Below are positions 1 through 43,209 of a stretch of 43,209 bases of DNA, piece after piece. The stretch covers positions 1 through 43,209 of the forward strand of contig JACPEI010000021.1 of assembly GCA_016183575.1 (NCBI GenBank), given 5' to 3'. Made by a program: the position numbers and the translations under genes. Below the pieces are notes generated by a model. The model did not search any database. It saw nothing but the letters and a program-made list of their open reading frames with translations, and was not told the DNA's origin. This DNA is from Nitrosomonadales bacterium (lineage in GTDB: Bacteria; Pseudomonadota; Gammaproteobacteria; Burkholderiales; Gallionellaceae). The first letter of the stretch is position 1; each line of letters starts with the position of its first letter.

Positions 1-144
1 GTGCGCACAGCGCACGCTACCCCCTGACAAATAGGGCACAGCGGCAAAGCATCGTCCGGCCCATCGCAGCCGTTATTTTGATACAGACAAAGAGGCGCAA
101 TTCCTTTAATCTGCATACTCCGCAACCCGTACAAGGAGCTCAAC

Positions 145-336
145 ATGAAAACCAACGTAGGCAATATAGATCGTATTTTGCGCATCGTGGCAGGTCTGGT
201 GCTCATCGCGCTGGCGGCAACCGGGATAATCGGCATTTGGGGCTGGATAGGCATAGTGCCTTTGCTGACCGGTATTTTCAGGTTCTGCCCGGCATATGCC
301 CTGCTTGGCATGAGCACTTGCCCGATGAAAAAATAA
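145..336 (+). CDS. YgaP-like inner-membrane protein (DUF2892)
   Basis: A 63-residue protein of the DUF2892 family, the membrane part of YgaP. Two hydrophobic stretches (about residues 11-31 and 33-46) follow the family start motif N-x-G-x2-D-R (residues 4-10). The FCPAY...LG.STC tail carries Cys48 and Cys59. The start is fixed by an AGGAG ribosome site 6-7 bases upstream. E. coli YgaP adds a rhodanese domain that is absent here, which is usual for stand-alone members. Function is unknown; a link to sulfur chemistry or redox is only suggested by YgaP. A terminator follows directly, so it is a single-gene unit. Confidence 0.85.
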   Translation: MKTNVGNIDRILRIVAGLVLIALAATGIIGIWGWIGIVPLLTGIFRFCPAYALLGMSTCPMKK

Positions 337-359
337 TTCCTCGATTGAATATCCACTGC

Positions 360-386
360 GCCCGATAACTTTTATCGGGCGTTTTT
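360..386 (+). terminator. Rho-independent terminator of the DUF2892 gene
   Basis: A perfect 9-bp stem (360-368 with 372-380) closes a 3-base loop and is followed by a run of five T (382-386). It separates the small membrane-protein gene from copA. Confidence 0.85.
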
Positions 387-429
387 ACACCCACGCCGCT
401 CTTCGGCAAGATGTGCATATAATTGACGC

Positions 430-2689
<2,260 letters not shown>

Positions 2690-2691
<2 letters not shown>

Positions 2692-2714
2692 AAAAGCCGG
2701 GTACTTCCCGGCTT
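2690..2714. terminator. Bidirectional terminator between copA and slyD
   Basis: An 8-bp stem (2694-2701 with 2707-2714) closes a five-base loop. On the minus strand it is followed by six T, so it best ends the bcp-slyD transcript. It lies immediately after the copA stop codon and can end that transcript as well, though the plus-strand T run is poor. Confidence 0.8.
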
Positions 2715-2833
2715 CTCATCGTGCGTGGTTGGAAAGCACTTGCCAAATGTCCGCACCACCCATTTTCTCGCAGGCATGTTCATCGCGGATGATGGTAAAT
2801 TCGCTTGAAAACAGAACCTGCTGAAATAGGCTC

Positions 2834-3328
2834 CTAATGGAGGTGGCCACCACCTTCATCATGCACATGCCCATGTGCCAGCTCTTCCGCAGTAGCCGGG
2901 CGCACGCCTGTCACGGTGCAATTGAAGGACAGCGTCTTGCCGGCCAGCGGATGGTTACCGTCCACCGTCACTTCATCGTCGGTCACATCAACCACGGTAT
3001 AAAGCAAAAAATCTTCTTCATCTTCATCGGAACCTTCAGGAGCGCCTTCGAACTGCATACCGACTGCGACTTCTTCCGGGAAGGCGTTGCGCGCTTCGAC
3101 TTCGACCAGTTGGTGGTCATATTCGCCGAAGGCATCGTCGGGCTGCAAGGTCACGCTGCATTGATCGCCAACATTCTTGCCGTGCAAGGCTTCCTCGACC
3201 AGCGGAAAAATACCGTCATAGCCACCGTGCAGATAGCTGACCGGTTCTTCGACTTTTTCCAGCAGCTCACCTTCGGAGTCGAATAATTCATAGCGCAGGG
3301 AAACAACGGTGTCTTTGGTTATGTTCAT
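2834..3328 (-). CDS. slyD: FKBP-type peptidyl-prolyl isomerase, SlyD-like
   Basis: A 164-residue cytoplasmic prolyl isomerase/chaperone of the SlyD type. The FKBP half is split by an insert-in-flap chaperone domain (about residues 65-125, starting near FGEYDHQLVEV). The C-terminus ends in a short His-rich tail, GHVHDEGGGHLH, which in SlyD binds nickel and other metals. The tail is shorter than in E. coli SlyD. The ATG overlaps the stop of the upstream bcp gene in an ATGA, so the two are translationally coupled; the pair looks like one operon for protein folding and peroxide defence. The start is set by that overlap. Confidence 0.9.
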   Translation of the reverse strand: MNITKDTVVSLRYELFDSEGELLEKVEEPVSYLHGGYDGIFPLVEEALHGKNVGDQCSVTLQPDDAFGEYDHQLVEVEARNAFPEEVAVGMQFEGAPEGSDEDEEDFLLYTVVDVTDDEVTVDGNHPLAGKTLSFNCTVTGVRPATAEELAHGHVHDEGGGHLH

Positions 3329-3804
3329 TTCAGTTCCTTTATCAAATTAAAAATTTCCTGTGCATGTCCATGTGCATGAACACCATACATGACATGGCGC
3401 AGCGTACCCTGCTTGTCGATGACAAAAGTGGAGCGCTGAATGACGTGTTTTTTGTGCCCGTCCACTTCCTTTTCAATCATCACGCCGTAGCGTTTGCAGA
3501 CGCGCGCATCGGGATCTGAGAGCAGCAACACCGACAGCCCATGCTTATCGCGGAACGATGCATGGCTCAAACAATCGTCGCGGCTGATGCCGACCACGAT
3601 GGTGTCCAGCTTGGCGAGGTCATCATCGAGTTCGCTGAACTCATTGGCTTCCATAGCGCAGCCCGGCGTATCGTCCTTTGGGTAAAAATACAGCACGACA
3701 TTTTTCTTGCCCTGAAGCGAGGTAAGCGCAAAAGTTTCCATGTCGGCATCCGGCAACTCGAAGTGCGGCGCTTCCATTCCAACGTCAAGATGAACTGATT
3801 GCAT
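3325..3804 (-). CDS. bcp: Thioredoxin-dependent peroxiredoxin, Bcp/PrxQ type
   Basis: A 159-residue peroxiredoxin that reduces hydrogen and organic peroxides in the cytoplasm. The active-site motif PKDDTPGC (42-49) holds the peroxidatic Cys49. In PrxQ/Bcp enzymes of the E. coli type a resolving cysteine sits five residues later; here that position is Asn54 (C-A-M-E-A-N). This enzyme must therefore use another cysteine (for example in DDCLSH or RVCKRY) or work as a 1-Cys type. The start has a strong AGGGGG ribosome site. It is the first gene of the bcp-slyD pair and overlaps slyD by four bases. Confidence 0.92.
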   Translation of the reverse strand: MQSVHLDVGMEAPHFELPDADMETFALTSLQGKKNVVLYFYPKDDTPGCAMEANEFSELDDDLAKLDTIVVGISRDDCLSHASFRDKHGLSVLLLSDPDARVCKRYGVMIEKEVDGHKKHVIQRSTFVIDKQGTLRHVMYGVHAHGHAQEIFNLIKELK

Positions 3805-3838
3805 TAATATTTCCCCCTGTGCGGCATTTTAAACACTT

Positions 3839-3895
3839 TTCGGCGGCATTATAAAAATTTTTGCGCCGCCGAACCGGACATGAGACGACTATAAT
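3839..3895. promoter_or_regulatory. Divergent promoter region with a 9-bp dyad
   Basis: The region between bcp and the broken gene has a perfect inverted repeat (3839-3847 with 3865-3873) flanking an AT-rich centre. A consensus plus-strand -10 box TATAAT lies at 3890-3895, and its mirror TATAAT on the minus strand at 3854-3849 faces bcp. No good -35 box is visible for either. Likely a shared promoter/operator; the binding protein is unknown. Confidence 0.35.
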
Positions 3896-4002
3896 TCACT
3901 CCGTCAAATATATGCTTCATGCCCATTTAGATTGAACGAACTGCTTTACCTTTGGCATTTGGACGACCCATATTTTTCTCATCTGAATTTCAGGAGCAAA
4001 TC

Positions 4003-4402
4003 ATGAGTGACGGCACGCTGCAACACATCAGGCTGGACGGTATCGTGGATTACATCGCAGCACTGGATACGCTGTGCAAACTAGCACACCATAATTTGTA
4101 TTTGTTTGATAAAAATTTCGACGGCCTGGGGTTTAACAGCGAAGCACGCTATGAAACGCTGCGCGGCTTTTTGCTCGCCAGCCCCGCCAACCGGTTGTTT
4201 GTGCTGGCACATGACACACACTACCTGTCCACCCTGTACCCGCGTATGCGATGCGCATTATGTGCGCCGCTTCCATTTCGATGATCCGCGCGGCATTCTG
4301 GCACAGCATGACCCGGAAAATGCGCGCGTCTTGAAATCGCGCTTTATGGAAATCTGGACAGCTTCACACCCGTCGGCAACCACCACGAGACTGGTGCTAT
4401 AG
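4003..4402 (+). pseudogene. Broken gene, uncharacterised betaproteobacterial family
   Basis: The start at 4003 has a CAGGAG ribosome site and reads well to about 4244, ending in a stretch like LFVLAHDTHYLSTLYPRMR. The reading then has to change frame: the continuation YVRRFHFDDPRGILAQHD...SRFMEIW is in another frame from about 4255 to the stop at 4402. Both parts look like one conserved cytoplasmic protein family of unknown function (DUF7931-like, from memory). A middle section seems to be missing, since the protein would be only about 130 residues. This is most simply an internal deletion with frameshift. A deletion in the assembly cannot be excluded. Confidence 0.65.
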
Positions 4403-4447
4403 CAAAAAAAGTTGCAAATCCGCTGGATTTCCTATATCCAAGTGCTA

Positions 4448-4478
4448 GAATACGCCGCCTTTGATTTTAGGCGTATTC
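4448..4478. repeat. 9-bp inverted repeat before the lipoprotein gene
   Basis: GAATACGCC (4448-4456) is repeated inverted at 4470-4478 around a 13-base loop. It sits about 80 bases before the lipoprotein start. It could end transcripts from the broken gene or act as an operator; there is no T run, so the first role is weak. Confidence 0.35.
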
Positions 4479-4555
4479 CGGCTATTAATTGCGAATGCGT
4501 TTAAAGTCAGGTAAAAATTTGCGCTTTTTAACTTAAATCTCCCAAGGAATTGATA

Positions 4556-4774
4556 ATGAAACTCTCTGCTCTTGTTGCTGCCCTGTTGGCTCTTGCCTTG
4601 ACCGCTTGCGGTGGAAAACCTGCTGAAGCTCCTGCTCCTGCACCAGCTCCTGCTGTTGAAGCCGCTCCTGCTGCAGCACCAGCTGCTGAGGCTGCTTCTG
4701 CTCCGGCTGCCGCTCCTGAAGCCGCTCCTGCTGCTGCACCAGCTGCTCCGGCTGCACCTGCCGCCGCGAAGTAA
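4556..4774 (+). CDS. Small Ala/Pro-rich lipoprotein
   Basis: A 72-residue predicted lipoprotein. The N-terminus is a signal peptide with a lipobox ending LTAC (Cys about residue 18), followed by GGK. The rest is low-complexity Ala/Pro/Glu sequence made of degenerate repeats of the type APAPAPA and EAAPAAAPA. Such tails are extended linkers across the periplasm or at the outer membrane. The ATG at 4556 has AAGGA seven bases upstream; an in-frame TTG two codons earlier is less likely. A strong terminator follows 20 bases after the stop, so the gene is a single unit. No function can be assigned. Confidence 0.7.
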   Translation: MKLSALVAALLALALTACGGKPAEAPAPAPAPAVEAAPAAAPAAEAASAPAAAPEAAPAAAPAAPAAPAAAK

Positions 4775-4790
4775 GCATCTAGCTTCAGGC

Positions 4791-4824
4791 AAATAAAAAG
4801 CCGGCGCAAGCCGGCTTTTTATTT
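4791..4824. terminator. Bidirectional terminator with GCAA tetraloop
   Basis: A perfect 15-bp stem (4791-4805 with 4810-4824) closes a GCAA tetraloop. The A/T-rich base gives a T run in both directions. It ends the lipoprotein gene from the left and the dapA-bamC-MBL operon from the right. Confidence 0.92.
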
Positions 4825-4839
4825 GCACTATCAAAATCT

Positions 4840-5634
4840 TCAGATAATTTCGCGCCAGGCGAATCCCTCCTCCTGCGTCGCCACTCCCACCCAACTCGCT
4901 TCGCAATTCAGCACATCACTCAATGCCCGCACGGCGAGTGTCGCCGTGTTGTTCTGGCGGCTGAGGTGCGCGGCAACCAGGTGCTGCAAACGGCTCGCAT
5001 CCAGCCGGCTCAAAATACCGGCGGCATCCTGATTGTTCAGGTGCCCGAAACGTCCGCCCACGCGCTGCTTGAGGTGGTATGGGTAATCGCCGTTTCTCAG
5101 CATGCCGCTATCGTGGTTGCACTCCAATACCAGCGCATCGCAACCGCTCAGGGTCTGTTCGATATATGCCGTACTGCATCCGGCATCGGTCAATACGCCC
5201 AGCCGCCGCGTCCCATCATTGAATACAAATTGCACCGGCTCGGCGGCATCATGCGGAACCGGGTAGGGAATGATTTCGATCTCGCCGATTGCGAACGCCT
5301 GATGGGAATCAATTTCATGGAGATGGACAATGCCGGCAAAGGTTTTCGGCTGGCTGCGCAATGTGCCGTGGGTGAGCCAAACCGGCAGGTTGAATTTGCG
5401 CGCCAGCCGCGCCACACCGCCGCTGTGGTCGCCATGCTCATGCGTGACGACAATACCGCTCAACTGCTCGGCGGATACACCCAGACGCGCCAGCCGCAAG
5501 AGGGTGTCTTTCAGTCCAAAACCGCAATCCATCAGCACCAGCGTCTGACGGGTGCCCGAACAAAAGCTTTTCGTACCGGCCGCAATCAGCAGCGCGTTGC
5601 CTTCGCTGCCGCTGCCCAGAGAGGCAAATTTCAT
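4840..5634 (-). CDS. MBL-fold metallo-hydrolase, YycJ/WalJ-like
   Basis: A 264-residue metallo-beta-lactamase-fold hydrolase of the YycJ/WalJ kind. The family start MKFASLGSGSEGN is intact and fixes the start codon, although no good ribosome site precedes it. The metal-binding motif T-H-E-H-G-D-H is at 64-70 (His65, His67, Asp69, His70), and a further metal ligand is likely in VLTDAGCST. Members have been linked to nuclease activity in DNA repair, but the substrate here is not known. It starts 20 bases after the bamC stop and so closes the dapA-bamC-MBL operon. Confidence 0.85.
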   Translation of the reverse strand: MKFASLGSGSEGNALLIAAGTKSFCSGTRQTLVLMDCGFGLKDTLLRLARLGVSAEQLSGIVVTHEHGDHSGGVARLARKFNLPVWLTHGTLRSQPKTFAGIVHLHEIDSHQAFAIGEIEIIPYPVPHDAAEPVQFVFNDGTRRLGVLTDAGCSTAYIEQTLSGCDALVLECNHDSGMLRNGDYPYHLKQRVGGRFGHLNNQDAAGILSRLDASRLQHLVAAHLSRQNNTATLAVRALSDVLNCEASWVGVATQEEGFAWREII

Positions 5635-5654
5635 GAAGCGGGCCGTCTGGCAAC

Positions 5655-6341
5655 CTACTGATTGATATTTTTGTAAATCGCCTCGATCATCTGCTTGGTC
5701 GCATCGTCGCTCGCACCGTCCTGATCGGTAACGGACACTTCGCACGCCGCGCCGCCATCCTTGACGTTCACGCGATAACGCATATTGGAGTCCCCGCTGC
5801 TTTTCCATATCTGCAGTTTATCCAGCCAGCCTTTTTCCGCCTTGACCGGACGCAGGAAGTAGATGCCCTTGACGCGATCCTTGTCTTCGACCGCCAGGCC
5901 CGCGCGCTCGATAGCCAGCCCCACCCTGCGCCAGGACCGGTCGAATGCATCGTTCATCACGATAATCTTGCTGCCGTCGAAAATTTCCTCCAAGCTGGCT
6001 GTTCCGGCCGGCCCCGAGGCGCTGATCGCCACTACACTGTTGGCCGCCACTGCCGCAACGGCTGGTTCTGTTTCTCTCGGCAATACCGCTCCGGCACTAC
6101 GATCTTGGTCTGTGCCGCCCTTGCTGTAATCGGAAAAAGTCGCAACCCCCTCGTCATTGCCCTGCGGCACCCTGTAGCGTTCATCGCTGGCGGGTGTAGT
6201 CAGGTCGGGCGGCACTTCCAGCGCCGGCACCTGCGCCGCGCCGGCGCTGTAATCGATACGCTTGCTGCCCAAACCAAGCGAGTTGCAACCCACCAGTGAA
6301 GCCAGCACCACACCATAAATCCCGATCTGCCAAACTTTCAT
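5655..6341 (-). CDS. bamC: Outer-membrane assembly lipoprotein BamC
   Basis: A 228-residue lipoprotein of the BAM complex, which inserts beta-barrels into the outer membrane. The signal peptide ends in a lipobox L-V-G-C with Cys19. The unstructured N-terminal lasso carries the family motif RIDY...ALEVPPDLTTP. One helix-grip domain (about residues 115-228) follows, with WRRVGLAIERAGL and KGIYFLRP. BamC of E. coli is about 340 residues with two such domains; this copy has room for only one. The start has a GGAGAG ribosome site. It follows dapA by 25 bases, the classical dapA-nlpB arrangement. Confidence 0.88.
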   Translation of the reverse strand: MKVWQIGIYGVVLASLVGCNSLGLGSKRIDYSAGAAQVPALEVPPDLTTPASDERYRVPQGNDEGVATFSDYSKGGTDQDRSAGAVLPRETEPAVAAVAANSVVAISASGPAGTASLEEIFDGSKIIVMNDAFDRSWRRVGLAIERAGLAVEDKDRVKGIYFLRPVKAEKGWLDKLQIWKSSGDSNMRYRVNVKDGGAACEVSVTDQDGASDDATKQMIEAIYKNINQ

Positions 6342-6366
6342 TGCTTCTCTCCAGCTATACAACTGA

Positions 6367-7245
6367 TTAATTGAACACGCCGGCCTGGCGCATCGCCGCC
6401 TCGACCACCCCTTGTGCGGATTGCGACAAGGGGGTAAGCGGCAGGCGCAGTACATTTTTCATTTTACCCATGCGCGCCACCGCCCACTTCACCGGAATCG
6501 GATTGGCTTCGACGAACAGGTTGCGGTGCAATCCGAGCAGGCGGAAATTGATTTCGCGCGCCTTGGCGACCTCGCCGTTCAAGGCCGCCGCACACATCTC
6601 GCGCATCAAACGGGGTGCGACGTTCGCCGTCACCGAAACCGTGCCATGCGCGCCGAGCAGCATCAATGCCAGCGTGCTGGCATCGTCGCCGCTGTATACC
6701 GCGAATCCTTCCGGCGCGCGTTGCAACAGGTCGCTGCCGCGCTCGATGTTGCCGGTCGCGTCCTTGATGCCGACGATGTTGGGAATCTGCGCCAGACGCA
6801 GCACGGTGTCGTTGCCCATGTCGGCAACGGTACGCCCCGGCACGTTATATAAAATATGCGGCATGCCCACCGCTTCGGCGATGGCCTTGAAGTGCTGGTA
6901 CAGGCCTTCCTGGGTCGGCTTGTTGTAATAGGGCACGACCGTCAGCGACGCATCCGCGCCGGCCTTTTTCGCGAACGCCGCCAGCCCGATGGCCTCTCTG
7001 GTCGAGTTCGCGCCGGTTCCGGCGATGACGGGAATGCGCCCGGCGGCGTGCTTCACCGCCTCGGTAATCAACAGCTCATGCTCTTCCACATCCACGGTAG
7101 GCGATTCGCCGGTGGTGCCGACCACCACGATGGCGTCCGTCCCCTGCTCGACGTGAAAATCAATCAACGCACGAAACGCCGCCAAGTCGAGGCTGCCGTC
7201 CTCATGCATCGGCGTGACGATTGCGACAATACTGCCCTTGATCAT
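6367..7245 (-). CDS. dapA: 4-hydroxy-tetrahydrodipicolinate synthase DapA
   Basis: A 292-residue enzyme that condenses pyruvate with aspartate semialdehyde, the first committed step to diaminopimelate and lysine. The TIM-barrel motifs are all present: GTTGES (43-48), Tyr133 in YNVPGRT, and the Schiff-base Lys161 in GIKDATG. Length is normal for the family. The start codon has AGGA five bases upstream; an in-frame extension of 17 codons upstream has no family similarity. First gene of the dapA-bamC-MBL operon, transcribed in the same direction as fur. Confidence 0.97.
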
Positions 7246-7341
7246 TATTTCCTGCCACCCAAATAAATGCGGCATTCTACCGCAATCCGGCAACACGCCA
7301 AAGGGCAGCGCCGTGAAATATGTGGCGTCAGCAATTCATTA

Positions 7342-7770
7342 TCACTTATATGGGCACTTCTTTTTGGTGCAATCCGCATAGATATGGAGCGAGTGGTCGT
7401 GAACGGCAAAGCCGCGTTCGGCGGCGATCTTTTCCTGGCGCGACTCGATGGCCGCATCGTAAAACTCCTCGACATGGCCGCATTGCAGGCAAACGATGTG
7501 GTCATGGTGCTTGCCCTGATTGAGTTCGAACACAGACTTGCCGCCCTCGAAGTTGTGGCGCGTCAACAGTCCGGCCTGCTCGAACTGCGTCAGCACGCGG
7601 TAAACCGTGGCCAGCCCCACGTCATCGCCACTGGCCAGCAAATGCTTGTACACATCTTCCGCGCTCATGTGGCGCTCCTGCCCTAATTCGAACAACTCCA
7701 GTATCCTGATCCGTGGCACGGTGGATTTCAGGCCGGCATTTTTCAGATGCCCTGGTTGGGGTTTGTCCAT
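7342..7770 (-). CDS. fur: Ferric uptake regulator Fur
   Basis: A 142-residue Fe(II)-dependent repressor. The N-terminal winged helix ends in the recognition helix with GLATVYRVL (52-60). The dimerisation half holds the metal motif HHDHIVCLQC with Cys94 and Cys97. A second pair, Cys134 and Cys139, is at the C-terminus as in E. coli Fur. The start has an AGGAG site. The gene is divergent from feoAB, and the intergenic Fur box (7824-7844) can serve both, so fur is probably autoregulated. Confidence 0.95.
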   Translation of the reverse strand: MDKPQPGHLKNAGLKSTVPRIRILELFELGQERHMSAEDVYKHLLASGDDVGLATVYRVLTQFEQAGLLTRHNFEGGKSVFELNQGKHHDHIVCLQCGHVEEFYDAAIESRQEKIAAERGFAVHDHSLHIYADCTKKKCPYK

Positions 7771-7823
7771 ATCAACGCTCTCCTGTCTTTTTTTGCATCA
7801 TGCCTGAAGGTGCTTGCAATTGC

Positions 7824-7844
7824 AAATGAGAACTATTATCATTT
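7824..7844. promoter_or_regulatory. Fur box overlapping the feoA promoter
   Basis: The 21 bases AAATGAGAACTATTATCATTT closely follow the Fur-box pattern of AAT/ATT hexamers in inverted arrangement. A -10-like TATTAT (7834-7839) is inside the box, so bound Fur would block RNA polymerase. The right edge is only 3 bases from the feoA ATG. The box lies between divergent fur and feoA. Confidence 0.85.
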
Positions 7845-7847
7845 GCT

Positions 7848-8081
7848 ATGCCTTCCACCACCCTAGCCACCCTGCACCCCGGCGAGTTAGCCACCATCGT
7901 CGCGATCCACGCCGAGGAAGCCCTGCACCAGCGCCTGCTCGCGCTGGGTTTCCGCAGCGGCAAGCAGATCGAGCTGATCCGCAAGGCGAGTTTCTCCGGC
8001 CCGTTGCAGGTGCGCATCGGCACCACCGACATCCTGCTGCGGCGCAGCGAGGCTGCCAAAATCACGGTGTGCAAGGTATGA
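7848..8081 (+). CDS. feoA: Ferrous iron transport protein FeoA
   Basis: A 77-residue SH3-like cytoplasmic protein that supports FeoB-driven Fe(II) uptake. The family pattern is clear: L-x2-L-x-P-G-x3-T near the N-terminus, then LLALGFRSGKQIEL and the C-terminal strand LRRSEAAKITV. There is no ribosome site: the ATG follows the Fur box by three bases, and the promoter -10 is inside that box, so the transcript should be leaderless or nearly so. Its stop overlaps the feoB start in an ATGA. Expressed under iron limitation by inference from the Fur box. Confidence 0.92.
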   Translation: MPSTTLATLHPGELATIVAIHAEEALHQRLLALGFRSGKQIELIRKASFSGPLQVRIGTTDILLRRSEAAKITVCKV

Positions 8082-9865
8082 AACGCATCGCACTCCTCGG
8101 CATGCCCAACACCGGCAAGTCCACGTTGTTCAACCGCCTGACCGGCGGCGCGGCGCGCGTCGGCAACTGGCCGGGCATCACCGTAGAATTGCTCAGCGGC
8201 AAGATCCTGCTCGGCGGCGACATGGTGGAAATCATCGACCTGCCCGGCATCTACGACCTGCACGGTTTCTCGGACGACGAGCAGGTGGTGCGCCATTTCC
8301 TGCACGACAACGTGCCGGATCTCGCGCTGGTCATCATCAACGCCACGCAGATCGAGCGCCAGATGAGCCTGTTGCTGCAACTCAAGCAGCTCAACATGAA
8401 CCTGGTGGTGCTGCTCAACATGGCGGACGAAGCCAAAAAATACGGCATCACCATCAACGGCAGGAAAATGTCCGAACTGCTGGGTATGCCGATTTTCCTG
8501 CTCAGCGGAAAATACGGCAGCGGCTATCCGGAAGCCCTGCAGGCGATCACCAGGGCATTGCGCTACCCAACGCCCGGCATGGCCGAACAGCTGCGCAGCC
8601 AGCTGGAACAGGATGTGCATATCGAAGCGGAAATGGCGCGCGTGCTCAGACATGCCGTGCAGATCCCGGCGCAACTGCCGGAAAACCTCACCGAAAAACT
8701 CGACCGCGTGATGCTGCATCCGTGGCTGGGACTGCCGATCTTTTTCGCCATCATGTACCTGCTGTTCCAGGGTATCTTCCTGCTCGGCCAGCCGCTGCAA
8801 ACCGGCGTCGCCAGTCTGTTCACCTGGCTGCGCGAGGCCGCGCTCGCGCCGCTGCTGGGCGGGCTGCCGCCAGCCGCGCAAGGACTGTTGATCGACGGTA
8901 TTTACAATGGCGTCGCCACCGTCGCCGCATTCGTGCCGCTGATCGTGCTGTTCTTCCTGTTCATGGCGATGGTGGAAGACAGCGGCTACCTGTCGCGCGC
9001 CGCGTTTTTGATGGACGCGCTGATGGCGCGTCTCGGACTGGACGGGCGCGGCTTCGTGATGCTGCTGATGGGCTTCGGCTGCAACGTGCCCGCACTGATG
9101 GGCACCCGCGTGATGCGTTCGCGCGCGATGCGCCTGCTGACCATGCTGGTGATCCCGTTCTCGCTGTGCTCGGCGCGCCTGCAGGTGTTCGTGTTCATCA
9201 CCGCCGCGCTGTTCTCGCCCAAAGCCGCGCCGCTCGTATTGTTCAGCCTGTACCTGTTCAGCTTTGCCGCCGCGATCCTCACCGCGCTGCTGTTCAAGGG
9301 CAAGTTCCTGAGCAACGAACCGTTCGTGCTGGAACTGCCGCCGTACCGCTTCCCCACCGCTTACCAGATTGTGATGCGCGGCTGGCTGGAAATACGCCAC
9401 TTTTTGCGCCGCGCCACCAAATTCATCATCGCCGGCGTCGTGCTGGTCTGGCTGCTCACCAACCTGCCGCCGTCCGCCGCGCCCGCCAGTCCCGATACGC
9501 TGGCCGGCATGATCGGCGGCTTCCTGCAGCCGGTCTTCGCACCGATCGGCATCAACGAGCAGCTCACCATCGCGCTGATCTTCGGCTTCGTCGCCAAGGA
9601 AATCGTCATCGGCGCGCTCGCGGTGATTTACGGCCTGAACGGCGCGGCATTGAGCGGCGCACTGGGACAGCAACTGGACTGGGTGCAGGCCTACAGTTTC
9701 ATGCTGTTCACGCTGATCTACATGCCGTGCCTCTCGACCATCGCCACGCTGCGCAGCGAGTCCAAAAACATGGGCTTCACCCTATTTACCATCGCCTGGT
9801 CGCTGACCCTGGCCTGGCTGGCGAGCTTCGCGTTTTATCAGGGCGCGCGGGCACTGGGATACTAA
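8078..9865 (+). CDS. feoB: Ferrous iron transporter FeoB
   Basis: A 595-residue inner-membrane Fe(II) transporter with an N-terminal G domain. Nucleotide motifs are G1 GMPNTGKST (8-16), G3 DLPG (54-57) and G4 NMAD (114-117), where FeoB proteins have Met in place of the Lys of NKxD. Two Gate regions with the core motifs DSGYLSRAAFLMD and GCNVPALMGTR follow. The C-terminal region has GFVAKEIVIGAL and YMPCLSTIA. It is shorter than E. coli FeoB (about 770 residues), a compact form also known elsewhere. It overlaps feoA by four bases. Codon use is GC-rich like the neighbours. Confidence 0.96.
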   Translation: MKRIALLGMPNTGKSTLFNRLTGGAARVGNWPGITVELLSGKILLGGDMVEIIDLPGIYDLHGFSDDEQVVRHFLHDNVPDLALVIINATQIERQMSLLLQLKQLNMNLVVLLNMADEAKKYGITINGRKMSELLGMPIFLLSGKYGSGYPEALQAITRALRYPTPGMAEQLRSQLEQDVHIEAEMARVLRHAVQIPAQLPENLTEKLDRVMLHPWLGLPIFFAIMYLLFQGIFLLGQPLQTGVASLFTWLREAALAPLLGGLPPAAQGLLIDGIYNGVATVAAFVPLIVLFFLFMAMVEDSGYLSRAAFLMDALMARLGLDGRGFVMLLMGFGCNVPALMGTRVMRSRAMRLLTMLVIPFSLCSARLQVFVFITAALFSPKAAPLVLFSLYLFSFAAAILTALLFKGKFLSNEPFVLELPPYRFPTAYQIVMRGWLEIRHFLRRATKFIIAGVVLVWLLTNLPPSAAPASPDTLAGMIGGFLQPVFAPIGINEQLTIALIFGFVAKEIVIGALAVIYGLNGAALSGALGQQLDWVQAYSFMLFTLIYMPCLSTIATLRSESKNMGFTLFTIAWSLTLAWLASFAFYQGARALGY

Positions 9866-9938
9866 GCAACATTTGGTAGATGTAGGAAACACTGTCTACA
9901 GCAACAACGCGTCATTATTAGTGATATAGTTCACAGCC

Positions 9939-10313
9939 ATGCGCGCTTACCTCGCTTTTCTGCTTGCCATCATGCTCTCACTGAACGCTGCTTACGCTGC
10001 ATCGGTGGGTGTTTGTGATGCACTTGAACACACATCGAACCACGCTGCACATTTCGGGCATCACAGCCACGAGCACAGTGACGATCACGCTCACGATGAA
10101 CCGGCAGTCGATGCTGATGGAGGAAGCGACATTTCTGTCGTCAGCGACCACCACCATGACCATGTGCATGCGGCTTTTTCCTGCCTGCTGTCGGACACCA
10201 TTGATGTGATACCGCTTGAGGGGTGCAGCCCCCTGATTGTAATCCCAGACAGCACTTTTATCTCGGCACCACAAGCTCTCATCGAGCATCCACCCAGAGC
10301 AGCCCTCGCCTGA
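9939..10313 (+). CDS. CzcI-like His-rich periplasmic protein
   Basis: A 124-residue secreted protein at the head of the metal-efflux block. A signal peptide (about residues 1-21, ending AYAA) is followed by Cys26 and a His/Asp-rich segment HFGHHSHEHSDDHAHDE (about 38-54), then a second cluster DHHHDHVHAAFSC. This matches the CzcI pattern of a Cys followed by HFGHHxHxH. CzcI proteins sit beside czcCBA systems and are thought to modulate their induction or bind metal in the periplasm. The exact role is not known. No strong ribosome site is seen. The 279 bases up to the next gene show no other gene. Confidence 0.7.
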   Translation: MRAYLAFLLAIMLSLNAAYAASVGVCDALEHTSNHAAHFGHHSHEHSDDHAHDEPAVDADGGSDISVVSDHHHDHVHAAFSCLLSDTIDVIPLEGCSPLIVIPDSTFISAPQALIEHPPRAALA

Positions 10314-10592
10314 GCTGGCGGGACGCCTCTTTTTTCTTTGTAGCACCCTGCGCCTGACCCAGTGAATTGGTCCTGGCTGCGTCCCGTCGAAATTCAACTT
10401 TTCCGTTGAGGGTTTCGATGATTCTGCATCTGCAAAAATCACTGATTAAGACTACTAGCCATCTGACTAACAGCAAAATACGCTGGATAAGTCACTGGTT
10501 ATAGATTCGCCTGAATGACGGAGTTCAACGTGCTTTTGTCTTACACGTGTGGTCACGTTTGCCACGCTGTCAGGCACTACTTGAGGTTAATC

Positions 10593-11717
10593 ATGAACAA
10601 AAAGAATCCACGCTTTCAGATATACGCATGCGCCATAGCCGCGCTGTGCGCTTTCACATCATCTGCTCAGGCGGCCGGTCAGCCCGCCAAATTCGCCGTT
10701 CCAAACGGCCAGATACAGGCATTGGGCATCACGACTACGCCGTTACAGAGCCAAGCAGAATCGGTGCGCGCGAGCTTCCCCGCTCAGGTGGTGGTTCCGC
10801 CAAACGCCGAACAGGTCATCAGTTCACCGGTGGCCGGCTTGGTATCCCAACTGTTGGTTCAGCAGAACCAAGCGGTGCGGAGCGGTGCGCCGCTGGTTCG
10901 CATCGCCAGCCCGGAATTCGGCCAATTGCAATTGCAGTTGCTTCAGGCGAACTCTCGCGTCACGCTGGCGCGGCAAACCGCGCAACGCGAGCAACTGCTG
11001 CTCGACGAAGGCATCATCCCGCAGCGCCGCGTGCAGGAAGCGCAGGCAGGCTTGAAAGAAGCCGAAGCAGCACTCAAGCAGGCAAAGGCGGCACTGCGTT
11101 TAACAGGCATGCCGCCCGCGACAATAGAAGAGATTGCCGCTTCCGGCAATCCGCAAGAAAGCTTGACGTTGGTATCAACGCAAGCAGGGGTTGTTACCGG
11201 GATCGCGGTCAAAATCGGTCAGCGTGTGGATTCGGCCAGCCCGTTATTACATGTGGTGCAGACCGACACCCTTAGTCTCGATATTCAAGTTCCGGTCGCT
11301 GATAGCGCCAGTTGGCAACCCGGAACCAGGCTCAAGGTGCAAGGCCGCGACATTGCGGCGCGCATTCTGAGCGCCAGCCCGAGTGTCTCGGCTGGCAGTC
11401 AGACGGTGGTGCTGCGTGCAGTAATCGAGGGCAAGGCTGGCCAGGTACGCCCCGGCGAATTTCTTGCGGTCGAGCTGCCCGTCAAGGCTGCGGCGGACGG
11501 TTGGGACTTGCCTTTGCCCGCCGTGGCCCACGACGGCAACCAGGCTTATGTATTCGTCCGCACGGCGGACGGCTTTGAGGCCAGGCCGGTAACGGTCGCG
11601 GCCAGCGCCGGCCAGCGGGTGCGGGTGCAAGGTTCGCTCAAGGCGGGCGAACAAGTCGCCGTCAGCGGAGTGGTGGCGCTCAAGGGTGCATGGCTCGACG
11701 CAAAGGGAGACAAATAA
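10593..11717 (+). CDS. Heavy-metal RND efflux periplasmic adaptor (CzcB/CusB-like)
   Basis: A 374-residue membrane-fusion protein that joins the RND pump to the outer-membrane factor. A signal peptide (about 1-26, ending AQAA) is followed by the lipoyl/barrel-sandwich part (APVAGLV-like SSPVAGLVSQLLV), a helical hairpin with LQLLQANSRVTLARQTAQREQ split between arms, and beta-barrel and membrane-proximal domains. The start at 10593 has GAGG at the right spacing and gives a proper signal peptide; a longer reading from 10515 does not. It shares one base (TAATG) with the pump gene, so translation is coupled. No extra His-rich N-terminal metal domain is present. Confidence 0.88.
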   Translation: MNKKNPRFQIYACAIAALCAFTSSAQAAGQPAKFAVPNGQIQALGITTTPLQSQAESVRASFPAQVVVPPNAEQVISSPVAGLVSQLLVQQNQAVRSGAPLVRIASPEFGQLQLQLLQANSRVTLARQTAQREQLLLDEGIIPQRRVQEAQAGLKEAEAALKQAKAALRLTGMPPATIEEIAASGNPQESLTLVSTQAGVVTGIAVKIGQRVDSASPLLHVVQTDTLSLDIQVPVADSASWQPGTRLKVQGRDIAARILSASPSVSAGSQTVVLRAVIEGKAGQVRPGEFLAVELPVKAAADGWDLPLPAVAHDGNQAYVFVRTADGFEARPVTVAASAGQRVRVQGSLKAGEQVAVSGVVALKGAWLDAKGDK

Positions 11718-14700
11718 TGCTTGCCCGCCTGGTTCAATTTTCCTTGTCGCAGCGCCTGTTCATCCTGCTTGCTACGCTGCTCGTCGCGGGTGTGGGCGGG
11801 TACGCCTATCAGGGGTTGCCGATCGACGCATTCCCTGACGTGGCGAGCACCCAGGTCAAGATCATCATGAAAGCCCCAGGCATGACGCCGGAGGAAATCG
11901 AAAACCGCATTGCGGTGCCGATCGAAGTCGAAATGCTCGGCATCCCCAAAACCAAGATTTTGCGCTCGATGACAAAGTACGGTTTGGTCGATGTCACGAT
12001 CGACTTCGAGGATGGCACCGATATCTATTGGGCACGCCAACAAGTCAGTGAACGTTTGGGAGGGCTTGCGGGAAGTTTGCCAACCGACATTTCGGGCGGC
12101 ATGGCGCCGATCACCACCCCCTTGGGCGAAATGTATATGTTCACCGTCGAAGGCGAGGGACTGTCTTTGGCGGAACGCCGCAGCGTGCTTGACTGGGCCA
12201 TTCGCCCGGCACTGCGAACCGTGCCTGGCGTCGCCGACGTAAATGCGCTGGGTGGTGTCGTTCGCGCTTTCGAAGTCGTGCCGGATCAGGTTAGGATGGC
12301 GGCGAGCGGTGTGACGATGGCGCAGTTCAAGGGGGCGATCGAAGCGAACAACCGCAACGACGGCGCGGGAAGGCTCAACGAAGGCGACGAAGTGCTCCTC
12401 GTTCGCGGCGAGGGCAGTATCACGAGCCTGGATGATCTGCGCTCGGTGGTGGTGGCCATGAAAGACGGAGCACCCGTTCGTGTGGGTGACTTGGCCGAGG
12501 TCAAGATCGGCACAGTCACCCGCTATGGGGTAGTCACACAAAGCGGCCGTGGTGAAGCCGTACAGGGGCTGGTGCTTGGGCTGGCCGGAGCTAACGCGCA
12601 AAAGGTGGTTGAGGGCGTTCGCAAGAAACTGGAAGAGCTGAAACCGACTTTGCCGCCGGGCGTTCAGGTCAATACATTCTACGACCGCGCCTCGCTTGTA
12701 TCCAAGGCGGTTGGCGCGATTTCCACAGCGCTGATCGAGGCGACTGTCCTGGTCATCGTGTTGCTTGGGCTGTTTCTGGGTAATATTCGCGCGGCTTTGA
12801 CTGTGGCCCTGGTGCTTCCGCTGGCGGCGCTAATCACGTTCATACTGATGCGCGTCTTCGGCATGTCGGCGAACTTGATGAGCCTCGGCGGGTTGGCGAT
12901 TGCCATCGGCATGCTGGTCGATGCCGCCGTCGTGGTGGTCGAAAACATTGTGCAGCGCCTGGCGATCGACCCGACGGTCGGCAAGCTTCCACGCTTGCAT
13001 ACGATCTACCGCGCGGTGCGCGAGGTTGCGGTTCCGGTTACCGCCGGGATTCTGATCATCATTACGGTATTTCTGCCGCTGCTCACCTTGCAGGATCTCG
13101 AAGGCAAGTTCTTCGTGCCGGTAGCGCTGACCATCGTCTTCGCCCTTGCCGGCTCGCTGGTGCTGTCGTTGACCGCCATACCGGTGCTGGCGTCTTACCT
13201 GTTGCGTGAAGTGAAGCACGAAGACCCGTGGTTGCCGCGCAAGCTGCTTGCCCTGTACGAGCCTGCACTCACCTGGGGCATGCGCCGGCAGCGCATCGTC
13301 GCGGTAGCCGCCGTGGCAATGCTGGTGGTGGCTGGCGTGATTTACACCCAGGTCGGCAAAACCTTCATGCCGACGATGGACGAGGGTGACCTTATTGTCG
13401 GCATCGAGAAACTACCCTCGGTAAGCCTCGAACAGAGTGCTGCACTCGATCTAAAAATTCACCGTGCCATCATGCAGGCAATACCGGAGATCACCGGCAT
13501 CGTGGCGCGCGCAGGCTCAGACGAAATCGGACTCGACCCGATGGGACTCAACCTGTCCGACACGTATTTGCTGATGAAGCCGCAAGGCGAGTGGCGCATG
13601 AAGAGCAAGGAAGCACTGATGGACGAAGTGCGCAAGGTGCTCGATCCCATGCCCGGCATCAAGTACAGCTTCACGCAACCGATCGAAATGCGGGTATCGG
13701 AAATGATCATCGGCGTGCGCGGCGATTTGGCGGTCAAAATCTTTGGGCCAGACCTCGATAAACTGAACGAGTACGCGAGCCAGGTTGAAGCACTTGTCAA
13801 GACGGTTCCCGGCAACCAGGACGTGTACACGGTACAGAACGACGGCGTGCAGTACTTGCGCGTGGTGGTGGATCGCTTGCAGGCCGGCAGGCTCGGTTTG
13901 AGCGTGGAAGAGATTCAGGATGCGCTGCGCACCCAGATAGTGGGGCAGAACGCCGGGATTGTCATTGAGGGCAACCGCCGCACGCCGATTGTGTTGCGCG
14001 GCACCGAAGCGATTCGCATGTCACCGGCCGATTTCGGGGCGATGCGCATTACCACCAAGGATGGCAACACCGTCCCATTGACCAGCGTCGCTAAATTGGA
14101 ACGCGCCGAAGGCCCGGTCAAGATTGACCGGGAAATGGGCAGCCGCTACAGCGTGGTCATTGCCAATGTGGAGGGTCGTGATCTGGTTGGTTTTGTTGAA
14201 GAGGCAAGGGCGCTAGTCACACAGAAACTCCCCCTGCCGACGGGCTACCGCATCAGTTGGGGCGGGCAGTTCGAGAACCAGCAACGCGCGGCAGCACGGC
14301 TGGCCGTCGTCGTACCGGTCGCACTCGCTCTGATATTCGTGCTGCTCTTTTCGACCTTCCGCTCGGTCCGTCAGGCTTTGCTCATCCTGAGCAACATTCC
14401 CTTCGCTCTGGTCGGCGGCATCGTCGCCTTATGGGTGACGGGAGAATACCTGTCGGTGCCGGCATCCGTTGGCTTTATCGCTCTGCTCGGCATCACCGTC
14501 CTGAACGGTGTCGTGCTGGTCAGCTATTTCAATCAACTGCAAAGCGAGGGAATGAAATTGAGCGAAGTCGTTGTGCAGGGTGCAAAACGTCGCTTGCGGC
14601 CGGTGCTGATGACCGCCTCTATCACTGCGTTCGGCTTGATCCCGCTGCTGTTTGCGACCGGTCCAGGCTCGGAAATACAGCGTCCGCTCGCCATCGTCGT

Positions 14701-14800
14701 GATTGGCGGCCTCATTACTGCCACGGCACTGACGCTGATCCTGCTGCCAATTTTATATTTGCGCTTCGCTTTCCCAGAACGAGAGGATTCCCATGTCTGA
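11717..14800 (+). CDS. CusA/CzcA-family heavy-metal RND efflux pump
   Basis: A 1027-residue proton-driven pump of the heavy-metal RND family, the central part of a three-component efflux complex. Family marks are IDAFPDVASTQV near residue 35, the DGTDIYWARQQVSERL segment, and twelve membrane helices around two large periplasmic loops. The proton-relay helix 4 reads AIAIGMLVDAAVVVVEN, with Asp402, Glu409 and Asn410. It lacks the DFG-x3-DGA form of the classical Zn/Co/Cd CzcA pump, so the metal is uncertain. The co-located Zn/Cd ATPase and CzcI-like protein argue for divalent metals. The start overlaps the adaptor stop by one base. Confidence 0.93.
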   Translation: MLARLVQFSLSQRLFILLATLLVAGVGGYAYQGLPIDAFPDVASTQVKIIMKAPGMTPEEIENRIAVPIEVEMLGIPKTKILRSMTKYGLVDVTIDFEDGTDIYWARQQVSERLGGLAGSLPTDISGGMAPITTPLGEMYMFTVEGEGLSLAERRSVLDWAIRPALRTVPGVADVNALGGVVRAFEVVPDQVRMAASGVTMAQFKGAIEANNRNDGAGRLNEGDEVLLVRGEGSITSLDDLRSVVVAMKDGAPVRVGDLAEVKIGTVTRYGVVTQSGRGEAVQGLVLGLAGANAQKVVEGVRKKLEELKPTLPPGVQVNTFYDRASLVSKAVGAISTALIEATVLVIVLLGLFLGNIRAALTVALVLPLAALITFILMRVFGMSANLMSLGGLAIAIGMLVDAAVVVVENIVQRLAIDPTVGKLPRLHTIYRAVREVAVPVTAGILIIITVFLPLLTLQDLEGKFFVPVALTIVFALAGSLVLSLTAIPVLASYLLREVKHEDPWLPRKLLALYEPALTWGMRRQRIVAVAAVAMLVVAGVIYTQVGKTFMPTMDEGDLIVGIEKLPSVSLEQSAALDLKIHRAIMQAIPEITGIVARAGSDEIGLDPMGLNLSDTYLLMKPQGEWRMKSKEALMDEVRKVLDPMPGIKYSFTQPIEMRVSEMIIGVRGDLAVKIFGPDLDKLNEYASQVEALVKTVPGNQDVYTVQNDGVQYLRVVVDRLQAGRLGLSVEEIQDALRTQIVGQNAGIVIEGNRRTPIVLRGTEAIRMSPADFGAMRITTKDGNTVPLTSVAKLERAEGPVKIDREMGSRYSVVIANVEGRDLVGFVEEARALVTQKLPLPTGYRISWGGQFENQQRAAARLAVVVPVALALIFVLLFSTFRSVRQALLILSNIPFALVGGIVALWVTGEYLSVPASVGFIALLGITVLNGVVLVSYFNQLQSEGMKLSEVVVQGAKRRLRPVLMTASITAFGLIPLLFATGPGSEIQRPLAIVVIGGLITATALTLILLPILYLRFAFPEREDSHV

Positions 14801-15095
14801 ATTTTGCTTAAATCTATTGTGTCCACTGGCGGTCGAAGAAAAATTGCTCGACCTGCTGCTCATGTCACCCAATGCGGAGGTTTTTACCAGTGCGCCGACA
14901 GCCGCTCACGGCTTGGCCTTCGGGCGCTTGAGCCAGACCGAACAAGTGCTCGGCCGCATGCTGGCAACACAGATACAGGTGTTGCTCTCTGAGACAGACA
15001 AAGAAGCACTGCTCAAAATCATTCAACAACAATTTGCCGGTGTAGGCCTACGCTATTGGTTAACGCCGGTCATCGAATCTGGGAGGTTTGCATGA
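14793..15095 (+). CDS. DUF3240 family protein
   Basis: A 100-residue protein of the DUF3240 family, which is found inside heavy-metal RND operons. It has a predicted ferredoxin-like or PII-like small fold: VEEKLLDLLLMSP at the N-terminus and QIQVLLSETDKEALLKIIQQ near the C-terminus. No signal peptide, so cytoplasmic. It overlaps the pump gene by eight bases and the outer-membrane-factor gene by four, so it is made with the complex. A regulatory or metal-sensing role is only inferred from its resemblance to PII-like proteins. Confidence 0.75.
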   Translation: MSEFCLNLLCPLAVEEKLLDLLLMSPNAEVFTSAPTAAHGLAFGRLSQTEQVLGRMLATQIQVLLSETDKEALLKIIQQQFAGVGLRYWLTPVIESGRFA

Positions 15096-16369
15096 AACAC
15101 ATACTACTGAGTGGTCGATCTGCTTTGTTGCTCGCCTTATTGAGCGGCATTGCCTGTGCCGAAGAAATCAACCGCTCCGACCTGCCGCCCCCTGCGCAAG
15201 TAGAAAGCGCGTTGAACCAACACCTCACGGTGCTGAATGCTGCCAGCGAGCTAAAAATGGAACACACCAATCAGCGCAAGTGGAACAGCGGCAATTACGA
15301 GTTCAACCTGCGCGCCGGCACGGGGCAACGCAACATCGCCAGCACCGGACAAAACCTCAAGGAATGGGATGTCGCGCTGGAACGCCCGCTACGCCTGTTC
15401 AACAAGGTGGGCATTGATGAAGACATCGGTGCGGCCAGTGTCGCGCACGCCGAATACGCGCTCGGCGATGCGCGTCATGAAGCCGGGCGCACGCTGTTGC
15501 GGCTGTGGTTCGCATGGCAACGCGAGCAAGCCCAAGTCGCACTGTGGCAGCAGCAGGTAGACATCCTCAAGCAACAGGCGCAAATGACTGAAAAGCGCGT
15601 CAAGGCAGGCGATGCGCCCAAGCTGGAATTGAACCAGGCGCAGGCTGCCGCCGCACAAGCCAGCGTATCATGGCATCAAGCCCAATTGCGTGCACATCTC
15701 GCCGGCAATGATCTGACGCGCCAGTTTCCCACCATCCAGTTGCCGGAAAAATTGCCTCCCGCCACACCGCAAGCCACCGAGCATGATCTCGCCTTCTGGA
15801 AGTCGCGTGTGCTCGAACACAACCATGAACTTGGCATGATGCAGGAGCAGAACCGTGTACAACAACTGCTGGCGCAGCGCAGTCGTGCCGACCAACTGCC
15901 CGATCCCACAGTCGGGGTGCGTTATGCGAATGAAGTGGGCGGCAACGAAAAAGTGGCTGGCGTGTATATCAGCGTACCCCTCTCTTTCGGACAACGCAGC
16001 GCGACGGCTGTAGGAGCCGCACAACAAGCCGCCATCGCCGCCGATCAGGAAGCCTTTGTCAAACGCCGTCTGGAAGGCGACATCTACGCCGCATATACTC
16101 AAACGGTGAGCAGCTTCGCCACCTGGCAACAGGCGCACGAGGCGGCACAGGCGATCCGCAGCAATGCCGAACTGGTCGGCAAGGCCTATAGCCTGGGCGA
16201 AAGTAGCCTTTCGGACAGCCTCATCGCACGTCGCTTTGCTTTGGAATCCTCGCTGGCGGAAAACCTCGCGCAACTCGACGCCAACGAAGCGCGCTACCGT
16301 TTGCTGCTGGATGCCCACCAACTGTGGCCGTTAGATAATGAAGACGAACATCATGCTAACCATTATTAA
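15092..16369 (+). CDS. TolC/CzcC-family outer-membrane factor
   Basis: A 425-residue outer-membrane efflux protein of the TolC superfamily. A signal peptide (about 1-21, ending IACA) is followed by two repeats of long coiled-coil helices, e.g. EREQAQ...QQQVDILKQQAQMTEKRVKAG and the second repeat ending in ENLAQLDANEARYRLLLDAHQLWPLD. The start has a GGGAGG site and overlaps the DUF3240 stop in an ATGA. In the classical czcCBA order this gene comes first; here it is last (adaptor, pump, DUF3240, outer-membrane factor). It completes the tripartite metal exporter. Confidence 0.88.
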   Translation: MKHILLSGRSALLLALLSGIACAEEINRSDLPPPAQVESALNQHLTVLNAASELKMEHTNQRKWNSGNYEFNLRAGTGQRNIASTGQNLKEWDVALERPLRLFNKVGIDEDIGAASVAHAEYALGDARHEAGRTLLRLWFAWQREQAQVALWQQQVDILKQQAQMTEKRVKAGDAPKLELNQAQAAAAQASVSWHQAQLRAHLAGNDLTRQFPTIQLPEKLPPATPQATEHDLAFWKSRVLEHNHELGMMQEQNRVQQLLAQRSRADQLPDPTVGVRYANEVGGNEKVAGVYISVPLSFGQRSATAVGAAQQAAIAADQEAFVKRRLEGDIYAAYTQTVSSFATWQQAHEAAQAIRSNAELVGKAYSLGESSLSDSLIARRFALESSLAENLAQLDANEARYRLLLDAHQLWPLDNEDEHHANHY

Positions 16370-16474
16370 AACGCACGATATATCCATGCATTTATTTCAT
16401 GGAAATACGCACGGCGGTACAGAAGCAAGAGCGTTATCGTTTGCCGAGCCTGACATTGCCAGAAAGCTGAAAAG

Positions 16475-17524
16475 ATGAATTGGAGAAAAGGATTTCGCCA
16501 GCCGGGCATACCGGCAGCACTGGGGGCTGCTTTGTTGTTCGGCGCGGGAACGCCGCTGGCGAAGTGGCTGCTTGATGCTGTCGATCCGTGGCTGTTAGCG
16601 GGATTGCTTTATCTTGGCTCCGGGGTCGGGCTGACGCTTTATCGTCGCCTGCGCCATGCACCTGCCGTTCACCTTCTTCGGAATGACCTGCCCTGGTTTG
16701 CCGGGGCGATTCTTGCGGGCGGAATTGTTGGCCCTGTGCTGCTGATGATCGGGCTGACAAGTATGCCTGCATCCGGTGCTTCTCTCCTGCTGAATGTTGA
16801 AGGCGTGTTTACCGCGCTGCTTGCGTGGTTCGTTTTCAAGGAGAACTTTGATCGGCGCATCGCGCTGGGAATGCTTGCCATCGTGACAGGCGCGACAGTC
16901 CTGAGCTGGCCCGGAGAGGCAAGTTTTGCAGGGCTGTGGCCGACGCTGGCTGTCCTTGGCGCGTGCTTCGCATGGGGTGTCGACAATAACCTGACGCGCA
17001 AGGTGTCGCTTATGGATGCCACTTGGATCGCCTCGGTGAAGGGTTTGGTGTCTGGTGCTATCAACCTGATTTTGGCCTTCTCGTTGGGTGCTTCAATGCC
17101 AGCACTGCCAAATTTGGCAGGTGCGATGGCGGTTGGATTGCTTGCCTATGGGGTGAGTTTGACGCTGTTCGTGGTGAGCCTGCGCCACCTCGGTACTGCG
17201 CGCACGGGCGCATATTTCTCGGTTGCGCCATTCTTCGGTGCGTTGCTTGCCTTACTGATGGGAGAGTCGATCACGATGCCGCTACTCATGGCCGGTGCAT
17301 TGATGGCGCTGGGCACATGGTTGCATCTAACCGAGCACCATGAACACGGACACGCCCACGAAGAGATGGTGCATAACCACGAGCATATCCACGACGAACA
17401 CCATCAGCACGGGCACGATTATCCGGCGATACCCGGCAGCAAACATCGCCATCAGCACCGGCACGAACCAATGGCACATGTGCATCCACACTTCCCGGAT
17501 GTTCACCACCGGCACCACCATTGA
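16475..17524 (+). CDS. EamA/DMT transporter with histidine-rich tail
   Basis: A 349-residue inner-membrane protein of the drug/metabolite transporter superfamily. About ten helices in two EamA repeats span residues 8-285, with ALLFGAGTPLAKWLL and LLNVEGVFTALLAWFVFKE as typical pieces. Residues 286-349 form a long His-rich tail (HHEHGHAHEE, HNHEHIHDEHHQHGHD, HRHQHRHEP, HHRHHH) that should bind metal ions. Proteins of this kind are found in metal-resistance loci, and the tail may pass metal to the transport path or buffer it. The substrate is not known. The start has weak ribosome-site sequence; 105 bases separate it from the efflux operon. Confidence 0.85.
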   Translation: MNWRKGFRQPGIPAALGAALLFGAGTPLAKWLLDAVDPWLLAGLLYLGSGVGLTLYRRLRHAPAVHLLRNDLPWFAGAILAGGIVGPVLLMIGLTSMPASGASLLLNVEGVFTALLAWFVFKENFDRRIALGMLAIVTGATVLSWPGEASFAGLWPTLAVLGACFAWGVDNNLTRKVSLMDATWIASVKGLVSGAINLILAFSLGASMPALPNLAGAMAVGLLAYGVSLTLFVVSLRHLGTARTGAYFSVAPFFGALLALLMGESITMPLLMAGALMALGTWLHLTEHHEHGHAHEEMVHNHEHIHDEHHQHGHDYPAIPGSKHRHQHRHEPMAHVHPHFPDVHHRHHH

Positions 17525-17551
17525 AAACGGCAGTTATCCAGTTGTCATGCA

Positions 17552-17583
17552 GTTGGGTTAGCGGCTTAATCACGTAACCCAAC
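17552..17583. repeat. GTTGGGTTA palindromic repeat upstream of the Zn/Cd ATPase
   Basis: GTTGGGTTA (17552-17560) and its exact inverse TAACCCAAC (17575-17583) flank a 14-base centre. This looks like one copy of a widespread proteobacterial palindromic repeat with GTTGGGTTA arms (from memory). It lies 60 bases before the ATPase start and could affect its expression. Confidence 0.65.
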
Positions 17584-17642
17584 ATACGTCTGAAAATGAA
17601 CTCCACGAATTTTCAAGCCCATAGGGCATGGGGATACAGACA

Positions 17643-19796
17643 ATGAAACATTCGATATTCATTATCCGCAACATGGACTGTCCGACCGAGGAGGCGCTGA
17701 TTCGCAAGCGTCTCGGATCGATGCCGGGCATCGGCGAGTTGGCGTTCAATCTCATGGAGCGCCGCCTTACCGTTGCGCACACGCTGGACGATGAACAACC
17801 CATCCGCGACGCCTTGCGTGAAATCGGCATGAAGGCGGTTCCCGCGCAGCAGGCGCAGCCGGATACCTGTTCCAATTGCGAAACAGATACGCCGTCCGTG
17901 TCACGAAAGATATGGGTGATGATGGCGGTGTCAGGCGCTGCCGCGCTGACTGCGGAAATCCTCGCTTGGAGAGGCGCGGCAGAAAATTCGCCCGTCGTCA
18001 TTGCCTTCGTCCTATTCTCAATCGCGACCGGTGGTTTGAGTACGCTTAAGAAGGGTTGGATCGCGCTCAAGACTTTCACCCTCAACATGAACTTTCTGAT
18101 GAGCGTCGCCATGATCGGCGCAATAGCCATTGGGGAATGGCCGGAAGCTGCGGTGGTGATCTTCCTGTTTGCGCTGGCCGAATTGATCGAAACCCTTTCC
18201 TTGGAACGCGCCAAGAATGCGATCCGGGGCCTCATGGCGATGGCTCCGGAGACTGCGACAGTGCGCCTCGACAGCGGTGAGTGGCGCGAGATTGCAGCAG
18301 CCGACGTGCAGGTAGACCAAATCGCCCTCATCAAGCCTGGTGGGCGCATTCCACTGGACGGCGTAGTCACTGCGGGCGGCAGTTCAGTGAACCAGGCGCC
18401 GATTACCGGAGAAAGTATTCCTGTCGCTAAGGTCGCGGGCGATCCGGTTTTCGCCGGAACGCTGAACGAGCGTGGGGTGTTGGAGTTTCGCGTCACCGCA
18501 AACAAGGGCAACACCACGCTTGCCCGCATCATCCGTTCGGTTCAGGAGGCGCAAGGCCAGCGCGCGCCGACGCAACGCTTTGTCGATCAGTTCGCGCGCT
18601 ACTACACGCCTGCCGTTGTGGCTTTTGCGGTTCTGGTGGCAGCCGTGCCGCCGCTGTTGTTCGGCGCTGCGTTTGAGCCATGGTTCTACAAGGCTCTGGT
18701 CATGCTGGTAATCGCCTGTCCCTGCGCGCTGGTTATCTCTACTCCGGTTACCGTGGTGAGCGGTCTCGCCGCAGCGGCAAGGCAGGGCATTCTGGTGAAG
18801 GGCGGCGTGCATCTGGAAAATGGACGGCTGGTCAAGGCCGTGGCCTTGGACAAAACCGGCACGCTGACCCACGGCAGACCGGTGGTGACCGATGTCGTCC
18901 CGCTCGTCGAACAACCGGCGCACACACTGCTCCAGCTTGCCGCCAGCGTAAACGCCCATTCTGAACACCCCGTTGCCGCCGCCATCGTTGCGGCTTGGCA
19001 AACGCCTGCCGATGGGAGTGAAGCACCCCGTGCATTGTTGCCGTCCACCGCGTTCGAGTCCCTGACCGGACGCGGTGCCAAGGCCATCGTTGGGGGGCGT
19101 CTTTACTATGTCAGCAATCACCGCCAAGTGGAGGAGCTGGGTATCTGTGGTGCGCATGTCGAGACAGTGCTCCACCGCCTCGAAGAACAGGGAAAAACCG
19201 CCGTCGTATTGGGCACGGAAAGCAATGCGTTGTGCGTCATCGGCGTCGCCGACACGCTGCGCGGCCACAGCGCCGAGGCGATCCGTCAGCTACACGCGCT
19301 CGGCGTGGCATCGGTGATGCTGACCGGCGACAACCAGACGACGGCTGATGCCATCGCCGCACAGGTGGGCATAGACGATGCGCGCGGCAACCTGTTGCCA
19401 GAGGACAAGCTGGCGGTCATTGATGAGCTGATCCGCCGCCATGGCAAGGTCGGCATGGTGGGCGACGGCATCAACGACGCGCCAGCGTTGGCCAAGGCGT
19501 CCATCGGCTTCGCCATGGGTGTCGCCGGAACCGATACCGCCATCGAGACAGCCGATGTAGCCTTGATGGATGACGATTTGCGCAAACTGCCGCACTTCAT
19601 TCGGATAAGCCGTGACACTTCACGTGTGCTGTGGCAGAACATTACGCTGGCCATCGGCATCAAGGGGATATTCTTTGTCCTGGCACTCGCAGGGGAAGCC
19701 ACGCTTTGGATGGCTGTGTTCGCCGATATGGGAGCCAGTCTGATCGTGGTGTTCAACGGCATGAGGCTGCTCAAAAGTAAGAACTTGCCTGGTTAG
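17643..19796 (+). CDS. cadA: Zn(II)/Cd(II)/Pb(II)-exporting P1B-type ATPase
   Basis: A 717-residue metal-exporting P-type ATPase of the inner membrane (CadA/ZntA class). The N-terminal metal-binding domain has a single-cysteine motif, NMDCPTEEA (10-18), instead of GMxCxxC. Other marks are TGES, the membrane site CPC (359-361) followed by ALVIS, phosphorylated Asp403 in [15 protein letters not shown] (607-614), and Asp695 in the last helix (ADMGASL), a residue typical of Zn/Cd pumps. A start five codons earlier at 17628 is possible. It works alongside the RND system: the ATPase clears the cytoplasm and the RND complex the periplasm. Its TAG stop overlaps the rep stop codon from the other strand. 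Confidence 0.94.
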   Translation: MKHSIFIIRNMDCPTEEALIRKRLGSMPGIGELAFNLMERRLTVAHTLDDEQPIRDALREIGMKAVPAQQAQPDTCSNCETDTPSVSRKIWVMMAVSGAAALTAEILAWRGAAENSPVVIAFVLFSIATGGLSTLKKGWIALKTFTLNMNFLMSVAMIGAIAIGEWPEAAVVIFLFALAELIETLSLERAKNAIRGLMAMAPETATVRLDSGEWREIAAADVQVDQIALIKPGGRIPLDGVVTAGGSSVNQAPITGESIPVAKVAGDPVFAGTLNERGVLEFRVTANKGNTTLARIIRSVQEAQGQRAPTQRFVDQFARYYTPAVVAFAVLVAAVPPLLFGAAFEPWFYKALVMLVIACPCALVISTPVTVVSGLAAAARQGILVKGGVHLENGRLVKAVALDKTGTLTHGRPVVTDVVPLVEQPAHTLLQLAASVNAHSEHPVAAAIVAAWQTPADGSEAPRALLPSTAFESLTGRGAKAIVGGRLYYVSNHRQVEELGICGAHVETVLHRLEEQGKTAVVLGTESNALCVIGVADTLRGHSAEAIRQLHALGVASVMLTGDNQTTADAIAAQVGIDDARGNLLPEDKLAVIDELIRRHGKVGMVGDGINDAPALAKASIGFAMGVAGTDTAIETADVALMDDDLRKLPHFIRISRDTSRVLWQNITLAIGIKGIFFVLALAGEATLWMAVFADMGASLIVVFNGMRLLKSKNLPG

Positions 19797-21787
19797 CCCG
19801 GCTCCCTGTTCAGCATCGCCTTCAGCCGCGCCAGCTTATCCATGCCCTCATCCTTGGTCACGGTGGCTACGGCATCCGCGTGGCCGCCGGCATAAATCAG
19901 TTCGCTCTGCGGCATTTCTTCCATAAAGCGGCTCGGCTCGCAGGCCGCCCAGTCCTTGCCGCGCTTGCGGCGGTTGCAGTAGCTGATTTGCAGGCTGCGC
20001 TCGGCGCGCGTGATGCCGACATACATCAGGCGGCGCTCCTCCTCGATCTGTTTTTCGTCGCTGTCGCGGAACGGCAGGATATCTTCTTCCGCACCGACGA
20101 TGAACACATGCGGGAATTCCAGCCCCTTGGCGGCATGCAGTGTGGACAGCGAAACCGCATCCGGCTCCTGGTCCTTGCCTTCCAGCATGTTGATCAGCGC
20201 GATGGTCTGCACCATCGCGATCAGCGATTTCTCGTCGGCCTCGGCCTTGCGCTTGAGCCAGCCGGTGAAGTCCTCGACGTTCTTCCACTTGGTCTCGGCC
20301 TGCCGCGATTCATGCGAGTCGTACAGCCAGGTTTCGTAGTTGATCGCGCGCAGCAGTTCATCGAGCAATTCGCCGCAAGGGTCCTTGTCGGCGCGCTCCT
20401 GGATGCGGTTGATGAAGTTGCAGAACAGCATCAGCTCTTCATGCTGGCGCGGCGGCAGTTGCTGCTCCATCTCTATCTCGAAAGCCGCCTCGAACAGGCT
20501 GATGTGGCGCGCTCCGGCATGGCTGCCGAGTTTCTCCAGCGTCGTGTTGCCGATGCCGCGCTTCGGCGTGGTGACGGCGCGGATGAAGGCCGGATCGTCG
20601 TCCGGATTGGCGATCAGCCGCAGGTAGGCGGTGATGTCCTTGATCTCGGCGCGCTCGAAAAACGACGTGCCGCCACTGACGGTATAAGGCACGCGCTGGG
20701 TGCGCAGTTGCTCCTCGAACCCGCGCGACAAATGATTGCTGCGATACAGAATCGCGTAATCGGAATATCTGGTGCGATGCTCGAACTTGTGCGCCATCAG
20801 CTTCATCACCACGCTCTCAGCCTCGTGCTCGTCATCGCGCGCCGCGTAGATGCGCACCGGGCCGCCGATGCCGTGATCGCTCCACAGATTCTTCTCGAAC
20901 ACCTTGGTATTGTGATTGATCAGGTGATTCGCCACCTTGAGGATGCGCTGCGAGGAGCGGTAGTTCTGTTCCAGCTTGACGATGCGCAGCCTGGCGTAAT
21001 CGTTGCGCAGGTTGTGCAGATTTTCGATGCTCGCGCCGCGCCATGCGTAGATCGACTGATCGTCATCGCCCACCACGGTGAGCGCGCCGCGCATGTCCGC
21101 GAGTAGTTTAATCATCTGGTACTGGCAATCGTTGGTGTCCTGATATTCGTCCACCAGCAAATAGCGCAGCTTCAACTGCCAACGCAGCAGGGCTTCGGGA
21201 TGCTGTTTGAACAGCACCACCGGCAGATGGATCAGGTCGTCGAAATCCACAGCCTGATAGGCGCACAGCGTTTCCTGATAGCGTGAGTAGATGCGCGCAT
21301 GGAGTTTGGTTTCGTCATTATCGGCAATCTCAGCAGCTTGCTGCGGCGCGATGAAAGCGGATTTCCAGTTCGATATCTGCGTCTGCAAGTCGCGTATCTC
21401 CTGCTTATCGCCGGAGTTGGTCAGCTCGCTGAATATCTTCCATGTGTCGCCGCTGTCGAAGATCGAGAACTGCGGTTTGTAGCCCAGCAGCCTGGCTTCG
21501 GCGCGCAGGATGTTCATGCCGAGCGAATGGAAGGTGCTCACCACCAGCCCCTTGGTGCTGGTGTTCTTCAACAGGTCGCCGACGCGTTCGCGCATCTCGT
21601 TGGCCGCCTTGTTGGTAAAGGTGATCGCGGCGATATTGCGCGGCTCGTAGCCGCATTCGTTCACCAGATAGGCGATCTTGTGGGTGATCACGCGCGTCTT
21701 GCCGCTGCCCGCCCCGGCCAGCACCAGCAAAGGGCCGTCGAGATAGGTTACCGCTTCGCGCTGCGCGGGATTGAGCTTGTTCAACAT
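19793..21787 (-). CDS. rep: ATP-dependent DNA helicase Rep
   Basis: A 664-residue UvrD/Rep superfamily 1A helicase that unwinds DNA 3' to 5' and helps forks past blocks. Motifs in order: Q motif region LNPAQREAV (5-13), Walker A GAGSGKT (25-31), TFTNKAANEMRER, Walker B DEYQDT (213-218), GDDDQSIYAWRGA, QNYRSS, TLHAAKGLEF and VGITRAE. Overall length and the QREAVTYLDGPLLVLAGAGS start fit Rep rather than UvrD or PcrA. Its stop codon shares bases 19794-19795 with the stop of the convergent Zn/Cd ATPase gene. The 253 bases upstream (21788-22040) hold nothing recognisable. Confidence 0.93.
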   Translation of the reverse strand: MLNKLNPAQREAVTYLDGPLLVLAGAGSGKTRVITHKIAYLVNECGYEPRNIAAITFTNKAANEMRERVGDLLKNTSTKGLVVSTFHSLGMNILRAEARLLGYKPQFSIFDSGDTWKIFSELTNSGDKQEIRDLQTQISNWKSAFIAPQQAAEIADNDETKLHARIYSRYQETLCAYQAVDFDDLIHLPVVLFKQHPEALLRWQLKLRYLLVDEYQDTNDCQYQMIKLLADMRGALTVVGDDDQSIYAWRGASIENLHNLRNDYARLRIVKLEQNYRSSQRILKVANHLINHNTKVFEKNLWSDHGIGGPVRIYAARDDEHEAESVVMKLMAHKFEHRTRYSDYAILYRSNHLSRGFEEQLRTQRVPYTVSGGTSFFERAEIKDITAYLRLIANPDDDPAFIRAVTTPKRGIGNTTLEKLGSHAGARHISLFEAAFEIEMEQQLPPRQHEELMLFCNFINRIQERADKDPCGELLDELLRAINYETWLYDSHESRQAETKWKNVEDFTGWLKRKAEADEKSLIAMVQTIALINMLEGKDQEPDAVSLSTLHAAKGLEFPHVFIVGAEEDILPFRDSDEKQIEEERRLMYVGITRAERSLQISYCNRRKRGKDWAACEPSRFMEEMPQSELIYAGGHADAVATVTKDEGMDKLARLKAMLNREPG

Positions 21788-22040
21788 TTACTTGTGCTTG
21801 GAACTGCCTGATGAGCAGGTATTTTTGAAAGGGGCGCATGATACCAAAGCATTAGGAACGATGAGGCTCACGCTGAATTTTTTACCGGCCTCTGCCGATA
21901 TTTCCAACAAGGGCGGCGCATTGTACGCAAACCCGCAAAAACCGGAACCCGGTCATGGAACGTTCAGCATGGATATGAGCAGGTTGCGTGGTCGAACGAA
22001 GACTTGCTCACCCTTCTGTAATTGCAGTTCGTGAAAACTG

Positions 22041-22901
22041 TCAGATGCTTACCTTGACCGGCAAGCCGAGCTTGCCGATGCGCCCGGCGAAAGCTTGCAG
22101 ATTTTCTGCGGGCAAGGCGGACAATCGCGGCGCTTCCACTTGCCGCGAGGGGCGCGCCAAGCCGTAGAGCAGCACGCCCTGCGGCCTGTGCCCGTCGCGC
22201 AGCAATCCCGAAACAAACTCCAGATAGTCTTCTTCATCCTGCCTGCCGGGCGGCTCGCCGTCCAGCGCGAACCAGCAGGTTTGCAGCCAGGTCGGGCACA
22301 GCGCGATAGCCGTCACGAGGTTATCGCGCACCTTGTCCATGCTGGTGTTGGTGTCGTTGATGCGCCGCATCCCCACTTCGCTGGCGCGGTCCAGCTTGAA
22401 CCATACCTCGCCGTTGAGTTGCGCCATGTCGCGCAGGCCTTGCTGCACTTCGCCGCGGTGCAGCAGGCTGCCGTTGGTGATCAGCACGGTTTTCGCCGCT
22501 TCCGGAAAAGCCGTTTCGCGACGCACGCGACCAATGAGTTCGATAACCTGGGGAAATTCGGCGGCGCTGGTCGGTTCGCCGTTGCCGGACAGCGCGATAT
22601 CGTTGATGCGCCGCATGCCTTCCGGGATGCGGCTTTGCATGAAATTGCCGTGCAACAACTCGTCGAGGAAACCGCGCAGTTCATTTTCCAGAACGGCCAG
22701 ATCAACCGGCGGCGCGGTACCGCGCGTCAGATCGGGAACCTGGCAGTAGATGCAACGCCAGTTGCAGGCATTATTGGGATTAAGGTTGATGCCGACCGAG
22801 ACGCCGCCGGCGCGGCGCGATACCACCGGGTAGACGTAGCGCAAAGCCGCACTGCCGCGGTCATGGTTGATGGTGCCGAGTTTTTTTTCGCTCAAGAACA
22901 C
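22041..22901 (-). CDS. Radical SAM protein of unknown function
   Basis: A 286-residue radical S-adenosylmethionine enzyme. The [4Fe-4S] motif C-x3-C-x2-C is at Cys46, Cys50 and Cys53 (NNACNWRCIYCQ). The SAM-binding glycine motif SGNGEPT follows near residue 105, then VLITNGSLLHR and a KLDRASE segment, which is typical of the AmmeMemo/MoaA-like small radical SAM proteins. No accessory Fe-S domain is visible after residue 270. The start is a GTG at 22901 or a TTG two codons on; AGAGG precedes both. It stands alone between rep and panB, so context gives no substrate. Confidence 0.8.
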   Translation of the reverse strand: MFLSEKKLGTINHDRGSAALRYVYPVVSRRAGGVSVGINLNPNNACNWRCIYCQVPDLTRGTAPPVDLAVLENELRGFLDELLHGNFMQSRIPEGMRRINDIALSGNGEPTSAAEFPQVIELIGRVRRETAFPEAAKTVLITNGSLLHRGEVQQGLRDMAQLNGEVWFKLDRASEVGMRRINDTNTSMDKVRDNLVTAIALCPTWLQTCWFALDGEPPGRQDEEDYLEFVSGLLRDGHRPQGVLLYGLARPSRQVEAPRLSALPAENLQAFAGRIGKLGLPVKVSI

Positions 22902-22974
22902 CTCTAAAAATTCAACACCGAATTATGGCTAGTTGTTCCATCAATGACGGAATCTGAACGATGATCCGTTCTCA

Positions 22975-23766
22975 TTAAAAACTATGTTCCTGGGCCGGAA
23001 AGCTGCCGTTCTTCACCTCGGCGACGTAGTTTTTCACCGCAGCCGCGATGCTGCCCGCGCCCTGCAGGTAGTTTTTCGCGAAGCGCGCCTTCTTGCCCGG
23101 ATAAATGTCCAGCATGTCGTACAGCACCAGCACCTGGCCGGAACAGGCCGCACCCGCGCCGATGCCGATGGTGGGGATGGAAAGCGCGGCAGTGATCTCC
23201 GCTGCCAGCAACGCGGGCACGGCTTCCAGCACCAGCATGCCCGCGCCGGCCTGCTCGAGCGCTGCCGCGTCCTCCAGCAGTTTTTGTGCAGCAGCGGATT
23301 CCCTGCCCTGCACACGGTAGCCGCCCATCTGATATACCGATTGCGGTGTCAGGCCGATATGCCCGCATACCGGAATGCCGCGCCCGGTGAGGAACTCCAC
23401 CGTTTCGGCCATTGCCGCTCCGCCTTCCAGCTTGACCATCTGCGCGCCTGCCGCCATCAGCTTTGCGGCATGCGCAAAGGTTTCCTGCGGGCTGATCTGG
23501 AATGTGCCGAACGGCATGTCGCCGATGATGAACGCCTGCTTGGCGCCCCGCGCCACGCAGGTGGTGTGGTAAATCATGTCGTCCAGCGAAACCGGCAGCG
23601 TGGTTTCATGCCCCTGCAGCACCATGCCGAGCGAATCGCCGACCAGCAGCACATCCACGCCCTGCGCCTCGAGCAGCGCGGCAAAGCTCGCGTCATAACA
23701 GGTCAGCACGGCGATCTTCTCGTCCTTGCTGCGCATCGCTTGTAATGTGGTTAGCGTTGTTCTCAT
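22975..23766 (-). CDS. panB: 3-methyl-2-oxobutanoate hydroxymethyltransferase PanB
   Basis: A 263-residue enzyme that transfers a hydroxymethyl group from methylene-tetrahydrofolate to 2-oxoisovalerate to make ketopantoate for pantothenate and CoA. Family marks: MLTCYD-like [10 protein letters not shown] (20-29), VGDSLGM (42-48), MPFGTF (84-89), [23 protein letters not shown] and [15 protein letters not shown]. The ATG at 23766 overlaps the stop of the deoxynucleoside kinase by one base (TGATG). It is the last gene of the pcnB-folK-kinase-panB operon. panC is not in the window. Confidence 0.97.
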
Positions 23767-24407
23767 CAATCCCCCCGACTGAAAAATTCGCGCGGCCCGC
23801 GCATTTCCTCGATGCGTTGCAGCAGCAAGGCGAAATCCCCGGCATCCTCCTCGAAGTTCAGATGTTCGGTGTTCACCGTCAGCACCGGAGCCGCGTCGTA
23901 ATGATAGAAGAAATCGCTGTAGCCTTGTGCCACGCGCAGCAAAGAGTCATCGGAAATGGCCTGTTCGTAGGGTTTGGCGCGGCGGCGCACCCGCCCCGCC
24001 AGCGTTTCCGGCGCGGCCTGCAAGTAGATCACCATATCCGGCACGGGCGCCTCCAGTTGCAGGGTGCGGTAAATCTGCTGGTACAGCGCGAACTCCGCGT
24101 CGCTCAGGTTGAGCCGCGCAAACAGCGGGTCCTTGTCGAACAGGTAATCCGCCACGGTGTTGGTACTGAACAGATCCATCTGCGCCAGGTCGCGCACTTC
24201 GTTGCCGCGCTGGAACAGGAAAAACAGTTGCGTCGCCAGCGCATGGCGCGGCGGATCCTGGTAAAAGCGGGCGAGAAAGGGGTTTTCATCCGGCTTTTCC
24301 AGCAGCGCCGCGGCGCCGCTATGCTGCGCGAGGCGCCGCGCCAGGCTGGTCTTGCCCGCGCCGATCGGCCCTTCCACGACTACGTAACGATACTTATCAT
24401 GCAGCAT
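23766..24407 (-). CDS. Deoxynucleoside kinase (dGK/dAK family)
   Basis: A 213-residue P-loop kinase of the deoxynucleoside kinase family, which phosphorylates deoxynucleosides in salvage. The P-loop GPIGAGKTS is at 13-21. Other marks are EKPDENPFL, the QLFFLFQR helix, the DRS-like lid region [13 protein letters not shown], and [12 protein letters not shown]. The true specificity (deoxyadenosine or deoxyguanosine) cannot be read from the sequence. The start at 24407 lies 11 bases inside the end of folK, so translation is coupled. folK-kinase-panB neighbourhoods are common in betaproteobacteria. Confidence 0.85.
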
Positions 24408-24888
24408 CGGCGAGTTTCTCCAACATCTGATTCGTGCAATTCTGCAAGGCCTGCCGCGCCCGGCCCATGCCGGGTATTCCGGCATCCGGCGCGATCTCCA
24501 GCAGCGGTTGCAGCACGAAGGCGCGCAAGTGCATCTGCGGGTGCGGAATGGTCAGGCCATGCTCATGCAGTTGCGTATCGTCATACAGCAACATATCCAG
24601 GTCCAGGGTGCGCGGCGCATTGCGAAAGGTGCGCTCGCGGCCATGCTCATGTTCGATTTGCAGCAAGGCTTGCAGCAGAGTTTGCGGGGTCAGGGCCGTG
24701 GCGATTTCCGCCACCGCATTCACGAACTCTGGCTGATCCGGATAGCCCAGCGGCGCGCTGCGGTACAGCGACGAACGGGCAACGAGGCGCGTCTCCGGCA
24801 ACCCGTCCAGCTCGTCGAAGGCGCGCTGCAACTGGCTACGCGGGTCTTCCAGATTGCTGCCAAGCCCGATGAAGGCGATATGCGGCAT
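24397..24888 (-). CDS. folK: HPPK, 6-hydroxymethyl-7,8-dihydropterin pyrophosphokinase
   Basis: A 163-residue enzyme of folate synthesis that pyrophosphorylates 6-hydroxymethyl-7,8-dihydropterin. The family motifs GLGSNLEDP (8-16), ARSSLYRSAPLGYPDQPEFVNAV, and RTLDLDMLLY with its magnesium-binding Asp pair are present, as is IPHPQMHLRAFVLQPL. The ATG overlaps the pcnB stop in TAATG, and the 3' end overlaps the kinase gene by 11 bases. Normal length for the family. Confidence 0.95.
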   Translation of the reverse strand: MPHIAFIGLGSNLEDPRSQLQRAFDELDGLPETRLVARSSLYRSAPLGYPDQPEFVNAVAEIATALTPQTLLQALLQIEHEHGRERTFRNAPRTLDLDMLLYDDTQLHEHGLTIPHPQMHLRAFVLQPLLEIAPDAGIPGMGRARQALQNCTNQMLEKLADAA

Positions 24889-26237
24889 TATGCTGCCGGC
24901 TCATCCGCTGCAACTGCTTCCGGTTTCCTGCGCGGCTTGCGGCGGCGGCGCTTTTTATCTCCGGCACCCTCCGGTTGCAGCATTTCCGCCTGCCGCTCGG
25001 CACTGGCATCCTGGAATTCGTCCCACCACAACCCGAGCTCCTGATCCGCTTCGCCGCTGGCGCAGCGCAGCAGCAAAAAGTCGAACCCGGCGCGGAAGCG
25101 CGGCTGTTCCAGCAGGCGGAACGGGCGCTGTCCGGCGCGCTGCTCGAAGCGTTGCTGCATCAGCCAGATTTCTTTCATCACCGCATCATGGCGATGCGGG
25201 ATAGCGAGCTGCGCCTTCTGCCGGGCCAACACCTCATCCATCGCCTCGTGCATCGCGCCCACCGGGCGCTCGCCTTGCTGCACGCGGATATTCCATGCCG
25301 CCAGCACCTCATGCCACAGCAATGCGGCAAACAAAAACGCCGGCGAGACCGTCTTTTCCTGGCCGAGACGTTCGTCGGTGTTGCGCAGCGCCAGCATGAC
25401 GAATTTCTCGCCCATCGGTTGTTCCAGAATCACATCCAGCAACGGCAGCAGGCCATGATGCAAGTTCATCTTGCGCAATTGCTGGATGCATTCCACCGAA
25501 TGACCGGACAGCAGCATCTTCAACACTTCATCGATCAAACGCGACTGCGGAACGTTGTCGAGCAGGTCTTTCATCTGTGCGATCGGTGCGGCAGTTGCGG
25601 CATCGATCTGCATTCCCAGCTTGGCGGATAAACGCACCGCACGCACCATCCGCACCGGGTCTTCGCGGTAGCGTACCAGCGGGTCGCCAATCATGCGCAG
25701 CAAATGTTTGCGGGTATCGGCATAACCATTGTGATAGTCGAAAATCTCCTGAGTGGCCGGGTCATAGAACAACGCGTTGGCGGTAAAATCGCGCCGCGCC
25801 GCATCCTGCTCCCGGTCGCCGAACTGGTTGTCGCGCAACAGTCGGCCATGCTCGTCGGTCTGCGCGTCTTCGGCCTCGATCATGCTGCGAAAGGTAGAGA
25901 CTTCGACCACTTCCTCGCCGAACATCACATGCACTATCTGGAAACGCCGCCCGATGATGCGCGAGCGGCGGAATACGCGGCGCACCTCCTCCGGCGTGGC
26001 ATCGGTCGCCACGTCGAAATCCTTGGGAATGCGCTTCAGCAGCAGATCGCGCACCGCGCCGCCCACCACATAGGCCTGATAGCCCGCCGCCTGCAGGCCG
26101 TCGGTGACTTTTTTCGCGCCGTAACTGATCTGCTCGCGCGCCACGCCGTGCAATTCGAACGGAATTACCTGTGCGTTTCCCGCCAATCCGACTTTTGCCG
26201 GCTTGCGGAATACGCGCTTGAGGAATTTTTTGATCAT
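24888..26237 (-). CDS. pcnB: Poly(A) polymerase I PcnB
   Basis: A 449-residue nucleotidyltransferase that adds poly(A) tails to RNA 3' ends and so promotes decay. The polymerase-beta-like core has VVGGAVRDLLL (57-67) and the catalytic pair in PKDFDVATDA (Asp73, Asp75). RRDFTANAL and RYREDPVRMVRAVRLSAKL follow. The C-terminal tail KKRRRRKPRRKPEAVAADEPAA is very basic, as in PcnB of E. coli, and distinguishes it from CCA-adding enzymes. The start at 26237 matches the family; the ribosome site is weak. First gene of the pcnB-folK-kinase-panB operon. Confidence 0.93.
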   Translation of the reverse strand: MIKKFLKRVFRKPAKVGLAGNAQVIPFELHGVAREQISYGAKKVTDGLQAAGYQAYVVGGAVRDLLLKRIPKDFDVATDATPEEVRRVFRRSRIIGRRFQIVHVMFGEEVVEVSTFRSMIEAEDAQTDEHGRLLRDNQFGDREQDAARRDFTANALFYDPATQEIFDYHNGYADTRKHLLRMIGDPLVRYREDPVRMVRAVRLSAKLGMQIDAATAAPIAQMKDLLDNVPQSRLIDEVLKMLLSGHSVECIQQLRKMNLHHGLLPLLDVILEQPMGEKFVMLALRNTDERLGQEKTVSPAFLFAALLWHEVLAAWNIRVQQGERPVGAMHEAMDEVLARQKAQLAIPHRHDAVMKEIWLMQQRFEQRAGQRPFRLLEQPRFRAGFDFLLLRCASGEADQELGLWWDEFQDASAERQAEMLQPEGAGDKKRRRRKPRRKPEAVAADEPAA

Positions 26238-26316
26238 GCAATCTTTACAAAATGGGGCGCGGCACGACCGCGCGAAAGGAGTTGAATTATACACCGCAGA
26301 TTTCCCGTCCCCAACG

Positions 26317-26340
26317 AAAAACGCGCCTTGCGGCGCGTTT
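26317..26340 (-). terminator. Terminator after the PsiF-like gene
   Basis: A 9-bp stem (26319-26327 with 26332-26340) closes a four-base loop. On the minus strand it is followed by a run of T, so it ends the PsiF-like gene 20 bases after that stop codon. Confidence 0.85.
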
Positions 26341-26359
26341 CCCGGCATAGCGGAAGCAA

Positions 26360-26701
26360 TCAGCCCTTCAGGCAGGCGCCCATGAATTTCTTGCGCTCAT
26401 CGTCCTTCAACCCCCTGGCCTTGGCATCGGCATTGCACGCCTTCATCTTGTCCTGTTGAGCGGACGAGGCCGCGGGTGCAGCAGGGGTGGCGGGGGTAGC
26501 AGCAGCAGGAGCGCCCGCCATCGCATCATGCTTCAGCACATAATCCTTGGACAGGCATTTCTTCATGAACGCCTTGCGTTCATCCCCCTTCATGCCTGTC
26601 GCCTCCTTACTGCAACCCTTCATCTTCTCGCCGGCCGCAAAAGCCGGAGCGGAAACGGTAAAGGCAAAACCCAAACAAGCCAGTGCGATCATCTTTTTCA
26701 T
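26360..26701 (-). CDS. PsiF-repeat periplasmic protein
   Basis: A 113-residue secreted protein. A signal peptide (about 1-23, ending AFAA) is followed by two PsiF repeats: KMKGCSKEATGMKGDERKAF..KCL and KMKACNADAKARGLKDDERKKF..CLKG. They are joined by an Ala/Pro/Thr linker (about residues 63-80). Each repeat has a conserved Cys pair, probably a disulfide. PsiF of E. coli is phosphate-starvation inducible but its role is unknown. The AAGGAG site sits six bases before the ATG. It is a single-gene unit with its own terminator. Confidence 0.88.
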   Translation of the reverse strand: MKKMIALACLGFAFTVSAPAFAAGEKMKGCSKEATGMKGDERKAFMKKCLSKDYVLKHDAMAGAPAAATPATPAAPAASSAQQDKMKACNADAKARGLKDDERKKFMGACLKG

Positions 26702-26823
26702 GGAAATCTCCTTGGAGTTAGTGGCGGCGATGGATCAACGGGGATAAACACAGCGGCCCCGCAACGCACCCTACCCCTCGGCCATTACATAATCAATATG
26801 CCGGAATGCCTAGATAATTCGGC

Positions 26824-27531
26824 CTAGCGCTGCAACCCGGCGATCCATTTCGTATATAGCTGCGTCGCGACTTCCCGCAAGCGCGGCAATTCGCCCGCCA
26901 TTTGCCGCTGCATTGCGCTGGCGGATTGCACCGCAGGACTGGGGCTGCCGGCGGCAATTTCATCCGCGCCGATTTCGCACCAGGAAACGATCATCCCGGC
27001 GGTCATCTCAACGTGGCATTGCAGCGCGAGATGTTTGCCGATGGCCCAGGCCTGGTTGGTACAATAGGCACTGGATAGCAGATGCACCGCACCCTGCGGC
27101 AGGCTGAAGGTTTCGCCGTGCCAGTGGAATGCCTGAAAATTTCGTACCGCGCCAAACCAGTTACGTGCGCTGTCGTTGTCCGTTACCGCCACTTCGCCCC
27201 AGCCAATTTCCTTCACCGGATTGCGTGATACCGTGCCGCCCAGCGCCTTGGAGATCAATTGCCCGCCGAGGCAATGCCCCAGCACGGGAATATCCGTGGC
27301 TACCGCCTCGCGGATCAATGCCAGCACCGGCGGTATCCACGGCAAATCATCGTTGACGCTCATCGGCCCGCCCATGAACACCAGCCCGGAGTAGGCCTCC
27401 GCAGAGCGCGGCACGGCATTTCCCGCATCAATGGCGATCAACCGCCACGGGATTTGTTGCGTATCGAGGAATTCGGCGAGATAGCCGGGGCCTTCAGCTG
27501 CGGCATGGCGGAAGATGGCGATGGGTTTCAT
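26824..27531 (-). CDS. Class I glutamine amidotransferase (GuaA-like)
   Basis: A 235-residue stand-alone glutamine amidotransferase. The nucleophile elbow GHCLGGQ has Cys87; the catalytic His173 and Glu175 are in QCHVE. GLVFMGGPMSVNDD (49-62) is the oxyanion region. Such proteins are often named GMP synthase-like, but the synthetase domain is absent, so the acceptor is unknown. The start has no ribosome site: a heptanucleotide repeat (27536-27583) ends four bases before the ATG. It lies 99 bases after folE2 in the same direction and could be cotranscribed. Confidence 0.85.
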   Translation of the reverse strand: MKPIAIFRHAAAEGPGYLAEFLDTQQIPWRLIAIDAGNAVPRSAEAYSGLVFMGGPMSVNDDLPWIPPVLALIREAVATDIPVLGHCLGGQLISKALGGTVSRNPVKEIGWGEVAVTDNDSARNWFGAVRNFQAFHWHGETFSLPQGAVHLLSSAYCTNQAWAIGKHLALQCHVEMTAGMIVSWCEIGADEIAAGSPSPAVQSASAMQRQMAGELPRLREVATQLYTKWIAGLQR

Positions 27532-27535
27532 GTCA

Positions 27536-27583
27536 GGATTCGGGATTCGGGATTCGGGATTCGGGATTCGGGATCGGGATTCG
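27536..27583. repeat. Heptanucleotide tandem repeat (GGATTCG)
   Basis: Five perfect GGATTCG units (27536-27570) are followed by a six-base variant and one more perfect unit. The tract lies directly upstream of the amidotransferase start on the minus strand, where a ribosome site should be. Confidence 0.9.
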
Positions 27584-27630
27584 GGGAGCGAGTGGAAAGC
27601 CGCGGCTTTTCGATCCTCGCTCCTCGATCC

Positions 27631-28434
27631 TCAATCCTTCGTCTTATCTCTTTCAATAAGCGCATAAGCCGAATGGTTGTGTATCGACTCGAAGTTCTCC
27701 GATTCCACAATATAAGCATCGATGCGCTCATCGGCATTCAGCACCGCCGCGACATCGCGCACCATATCCTCGACAAACTTGGGATTGTCGTAGGCGCGCT
27801 CCGTGACGAATTTTTCATCCGGCCGCTTCAGCAGGCCGAACAGTTCGCAGGAAGCCTGCTCTTCGGCGATGCGCACCACTTCTTCGATCCAGACGAAACG
27901 GTTGGTGCGCAGCGTGAGCGTGACATGCGAACGCTGGTTATGCGCGCCGCGCTCGGAAATCTTCTTGGAACAGGGACACAGGCTGGTGACGGGCACCACC
28001 ACCTTCATTGTGACGCGCGCCTTGCCGTCAATCATCTCGCCGATCAATGTCACATCGTAATCGAGCAGGCTTTGCACGCCAGACACCGGCGCCGTCTTGT
28101 TCACAAAATACGGGAAGCTCATTTCGATGTAGCCGGACTGCGCCTCCAGGCGGATCACCATCTCATGCAAGATGCTCTCGAAGGATTCCACGGAGATTTC
28201 GCGTTCATGCTCGTTGAGTATCTCGACAAAACGCGACATGTGCGTGCCCTTGAAGTTATGCGGCAGGTGCACGTACATGTTGAAGGTGGCGATGGTGTGC
28301 TGTACGCCGACGCTTTTGTCCTTCACCTTGACCGGATGACGGATACCCTTGATGCCGACGCGATTGATCGCCAGATGGCGTGTGTCGGCGGAACTTTGCA
28401 CATCGGCGATGGTAGGTTTCACGGGGGCGTTCAT
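27631..28434 (-). CDS. folE2: GTP cyclohydrolase FolE2
   Basis: A 267-residue type IB GTP cyclohydrolase, the first enzyme of folate (and queuosine) synthesis. The family marks are [32 protein letters not shown] and the metal-site segment [11 protein letters not shown] with Cys153 and Cys155. The catalytic Glu region is near [17 protein letters not shown]. FolE2 works with metals other than zinc and is often induced under zinc limitation by Zur. No clear Zur box is seen in the 185 bases upstream (28435-28619), which hold nothing else recognisable. The start has GAGAG at suitable spacing. Confidence 0.95.
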
Positions 28435-28619
28435 GGCGGCATCTCTCAGATAATTGGCGGTGATTATAACCTTAGTGCCAGCCTCAAAGCACTAACCAGA
28501 CCCAACCAAACAAAACCCCCATCGCCGCCCCGGGATTCACTGTTCAGACAATTTGATAGTGTTTCGTGCCAGCAAAGTTTTGAACAAAGGCATTCGTTAC
28601 TGTTGCAACAGATGTGGCC

Positions 28620-29840
28620 TCAGAACTCATAGCGTACCTGGAGGTACAAGTTGTCGTCGCGCGCGAGTTGCCCGAACTGGCCCCACGGCTTGCCGCCGAA
28701 GAAGTTGGCGCCGACCGCGCCCCATACCCTGTCGGTGAAACTGTAGCGCAGCTCCGGATTTACGAAGTGGTCGCCGTTGCTGGCGTTGTATGAGGCGTAT
28801 GCGGAAAACCGCAGCGTCTGGTGCAGGAATAATTGCGTCAGCCGCGCCGTCACGGTATGGCTCCAGCGCTTGTCGACCGGAAAGCCGGCGGGCAGCGTGG
28901 CGAGGTAGGCATCGTAGTCGTGCATGATTTCTGCATAGTACTGAAAACCGAGCGAGGTATCCTCCGCCGGCTGCGTCTGGTAGCCGGCGAGCAGGCGCGT
29001 CTGCGAGTTAGGCACGGCAAAGTCGTTACCCGCACGATCCTCAGGCGAATCGTAGTAAGCCGCTTCCAGGCTCAGCACCCCGTCTCCCGCGCGACCGGAC
29101 AGGCTGGCGCCGTAGATCGCAAGCCTGGGATAGAAATACGTGATCTTCGCCGGCGCCGTCATGTTGTCCGGTCGCATCGAGGGCGTGCGCTGGAAGCCAC
29201 GATACCAGTAGAGCGCCGCATCATAGCCGGCAACATCGCGGTAAGCGCGCAACGCAACGTCTCCTTCTTCCGGTTTGACGGTTTCGCGGTTGACGACCGC
29301 TGGCATCGGGTCGTAAAGCCAGAATCGGCCAGCATCTGGTGTGCGGCTCTCACGGAAATTCGGCGCCAGCACCAGCTCGAACGAAGCGAACTCGGGATAG
29401 GCGCCCAGCTTCATCGCATCCACGCCGCGCTTGAGGTATTCCAGCGGTCGCCCGGCGAACAGCGCCTCATGATCTTTGGGAAAGAAGTCGTTCACGAACA
29501 CCAGGTCGCCCAAGCCCCAGGTGATGACCTGCCTGCCAAGGCGCAAATCCCAGTTGTCTCCCGCATAATCGACGTAGCCTTCGCGCAATTCACTCTCATT
29601 CTGGCGACCAAGATGATCATAGGCCAGATCGCCCTTCGCCAGCAGCCGCCAGGCATCGCCGCTGGCGTCGAGCTTGATTTGGGCGCGCTCCTCCAGCCAC
29701 TTGTAATGGCGGCCATCGGGATTCTGCCCGGCGGTGTTGAAGGCCGTGTTCTGCTGCAGGAAGCCGGAGAGCGTGATCTCCGCCCGCGCCACCAGCGGCG
29801 TCAACAGAAGAACCGCAGAGAGCGTGGCCGTTCGCAGCAT
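28620..29840 (-). CDS. Outer-membrane beta-barrel protein, DUF1302-like
   Basis: A 406-residue outer-membrane protein. A signal peptide (1-20, ending VARA) is followed by alternating amphipathic strands such as WDLRLGRQVITWGLGDLVFVNDFF and ending in YLQVRYEF with a C-terminal Phe, the signal for BAM-driven insertion. The GRQVITWG...D.VNP-like segment resembles the DUF1302 family, which is often encoded with MMPL transporters and LolA-like proteins. The role is probably a partner or outlet for the MMPL system; the substrate is unknown. The ATG overlaps the stop of the LolA-like gene (TGATG). It is the last gene of the operon beginning with the DsrE gene. Confidence 0.8.
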   Translation of the reverse strand: MLRTATLSAVLLLTPLVARAEITLSGFLQQNTAFNTAGQNPDGRHYKWLEERAQIKLDASGDAWRLLAKGDLAYDHLGRQNESELREGYVDYAGDNWDLRLGRQVITWGLGDLVFVNDFFPKDHEALFAGRPLEYLKRGVDAMKLGAYPEFASFELVLAPNFRESRTPDAGRFWLYDPMPAVVNRETVKPEEGDVALRAYRDVAGYDAALYWYRGFQRTPSMRPDNMTAPAKITYFYPRLAIYGASLSGRAGDGVLSLEAAYYDSPEDRAGNDFAVPNSQTRLLAGYQTQPAEDTSLGFQYYAEIMHDYDAYLATLPAGFPVDKRWSHTVTARLTQLFLHQTLRFSAYASYNASNGDHFVNPELRYSFTDRVWGAVGANFFGGKPWGQFGQLARDDNLYLQVRYEF

Positions 29841-30733
29841 CAGTCAACCCATTTGCGCGGCGGCTGGCGCAGGAATCGTTCGGAGAACAGGCTGTCCTCG
29901 AGGCCGAGGCCGTAGCCGGTTTTGAGGTAAGCGACTTCGGTGCGGTGGCCGGTCTGCAAATTTTTCATGGTGCGCTTGACCACCGTGGGAATGCCATTTA
30001 CCTCGGCAATTTCATCGGCGCTGAACTGCTTGTAACGTGCGCCTTTCCTGTCGTATTGCTCTTCCTTGAGCGGCAAAAAATTGGCTTTGTCCACCCAGGT
30101 GAACTTGTAGCCGAAGTCCGAGTCCGCGCCTTTCGGCGTACTCTTCACCACGTAGCAGTCGCGGTCGCCCACTTTCTCCTCGCGCTCGACGACGTGGGTA
30201 TCGTCCTCGATGTCGCGCCCTGAAACGTCTTCGTAGGTGAAGTCGGAGCCGACGAAGCTGGAGCGCTTGTCCTGCGCGGCGATGCGCTTGACCATGCTGA
30301 TCGCCGGGATGAACATCCAGCGGTCGTCATCCTTGGCCGGATACTTGTTGATCATGAAGGTCATGTCCTTGACATCGGACGGCTGAAAGAAATACATGAA
30401 GTACTTCTGGTCGCCACCTGATTCGCCCATATTTTTGCGCAGCATCGTGAGTTCTCGCACCCGCTCCTGGCCGTCCTTGTTGATGAGTTTCATCACCACC
30501 CGCGCCTTGAAGTCCTTGCCCGGATAGAGGAAGGCGGCCTGCGATTTTTCCATCACCTCCTCGCCCGAGAGAGCGTGCGCCTGGTTCGAGAATGCAAAAG
30601 GCAGCAGAGCGGCGATTATCCATATCCACCAGTGTTTAGTTCCGGCATAACGCGCTTCGCGCATTAGCCTTCTCTGAAGTGACGTAAGCAGGTATTTCGC
30701 CGAAAGGCGAAAGCTCGCAAACTTCGTTTTCAT
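29840..30733 (-). CDS. Outer-membrane lipoprotein-sorting protein (LolA-like)
   Basis: A 297-residue periplasmic protein of the family named outer membrane lipoprotein-sorting protein, related in fold to LolA. The start at 30733 has a clear AAGGAG site. The first about 54 residues form an unusually long signal region, with the hydrophobic core WIWIIAALLPFAFSNQAHA near residues 36-54; a start at an internal Met (about residue 24) is an alternative. The half-barrel domain follows with VVMKLINKDGQERVRELTMLRK, YFFQPSDVKDMTFMI, RSSFVGSDFTYEDVSGRDI and YGLGLEDSLFSERFL. Found with MMPL and DUF1302-like genes, it may carry a lipid or lipoprotein across the periplasm. It overlaps the barrel gene. Confidence 0.85.
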   Translation of the reverse strand: MKTKFASFRLSAKYLLTSLQRRLMREARYAGTKHWWIWIIAALLPFAFSNQAHALSGEEVMEKSQAAFLYPGKDFKARVVMKLINKDGQERVRELTMLRKNMGESGGDQKYFMYFFQPSDVKDMTFMINKYPAKDDDRWMFIPAISMVKRIAAQDKRSSFVGSDFTYEDVSGRDIEDDTHVVEREEKVGDRDCYVVKSTPKGADSDFGYKFTWVDKANFLPLKEEQYDRKGARYKQFSADEIAEVNGIPTVVKRTMKNLQTGHRTEVAYLKTGYGLGLEDSLFSERFLRQPPRKWVD

Positions 30734-30748
30734 TTCAGTCTCCTTATG

Positions 30749-30867
30749 AATGTGAAACTCGCATAGCGATTCATTCGCCTCCTCGCCCGCTTGCGGGAGA
30801 GGATTGAGGAGAGGGAACGGGCATGGCAAGTTCATTATTATGGGGTGGCTACTTGCCATGCCCGTTC
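30749..30867. repeat. Repeat element with terminal inverted repeat, copy A
   Basis: Bases 30749-30826 are clearly similar to 38730-38813 inside ispA; both have the core CTCGC..AGCGATTC, CGCTTGCGGG and AACGGGCATG. Next to it, 30815-30830 is an exact 16-base inverted copy of 30852-30867, and the second arm includes the last codons of the MMPL gene. The element thus lies between the MMPL and LolA-like genes and reaches into the MMPL C-terminus. Confidence 0.8.
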
Positions 30868-33206
30868 GCAAGTGCCGGGGCGGCGTCCGCCGTCGGCTTC
30901 GGTTCGTCAAACAGCCAATGTCGCCCGAGCATCACCAGTGCGGGCAGATAGAGAATGGTGAGCAGCGCGGAGAGCAGCATCATCGAGACGATGAAGGCGC
31001 CCACCGCGATGTAGGGCGTGAGGGGCGCGAACAGCATCACCGAGAAGGCAGAAGCGAACAGCAGCGCATTGCGCAGAATTCCCTTGCCCGGCCGCGCCGC
31101 CGTCCACAGCAGCGCCTCACGCAATGCCCCCTCATTCGTGCCACCGCCGGTCTCGGCCAGACGCTGGCGGAAGCGGCTGATGAAGTGGATGGAAAAATCC
31201 ACCGCCATGCCGAGCGACAGCGTGCTCAGCACGGACAGCGGCATATCGAAATCCTTGCCGGAGAAGCCGACCACGCCGTAGATCAGCAGGATGGTGAACA
31301 GCAGCGGCATGTAGCCGACCAGCGCCCATCCGACCGAGCGGAAGTTAAGGGCAAGGATGACAAACACCACGACCAGTGCCAGCGTGAAACCCAGCACCAT
31401 GTCGCCCAGCACCTCGTCATTCCACACCAGATTGAACCAAGCGACGCCCGCCGGTTTCACGGTAACGGCGAGCGGATGGGACTTCTGATAGTCTGCGGCG
31501 GCGTCAATTACTTGGCGCATGGCTTCCGCATCCCATGTCTTGATCTGTACCCAAACGTTCGCCTTCTGGAATGCGGAATCGACCACGTTATCCAGGTCTG
31601 CGGGTTTGGCCGACATGCTGAAGAGAAATAGATACTGGCCAACGGCCTCTTTCGTTTCCGGCACCGCATCGAATTCCGGATCGCCGTCATGCAGCACGCG
31701 GTTGATGCGCTTCACGTAATCGGCCACCGAAAAGGTCTTCCCCACTACCGGCAGTTGCTCGATGTGGCGTTGCAGACCTTCGAGCCAGCGCATGGCTTCC
31801 GGCCGCTTCATGAATTCCGGTTCGTTGGCCTGCACCACCAGATAGCCGAGCGAAGTGCCGCCCAAGGCTTGGCTCATCGCCGTATCGGCCATACGGATTT
31901 CACTCGATTGCTTGAACCAGGCCACCAGATTGTTGTTGACGTGTATCTTCGTGGTGCCGGCAATCGCGACGGCCACGAGGACAAGCCCGACCAGCACGGT
32001 GGCCAGCGGACGTGTCATGCCCACTTCGGCGATGCGGCGCAGGAAACGGGCTGTGCGGTCCAGCTCTACGCTCTCGCTCTCAGCGGCTTTGGCGATCTTC
32101 TCTTCCTTGACAAAGGTGAGGATGGCCGGAATCAGGCTGAAGGAGAACAGCCGCAGCACCACCGTACCGAGGGCGATCAGCCCGCCGAACACCATCACCG
32201 GCACGATGTTCATGAACAGCAGCACGGCGAAGCCGGCCGTGGTGGCGAGCGCCGTGTAGCGCACCGGACGGCTCACCGCCGCCATGGTCTCGCGGATCGC
32301 CACAAGCTTATCTCCGCGCTCCCGGTAGCGGAAATAGAACTCGTTGAAGATATGGATACTGTCGGTGGCGATAGCCATCAGAAATACCGGCGCCATCGAG
32401 CTCATGATATGCACCGGATAGCCGGCGCCGATCAGCGACCCCATGCTCAGGATAATCGCCGCCATGGCTACGCCCATCATGGTGAACGACAAGGACATGT
32501 TGCGGAACATGAGCTGAATGGCGATAAACATGATCATGCCTGCGACCGGTGAGAAAATGCCCATCAGCTTGAACATTTCGGCGCCGAAGGTATCGCGCGC
32601 CACCGGGTCGCCGGCGACGTAGTAGCGCTCCGACCCTTTCTCAGCGGACACGATCTCGCGGATATTGGCGGCGATGACGGCGCCATTGGCGCCCTTCTCC
32701 AGCGGCACATAAATGGCCGTGGTCTTGCCGTCCTTCGAGATCACGCGGTCAACCAGCAGCGGGTTGCCGAACAGCGCGGTACGCAGCGCTTCCACTTCCG
32801 CATCTGTCTGCGGCGCGCCCGGCATCAGCGGGCCGACTTTGAGAGTGCCGGCCTCCGCCGTGACATTGGTGATGGTGGTGAAGCTATTTACATCGCGGCT
32901 CGCCACGCCTTCCAGCTTGATGATTGCGTCGGTGACGCGGGCGATGCGAGTCAGAGTTTCCCGGTTGAGCACACCCGCATTGTTTTCCACGCCGACGACG
33001 ATGGTGTCCTCGTACAGCGCGAAAGTTTTGTCCACCTCGTCGTTCCACACGCGCACGTCGGAGTTTTCCGGCAGCATGTGCTTCGGGTTGGTGTCCGTAG
33101 CGATGTGCGGAAACTGGGTGAGAAACAACAGCGTGAGCGCCACCGTCGCCCAGACAACCAGCTTCGGGCGGCGGATGGAAAATTCGACGAGCGAGAATTT
33201 GAACAT
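30849..33206 (-). CDS. MMPL/RND-family transporter
   Basis: A 785-residue inner-membrane protein of the RND/MMPL superfamily with twelve predicted helices in two halves of about 400 residues. Each half has one helix, a large periplasmic loop, then five helices; APVFLMAIATDSIHIFNEF and SLGMAVDFSIHFISRF hold the acidic residues of the proton path. It is closest in organisation to hopanoid/lipid exporters (HpnN-like) rather than drug or metal pumps. No adaptor gene is nearby; the LolA-like and barrel proteins probably serve as periplasmic and outer-membrane partners. The start has AAGGGA. It follows the methyltransferase stop by 14 bases. The last residues (NGHGK) are encoded in a repeat arm. 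Confidence 0.88.
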   Translation of the reverse strand: MFKFSLVEFSIRRPKLVVWATVALTLLFLTQFPHIATDTNPKHMLPENSDVRVWNDEVDKTFALYEDTIVVGVENNAGVLNRETLTRIARVTDAIIKLEGVASRDVNSFTTITNVTAEAGTLKVGPLMPGAPQTDAEVEALRTALFGNPLLVDRVISKDGKTTAIYVPLEKGANGAVIAANIREIVSAEKGSERYYVAGDPVARDTFGAEMFKLMGIFSPVAGMIMFIAIQLMFRNMSLSFTMMGVAMAAIILSMGSLIGAGYPVHIMSSMAPVFLMAIATDSIHIFNEFYFRYRERGDKLVAIRETMAAVSRPVRYTALATTAGFAVLLFMNIVPVMVFGGLIALGTVVLRLFSFSLIPAILTFVKEEKIAKAAESESVELDRTARFLRRIAEVGMTRPLATVLVGLVLVAVAIAGTTKIHVNNNLVAWFKQSSEIRMADTAMSQALGGTSLGYLVVQANEPEFMKRPEAMRWLEGLQRHIEQLPVVGKTFSVADYVKRINRVLHDGDPEFDAVPETKEAVGQYLFLFSMSAKPADLDNVVDSAFQKANVWVQIKTWDAEAMRQVIDAAADYQKSHPLAVTVKPAGVAWFNLVWNDEVLGDMVLGFTLALVVVFVILALNFRSVGWALVGYMPLLFTILLIYGVVGFSGKDFDMPLSVLSTLSLGMAVDFSIHFISRFRQRLAETGGGTNEGALREALLWTAARPGKGILRNALLFASAFSVMLFAPLTPYIAVGAFIVSMMLLSALLTILYLPALVMLGRHWLFDEPKPTADAAPALANGHGK

Positions 33207-33220
33207 GGCAGTCCCTTCAA

Positions 33221-33889
33221 TTATTGGCGGCGACCCGGCAGCACATCTGCGGCAACGGCGATGAAGCCCCCGCATCCCGGCAGCCAGCGCCGCAACAGCG
33301 GCTCCAGGCGCCGGCTCCAGCGCTTGCCGCCGGGTATTGTGATTGCGGTGCCGAGACCGGCACGATGCGCCTGCAGCCCGTCAAACAGGCGCAGCGCCTC
33401 GGCGGGCGTATGCCAGCGCGCGCCGCGGTAGGCGCCACGGCCGCCGCGTCTGCCTTTGGCGAGGTAGAGCAGACTATGCCGGTTGAGCAGCCCCAGCACC
33501 ACCCGGCGCCGGGCCACGCGCAACATTTCGCGCAGCGCCTGCTTTTCTTCCCGGATGAAGCACAGGGCAGTAATGCTGACGACCAGATCGAAACTGCCAT
33601 CGCGGAAAGGCAGTCGGCGCGCATCCGCCACCACGAAGCCGATGCCGCGCGCCGAGTGTCCAGCGGCAAAACGGAGCATGACCGAATCGATGTCGGCGCC
33701 GACCACATTTCCGTTTGCGGCATCGGTCGCGAATCGGCGCGTGAAATAGCCGGTGCCGCAACCGGCATCGAGCAATGTCTCACCTGGGCGGGGCGCAAGC
33801 AGTGATGCGATCAGGCGATACTCTTCTTCCCCGATCCATGCGCCCCTCTGTGTCGCATACCAGGCGTCGTATTGTTCCGGTTGTATAAT
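33221..33889 (-). CDS. Class I SAM-dependent methyltransferase
   Basis: A methyltransferase with the SAM-binding motif LDAGCGTGYFTRRF, Asp-rich motif II GADIDSVML and VVADARRLPFRDGSFDLVVSITALCF. The C-terminal half is less conserved, so the substrate is unknown. The family N-terminus (EQYDAWYATQRGAWIGEEEYRL) is present upstream in the same frame. No ATG, GTG or TTG lies before it until the preceding gene, so I place the start at an ATT (33889), seven bases after the SQR-like stop; CTG or ATA nearby are alternatives. A truncated product from TTG 33775 would begin within motif I. About 222 residues. Coupled to its neighbours in the operon. Confidence 0.8.
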   Translation of the reverse strand: MIQPEQYDAWYATQRGAWIGEEEYRLIASLLAPRPGETLLDAGCGTGYFTRRFATDAANGNVVGADIDSVMLRFAAGHSARGIGFVVADARRLPFRDGSFDLVVSITALCFIREEKQALREMLRVARRRVVLGLLNRHSLLYLAKGRRGGRGAYRGARWHTPAEALRLFDGLQAHRAGLGTAITIPGGKRWSRRLEPLLRRWLPGCGGFIAVAADVLPGRRQ

Positions 33890-33896
33890 TATTTCT

Positions 33897-35048
33897 TCAG
33901 AAACGCCGGTACAGCCAGTGTTTCTCGTAGAGGATTTTGCCCATGTGCCAGAAGCGATTTGGTCCGCGCATTTCTACTTGCGGCGTCGGCTCGGCATAAA
34001 AATTACCCTTGCCGATACCGGCGCGACCGCCGCCGGTTTCGATGAAGCACATGCCTTCACCGGCAAATTGGCGCGGTGCGCCCTTGCCAGTCCAGGCATG
34101 GGCGATGTTGTGCGCCACGACCTCCGCCTGGCCGTGGGCAAACACGCCAGCCTTGGGCAAAGGACGCCCCATCTTGAGCGGAATGGTGGTGATATCGCCG
34201 AGCGCAAAGACGTTGTCGAATTGTGTTTGCAGCGTGTTGCGGTCGACGGAAACCCAGCCGCTTTCGTTGGTCAAGCCCGCATCGCGCACCACCGCTGGCG
34301 CGCGATGCGGCGGGACATAAAGCAGCAGGTCGTACTCGGCGCTCGCGCCATTGGCGAATGAAATGCGGCGATTGGCCGGGTCAACCTCTTTCACCTGGTG
34401 CTCGGGGTGATAAGCGATGCCGCGCGCCTCGACCATCCCGCGCACGGCGGCGCCCAGTTCGGGGCCGGCGACGAACATCGGCCGCGGTTCGGCGGCGAAA
34501 AACTCTATTTCGGCTTTCTCGCGCAGGCCGCGCTTGCGCAGATAGCTGTCGACCAGCAACGCGGTCTCGTAGGGCGCAGCCGGGCACTTGTATTGCGGTG
34601 CCGCGGTCAGGACGACGATGCGCCCGCCCGAAAACCGGGCCAGCGCATCGCGGATCGCGGTCGCGCCTTCCATCGTGTAGATGCAAAGCCCGGCTTCGGC
34701 GAGGCCGGGGATGGTCTCCGGCGCATACTCCGCACCCAGCGCAGTCACCAGCGCATCGGCACGCAGGGTTTGCCCGTCGATTTCCACTTCCCGCTGAACT
34801 GGATCGATCCGCGTGACGCTGCCCTGGCGAAACTCGATGCCGCGACGCAGCAGCCGATCCAGCGGCCGGGAAAATTCTTCCGGGCTTCGCTCGCCCACCA
34901 TCAGCCATAACAGTGACGGCGGAAAAAAATGCTGCCCGGCGCGATCCACCGCAATCACGCGGTCGGAGGCGGGCAGCAGCTTGCGCAATGTCTCGGCGGC
35001 AACGATGCCGCCGATTCCCGCGCCCAATACCAACGCTGTGCGGCTCAT
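33897..35048 (-). CDS. Sulfide:quinone oxidoreductase-like flavoprotein
   Basis: A 383-residue FAD-dependent oxidoreductase of the SQR / flavocytochrome-c-sulfide-dehydrogenase family. The N-terminal dinucleotide motif is GAGIGG (9-14); the second FAD motif is ALGD (282-285). Three cysteines, Cys122, Cys155 (in YKCPAAPYE) and Cys334 (in GEGMCFIE), match the three that true SQRs use for sulfide oxidation, which supports a sulfide or persulfide substrate. SQRs feed electrons to quinone at the inner membrane; the C-terminal KILYEKHWLYRRF is amphipathic and could dock there. The start has AGGGG. It lies 11 bases after the DsrE-like gene. Confidence 0.82.
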   Translation of the reverse strand: MSRTALVLGAGIGGIVAAETLRKLLPASDRVIAVDRAGQHFFPPSLLWLMVGERSPEEFSRPLDRLLRRGIEFRQGSVTRIDPVQREVEIDGQTLRADALVTALGAEYAPETIPGLAEAGLCIYTMEGATAIRDALARFSGGRIVVLTAAPQYKCPAAPYETALLVDSYLRKRGLREKAEIEFFAAEPRPMFVAGPELGAAVRGMVEARGIAYHPEHQVKEVDPANRRISFANGASAEYDLLLYVPPHRAPAVVRDAGLTNESGWVSVDRNTLQTQFDNVFALGDITTIPLKMGRPLPKAGVFAHGQAEVVAHNIAHAWTGKGAPRQFAGEGMCFIETGGGRAGIGKGNFYAEPTPQVEMRGPNRFWHMGKILYEKHWLYRRF

Positions 35049-35059
35049 CTCATTTCCCC

Positions 35060-35410
35060 TTAAAAAACGATGACTTTATCGGCCCACTGCGTCCACTCGG
35101 TGAGTTGATCCATGGTGCTGCGCGACGCGCCTTCGATCAGCTCCCCGGCGGCAATGCCGCGCGCATCCAGGCAACTGCCGCACGCGCCGACTTCGCCGCC
35201 ATGGTGTGCCACCATGCCCAGCATGTCGCCGACGTTGTAAAACCCCTGCGGCACCTTCTGCCCGTTTTTGGCGCATGCGGCCGCATCGCCGATAAGGAAC
35301 ATCTTGACCTCCGCTTCGCCCGTCTTGAGCAGCGAGCGCGCAAGCCGCAACCCGTTGTAGCTGCGCTCCGTGCCGTAAGGGGCGTCGTTCAGGATCATCA
35401 GATATTTCAT
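35060..35410 (-). CDS. DsrE-family sulfur-carrier-like protein
   Basis: A 116-residue protein of the DsrE/DsrF/TusD fold. The N-terminal strand MKYLMILNDAPYGTERSYNGLRLA and the GACGSCLDARG motif with Cys77 and Cys80 are typical; Cys46 lies in the central loop. Related proteins carry sulfur as persulfides on such cysteines. It is the first gene of the operon, right behind the ArsR-type operator, and could pass sulfur from the SQR-like enzyme. GGAGG ribosome site seven bases before the ATG. Confidence 0.85.
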   Translation of the reverse strand: MKYLMILNDAPYGTERSYNGLRLARSLLKTGEAEVKMFLIGDAAACAKNGQKVPQGFYNVGDMLGMVAHHGGEVGACGSCLDARGIAAGELIEGASRSTMDQLTEWTQWADKVIVF

Positions 35411-35441
35411 AATTTCCTCCGTTGACCAGTATTGGTTCGCG

Positions 35442-35472
35442 TATTCTTAAGAACTTGAGAATACAAGTCAAG
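35442..35472 (-). promoter_or_regulatory. Promoter and ArsR-type operator of the DsrE/SQR operon
   Basis: On the minus strand a TTGACT -35 box (35472-35467) and a TAAGAA -10 box (35450-35445) are 16 bases apart. A perfect dyad GTATTCT...AGAATAC (35442-35448 with 35459-35465) covers the spacer and -10. The ArsR-rhodanese regulator is encoded next door, so it is the obvious ligand. Bound repressor would exclude polymerase. Confidence 0.7.
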
Positions 35473-35529
35473 GAATTTTTCAGATGATCGGTATCCGGGG
35501 TTCAATTCCTGGGGTGGTAGTACCGGGAG

Positions 35530-36198
35530 CTAATCAGGTGTGCCTGTGACCACAGGCAAGTTTCGCGCTTTCCACTCGGGGAATCCCTCTTCCAGCCGCC
35601 GCGCCTGGAAGCCTTTGCCGCGAAGCATCTCGATGGCCTCATAAGCGAGCATGCAATAGGGTCCCCGGCAATAAGCCACGATTTCCTGATCGTGGGGCAA
35701 TTGCTTCAACCGCTTGGGCAGTTTGTCGAGCGTGATATTGATTGCGCCGGGGATATGACCGGCCTCGTATTCTTCGGGCGGACGGACGTCGAGCACGATT
35801 GCCTCGCCGCTCCGCACCCTTTCCAGCAACTCATCCCGCTTGACCGGTGTCAGCTTGTCACGGTTTTCAAAGTTATCCCGGATGATGCGCTCCACTCCCG
35901 CCAGATGAAGCTCGGCCACCCTGCGGATACCCGCAACAACATCTATGACTCGCTCATCAGCCAGCCCGTAGATCACCTGCTGCCCTTCTTTCCGCGAAAC
36001 CAGCAATCCGGCATCGCGCAGAATCCGCAAGTGATGCGACACATTGGAGACGGTTCGGCTACATGATTTTGCGAGCGCATCGACGCTGCGCTCGCCTTGC
36101 GCAATCGCCTCTATCAACTCAAGCCGGTTCGGATGAGCAAGCGCCTTCGCCACATGGGCGAATAACTGAAACAGTTGTCTTTTCGGGTTTGAACCCAT
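35530..36198 (-). CDS. ArsR-family regulator fused to rhodanese domain
   Basis: A 222-residue transcriptional regulator with two domains. Residues 1-110 are an ArsR winged helix (HPNRLELIEAI, SCSRTVSNVSHHLRILRDAGLL). Residues 120-222 are a rhodanese domain with VLDVRPPEEYEAGHIPGAINI and the active loop YCRGPYC (Cys177, Cys182). The only cysteine in the ArsR half is Cys46 just before the recognition helix, so a BigR/SqrR-type disulfide within that half is not possible; the rhodanese cysteine may sense persulfide. It likely represses the neighbouring DsrE/SQR operon. No strong ribosome site precedes the ATG at 36198. It follows dxs by 67 bases. Confidence 0.88.
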   Translation of the reverse strand: MGSNPKRQLFQLFAHVAKALAHPNRLELIEAIAQGERSVDALAKSCSRTVSNVSHHLRILRDAGLLVSRKEGQQVIYGLADERVIDVVAGIRRVAELHLAGVERIIRDNFENRDKLTPVKRDELLERVRSGEAIVLDVRPPEEYEAGHIPGAINITLDKLPKRLKQLPHDQEIVAYCRGPYCMLAYEAIEMLRGKGFQARRLEEGFPEWKARNLPVVTGTPD

Positions 36199-36265
36199 CG
36201 TGGTCAAATAGACGTGATTAGGCAAATCGTGAAGGGCGAACACCCTCCCGTTTGTGTGAGACGTT

Positions 36266-38140
36266 TCACGTTTCACTTCCCGCTTTATTAATGGCAACGA
36301 CCAGTCCGGCGGCGTCCAGGCCGCAATCCGCCAGCATCTGCGCGTGCTCGCCCTGCTCGATGAAGCGATCCGGCAGACCGAGTTGCAGCACGGGGATGAC
36401 GATACCATGCTGTTGCAAGCATTCCGCCACCGCGCTGCCCGCGCCGCCCTGCACGGCGTTTTCCTCCACCGTGACCAGCAGTTCATGTTCGCGCGCCAGG
36501 CGCAGTACCAGCTCGGCATCCAGCGGCTTGACGAAGCGCATGTTGGCCACGCTCGCATCCAGCTGTTCGGCGGCCGCCAACGCGGGAGCCAGCATCGAAC
36601 CGAATGCCAGGATCGCCACACGCTTGCCTTCACGGCGCAACTCGCCTTTGCCCACCGGCAAGGCGCGCATCTCTCGGTCGATCGCCACGCCGGAGCCGCA
36701 TCCGCGCGGATAGCGCACCGCGCTCGGCGTGTTCAGCCGGAACGCGGTGTAAAGCATCTGGCGGCATTCGTTCTCGTCGGCCGGAGCCATCACCGTCATG
36801 TTCGGAATGCAGCGCAGATAGGAAAGATCGAAGCTGCCCGCATGGGTCGCGCCGTCCGCGCCGACCAGGCCGCCACGGTCGATCGCCAGCACCACCGGCA
36901 GATTCTGGATCGCGATGTCGTGGATGAGCTGGTCGTAGGCGCGCTGCAGAAAGGTCGAATAAATCGCCACCACCGGCTTGTAACCATCGCAGGCCAGACC
37001 GGCGGCAAACGTCAGCGCATGCTGTTCGGCGATGCCCACGTCGAAATAGCGCGCCGGAAAACTGTTGGCAAATTCCCCCATCCCGGAGCCTTCGCACATC
37101 GCCGGCGTGATGCCGACCAGCCGCTCGTCCTGCGCCGCCATGTCGCACAGCCACTTGCCGAACACCTCGGCATAAGTGGGCTTGGCAGCCTGCTCTCCGA
37201 GATTGTCCCTGGCAGGAGCGATGCCGTTGGCCGGATCGAACTTGCTCACGCCGTGATACAGGACGCAGTCCCGCTCGGCATGCGCGTAGCCCCTGCCCTT
37301 CTGCGTGACGACATGCAGAAACTGCGGGCCGGTGAGCTGGCGGATGTTGCCCAGCGTGTCCAGCAGCACATCCAGGTCATGCCCGTCGACCGGCCCGATA
37401 TAGTTGAAGCCGAATTCCTCGAACAGCGTGCTCGGCGTCACCATGCCCTTGACATGCTCCTCGGCGCGCTTGGCAAATTCCAGCACCGGCGGCAGCCCCT
37501 TGAACATTTTCTCGCTGCCGCGCCGCATCGCCGCATAGAAACGCCCCGACATCAGCCTGGCCAGATAGTTATTCAGCGCGCCGACCGGCCGCGAAATCGA
37601 CATATCGTTGTCGTTGAGGATGACCAGCAGATTGGCATCGAGCGCGCCGGCATTGTTGAGCGCCTCGAAGGCCATCCCGCCGGTCAGCGCGCCATCGCCG
37701 ATGATCGCCACCGCGCGCCGCTCCGAATTTTCCAGTTGCGCCGCCACTGCCATGCCCAGCGCCGCCGAAATCGACGTGCTGGAATGCCCGGTGCCAAACG
37801 CATCGTAGGGGCTTTCGTCGCGCTTCGGGAAACCGGCGATGCCGCCCGCCATGCGCAGCCTGCCCATCGCTTCGCGCCGCCCGGTGAGGATCTTGTGCGC
37901 GTAGGTCTGGTGCCCGACGTCCCACACCAGCCGGTCGTCCGGCGTGTGGTAGATGTAATGCAATGCGATGGTCAGCTCGACCGTGCCGAGGTTGGAAGAC
38001 AGATGCCCGCCGGTCTTGCTCACCGACTCGATTAGAAAGCGGCGCAACTCGTCGGCGAGTTGCGGCAACTGCACGCGTTCCAGCTTGCGCAGATCGTCCG
38101 GGAGATTGATGGAAGCCAGCAAGGGGGGCATCAATGGCAT
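36266..38140 (-). CDS. dxs: 1-deoxy-D-xylulose-5-phosphate synthase Dxs
   Basis: A 624-residue thiamine-diphosphate enzyme, the first step of the MEP route to isoprenoids (pyruvate plus glyceraldehyde-3-phosphate). Marks include GGHLSSNLG (44-52), [11 protein letters not shown] (73-83), the TPP motif [18 protein letters not shown] (148-165), the transketolase segment [34 protein letters not shown], and a C-terminal domain with [16 protein letters not shown]. Length is normal. It is the last gene of xseB-ispA-dxs; a 44-bp perfect palindrome lies between it and ispA. Confidence 0.97.
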
Positions 38141-38163
38141 CTCTGGATTGTAGCCAAAAGGAA

Positions 38164-38207
38164 GTAGGTCGGGCTCTGCCCGACATGTCGGGCAGAGCCC
38201 GACCTAC
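38164..38207. repeat. 44-bp perfect palindrome between ispA and dxs
   Basis: Bases 38164-38207 read the same on both strands without mismatch, 22 bases per arm, centre CGACATGTCG. The arms GTAGGTCGGGCTCTGCCCGA resemble a dispersed repeat common in betaproteobacteria (from memory). It sits within the operon, before the dxs ribosome site. Confidence 0.93.
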
Positions 38208-38234
38208 AAAAGCGCCTTACCATGAAGTTTTCCA

Positions 38235-39135
38235 TCAGAATTTCCGCAGCACAATAAAGTCAGCAAGTTCGCGCAGGCGTTGCGCCGGTTCGCCGAACCC
38301 GTCCAGGGTTTCCAGCGCCTCGCGATGCAGCCGTTGCGCCATGTCGCGCGCGCCCTGTATGCCCAGCAGGCTGACATAGGTCGGCTTGTCGTTGTCCGCA
38401 TCCTTGCCCGCGGTCTTGCCCAGTGTCGCGGTGTCCGCCTCGCAGTCGAGTACATCGTCCACCACCTGGAACGCGAGGCCGATCAGCTTGCCGAAATGAT
38501 CCAGCCTGTCCAGTTGCGCCGCAGAGGCCGACCCGCATTGCGCGCCGAGCAACACGGCGGCACGGATCAGCGCGCCGGTCTTGTGGATATGCATGAATTC
38601 CAGTTCGGGGAGCGTGAGCGATTGGCCCACACTGGAAAGATCGATCGCCTGACCGCCCGCCATGCCGCGCGAACCGGAAGCCAGCGCGAGCAGTCTGACC
38701 ATTTCCAGCTGGCGCGCCGCATCGTCGTTAACGTGGAACTCGCGCAGCGATTCGTTTGCCCCTTCCCTCGCTTGCGGGGGAAGGTTGGGATGGGGGAAAC
38801 GGGCATGCCCGTTCAGGCGATGCTCCGCGAGCAACTGGAATGCCAGCGTTTGCAGGGCATCGCCGACCAGCAGCGCGGTCGCCTCGTCGTATTGCTTATG
38901 GCAGGGCGGCTTGCCGCGGCGCAGCACATCGTCGTCCATGCACGGCATATCGTCATGCACCAGCGAATAAGCGTGGATCATTTCCACGGCCGCCGCCGCA
39001 CGCGCCAGTTCAGCTTGATCAGCCGCGAACAATTCGCCGGCGGCGCGCGATTTCCGCGCGCGGCAGCAACCCGCACAGCACCTCCTCGAAGCGCGCCTGA
39101 TGCGCGGCGACCCAGCCCTGAAAATCCGCTCCCAT
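38235..39135 (-). CDS. ispA: Farnesyl diphosphate synthase IspA, disrupted N-terminus
   Basis: A polyprenyl synthase that makes farnesyl diphosphate from DMAPP and IPP. The first and second Asp-rich motifs are intact: LVHDDMPCMDDD and FQVVDDVLDCEAD. The original start at 39135 overlaps the xseB stop (TAATG) and gives MGADFQGWVAAHQARFEEVL...LLPRAEIA, the normal N-terminus. It then runs out of frame and stops near 39019, while the rest is in another frame from about 39041 (AGELFAADQAEL). About 25 codons are missing at the joint, including the IPP-binding GGKR-x-RP motif. Residues of the segment 38730-38813 are an in-frame repeat (NGHARFPHPNLPPQAREGAN). As drawn the enzyme would lack substrate-binding residues. 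A deletion error in the assembly is a real alternative. Confidence 0.85.
38730..38813. repeat. Repeat element inserted in frame in ispA, copy B
   Basis: 84 bases similar to 30749-30826 (copy A), ending in the 16-base palindrome AACGGGCATGCCCGTT (38798-38813). The length is 28 codons, so the ispA frame is kept. It falls between LLAEHR and NDDAARQLEMVRLLA, a loop where other IspA proteins have only a few residues. Confidence 0.85.
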
Positions 39136-39392
39136 TAACCTTGCCCTGCTTCGCCGGTGGCGGAAAAATCCTTCAGCACGCCGTTCTCCAGCACGCTCAC
39201 CTGCTGCTGCGCATCTTCCAGTTTGGATCGGCAGAACGACAACAGCTCCGCGCCGCGCTTATAGGCTGCCAGCGAATCTTCCAGCGGCAACTTGCCCGCC
39301 TCCATGTCAGCGACAATTTGCTCAAGCTCGGCCATGGCCGACTCGAAGCCAACCGTTTTTTGCGTCCCTGACTTTTTTAATTGGCCAGCCAT
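39135..39392 (-). CDS. xseB: Exodeoxyribonuclease VII small subunit XseB
   Basis: An 85-residue small subunit of exonuclease VII, which degrades single-stranded DNA together with XseA. The family core FESAMAELEQIVADMEAGKLPLEDSLAAYKRG is complete and forms the predicted helical hairpin. The ATG at 39392 has GGAG six bases upstream; the ATG two codons earlier (39398) would touch that site, so 39392 is preferred. First gene of xseB-ispA-dxs; one-base overlap with ispA. The large subunit gene is not in the window. Confidence 0.92.
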   Translation of the reverse strand: MAGQLKKSGTQKTVGFESAMAELEQIVADMEAGKLPLEDSLAAYKRGAELLSFCRSKLEDAQQQVSVLENGVLKDFSATGEAGQG

Positions 39393-39419
39393 AACCATCT
39401 CCGCTTGCGAAAGACTGGC

Positions 39420-39449
39420 ATTTTACCCAACCCACCCTGACTGAGCCAA
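39420..39449 (-). promoter_or_regulatory. Likely sigma-70 promoter of xseB-ispA-dxs
   Basis: On the minus strand TTGGCT (39449-39444) and TAAAAT (39425-39420) are separated by 18 bases, four and five matches to the consensus. The spacing to the xseB start is 27 bases. Confidence 0.45.
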
Positions 39450-39580
39450 TTTATATTGCCCCATGCAAAAAATTCGTGGAGAATCCGCGCCCCTTTTACC
39501 TATAAGTCTACGAAACAAGGCAAAACACAAATATCGGCTTATGCGCAATCACAGATGAACCCCGAAAATCCATTGGCTTC

Positions 39581-39703
39581 GTCATTCCCGCGAAGGCGGG
39601 AATCCAGCGAGATAAATACTCCGCAAGGCGGGCAACACCTTGATTTTGTCCCGCTGCGCGAGGATTGTTTAATCAACTGGATTCCCGCCTTCGCGGGAAT
39701 GAC
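39581..39703. repeat. Paired dRS3-like inverted repeat (MITE-like)
   Basis: Two 27-base arms, 39581-39607 and 39677-39703, are exact inverted copies around 69 bases. Each arm is itself a hairpin of the form ATTCCC-N8-GGGAAT, the same layout as Neisseria dRS3 repeats. The 334-base gap between xseB and the EamA gene (39399-39732) holds this element, the xseB promoter and nothing else that I can recognise. Confidence 0.9.
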
Positions 39704-39732
39704 GCTGATTTTGGTCTAATGGTCAATCCTGC

Positions 39733-40593
39733 ATGAAATCATCCTGGATGCTGGTCGCCGGATTGCTGTTCGGCTGCATGGGGGTGTTCGTCAAACTCGG
39801 CGCGGCGCATTTTTCGTATATCGAACTGGTGTTCTACCGCTCGTTTTTCGGCCTGCTGCTGGTCTACGGCATCATGCGATCACAGCGCATCGGCGTCGCC
39901 ACGCAACACTGGCGCAACCACTTGTGGCGTGGCATCTCCGGTTCGGTAGCCCTGGCGCTGTTCTTCTACTGCATCACCGTGCTGCCGCTCGCCACCGCCG
40001 TCACGCTCAACTATACCGCGCCGCTGTTCCTCACCCTCCTCACCATGCTGGTGTTCAAGGATCGTTTCCACCTGCCGCTGACCATCGCGATCGGCGTGGG
40101 ATTCTGCGGCGTGGTGTTGCTGCTGCACCCAACGCTCCAGCAGGACCAGCTGCTGCCCGGCCTGCTCGGCCTGATTTCCGGCTTCCTCGCCGGGGTCGCG
40201 TACCTCAACGTAAAACAACTCGCGATGATCGGCGAACCGGACACGCGCACCGTGTTCTATTTCAGCCTCATCGCCTCGCTCGGCAGCGGCGTCTGGATAC
40301 TGTTCGGCACCGTGCATGCGATCACGCCGCAAGGCTTCGCGATTCTGCTCGGGCTGGGCAGTTCCGCCACCCTCGCGCAGCTCGCGATGACGCGCGCCTA
40401 CCGCACCGGCAGGACGCTGGTGGTCGGCAGCCTGGCCTACAGCACCATCGTGTTCGCCAGCCTGTTCGGCATGCTGCTGTGGGACGAAACCCTGAGCCTG
40501 GGCAGTTGGCTGGGCATGGCGTTCATCATCGCCAGCGGTGTGCTAAGCTTGCGCCTGTCACCTCAACACCCGCCAAAAGAAGGAGCAACATGA
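39733..40593 (+). CDS. EamA/DMT-family transporter
   Basis: A 286-residue inner-membrane protein with ten predicted helices in two EamA repeats: LLFGCMGVFVKLGA at the start, FYCITVLPLATAVTLNYTAPLFLTLL in the first half, and the second EamA half ending in LSLRLSP. Members export small metabolites or amino acids; the substrate is not evident. It is not closely similar to the His-tailed EamA protein at 16475. The stop overlaps the next start (ATGA), so the two are cotranslated. No clear ribosome site. Confidence 0.85.
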   Translation: MKSSWMLVAGLLFGCMGVFVKLGAAHFSYIELVFYRSFFGLLLVYGIMRSQRIGVATQHWRNHLWRGISGSVALALFFYCITVLPLATAVTLNYTAPLFLTLLTMLVFKDRFHLPLTIAIGVGFCGVVLLLHPTLQQDQLLPGLLGLISGFLAGVAYLNVKQLAMIGEPDTRTVFYFSLIASLGSGVWILFGTVHAITPQGFAILLGLGSSATLAQLAMTRAYRTGRTLVVGSLAYSTIVFASLFGMLLWDETLSLGSWLGMAFIIASGVLSLRLSPQHPPKEGAT

Positions 40594-40937
40594 TTACCAT
40601 CGAACAAACCGACAACCTCGTCAACGTTGCCGTCATCGGCGAATTCACCCTTGCCGATTTCAAGCTGTTTGAAGAGCAATCGCTGTACAAACTGAAATCC
40701 CCCGGCACGGTAAACCTGCTGTTCGACCTGCGCGCGATGATCGACTACACCGTGGACGTCGCCTGGGAAGAGATCAAGTTCTTCAGCCGCGAACACAACC
40801 ACGACTTCAACAAGATCGCCGTGGTCACCGACGACCAGTGGCTCACCTGGCAGGCATGGCTGTCGCGCATCTTCATCGATGCCGAGATTTCCGTGTTTAC
40901 GGATTACGATGAGGCGCTGGCCTGGGTGCTGGGCTAA
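40590..40937 (+). CDS. SpoIIAA/STAS-like protein
   Basis: A 115-residue cytoplasmic protein of the SpoIIAA-like (STAS/SEC14-like) family. It starts MITIEQTDNLVNVAVIGEFTLADF and continues NLLFDLRAMIDYTVDVAWEEIKF and FNKIAVVTDDQWLTWQAWLSRIF, a pattern of alternating strands and helices. Proteins of this family may bind lipids or regulate partners; no function is established. AGGAG lies five bases before the ATG. It overlaps the EamA gene, so it may modulate that transporter. Confidence 0.8.
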   Translation: MITIEQTDNLVNVAVIGEFTLADFKLFEEQSLYKLKSPGTVNLLFDLRAMIDYTVDVAWEEIKFFSREHNHDFNKIAVVTDDQWLTWQAWLSRIFIDAEISVFTDYDEALAWVLG

Positions 40938-40959
40938 GGTGCCTTTGCCGGCATTTTTT
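40936..40959 (+). terminator. Terminator after the STAS-like gene
   Basis: AAGGTGCC (40936-40943) pairs with GGCATTTT (40950-40957), including two G-T pairs, around a six-base loop and within a T run (40954-40959). It closes the EamA-STAS unit before the cassette region. Confidence 0.5.
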
Positions 40960-40994
40960 AGGGTGCTACTTTACGTTGCACCAGCAAATTAATC

Positions 40995-41023
40995 TTGACA
41001 ACTCTGAAATGTACCCATAATGA
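40995..41023 (+). promoter_or_regulatory. Possible promoter before the CACAG repeat
   Basis: A consensus TTGACA (40995-41000) is followed by CATAAT at 15 bases or TAATGA at 17 bases. If CATAAT is the -10 box, transcription starts within the repeat and the ATG at 41020 is not transcribed. If not, that ATG is the start codon of the repeat-containing gene. Confidence 0.4.
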
Positions 41024-41537
41024 CTAACAGCACAGCACAGCACAGCACAGCACAGCACAGCACAGCACAGCACAGCACAGCACAGCACAGCACAGCAACA
41101 AGCTACAGCTTCGGCTGGCTACGCTTGACGATGCGGGAGTGCTCTTGAAATGGCGAAACAATCCTGCCACTCGTGAAGCCAGCCACAACACTGCCCTTAT
41201 CAACGAAGACGAGCATATTCAGTGGCTGAAACGAATCTTGGCAAATGAAAATCGCAAGTTATACGTTGCAGAAATTGATGGCGTTCCCGTTGGAACAGTA
41301 CGAGTGGATTCCGAAGCCCTTGGATATGAGCTTTCTTGGACTGTCTCCCCCACGATGCGTAGCTCTGGCATTGGGAAGGCAATGGTCTCTCAGCTTGCGA
41401 AAGGCATACCAGAATCAATCCGTGCGGAAATCAAAGCTGGCAATATCGCTTCAATCCGCATTGCAGAGGACGCGGGAATGGCGTTTGAACGTGAAGAGAA
41501 AGGCGTTCTCCACTATCGGCGTGACGCTGTTGCCTAA
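41020..41537 (+). CDS. GNAT acetyltransferase, phase-variable, drawn out of frame
   Basis: A GNAT N-acetyltransferase whose body reads LQLRLATLDDAGVLLKWRNNPATR from 41103 to the stop at 41537. It has the acetyl-CoA loop SPTMRSSGIGKAMV and AGNIASIRIAEDAGM, as in RimJ/PseH-like enzymes; the substrate is unknown. No start codon is available after the repeat except a GTG at 41139 that would remove the first strand. The only ATG upstream (41020) enters a 13-unit CACAG repeat and reaches the body in the wrong frame. Loss of one unit or gain of two would restore it. The stop codon is inside an attC-like site, so this is a gene cassette. Confidence 0.75.
41031..41095 (+). repeat. Pentanucleotide repeat (CACAG)13
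   Basis: Thirteen perfect CACAG units, with partial units on both flanks. The five-base unit is not a multiple of three, so slippage changes the reading frame downstream. It lies 10 bases after the ATG at 41020. Confidence 0.97.
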
Positions 41538-41595
41538 CCCGGCATTCGAGAGGGACTGCGCGAAAGCGCTGCGCCCCTTAAGGCATACGTTCGAC
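41532..41595 (+). other. attC-like recombination site 1
   Basis: GCCTAAC (41532-41538) fits the R'' box RYYYAAC exactly, and GTTCGAC (41589-41595) fits the R' box GTTRRRY except at one base. Between them is the AGAGGGAC...GCCCCTTAAGGC arrangement known from chromosomal integron attC sites. The R'' box contains the stop codon of the acetyltransferase. Confidence 0.7.
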
Positions 41596-41620
41596 ATAGG
41601 GTCGCGAAGCGCGCTAGAAT
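41591..41620 (+). promoter_or_regulatory. Promoter of the toxin-antitoxin pair
   Basis: TCGACA (41591-41596) and TAGAAT (41615-41620), each five of six to consensus, are 18 bases apart. The -35 box is shared with the right-hand box of attC 1, so the pair has its own promoter in the cassette. Confidence 0.6.
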
Positions 41621-41651
41621 TACCTTATTAGTTTTGAATGGAGCCCAGATA

Positions 41652-41879
41652 ATGAACACACAACTTTTGCAGCAAGCTCGTGTGCTCGACATTGACGAGC
41701 AGATCGAACTGGTTGAAGCTATCTGGGACGGTATCGTTAGCCGTGGTGCCGCGCCATCGTTGACCGAAGCGCAGGGATCGGAGCTTGATCGCCGCCTCGC
41801 CGACCATATGGCGAACCCGAACGATGTGATTCCATGGAGTGAAGTAAAAGCAGCCGCTCTTGCCAAAATCAGGCAATGA
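41652..41879 (+). CDS. Antitoxin of an addiction module
   Basis: A 75-residue protein of the addiction-module component family (Unstab_antitox type). It has the helical pattern QARVLDIDEQIELVEAIWDGI and a C-terminal SEVKAAALAKIRQ, typical of antitoxins paired with RelE/ParE toxins. GGAG precedes the ATG. Its stop overlaps the toxin start in an ATGA. It neutralises the toxin and probably represses its own promoter. It is part of the second gene cassette. Confidence 0.85.
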   Translation: MNTQLLQQARVLDIDEQIELVEAIWDGIVSRGAAPSLTEAQGSELDRRLADHMANPNDVIPWSEVKAAALAKIRQ

Positions 41880-42172
41880 GCCTACCCATCACTTTTCATC
41901 GTGCCGCCAGTGCAGAGTTCACAGAAGCTAGCGCGTGGTATGAGACCAAGCGATTTGGCCTTGCTCTTGAGTTCATGGCCGAGATTGACCGTTGCGTATC
42001 GCTGGCATCGAAACACCCTCTCCAGTTTGCCGTTGTTCGCGAGGACATTCGACGTGTCGTCGCCAATCGTTTTCCATACAGCGTTTATTTTCGCGCAGAG
42101 AAACATCGCATCGTTGTCTTGGCGGTATTTCATGGCAGCAGAGATCCCGATATTTGGCAGGCCAGAGCCTAA
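41876..42172 (+). CDS. RelE/ParE-family toxin
   Basis: A 98-residue toxin of the RelE/ParE superfamily: AEFTEASAWYETKRFGLALEFMAEIDRCV near the N-terminus, then RVVANRFPYSVYFRAEKHRIVVLAVFHGSRDP, the usual C-terminal strand block. Whether it acts on gyrase or on ribosomes cannot be told. It overlaps the antitoxin gene by four bases. Its stop codon lies in the second attC site, as is typical for toxin-antitoxin cassettes of chromosomal integrons. Confidence 0.88.
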   Translation: MSLPITFHRAASAEFTEASAWYETKRFGLALEFMAEIDRCVSLASKHPLQFAVVREDIRRVVANRFPYSVYFRAEKHRIVVLAVFHGSRDPDIWQARA

Positions 42173-42229
42173 CCCTACGCTCAAGCGTGACAGGCCAGAA
42201 GCGGTCTGCCCCTTAGCTCCACGTTGGGC
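42167..42229 (+). other. attC recombination site 2
   Basis: GCCTAAC (42167-42173) and GTTGGGC (42223-42229) fit the R'' and R' boxes RYYYAAC and GTTRRRY exactly. Inside, GCTCAAGCGTGACAG can pair with CTGCCCCTTAGC with the bulged bases typical of attC. Length 63 bases. The following 156 bases up to the FMN reductase hold no gene. Confidence 0.85.
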
Positions 42230-42385
42230 CGTTCAGACGCCACGATAACTAGGGCACAACAGTCCGCCACGGCGTTTGCTCATCATGTGCAGCAATGGCG
42301 GAACGCCAGCTGCAGGCGGCCATCTTGATATCACAAGCAGCACGGAGCACAGCCAATACGTCTATAACCTTTACAGGAGATCGTC

Positions 42386-42943
42386 ATGAGCAAATACCAA
42401 ATCGCTGTTGTCGTCGGCAGCCTTCGTCAGGATTCGTTCAACCGCAAGCTGGCAAGCGCCGTCGCAAGACTGGCGCCGCCGGCGTTCTCGTTCAAGCAGG
42501 TGCAAATCGGCGACTTGCCGCTCTACAACCAGGACGACGATGCAAACCAGGCCGAATCCGTCAAACGGCTGAAAGGTGAAATCCTGGCTGCACAGGGCCT
42601 GCTGTTCGTCACCCCGGAATACAATCGTTCAATCCCCGGTGTGCTCAAGAACGCAATCGACCATGCCTCGCGTCCCTATGGCCAGAGCGCCTGGACGGGA
42701 AAGCCTGCGGGCGTGTTGGGCGCTTCGCCCGGTGCCACCGGCACGGCCATGGCGCAACAGCATTTGCGCAACATCCTCGCGACTCTGGACGTCCCGACGC
42801 TTGGCCAACCCGAAGCATTCATCCAGGTAAAGGATGGATTGTTTGACGATGCCGGCAATATCGGTGAAGGCAGCAAGAAATTCCTGCAAAACTGGATGAA
42901 CCAGTATGTCGCCTTGGTGAAAAAACACGCCGGTGCCCCATAA
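42386..42943 (+). CDS. NADPH-dependent FMN reductase (quinone/chromate reductase type)
   Basis: A 185-residue flavodoxin-like reductase of the ChrR/YieF/azoreductase family that uses NAD(P)H to reduce quinones, azo dyes or chromate. The FMN phosphate loop is GSLRQDSFNRKL (11-22), and the flavin and dimer motif is TPEYNRSIPGVLKNAIDHASRP (about 75-96), followed by GASPGATGTAMAQQHLR. Start with an AGGAG site. It may protect the cell from oxidative damage by two-electron quinone reduction. No gene is adjacent in operon distance. Confidence 0.9.
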   Translation: MSKYQIAVVVGSLRQDSFNRKLASAVARLAPPAFSFKQVQIGDLPLYNQDDDANQAESVKRLKGEILAAQGLLFVTPEYNRSIPGVLKNAIDHASRPYGQSAWTGKPAGVLGASPGATGTAMAQQHLRNILATLDVPTLGQPEAFIQVKDGLFDDAGNIGEGSKKFLQNWMNQYVALVKKHAGAP

Positions 42944-43117
42944 GAGACGCTCGCGGTAGCCATACCTGAAAGCCTAAGCCTTCCTGGCTCCTTAGTCCCT
43001 GCCTGCTAGACGTTAGCACGTTTACTATGAACGGTTGTTAACGTTCTCTTAACATTATCGACCTGAATATTGCAAATACTTACGCATGTAATTTATTGTT
43101 ATCAATATGTTAAATAT

Positions 43118-43135
43118 TTGGCACGGTTCATGCTT
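43118..43135 (+). promoter_or_regulatory. Sigma-54 promoter reading out of the window
   Basis: TTGGCACG-N4-ATGCT has the GG of the -24 box and the GC of the -12 box exactly 10 bases apart, one mismatch from TTGGCACG-N4-TTGCT. It is preceded by AT-rich DNA (43080-43117). The gene it drives lies beyond 43209. Confidence 0.7.
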
Positions 43136-43150
43136 ATATTAGTGCAACTC

Positions 43151-43179
43151 CCTGTGAACGGCATCCTTGCCTTCACAGG
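43151..43179 (+). other. Hairpin in the leader after the sigma-54 promoter
   Basis: CCTGTGAA (43151-43158) pairs with TTCACAGG (43172-43179) around a 13-base loop, just after the expected start site near 43145. It could stabilise the leader RNA. No start codon follows within the window. Confidence 0.45.
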
Positions 43180-43209
43180 CGAAAATCCCCCTCGTTAAGA
43201 CGGTCGGGA

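Follow-up and report, generated by a model that had tools for sequence, protein, structure and literature searches.

A CnrT-type EamA transporter in a Gallionellaceae metal-efflux region and the histidine-rich tail it has in common with NreB-type proteins

The gene at 16475..17524 (+ strand) in a 43,209-nucleotide stretch of DNA from a Nitrosomonadales bacterium (contig JACPEI010000021.1; the whole stretch analyzed is referred to as the window) is best read, from its sequence, as encoding a member of the CnrT family of nickel exporters and not a new kind of transporter. CnrT-type exporters are already known. The new point is that a near-identical histidine-rich tail is found on NreB, an unrelated nickel exporter. 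We found no published account of a tail common to two unrelated nickel exporters in the literature searched, which leaves out most subscription journals. The first-pass annotation had proposed a metal-binding extension on a fold not usually known for metals, which could be a novel metal exporter or a sensor tail. An extension of this kind on an exporter fits the results, but the novelty does not hold, because proteins of the CnrT branch, within the DMT superfamily, end in the same tail and this branch has already been named a Ni(II) exporter. The CnrT family has a known substrate and is apparently little studied, and a seemingly odd gene in the window can now be placed in it.

The CnrT-type transporter and its family

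The open reading frame starts with ATG and encodes 349 amino acids that end in a His-rich C-terminal tail. Two copies of the Pfam EamA domain (PF00892) were recognized in the product (E = 2.1e-23). Ten transmembrane helices were predicted, as also seen in an AlphaFold model, with the last helix at residues 268 to 285. The membrane part of the model resembled the DMT structures of YddG and LicB (5i20 and 7paf), with TM-scores (by target) of about 0.75 to 0.79 and 17 to 20% identity, and YddG was the best match in the PDB. YddG and LicB share this overall fold, but they have organic substrates and lack a His tail.

CnrT, encoded on plasmid pMOL28 of Cupriavidus metallidurans CH34, was first met as a plasmid match by tblastn, where it was annotated as a "nickel diffusion facilitator." In a direct comparison CnrT and the window protein were 58% identical over 336 amino acids, tail included (5e-95), and generic EamA proteins of other genomes reached 25 to 28% identity. 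Published accounts assign CnrT to the DMT family, describe it as an exporter of Ni(II) in the inner membrane, and group it with DmeF and CnrCBA (PMC11647595; PMC7019866; PMC9045368). Thus, the assignment to the CnrT family is based on identity that continues through the tail, together with the published description of CnrT as a Ni(II) exporter. The window encodes a second EamA protein (39733-40593, + strand), an ordinary one without a His tail, which gave no significant sequence match to the protein encoded at 16475-17524.

Polar residues in the membrane core set the family apart from generic EamA proteins. N107, E109, D170-N171-N172, D181, K189, and N197 were invariant in 37 sequences including CnrT, whereas most of them were missing at the equivalent positions of five generic EamA proteins. 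Their family specificity makes these residues candidate components of an ion path.

In a quick tree, the window protein fell in a branch of 71 rows and CnrT in its sister branch, which had 20 rows, both within one clade. The 97-row clade with CnrT had an SH-aLRT value of 99 in this tree, in which the outgroups were very distant, the outgroup branches very long, and the rooting insecure. No experimentally characterized member of the 71-row branch was found in the literature, and since CnrT belongs to the sister branch, the substrates of the two branches could differ.

The histidine-rich tail and its occurrence on NreB-type proteins

The tail (residues 288 to 349; 17336..17521, + strand), a module that CnrT and NreB-type MFS proteins also possess, begins directly after the last helix. 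It has 25 histidines in 62 amino acids, compared with 4 in the preceding 287, and the binomial chance of such a count at a 2.2% background is about 2e-25. The earlier description of 64 residues with more than twenty histidines was therefore essentially right. The tail comprises two 26-residue units of equal spacing (HxHxHxHxxxxHxHxHxxDxHHxHxH) with a short linker between them. Unit A (residues 289 to 314; 17339..17416, + strand) reads HEHGHAHEEMVHNHEHIHDEHHQHGH, and unit B (residues 324 to 349; 17444..17521, + strand) reads HRHQHRHEPMAHVHPHFPDVHHRHHH. Twenty-one of the 25 tail histidines were invariant in the 37 sequences including CnrT, as were P341-D342 and, in each unit, the D and HH positions.

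Each unit was modeled as a beta-hairpin in two AlphaFold models, with pLDDT values of about 62 to 79 over the hairpins. The two models had overlapping alignments and different lead sequences (the window protein and the 60% identical L077). The predicted strands span residues 290 to 295 and 298 to 305 in unit A and residues 323 to 330 and 333 to 338 in unit B. We have moderate confidence in these predicted hairpins, in which the HxHxH pattern would place the histidines of a strand all on one face. Ten helices would put the N- and C-terminal ends on the same side of the membrane, and in the DMT superfamily the side holding both ends is taken as the cytoplasm.

When the genomes of about 85,000 species were scanned, 203 related stretches emerged, of which the best 80 were read. 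The same tail, which the first-pass annotation had proposed to seek in other EamA proteins, was present in 79 of the best 80 of the 203 relatives. This count includes L080, in which the end of the contig falls inside unit B. The sole exception was L075, in which the reading ends early. The tail was conserved residue by residue in homologs from Pseudomonadota, Actinomycetota, Verrucomicrobiota, and Acidobacteriota. This conservation across phyla rules out a low-complexity or chance run of histidines and, together with the mixed histidine codons (CAC/CAT, 16/9), indicates that the tail is no reading artifact. Members of the CnrT family are not confined to Cupriavidus but range from Betaproteobacteria to the phyla Actinomycetota, Acidobacteriota, and Verrucomicrobiota.

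Further bearers of the tail were sought with a general DNA pattern for a single tail unit. This pattern recovered MFS proteins that end in a near-identical two-unit His tail and are 47 to 52% identical to NreB of C. metallidurans, which was recognized by its position after nccCBA. Some of these NreB-type proteins include the HDEHHQHEH core of the tail. The carriers are unrelated, the NreB-type protein having a membrane core of about 400 residues that belongs to the major facilitator superfamily whereas the window carrier is an EamA protein, and the tail alone is common to both. The tails also differ in detail, as unit B ends in FxIDxHHxxW in the NreB type and in H[FY]PDxHHxHxH in the CnrT type. 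NreB-type transporters with the near-identical two-unit tail were seen in L147, L148, L149, L151, L152, and L157 (3516-4886), and plasmid versions in Vibrio and Halomonas sit after a gene for a metal-sensing repressor.

The likeness between the two types of tail was evaluated with a profile made from EamA tails only. Five NreB-type MFS tails and one Halomonas plasmid tail scored 18.6 to 36.6 bits with this profile, and 13 other His-rich proteins scored at most 3.9 bits. Full shuffles of the tails gave negative scores, and shuffles in which the histidines were held fixed scored about 20 bits lower on average. Because the shuffles and the His-rich controls scored low, the likeness between EamA and NreB tails exceeds what histidine content and pattern would give. 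Common descent of the CnrT-type and NreB-type tails is likely. A profile of both tail types gave 15 matches in 249 Pseudomonadota genomes, namely 11 CnrT-type EamA and 4 NreB-type MFS proteins, and no third type of carrier was among these 15; this profile was built from both types and applied with a strict cutoff, so divergent bearers may be missed. A DNA pattern for block B, which matched EamA genes in 14 of 14 cases, had suggested that the tail is exclusive to EamA proteins, an idea overturned when the broader pattern and the profile matched NreB-type MFS proteins. Some NreB-type members, NreB of strain CH34 among them, are without the tail altogether, and thus NreB does not strictly need it.

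More tentatively, the tail could be a discrete Ni/Co-binding module of two beta-hairpins, undescribed as a domain, that has moved between the unrelated DMT (CnrT) and MFS (NreB) transporters and so marks the substrate whatever the fold of the carrier. We consider that this proposal falls somewhat short of an even chance. The strictly spaced tail offers a sequence marker by which to recognize candidate Ni/Co exporters labeled just "EamA" or "MFS transporter" in databases, and as a small module its metal binding is directly testable as a peptide.

Proposed role beside the efflux operon

The EamA gene lies between a heavy-metal RND operon (czcBA-DUF3240-czcC) and a gene for a ZntA-like ATPase, all on the + strand. 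The operon encodes a CzcB-like periplasmic adaptor (10515..11717; HlyD_D23, PF16576), a CzcA/CusA-family heavy-metal RND pump (11690..14800; TIGR00914, 1070 bits; ZneA, 4k0e, as the nearest solved structure), a small DUF3240 protein between czcA and czcC (14793..15095; PF11582), and a CzcC-like outer-membrane factor (15056..16369; OEP, PF02321). The true start of the czcC-like gene is probably the ATG at 15092. The gene that follows the EamA gene (17628..19796) encodes a ZntA-like P1B-type ATPase for Zn/Cd/Pb that has a single HMA domain and a CPC motif and is closest to ZntA (4umv) among solved structures. Ahead of czcB, a small exported His-rich protein without a Pfam match is encoded (9939..10313, + strand), which from its appearance we take to resemble CzcI. 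A gene for a FeoB-like ferrous iron transporter (7814-9865, + strand) is directly upstream of the metal efflux genes, and a copper-type P1B ATPase with an HMA domain and a CPC motif is encoded at 430-2691 (+ strand).

Both cnrT and the window gene adjoin a heavy-metal RND operon, cnrT being the last gene of cnrYXHCBAT, and the two proteins are alike in DMT/EamA fold, tail design, and His positions. However, the cnr operon encodes the sigma/anti-sigma regulators CnrYXH and lacks a P-type ATPase; the window, by contrast, encodes a ZntA-like ATPase together with DUF3240 and a ZneA-like pump, and CnrYXH is absent. Pfam scans of the genes examined near the operon in the window identified no CnrYXH-type regulator, and no nickel regulator was found in the window. 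Rfam gave no match in the window to a NiCo riboswitch upstream of the EamA gene, and matches in a promoter and terminator scan were no more frequent than chance.

The window protein is probably a proton-driven exporter of Ni(II)/Co(II) from the cytoplasm to the periplasm, with a cytoplasmic metal-capturing tail, that functions beside the RND pump and the ZntA-like ATPase. The protein would move Ni(II)/Co(II) across the inner membrane, probably against protons, and the CzcCBA/ZneCBA-like RND pump encoded just upstream would then remove the periplasmic metal from the cell. The two His-lined hairpins of the cytoplasmic tail would collect Ni(II)/Co(II) at the transporter's inner mouth, where they may raise the local metal concentration or open the transporter at high metal. 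The exporter class is well supported. We infer the substrate of the window member, the proton coupling, the cytoplasmic side of the tail, and its role in capture or gating.

A possible, although doubtful, alternative is a tail that acts chiefly as a buffer or store for metal, or as a metal-responsive gate (a sensor), and not as a hand-off site, in which case the transporter would also work without it. The tail-less NreB of strain CH34 is consistent with a buffer or gate. Grass et al. reportedly found in 2001 that the His-rich end of NreB is dispensable, yet required for maximal nickel resistance. There is a comparable debate over the chelating His loop of RcnA, a Ni/Co exporter of a different protein family in which the cytoplasmic His-rich segment forms an internal loop instead of a C-terminal tail (PMC11247825). 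However, if the tail were only a buffer, there would be no need for its exact spacing, for its fixed D and HH, or for the P-D of unit B, all of which are invariant across phyla, and the fixed positions are partly common to the NreB-type tails.

Less probable still is the same exporter mechanism with Zn(II)/Cd(II) as the substrate, in which the protein would feed cytoplasmic zinc to the czc-like pump alongside the ZntA-like ATPase. The first-pass annotation had expected Zn/Cd from the czc neighbors, and these neighbors do appear to be of the Zn/Cd type, which makes Zn/Cd possible: of the solved structures, that of the zinc pump ZneA is nearest to the RND pump, and a ZntA-like gene comes next, a setting that is not cnr-like. 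Furthermore, two genomes of the same genus have a ZntA-like gene (83% identical) that there, too, is followed by the EamA gene, and many relatives adjoin MerR or ArsR regulators, whose metal is unspecified. However, CnrT, as the closest characterized relative, exports nickel, and so does NreB, which bears the tail as well, and therefore Ni/Co is favored first. The adjacent ZntA-like ATPase would also leave a second zinc exporter partly redundant, and the order of genes around the EamA gene varies, which makes the neighbors a weak guide to the substrate. Export of an organic metabolite, with a tail that only tunes the protein to metal stress, is very improbable. Generic EamA exporters do carry organic substrates, and there was a weak NCBIfam match to YedA, a drug/metabolite exporter (E = 1e-4, far under the cutoff), but the 58% identity to CnrT, the family-specific polar core, and a consistent metal-gene setting argue against an organic substrate.

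Gene neighborhoods of the relatives

A gene for a MerR, ArsR, or RcnR-like regulator was within 600 bp of the EamA gene in 19 of the best 80 of the 203 loci, and in 12 of 73 after removal of the seven loci that had supplied search sequences. A regulator gene was within 300 bp of about 0.5% of the control positions placed on the same loci, and these positions are biased because whole metal islands are sampled. RND genes were within 4 kb in 16 of the best 80 of the 203 loci and within 1.5 kb in 9 of these 80, neither of which exceeded the rate at these biased control positions. Therefore, the association with czc/RND genes that the first-pass annotation had proposed to seek was only partial and did not rise above the rate elsewhere on the same loci; adjacency to metal-sensing regulators was clearer. 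Confinement of the tail to the vicinity of czc genes was ruled out by the RND count within 4 kb. No CnrX or CnrH match was found within 5 kb at any of the best 80 of the 203 homolog loci. Chromate genes, CDF proteins, and P1B ATPases recurred nearby, and the CnrT-type family travels in metal-resistance regions of diverse composition.

Other genes recurred close to the EamA gene. One of them, in genomes of the Gallionellaceae type, encodes a small exported protein that has the motif HDHGSGGHSHxHG, presumably DUF6488, and is located just upstream (7575-7934 in both L008 and L057; also L009, L118, and L120, and near L001 on the other side). In L036, L038, L039, and L075 the gene for an upstream MerR-type regulator, which has a short His end of its own (GHVHGAHGRS), overlaps the start of the EamA gene by a few bases. 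A SAM-dependent methyltransferase-like gene adjoins the EamA gene 25 to 28 bp upstream in L040, L042, and L054 and downstream in L116 and L117.
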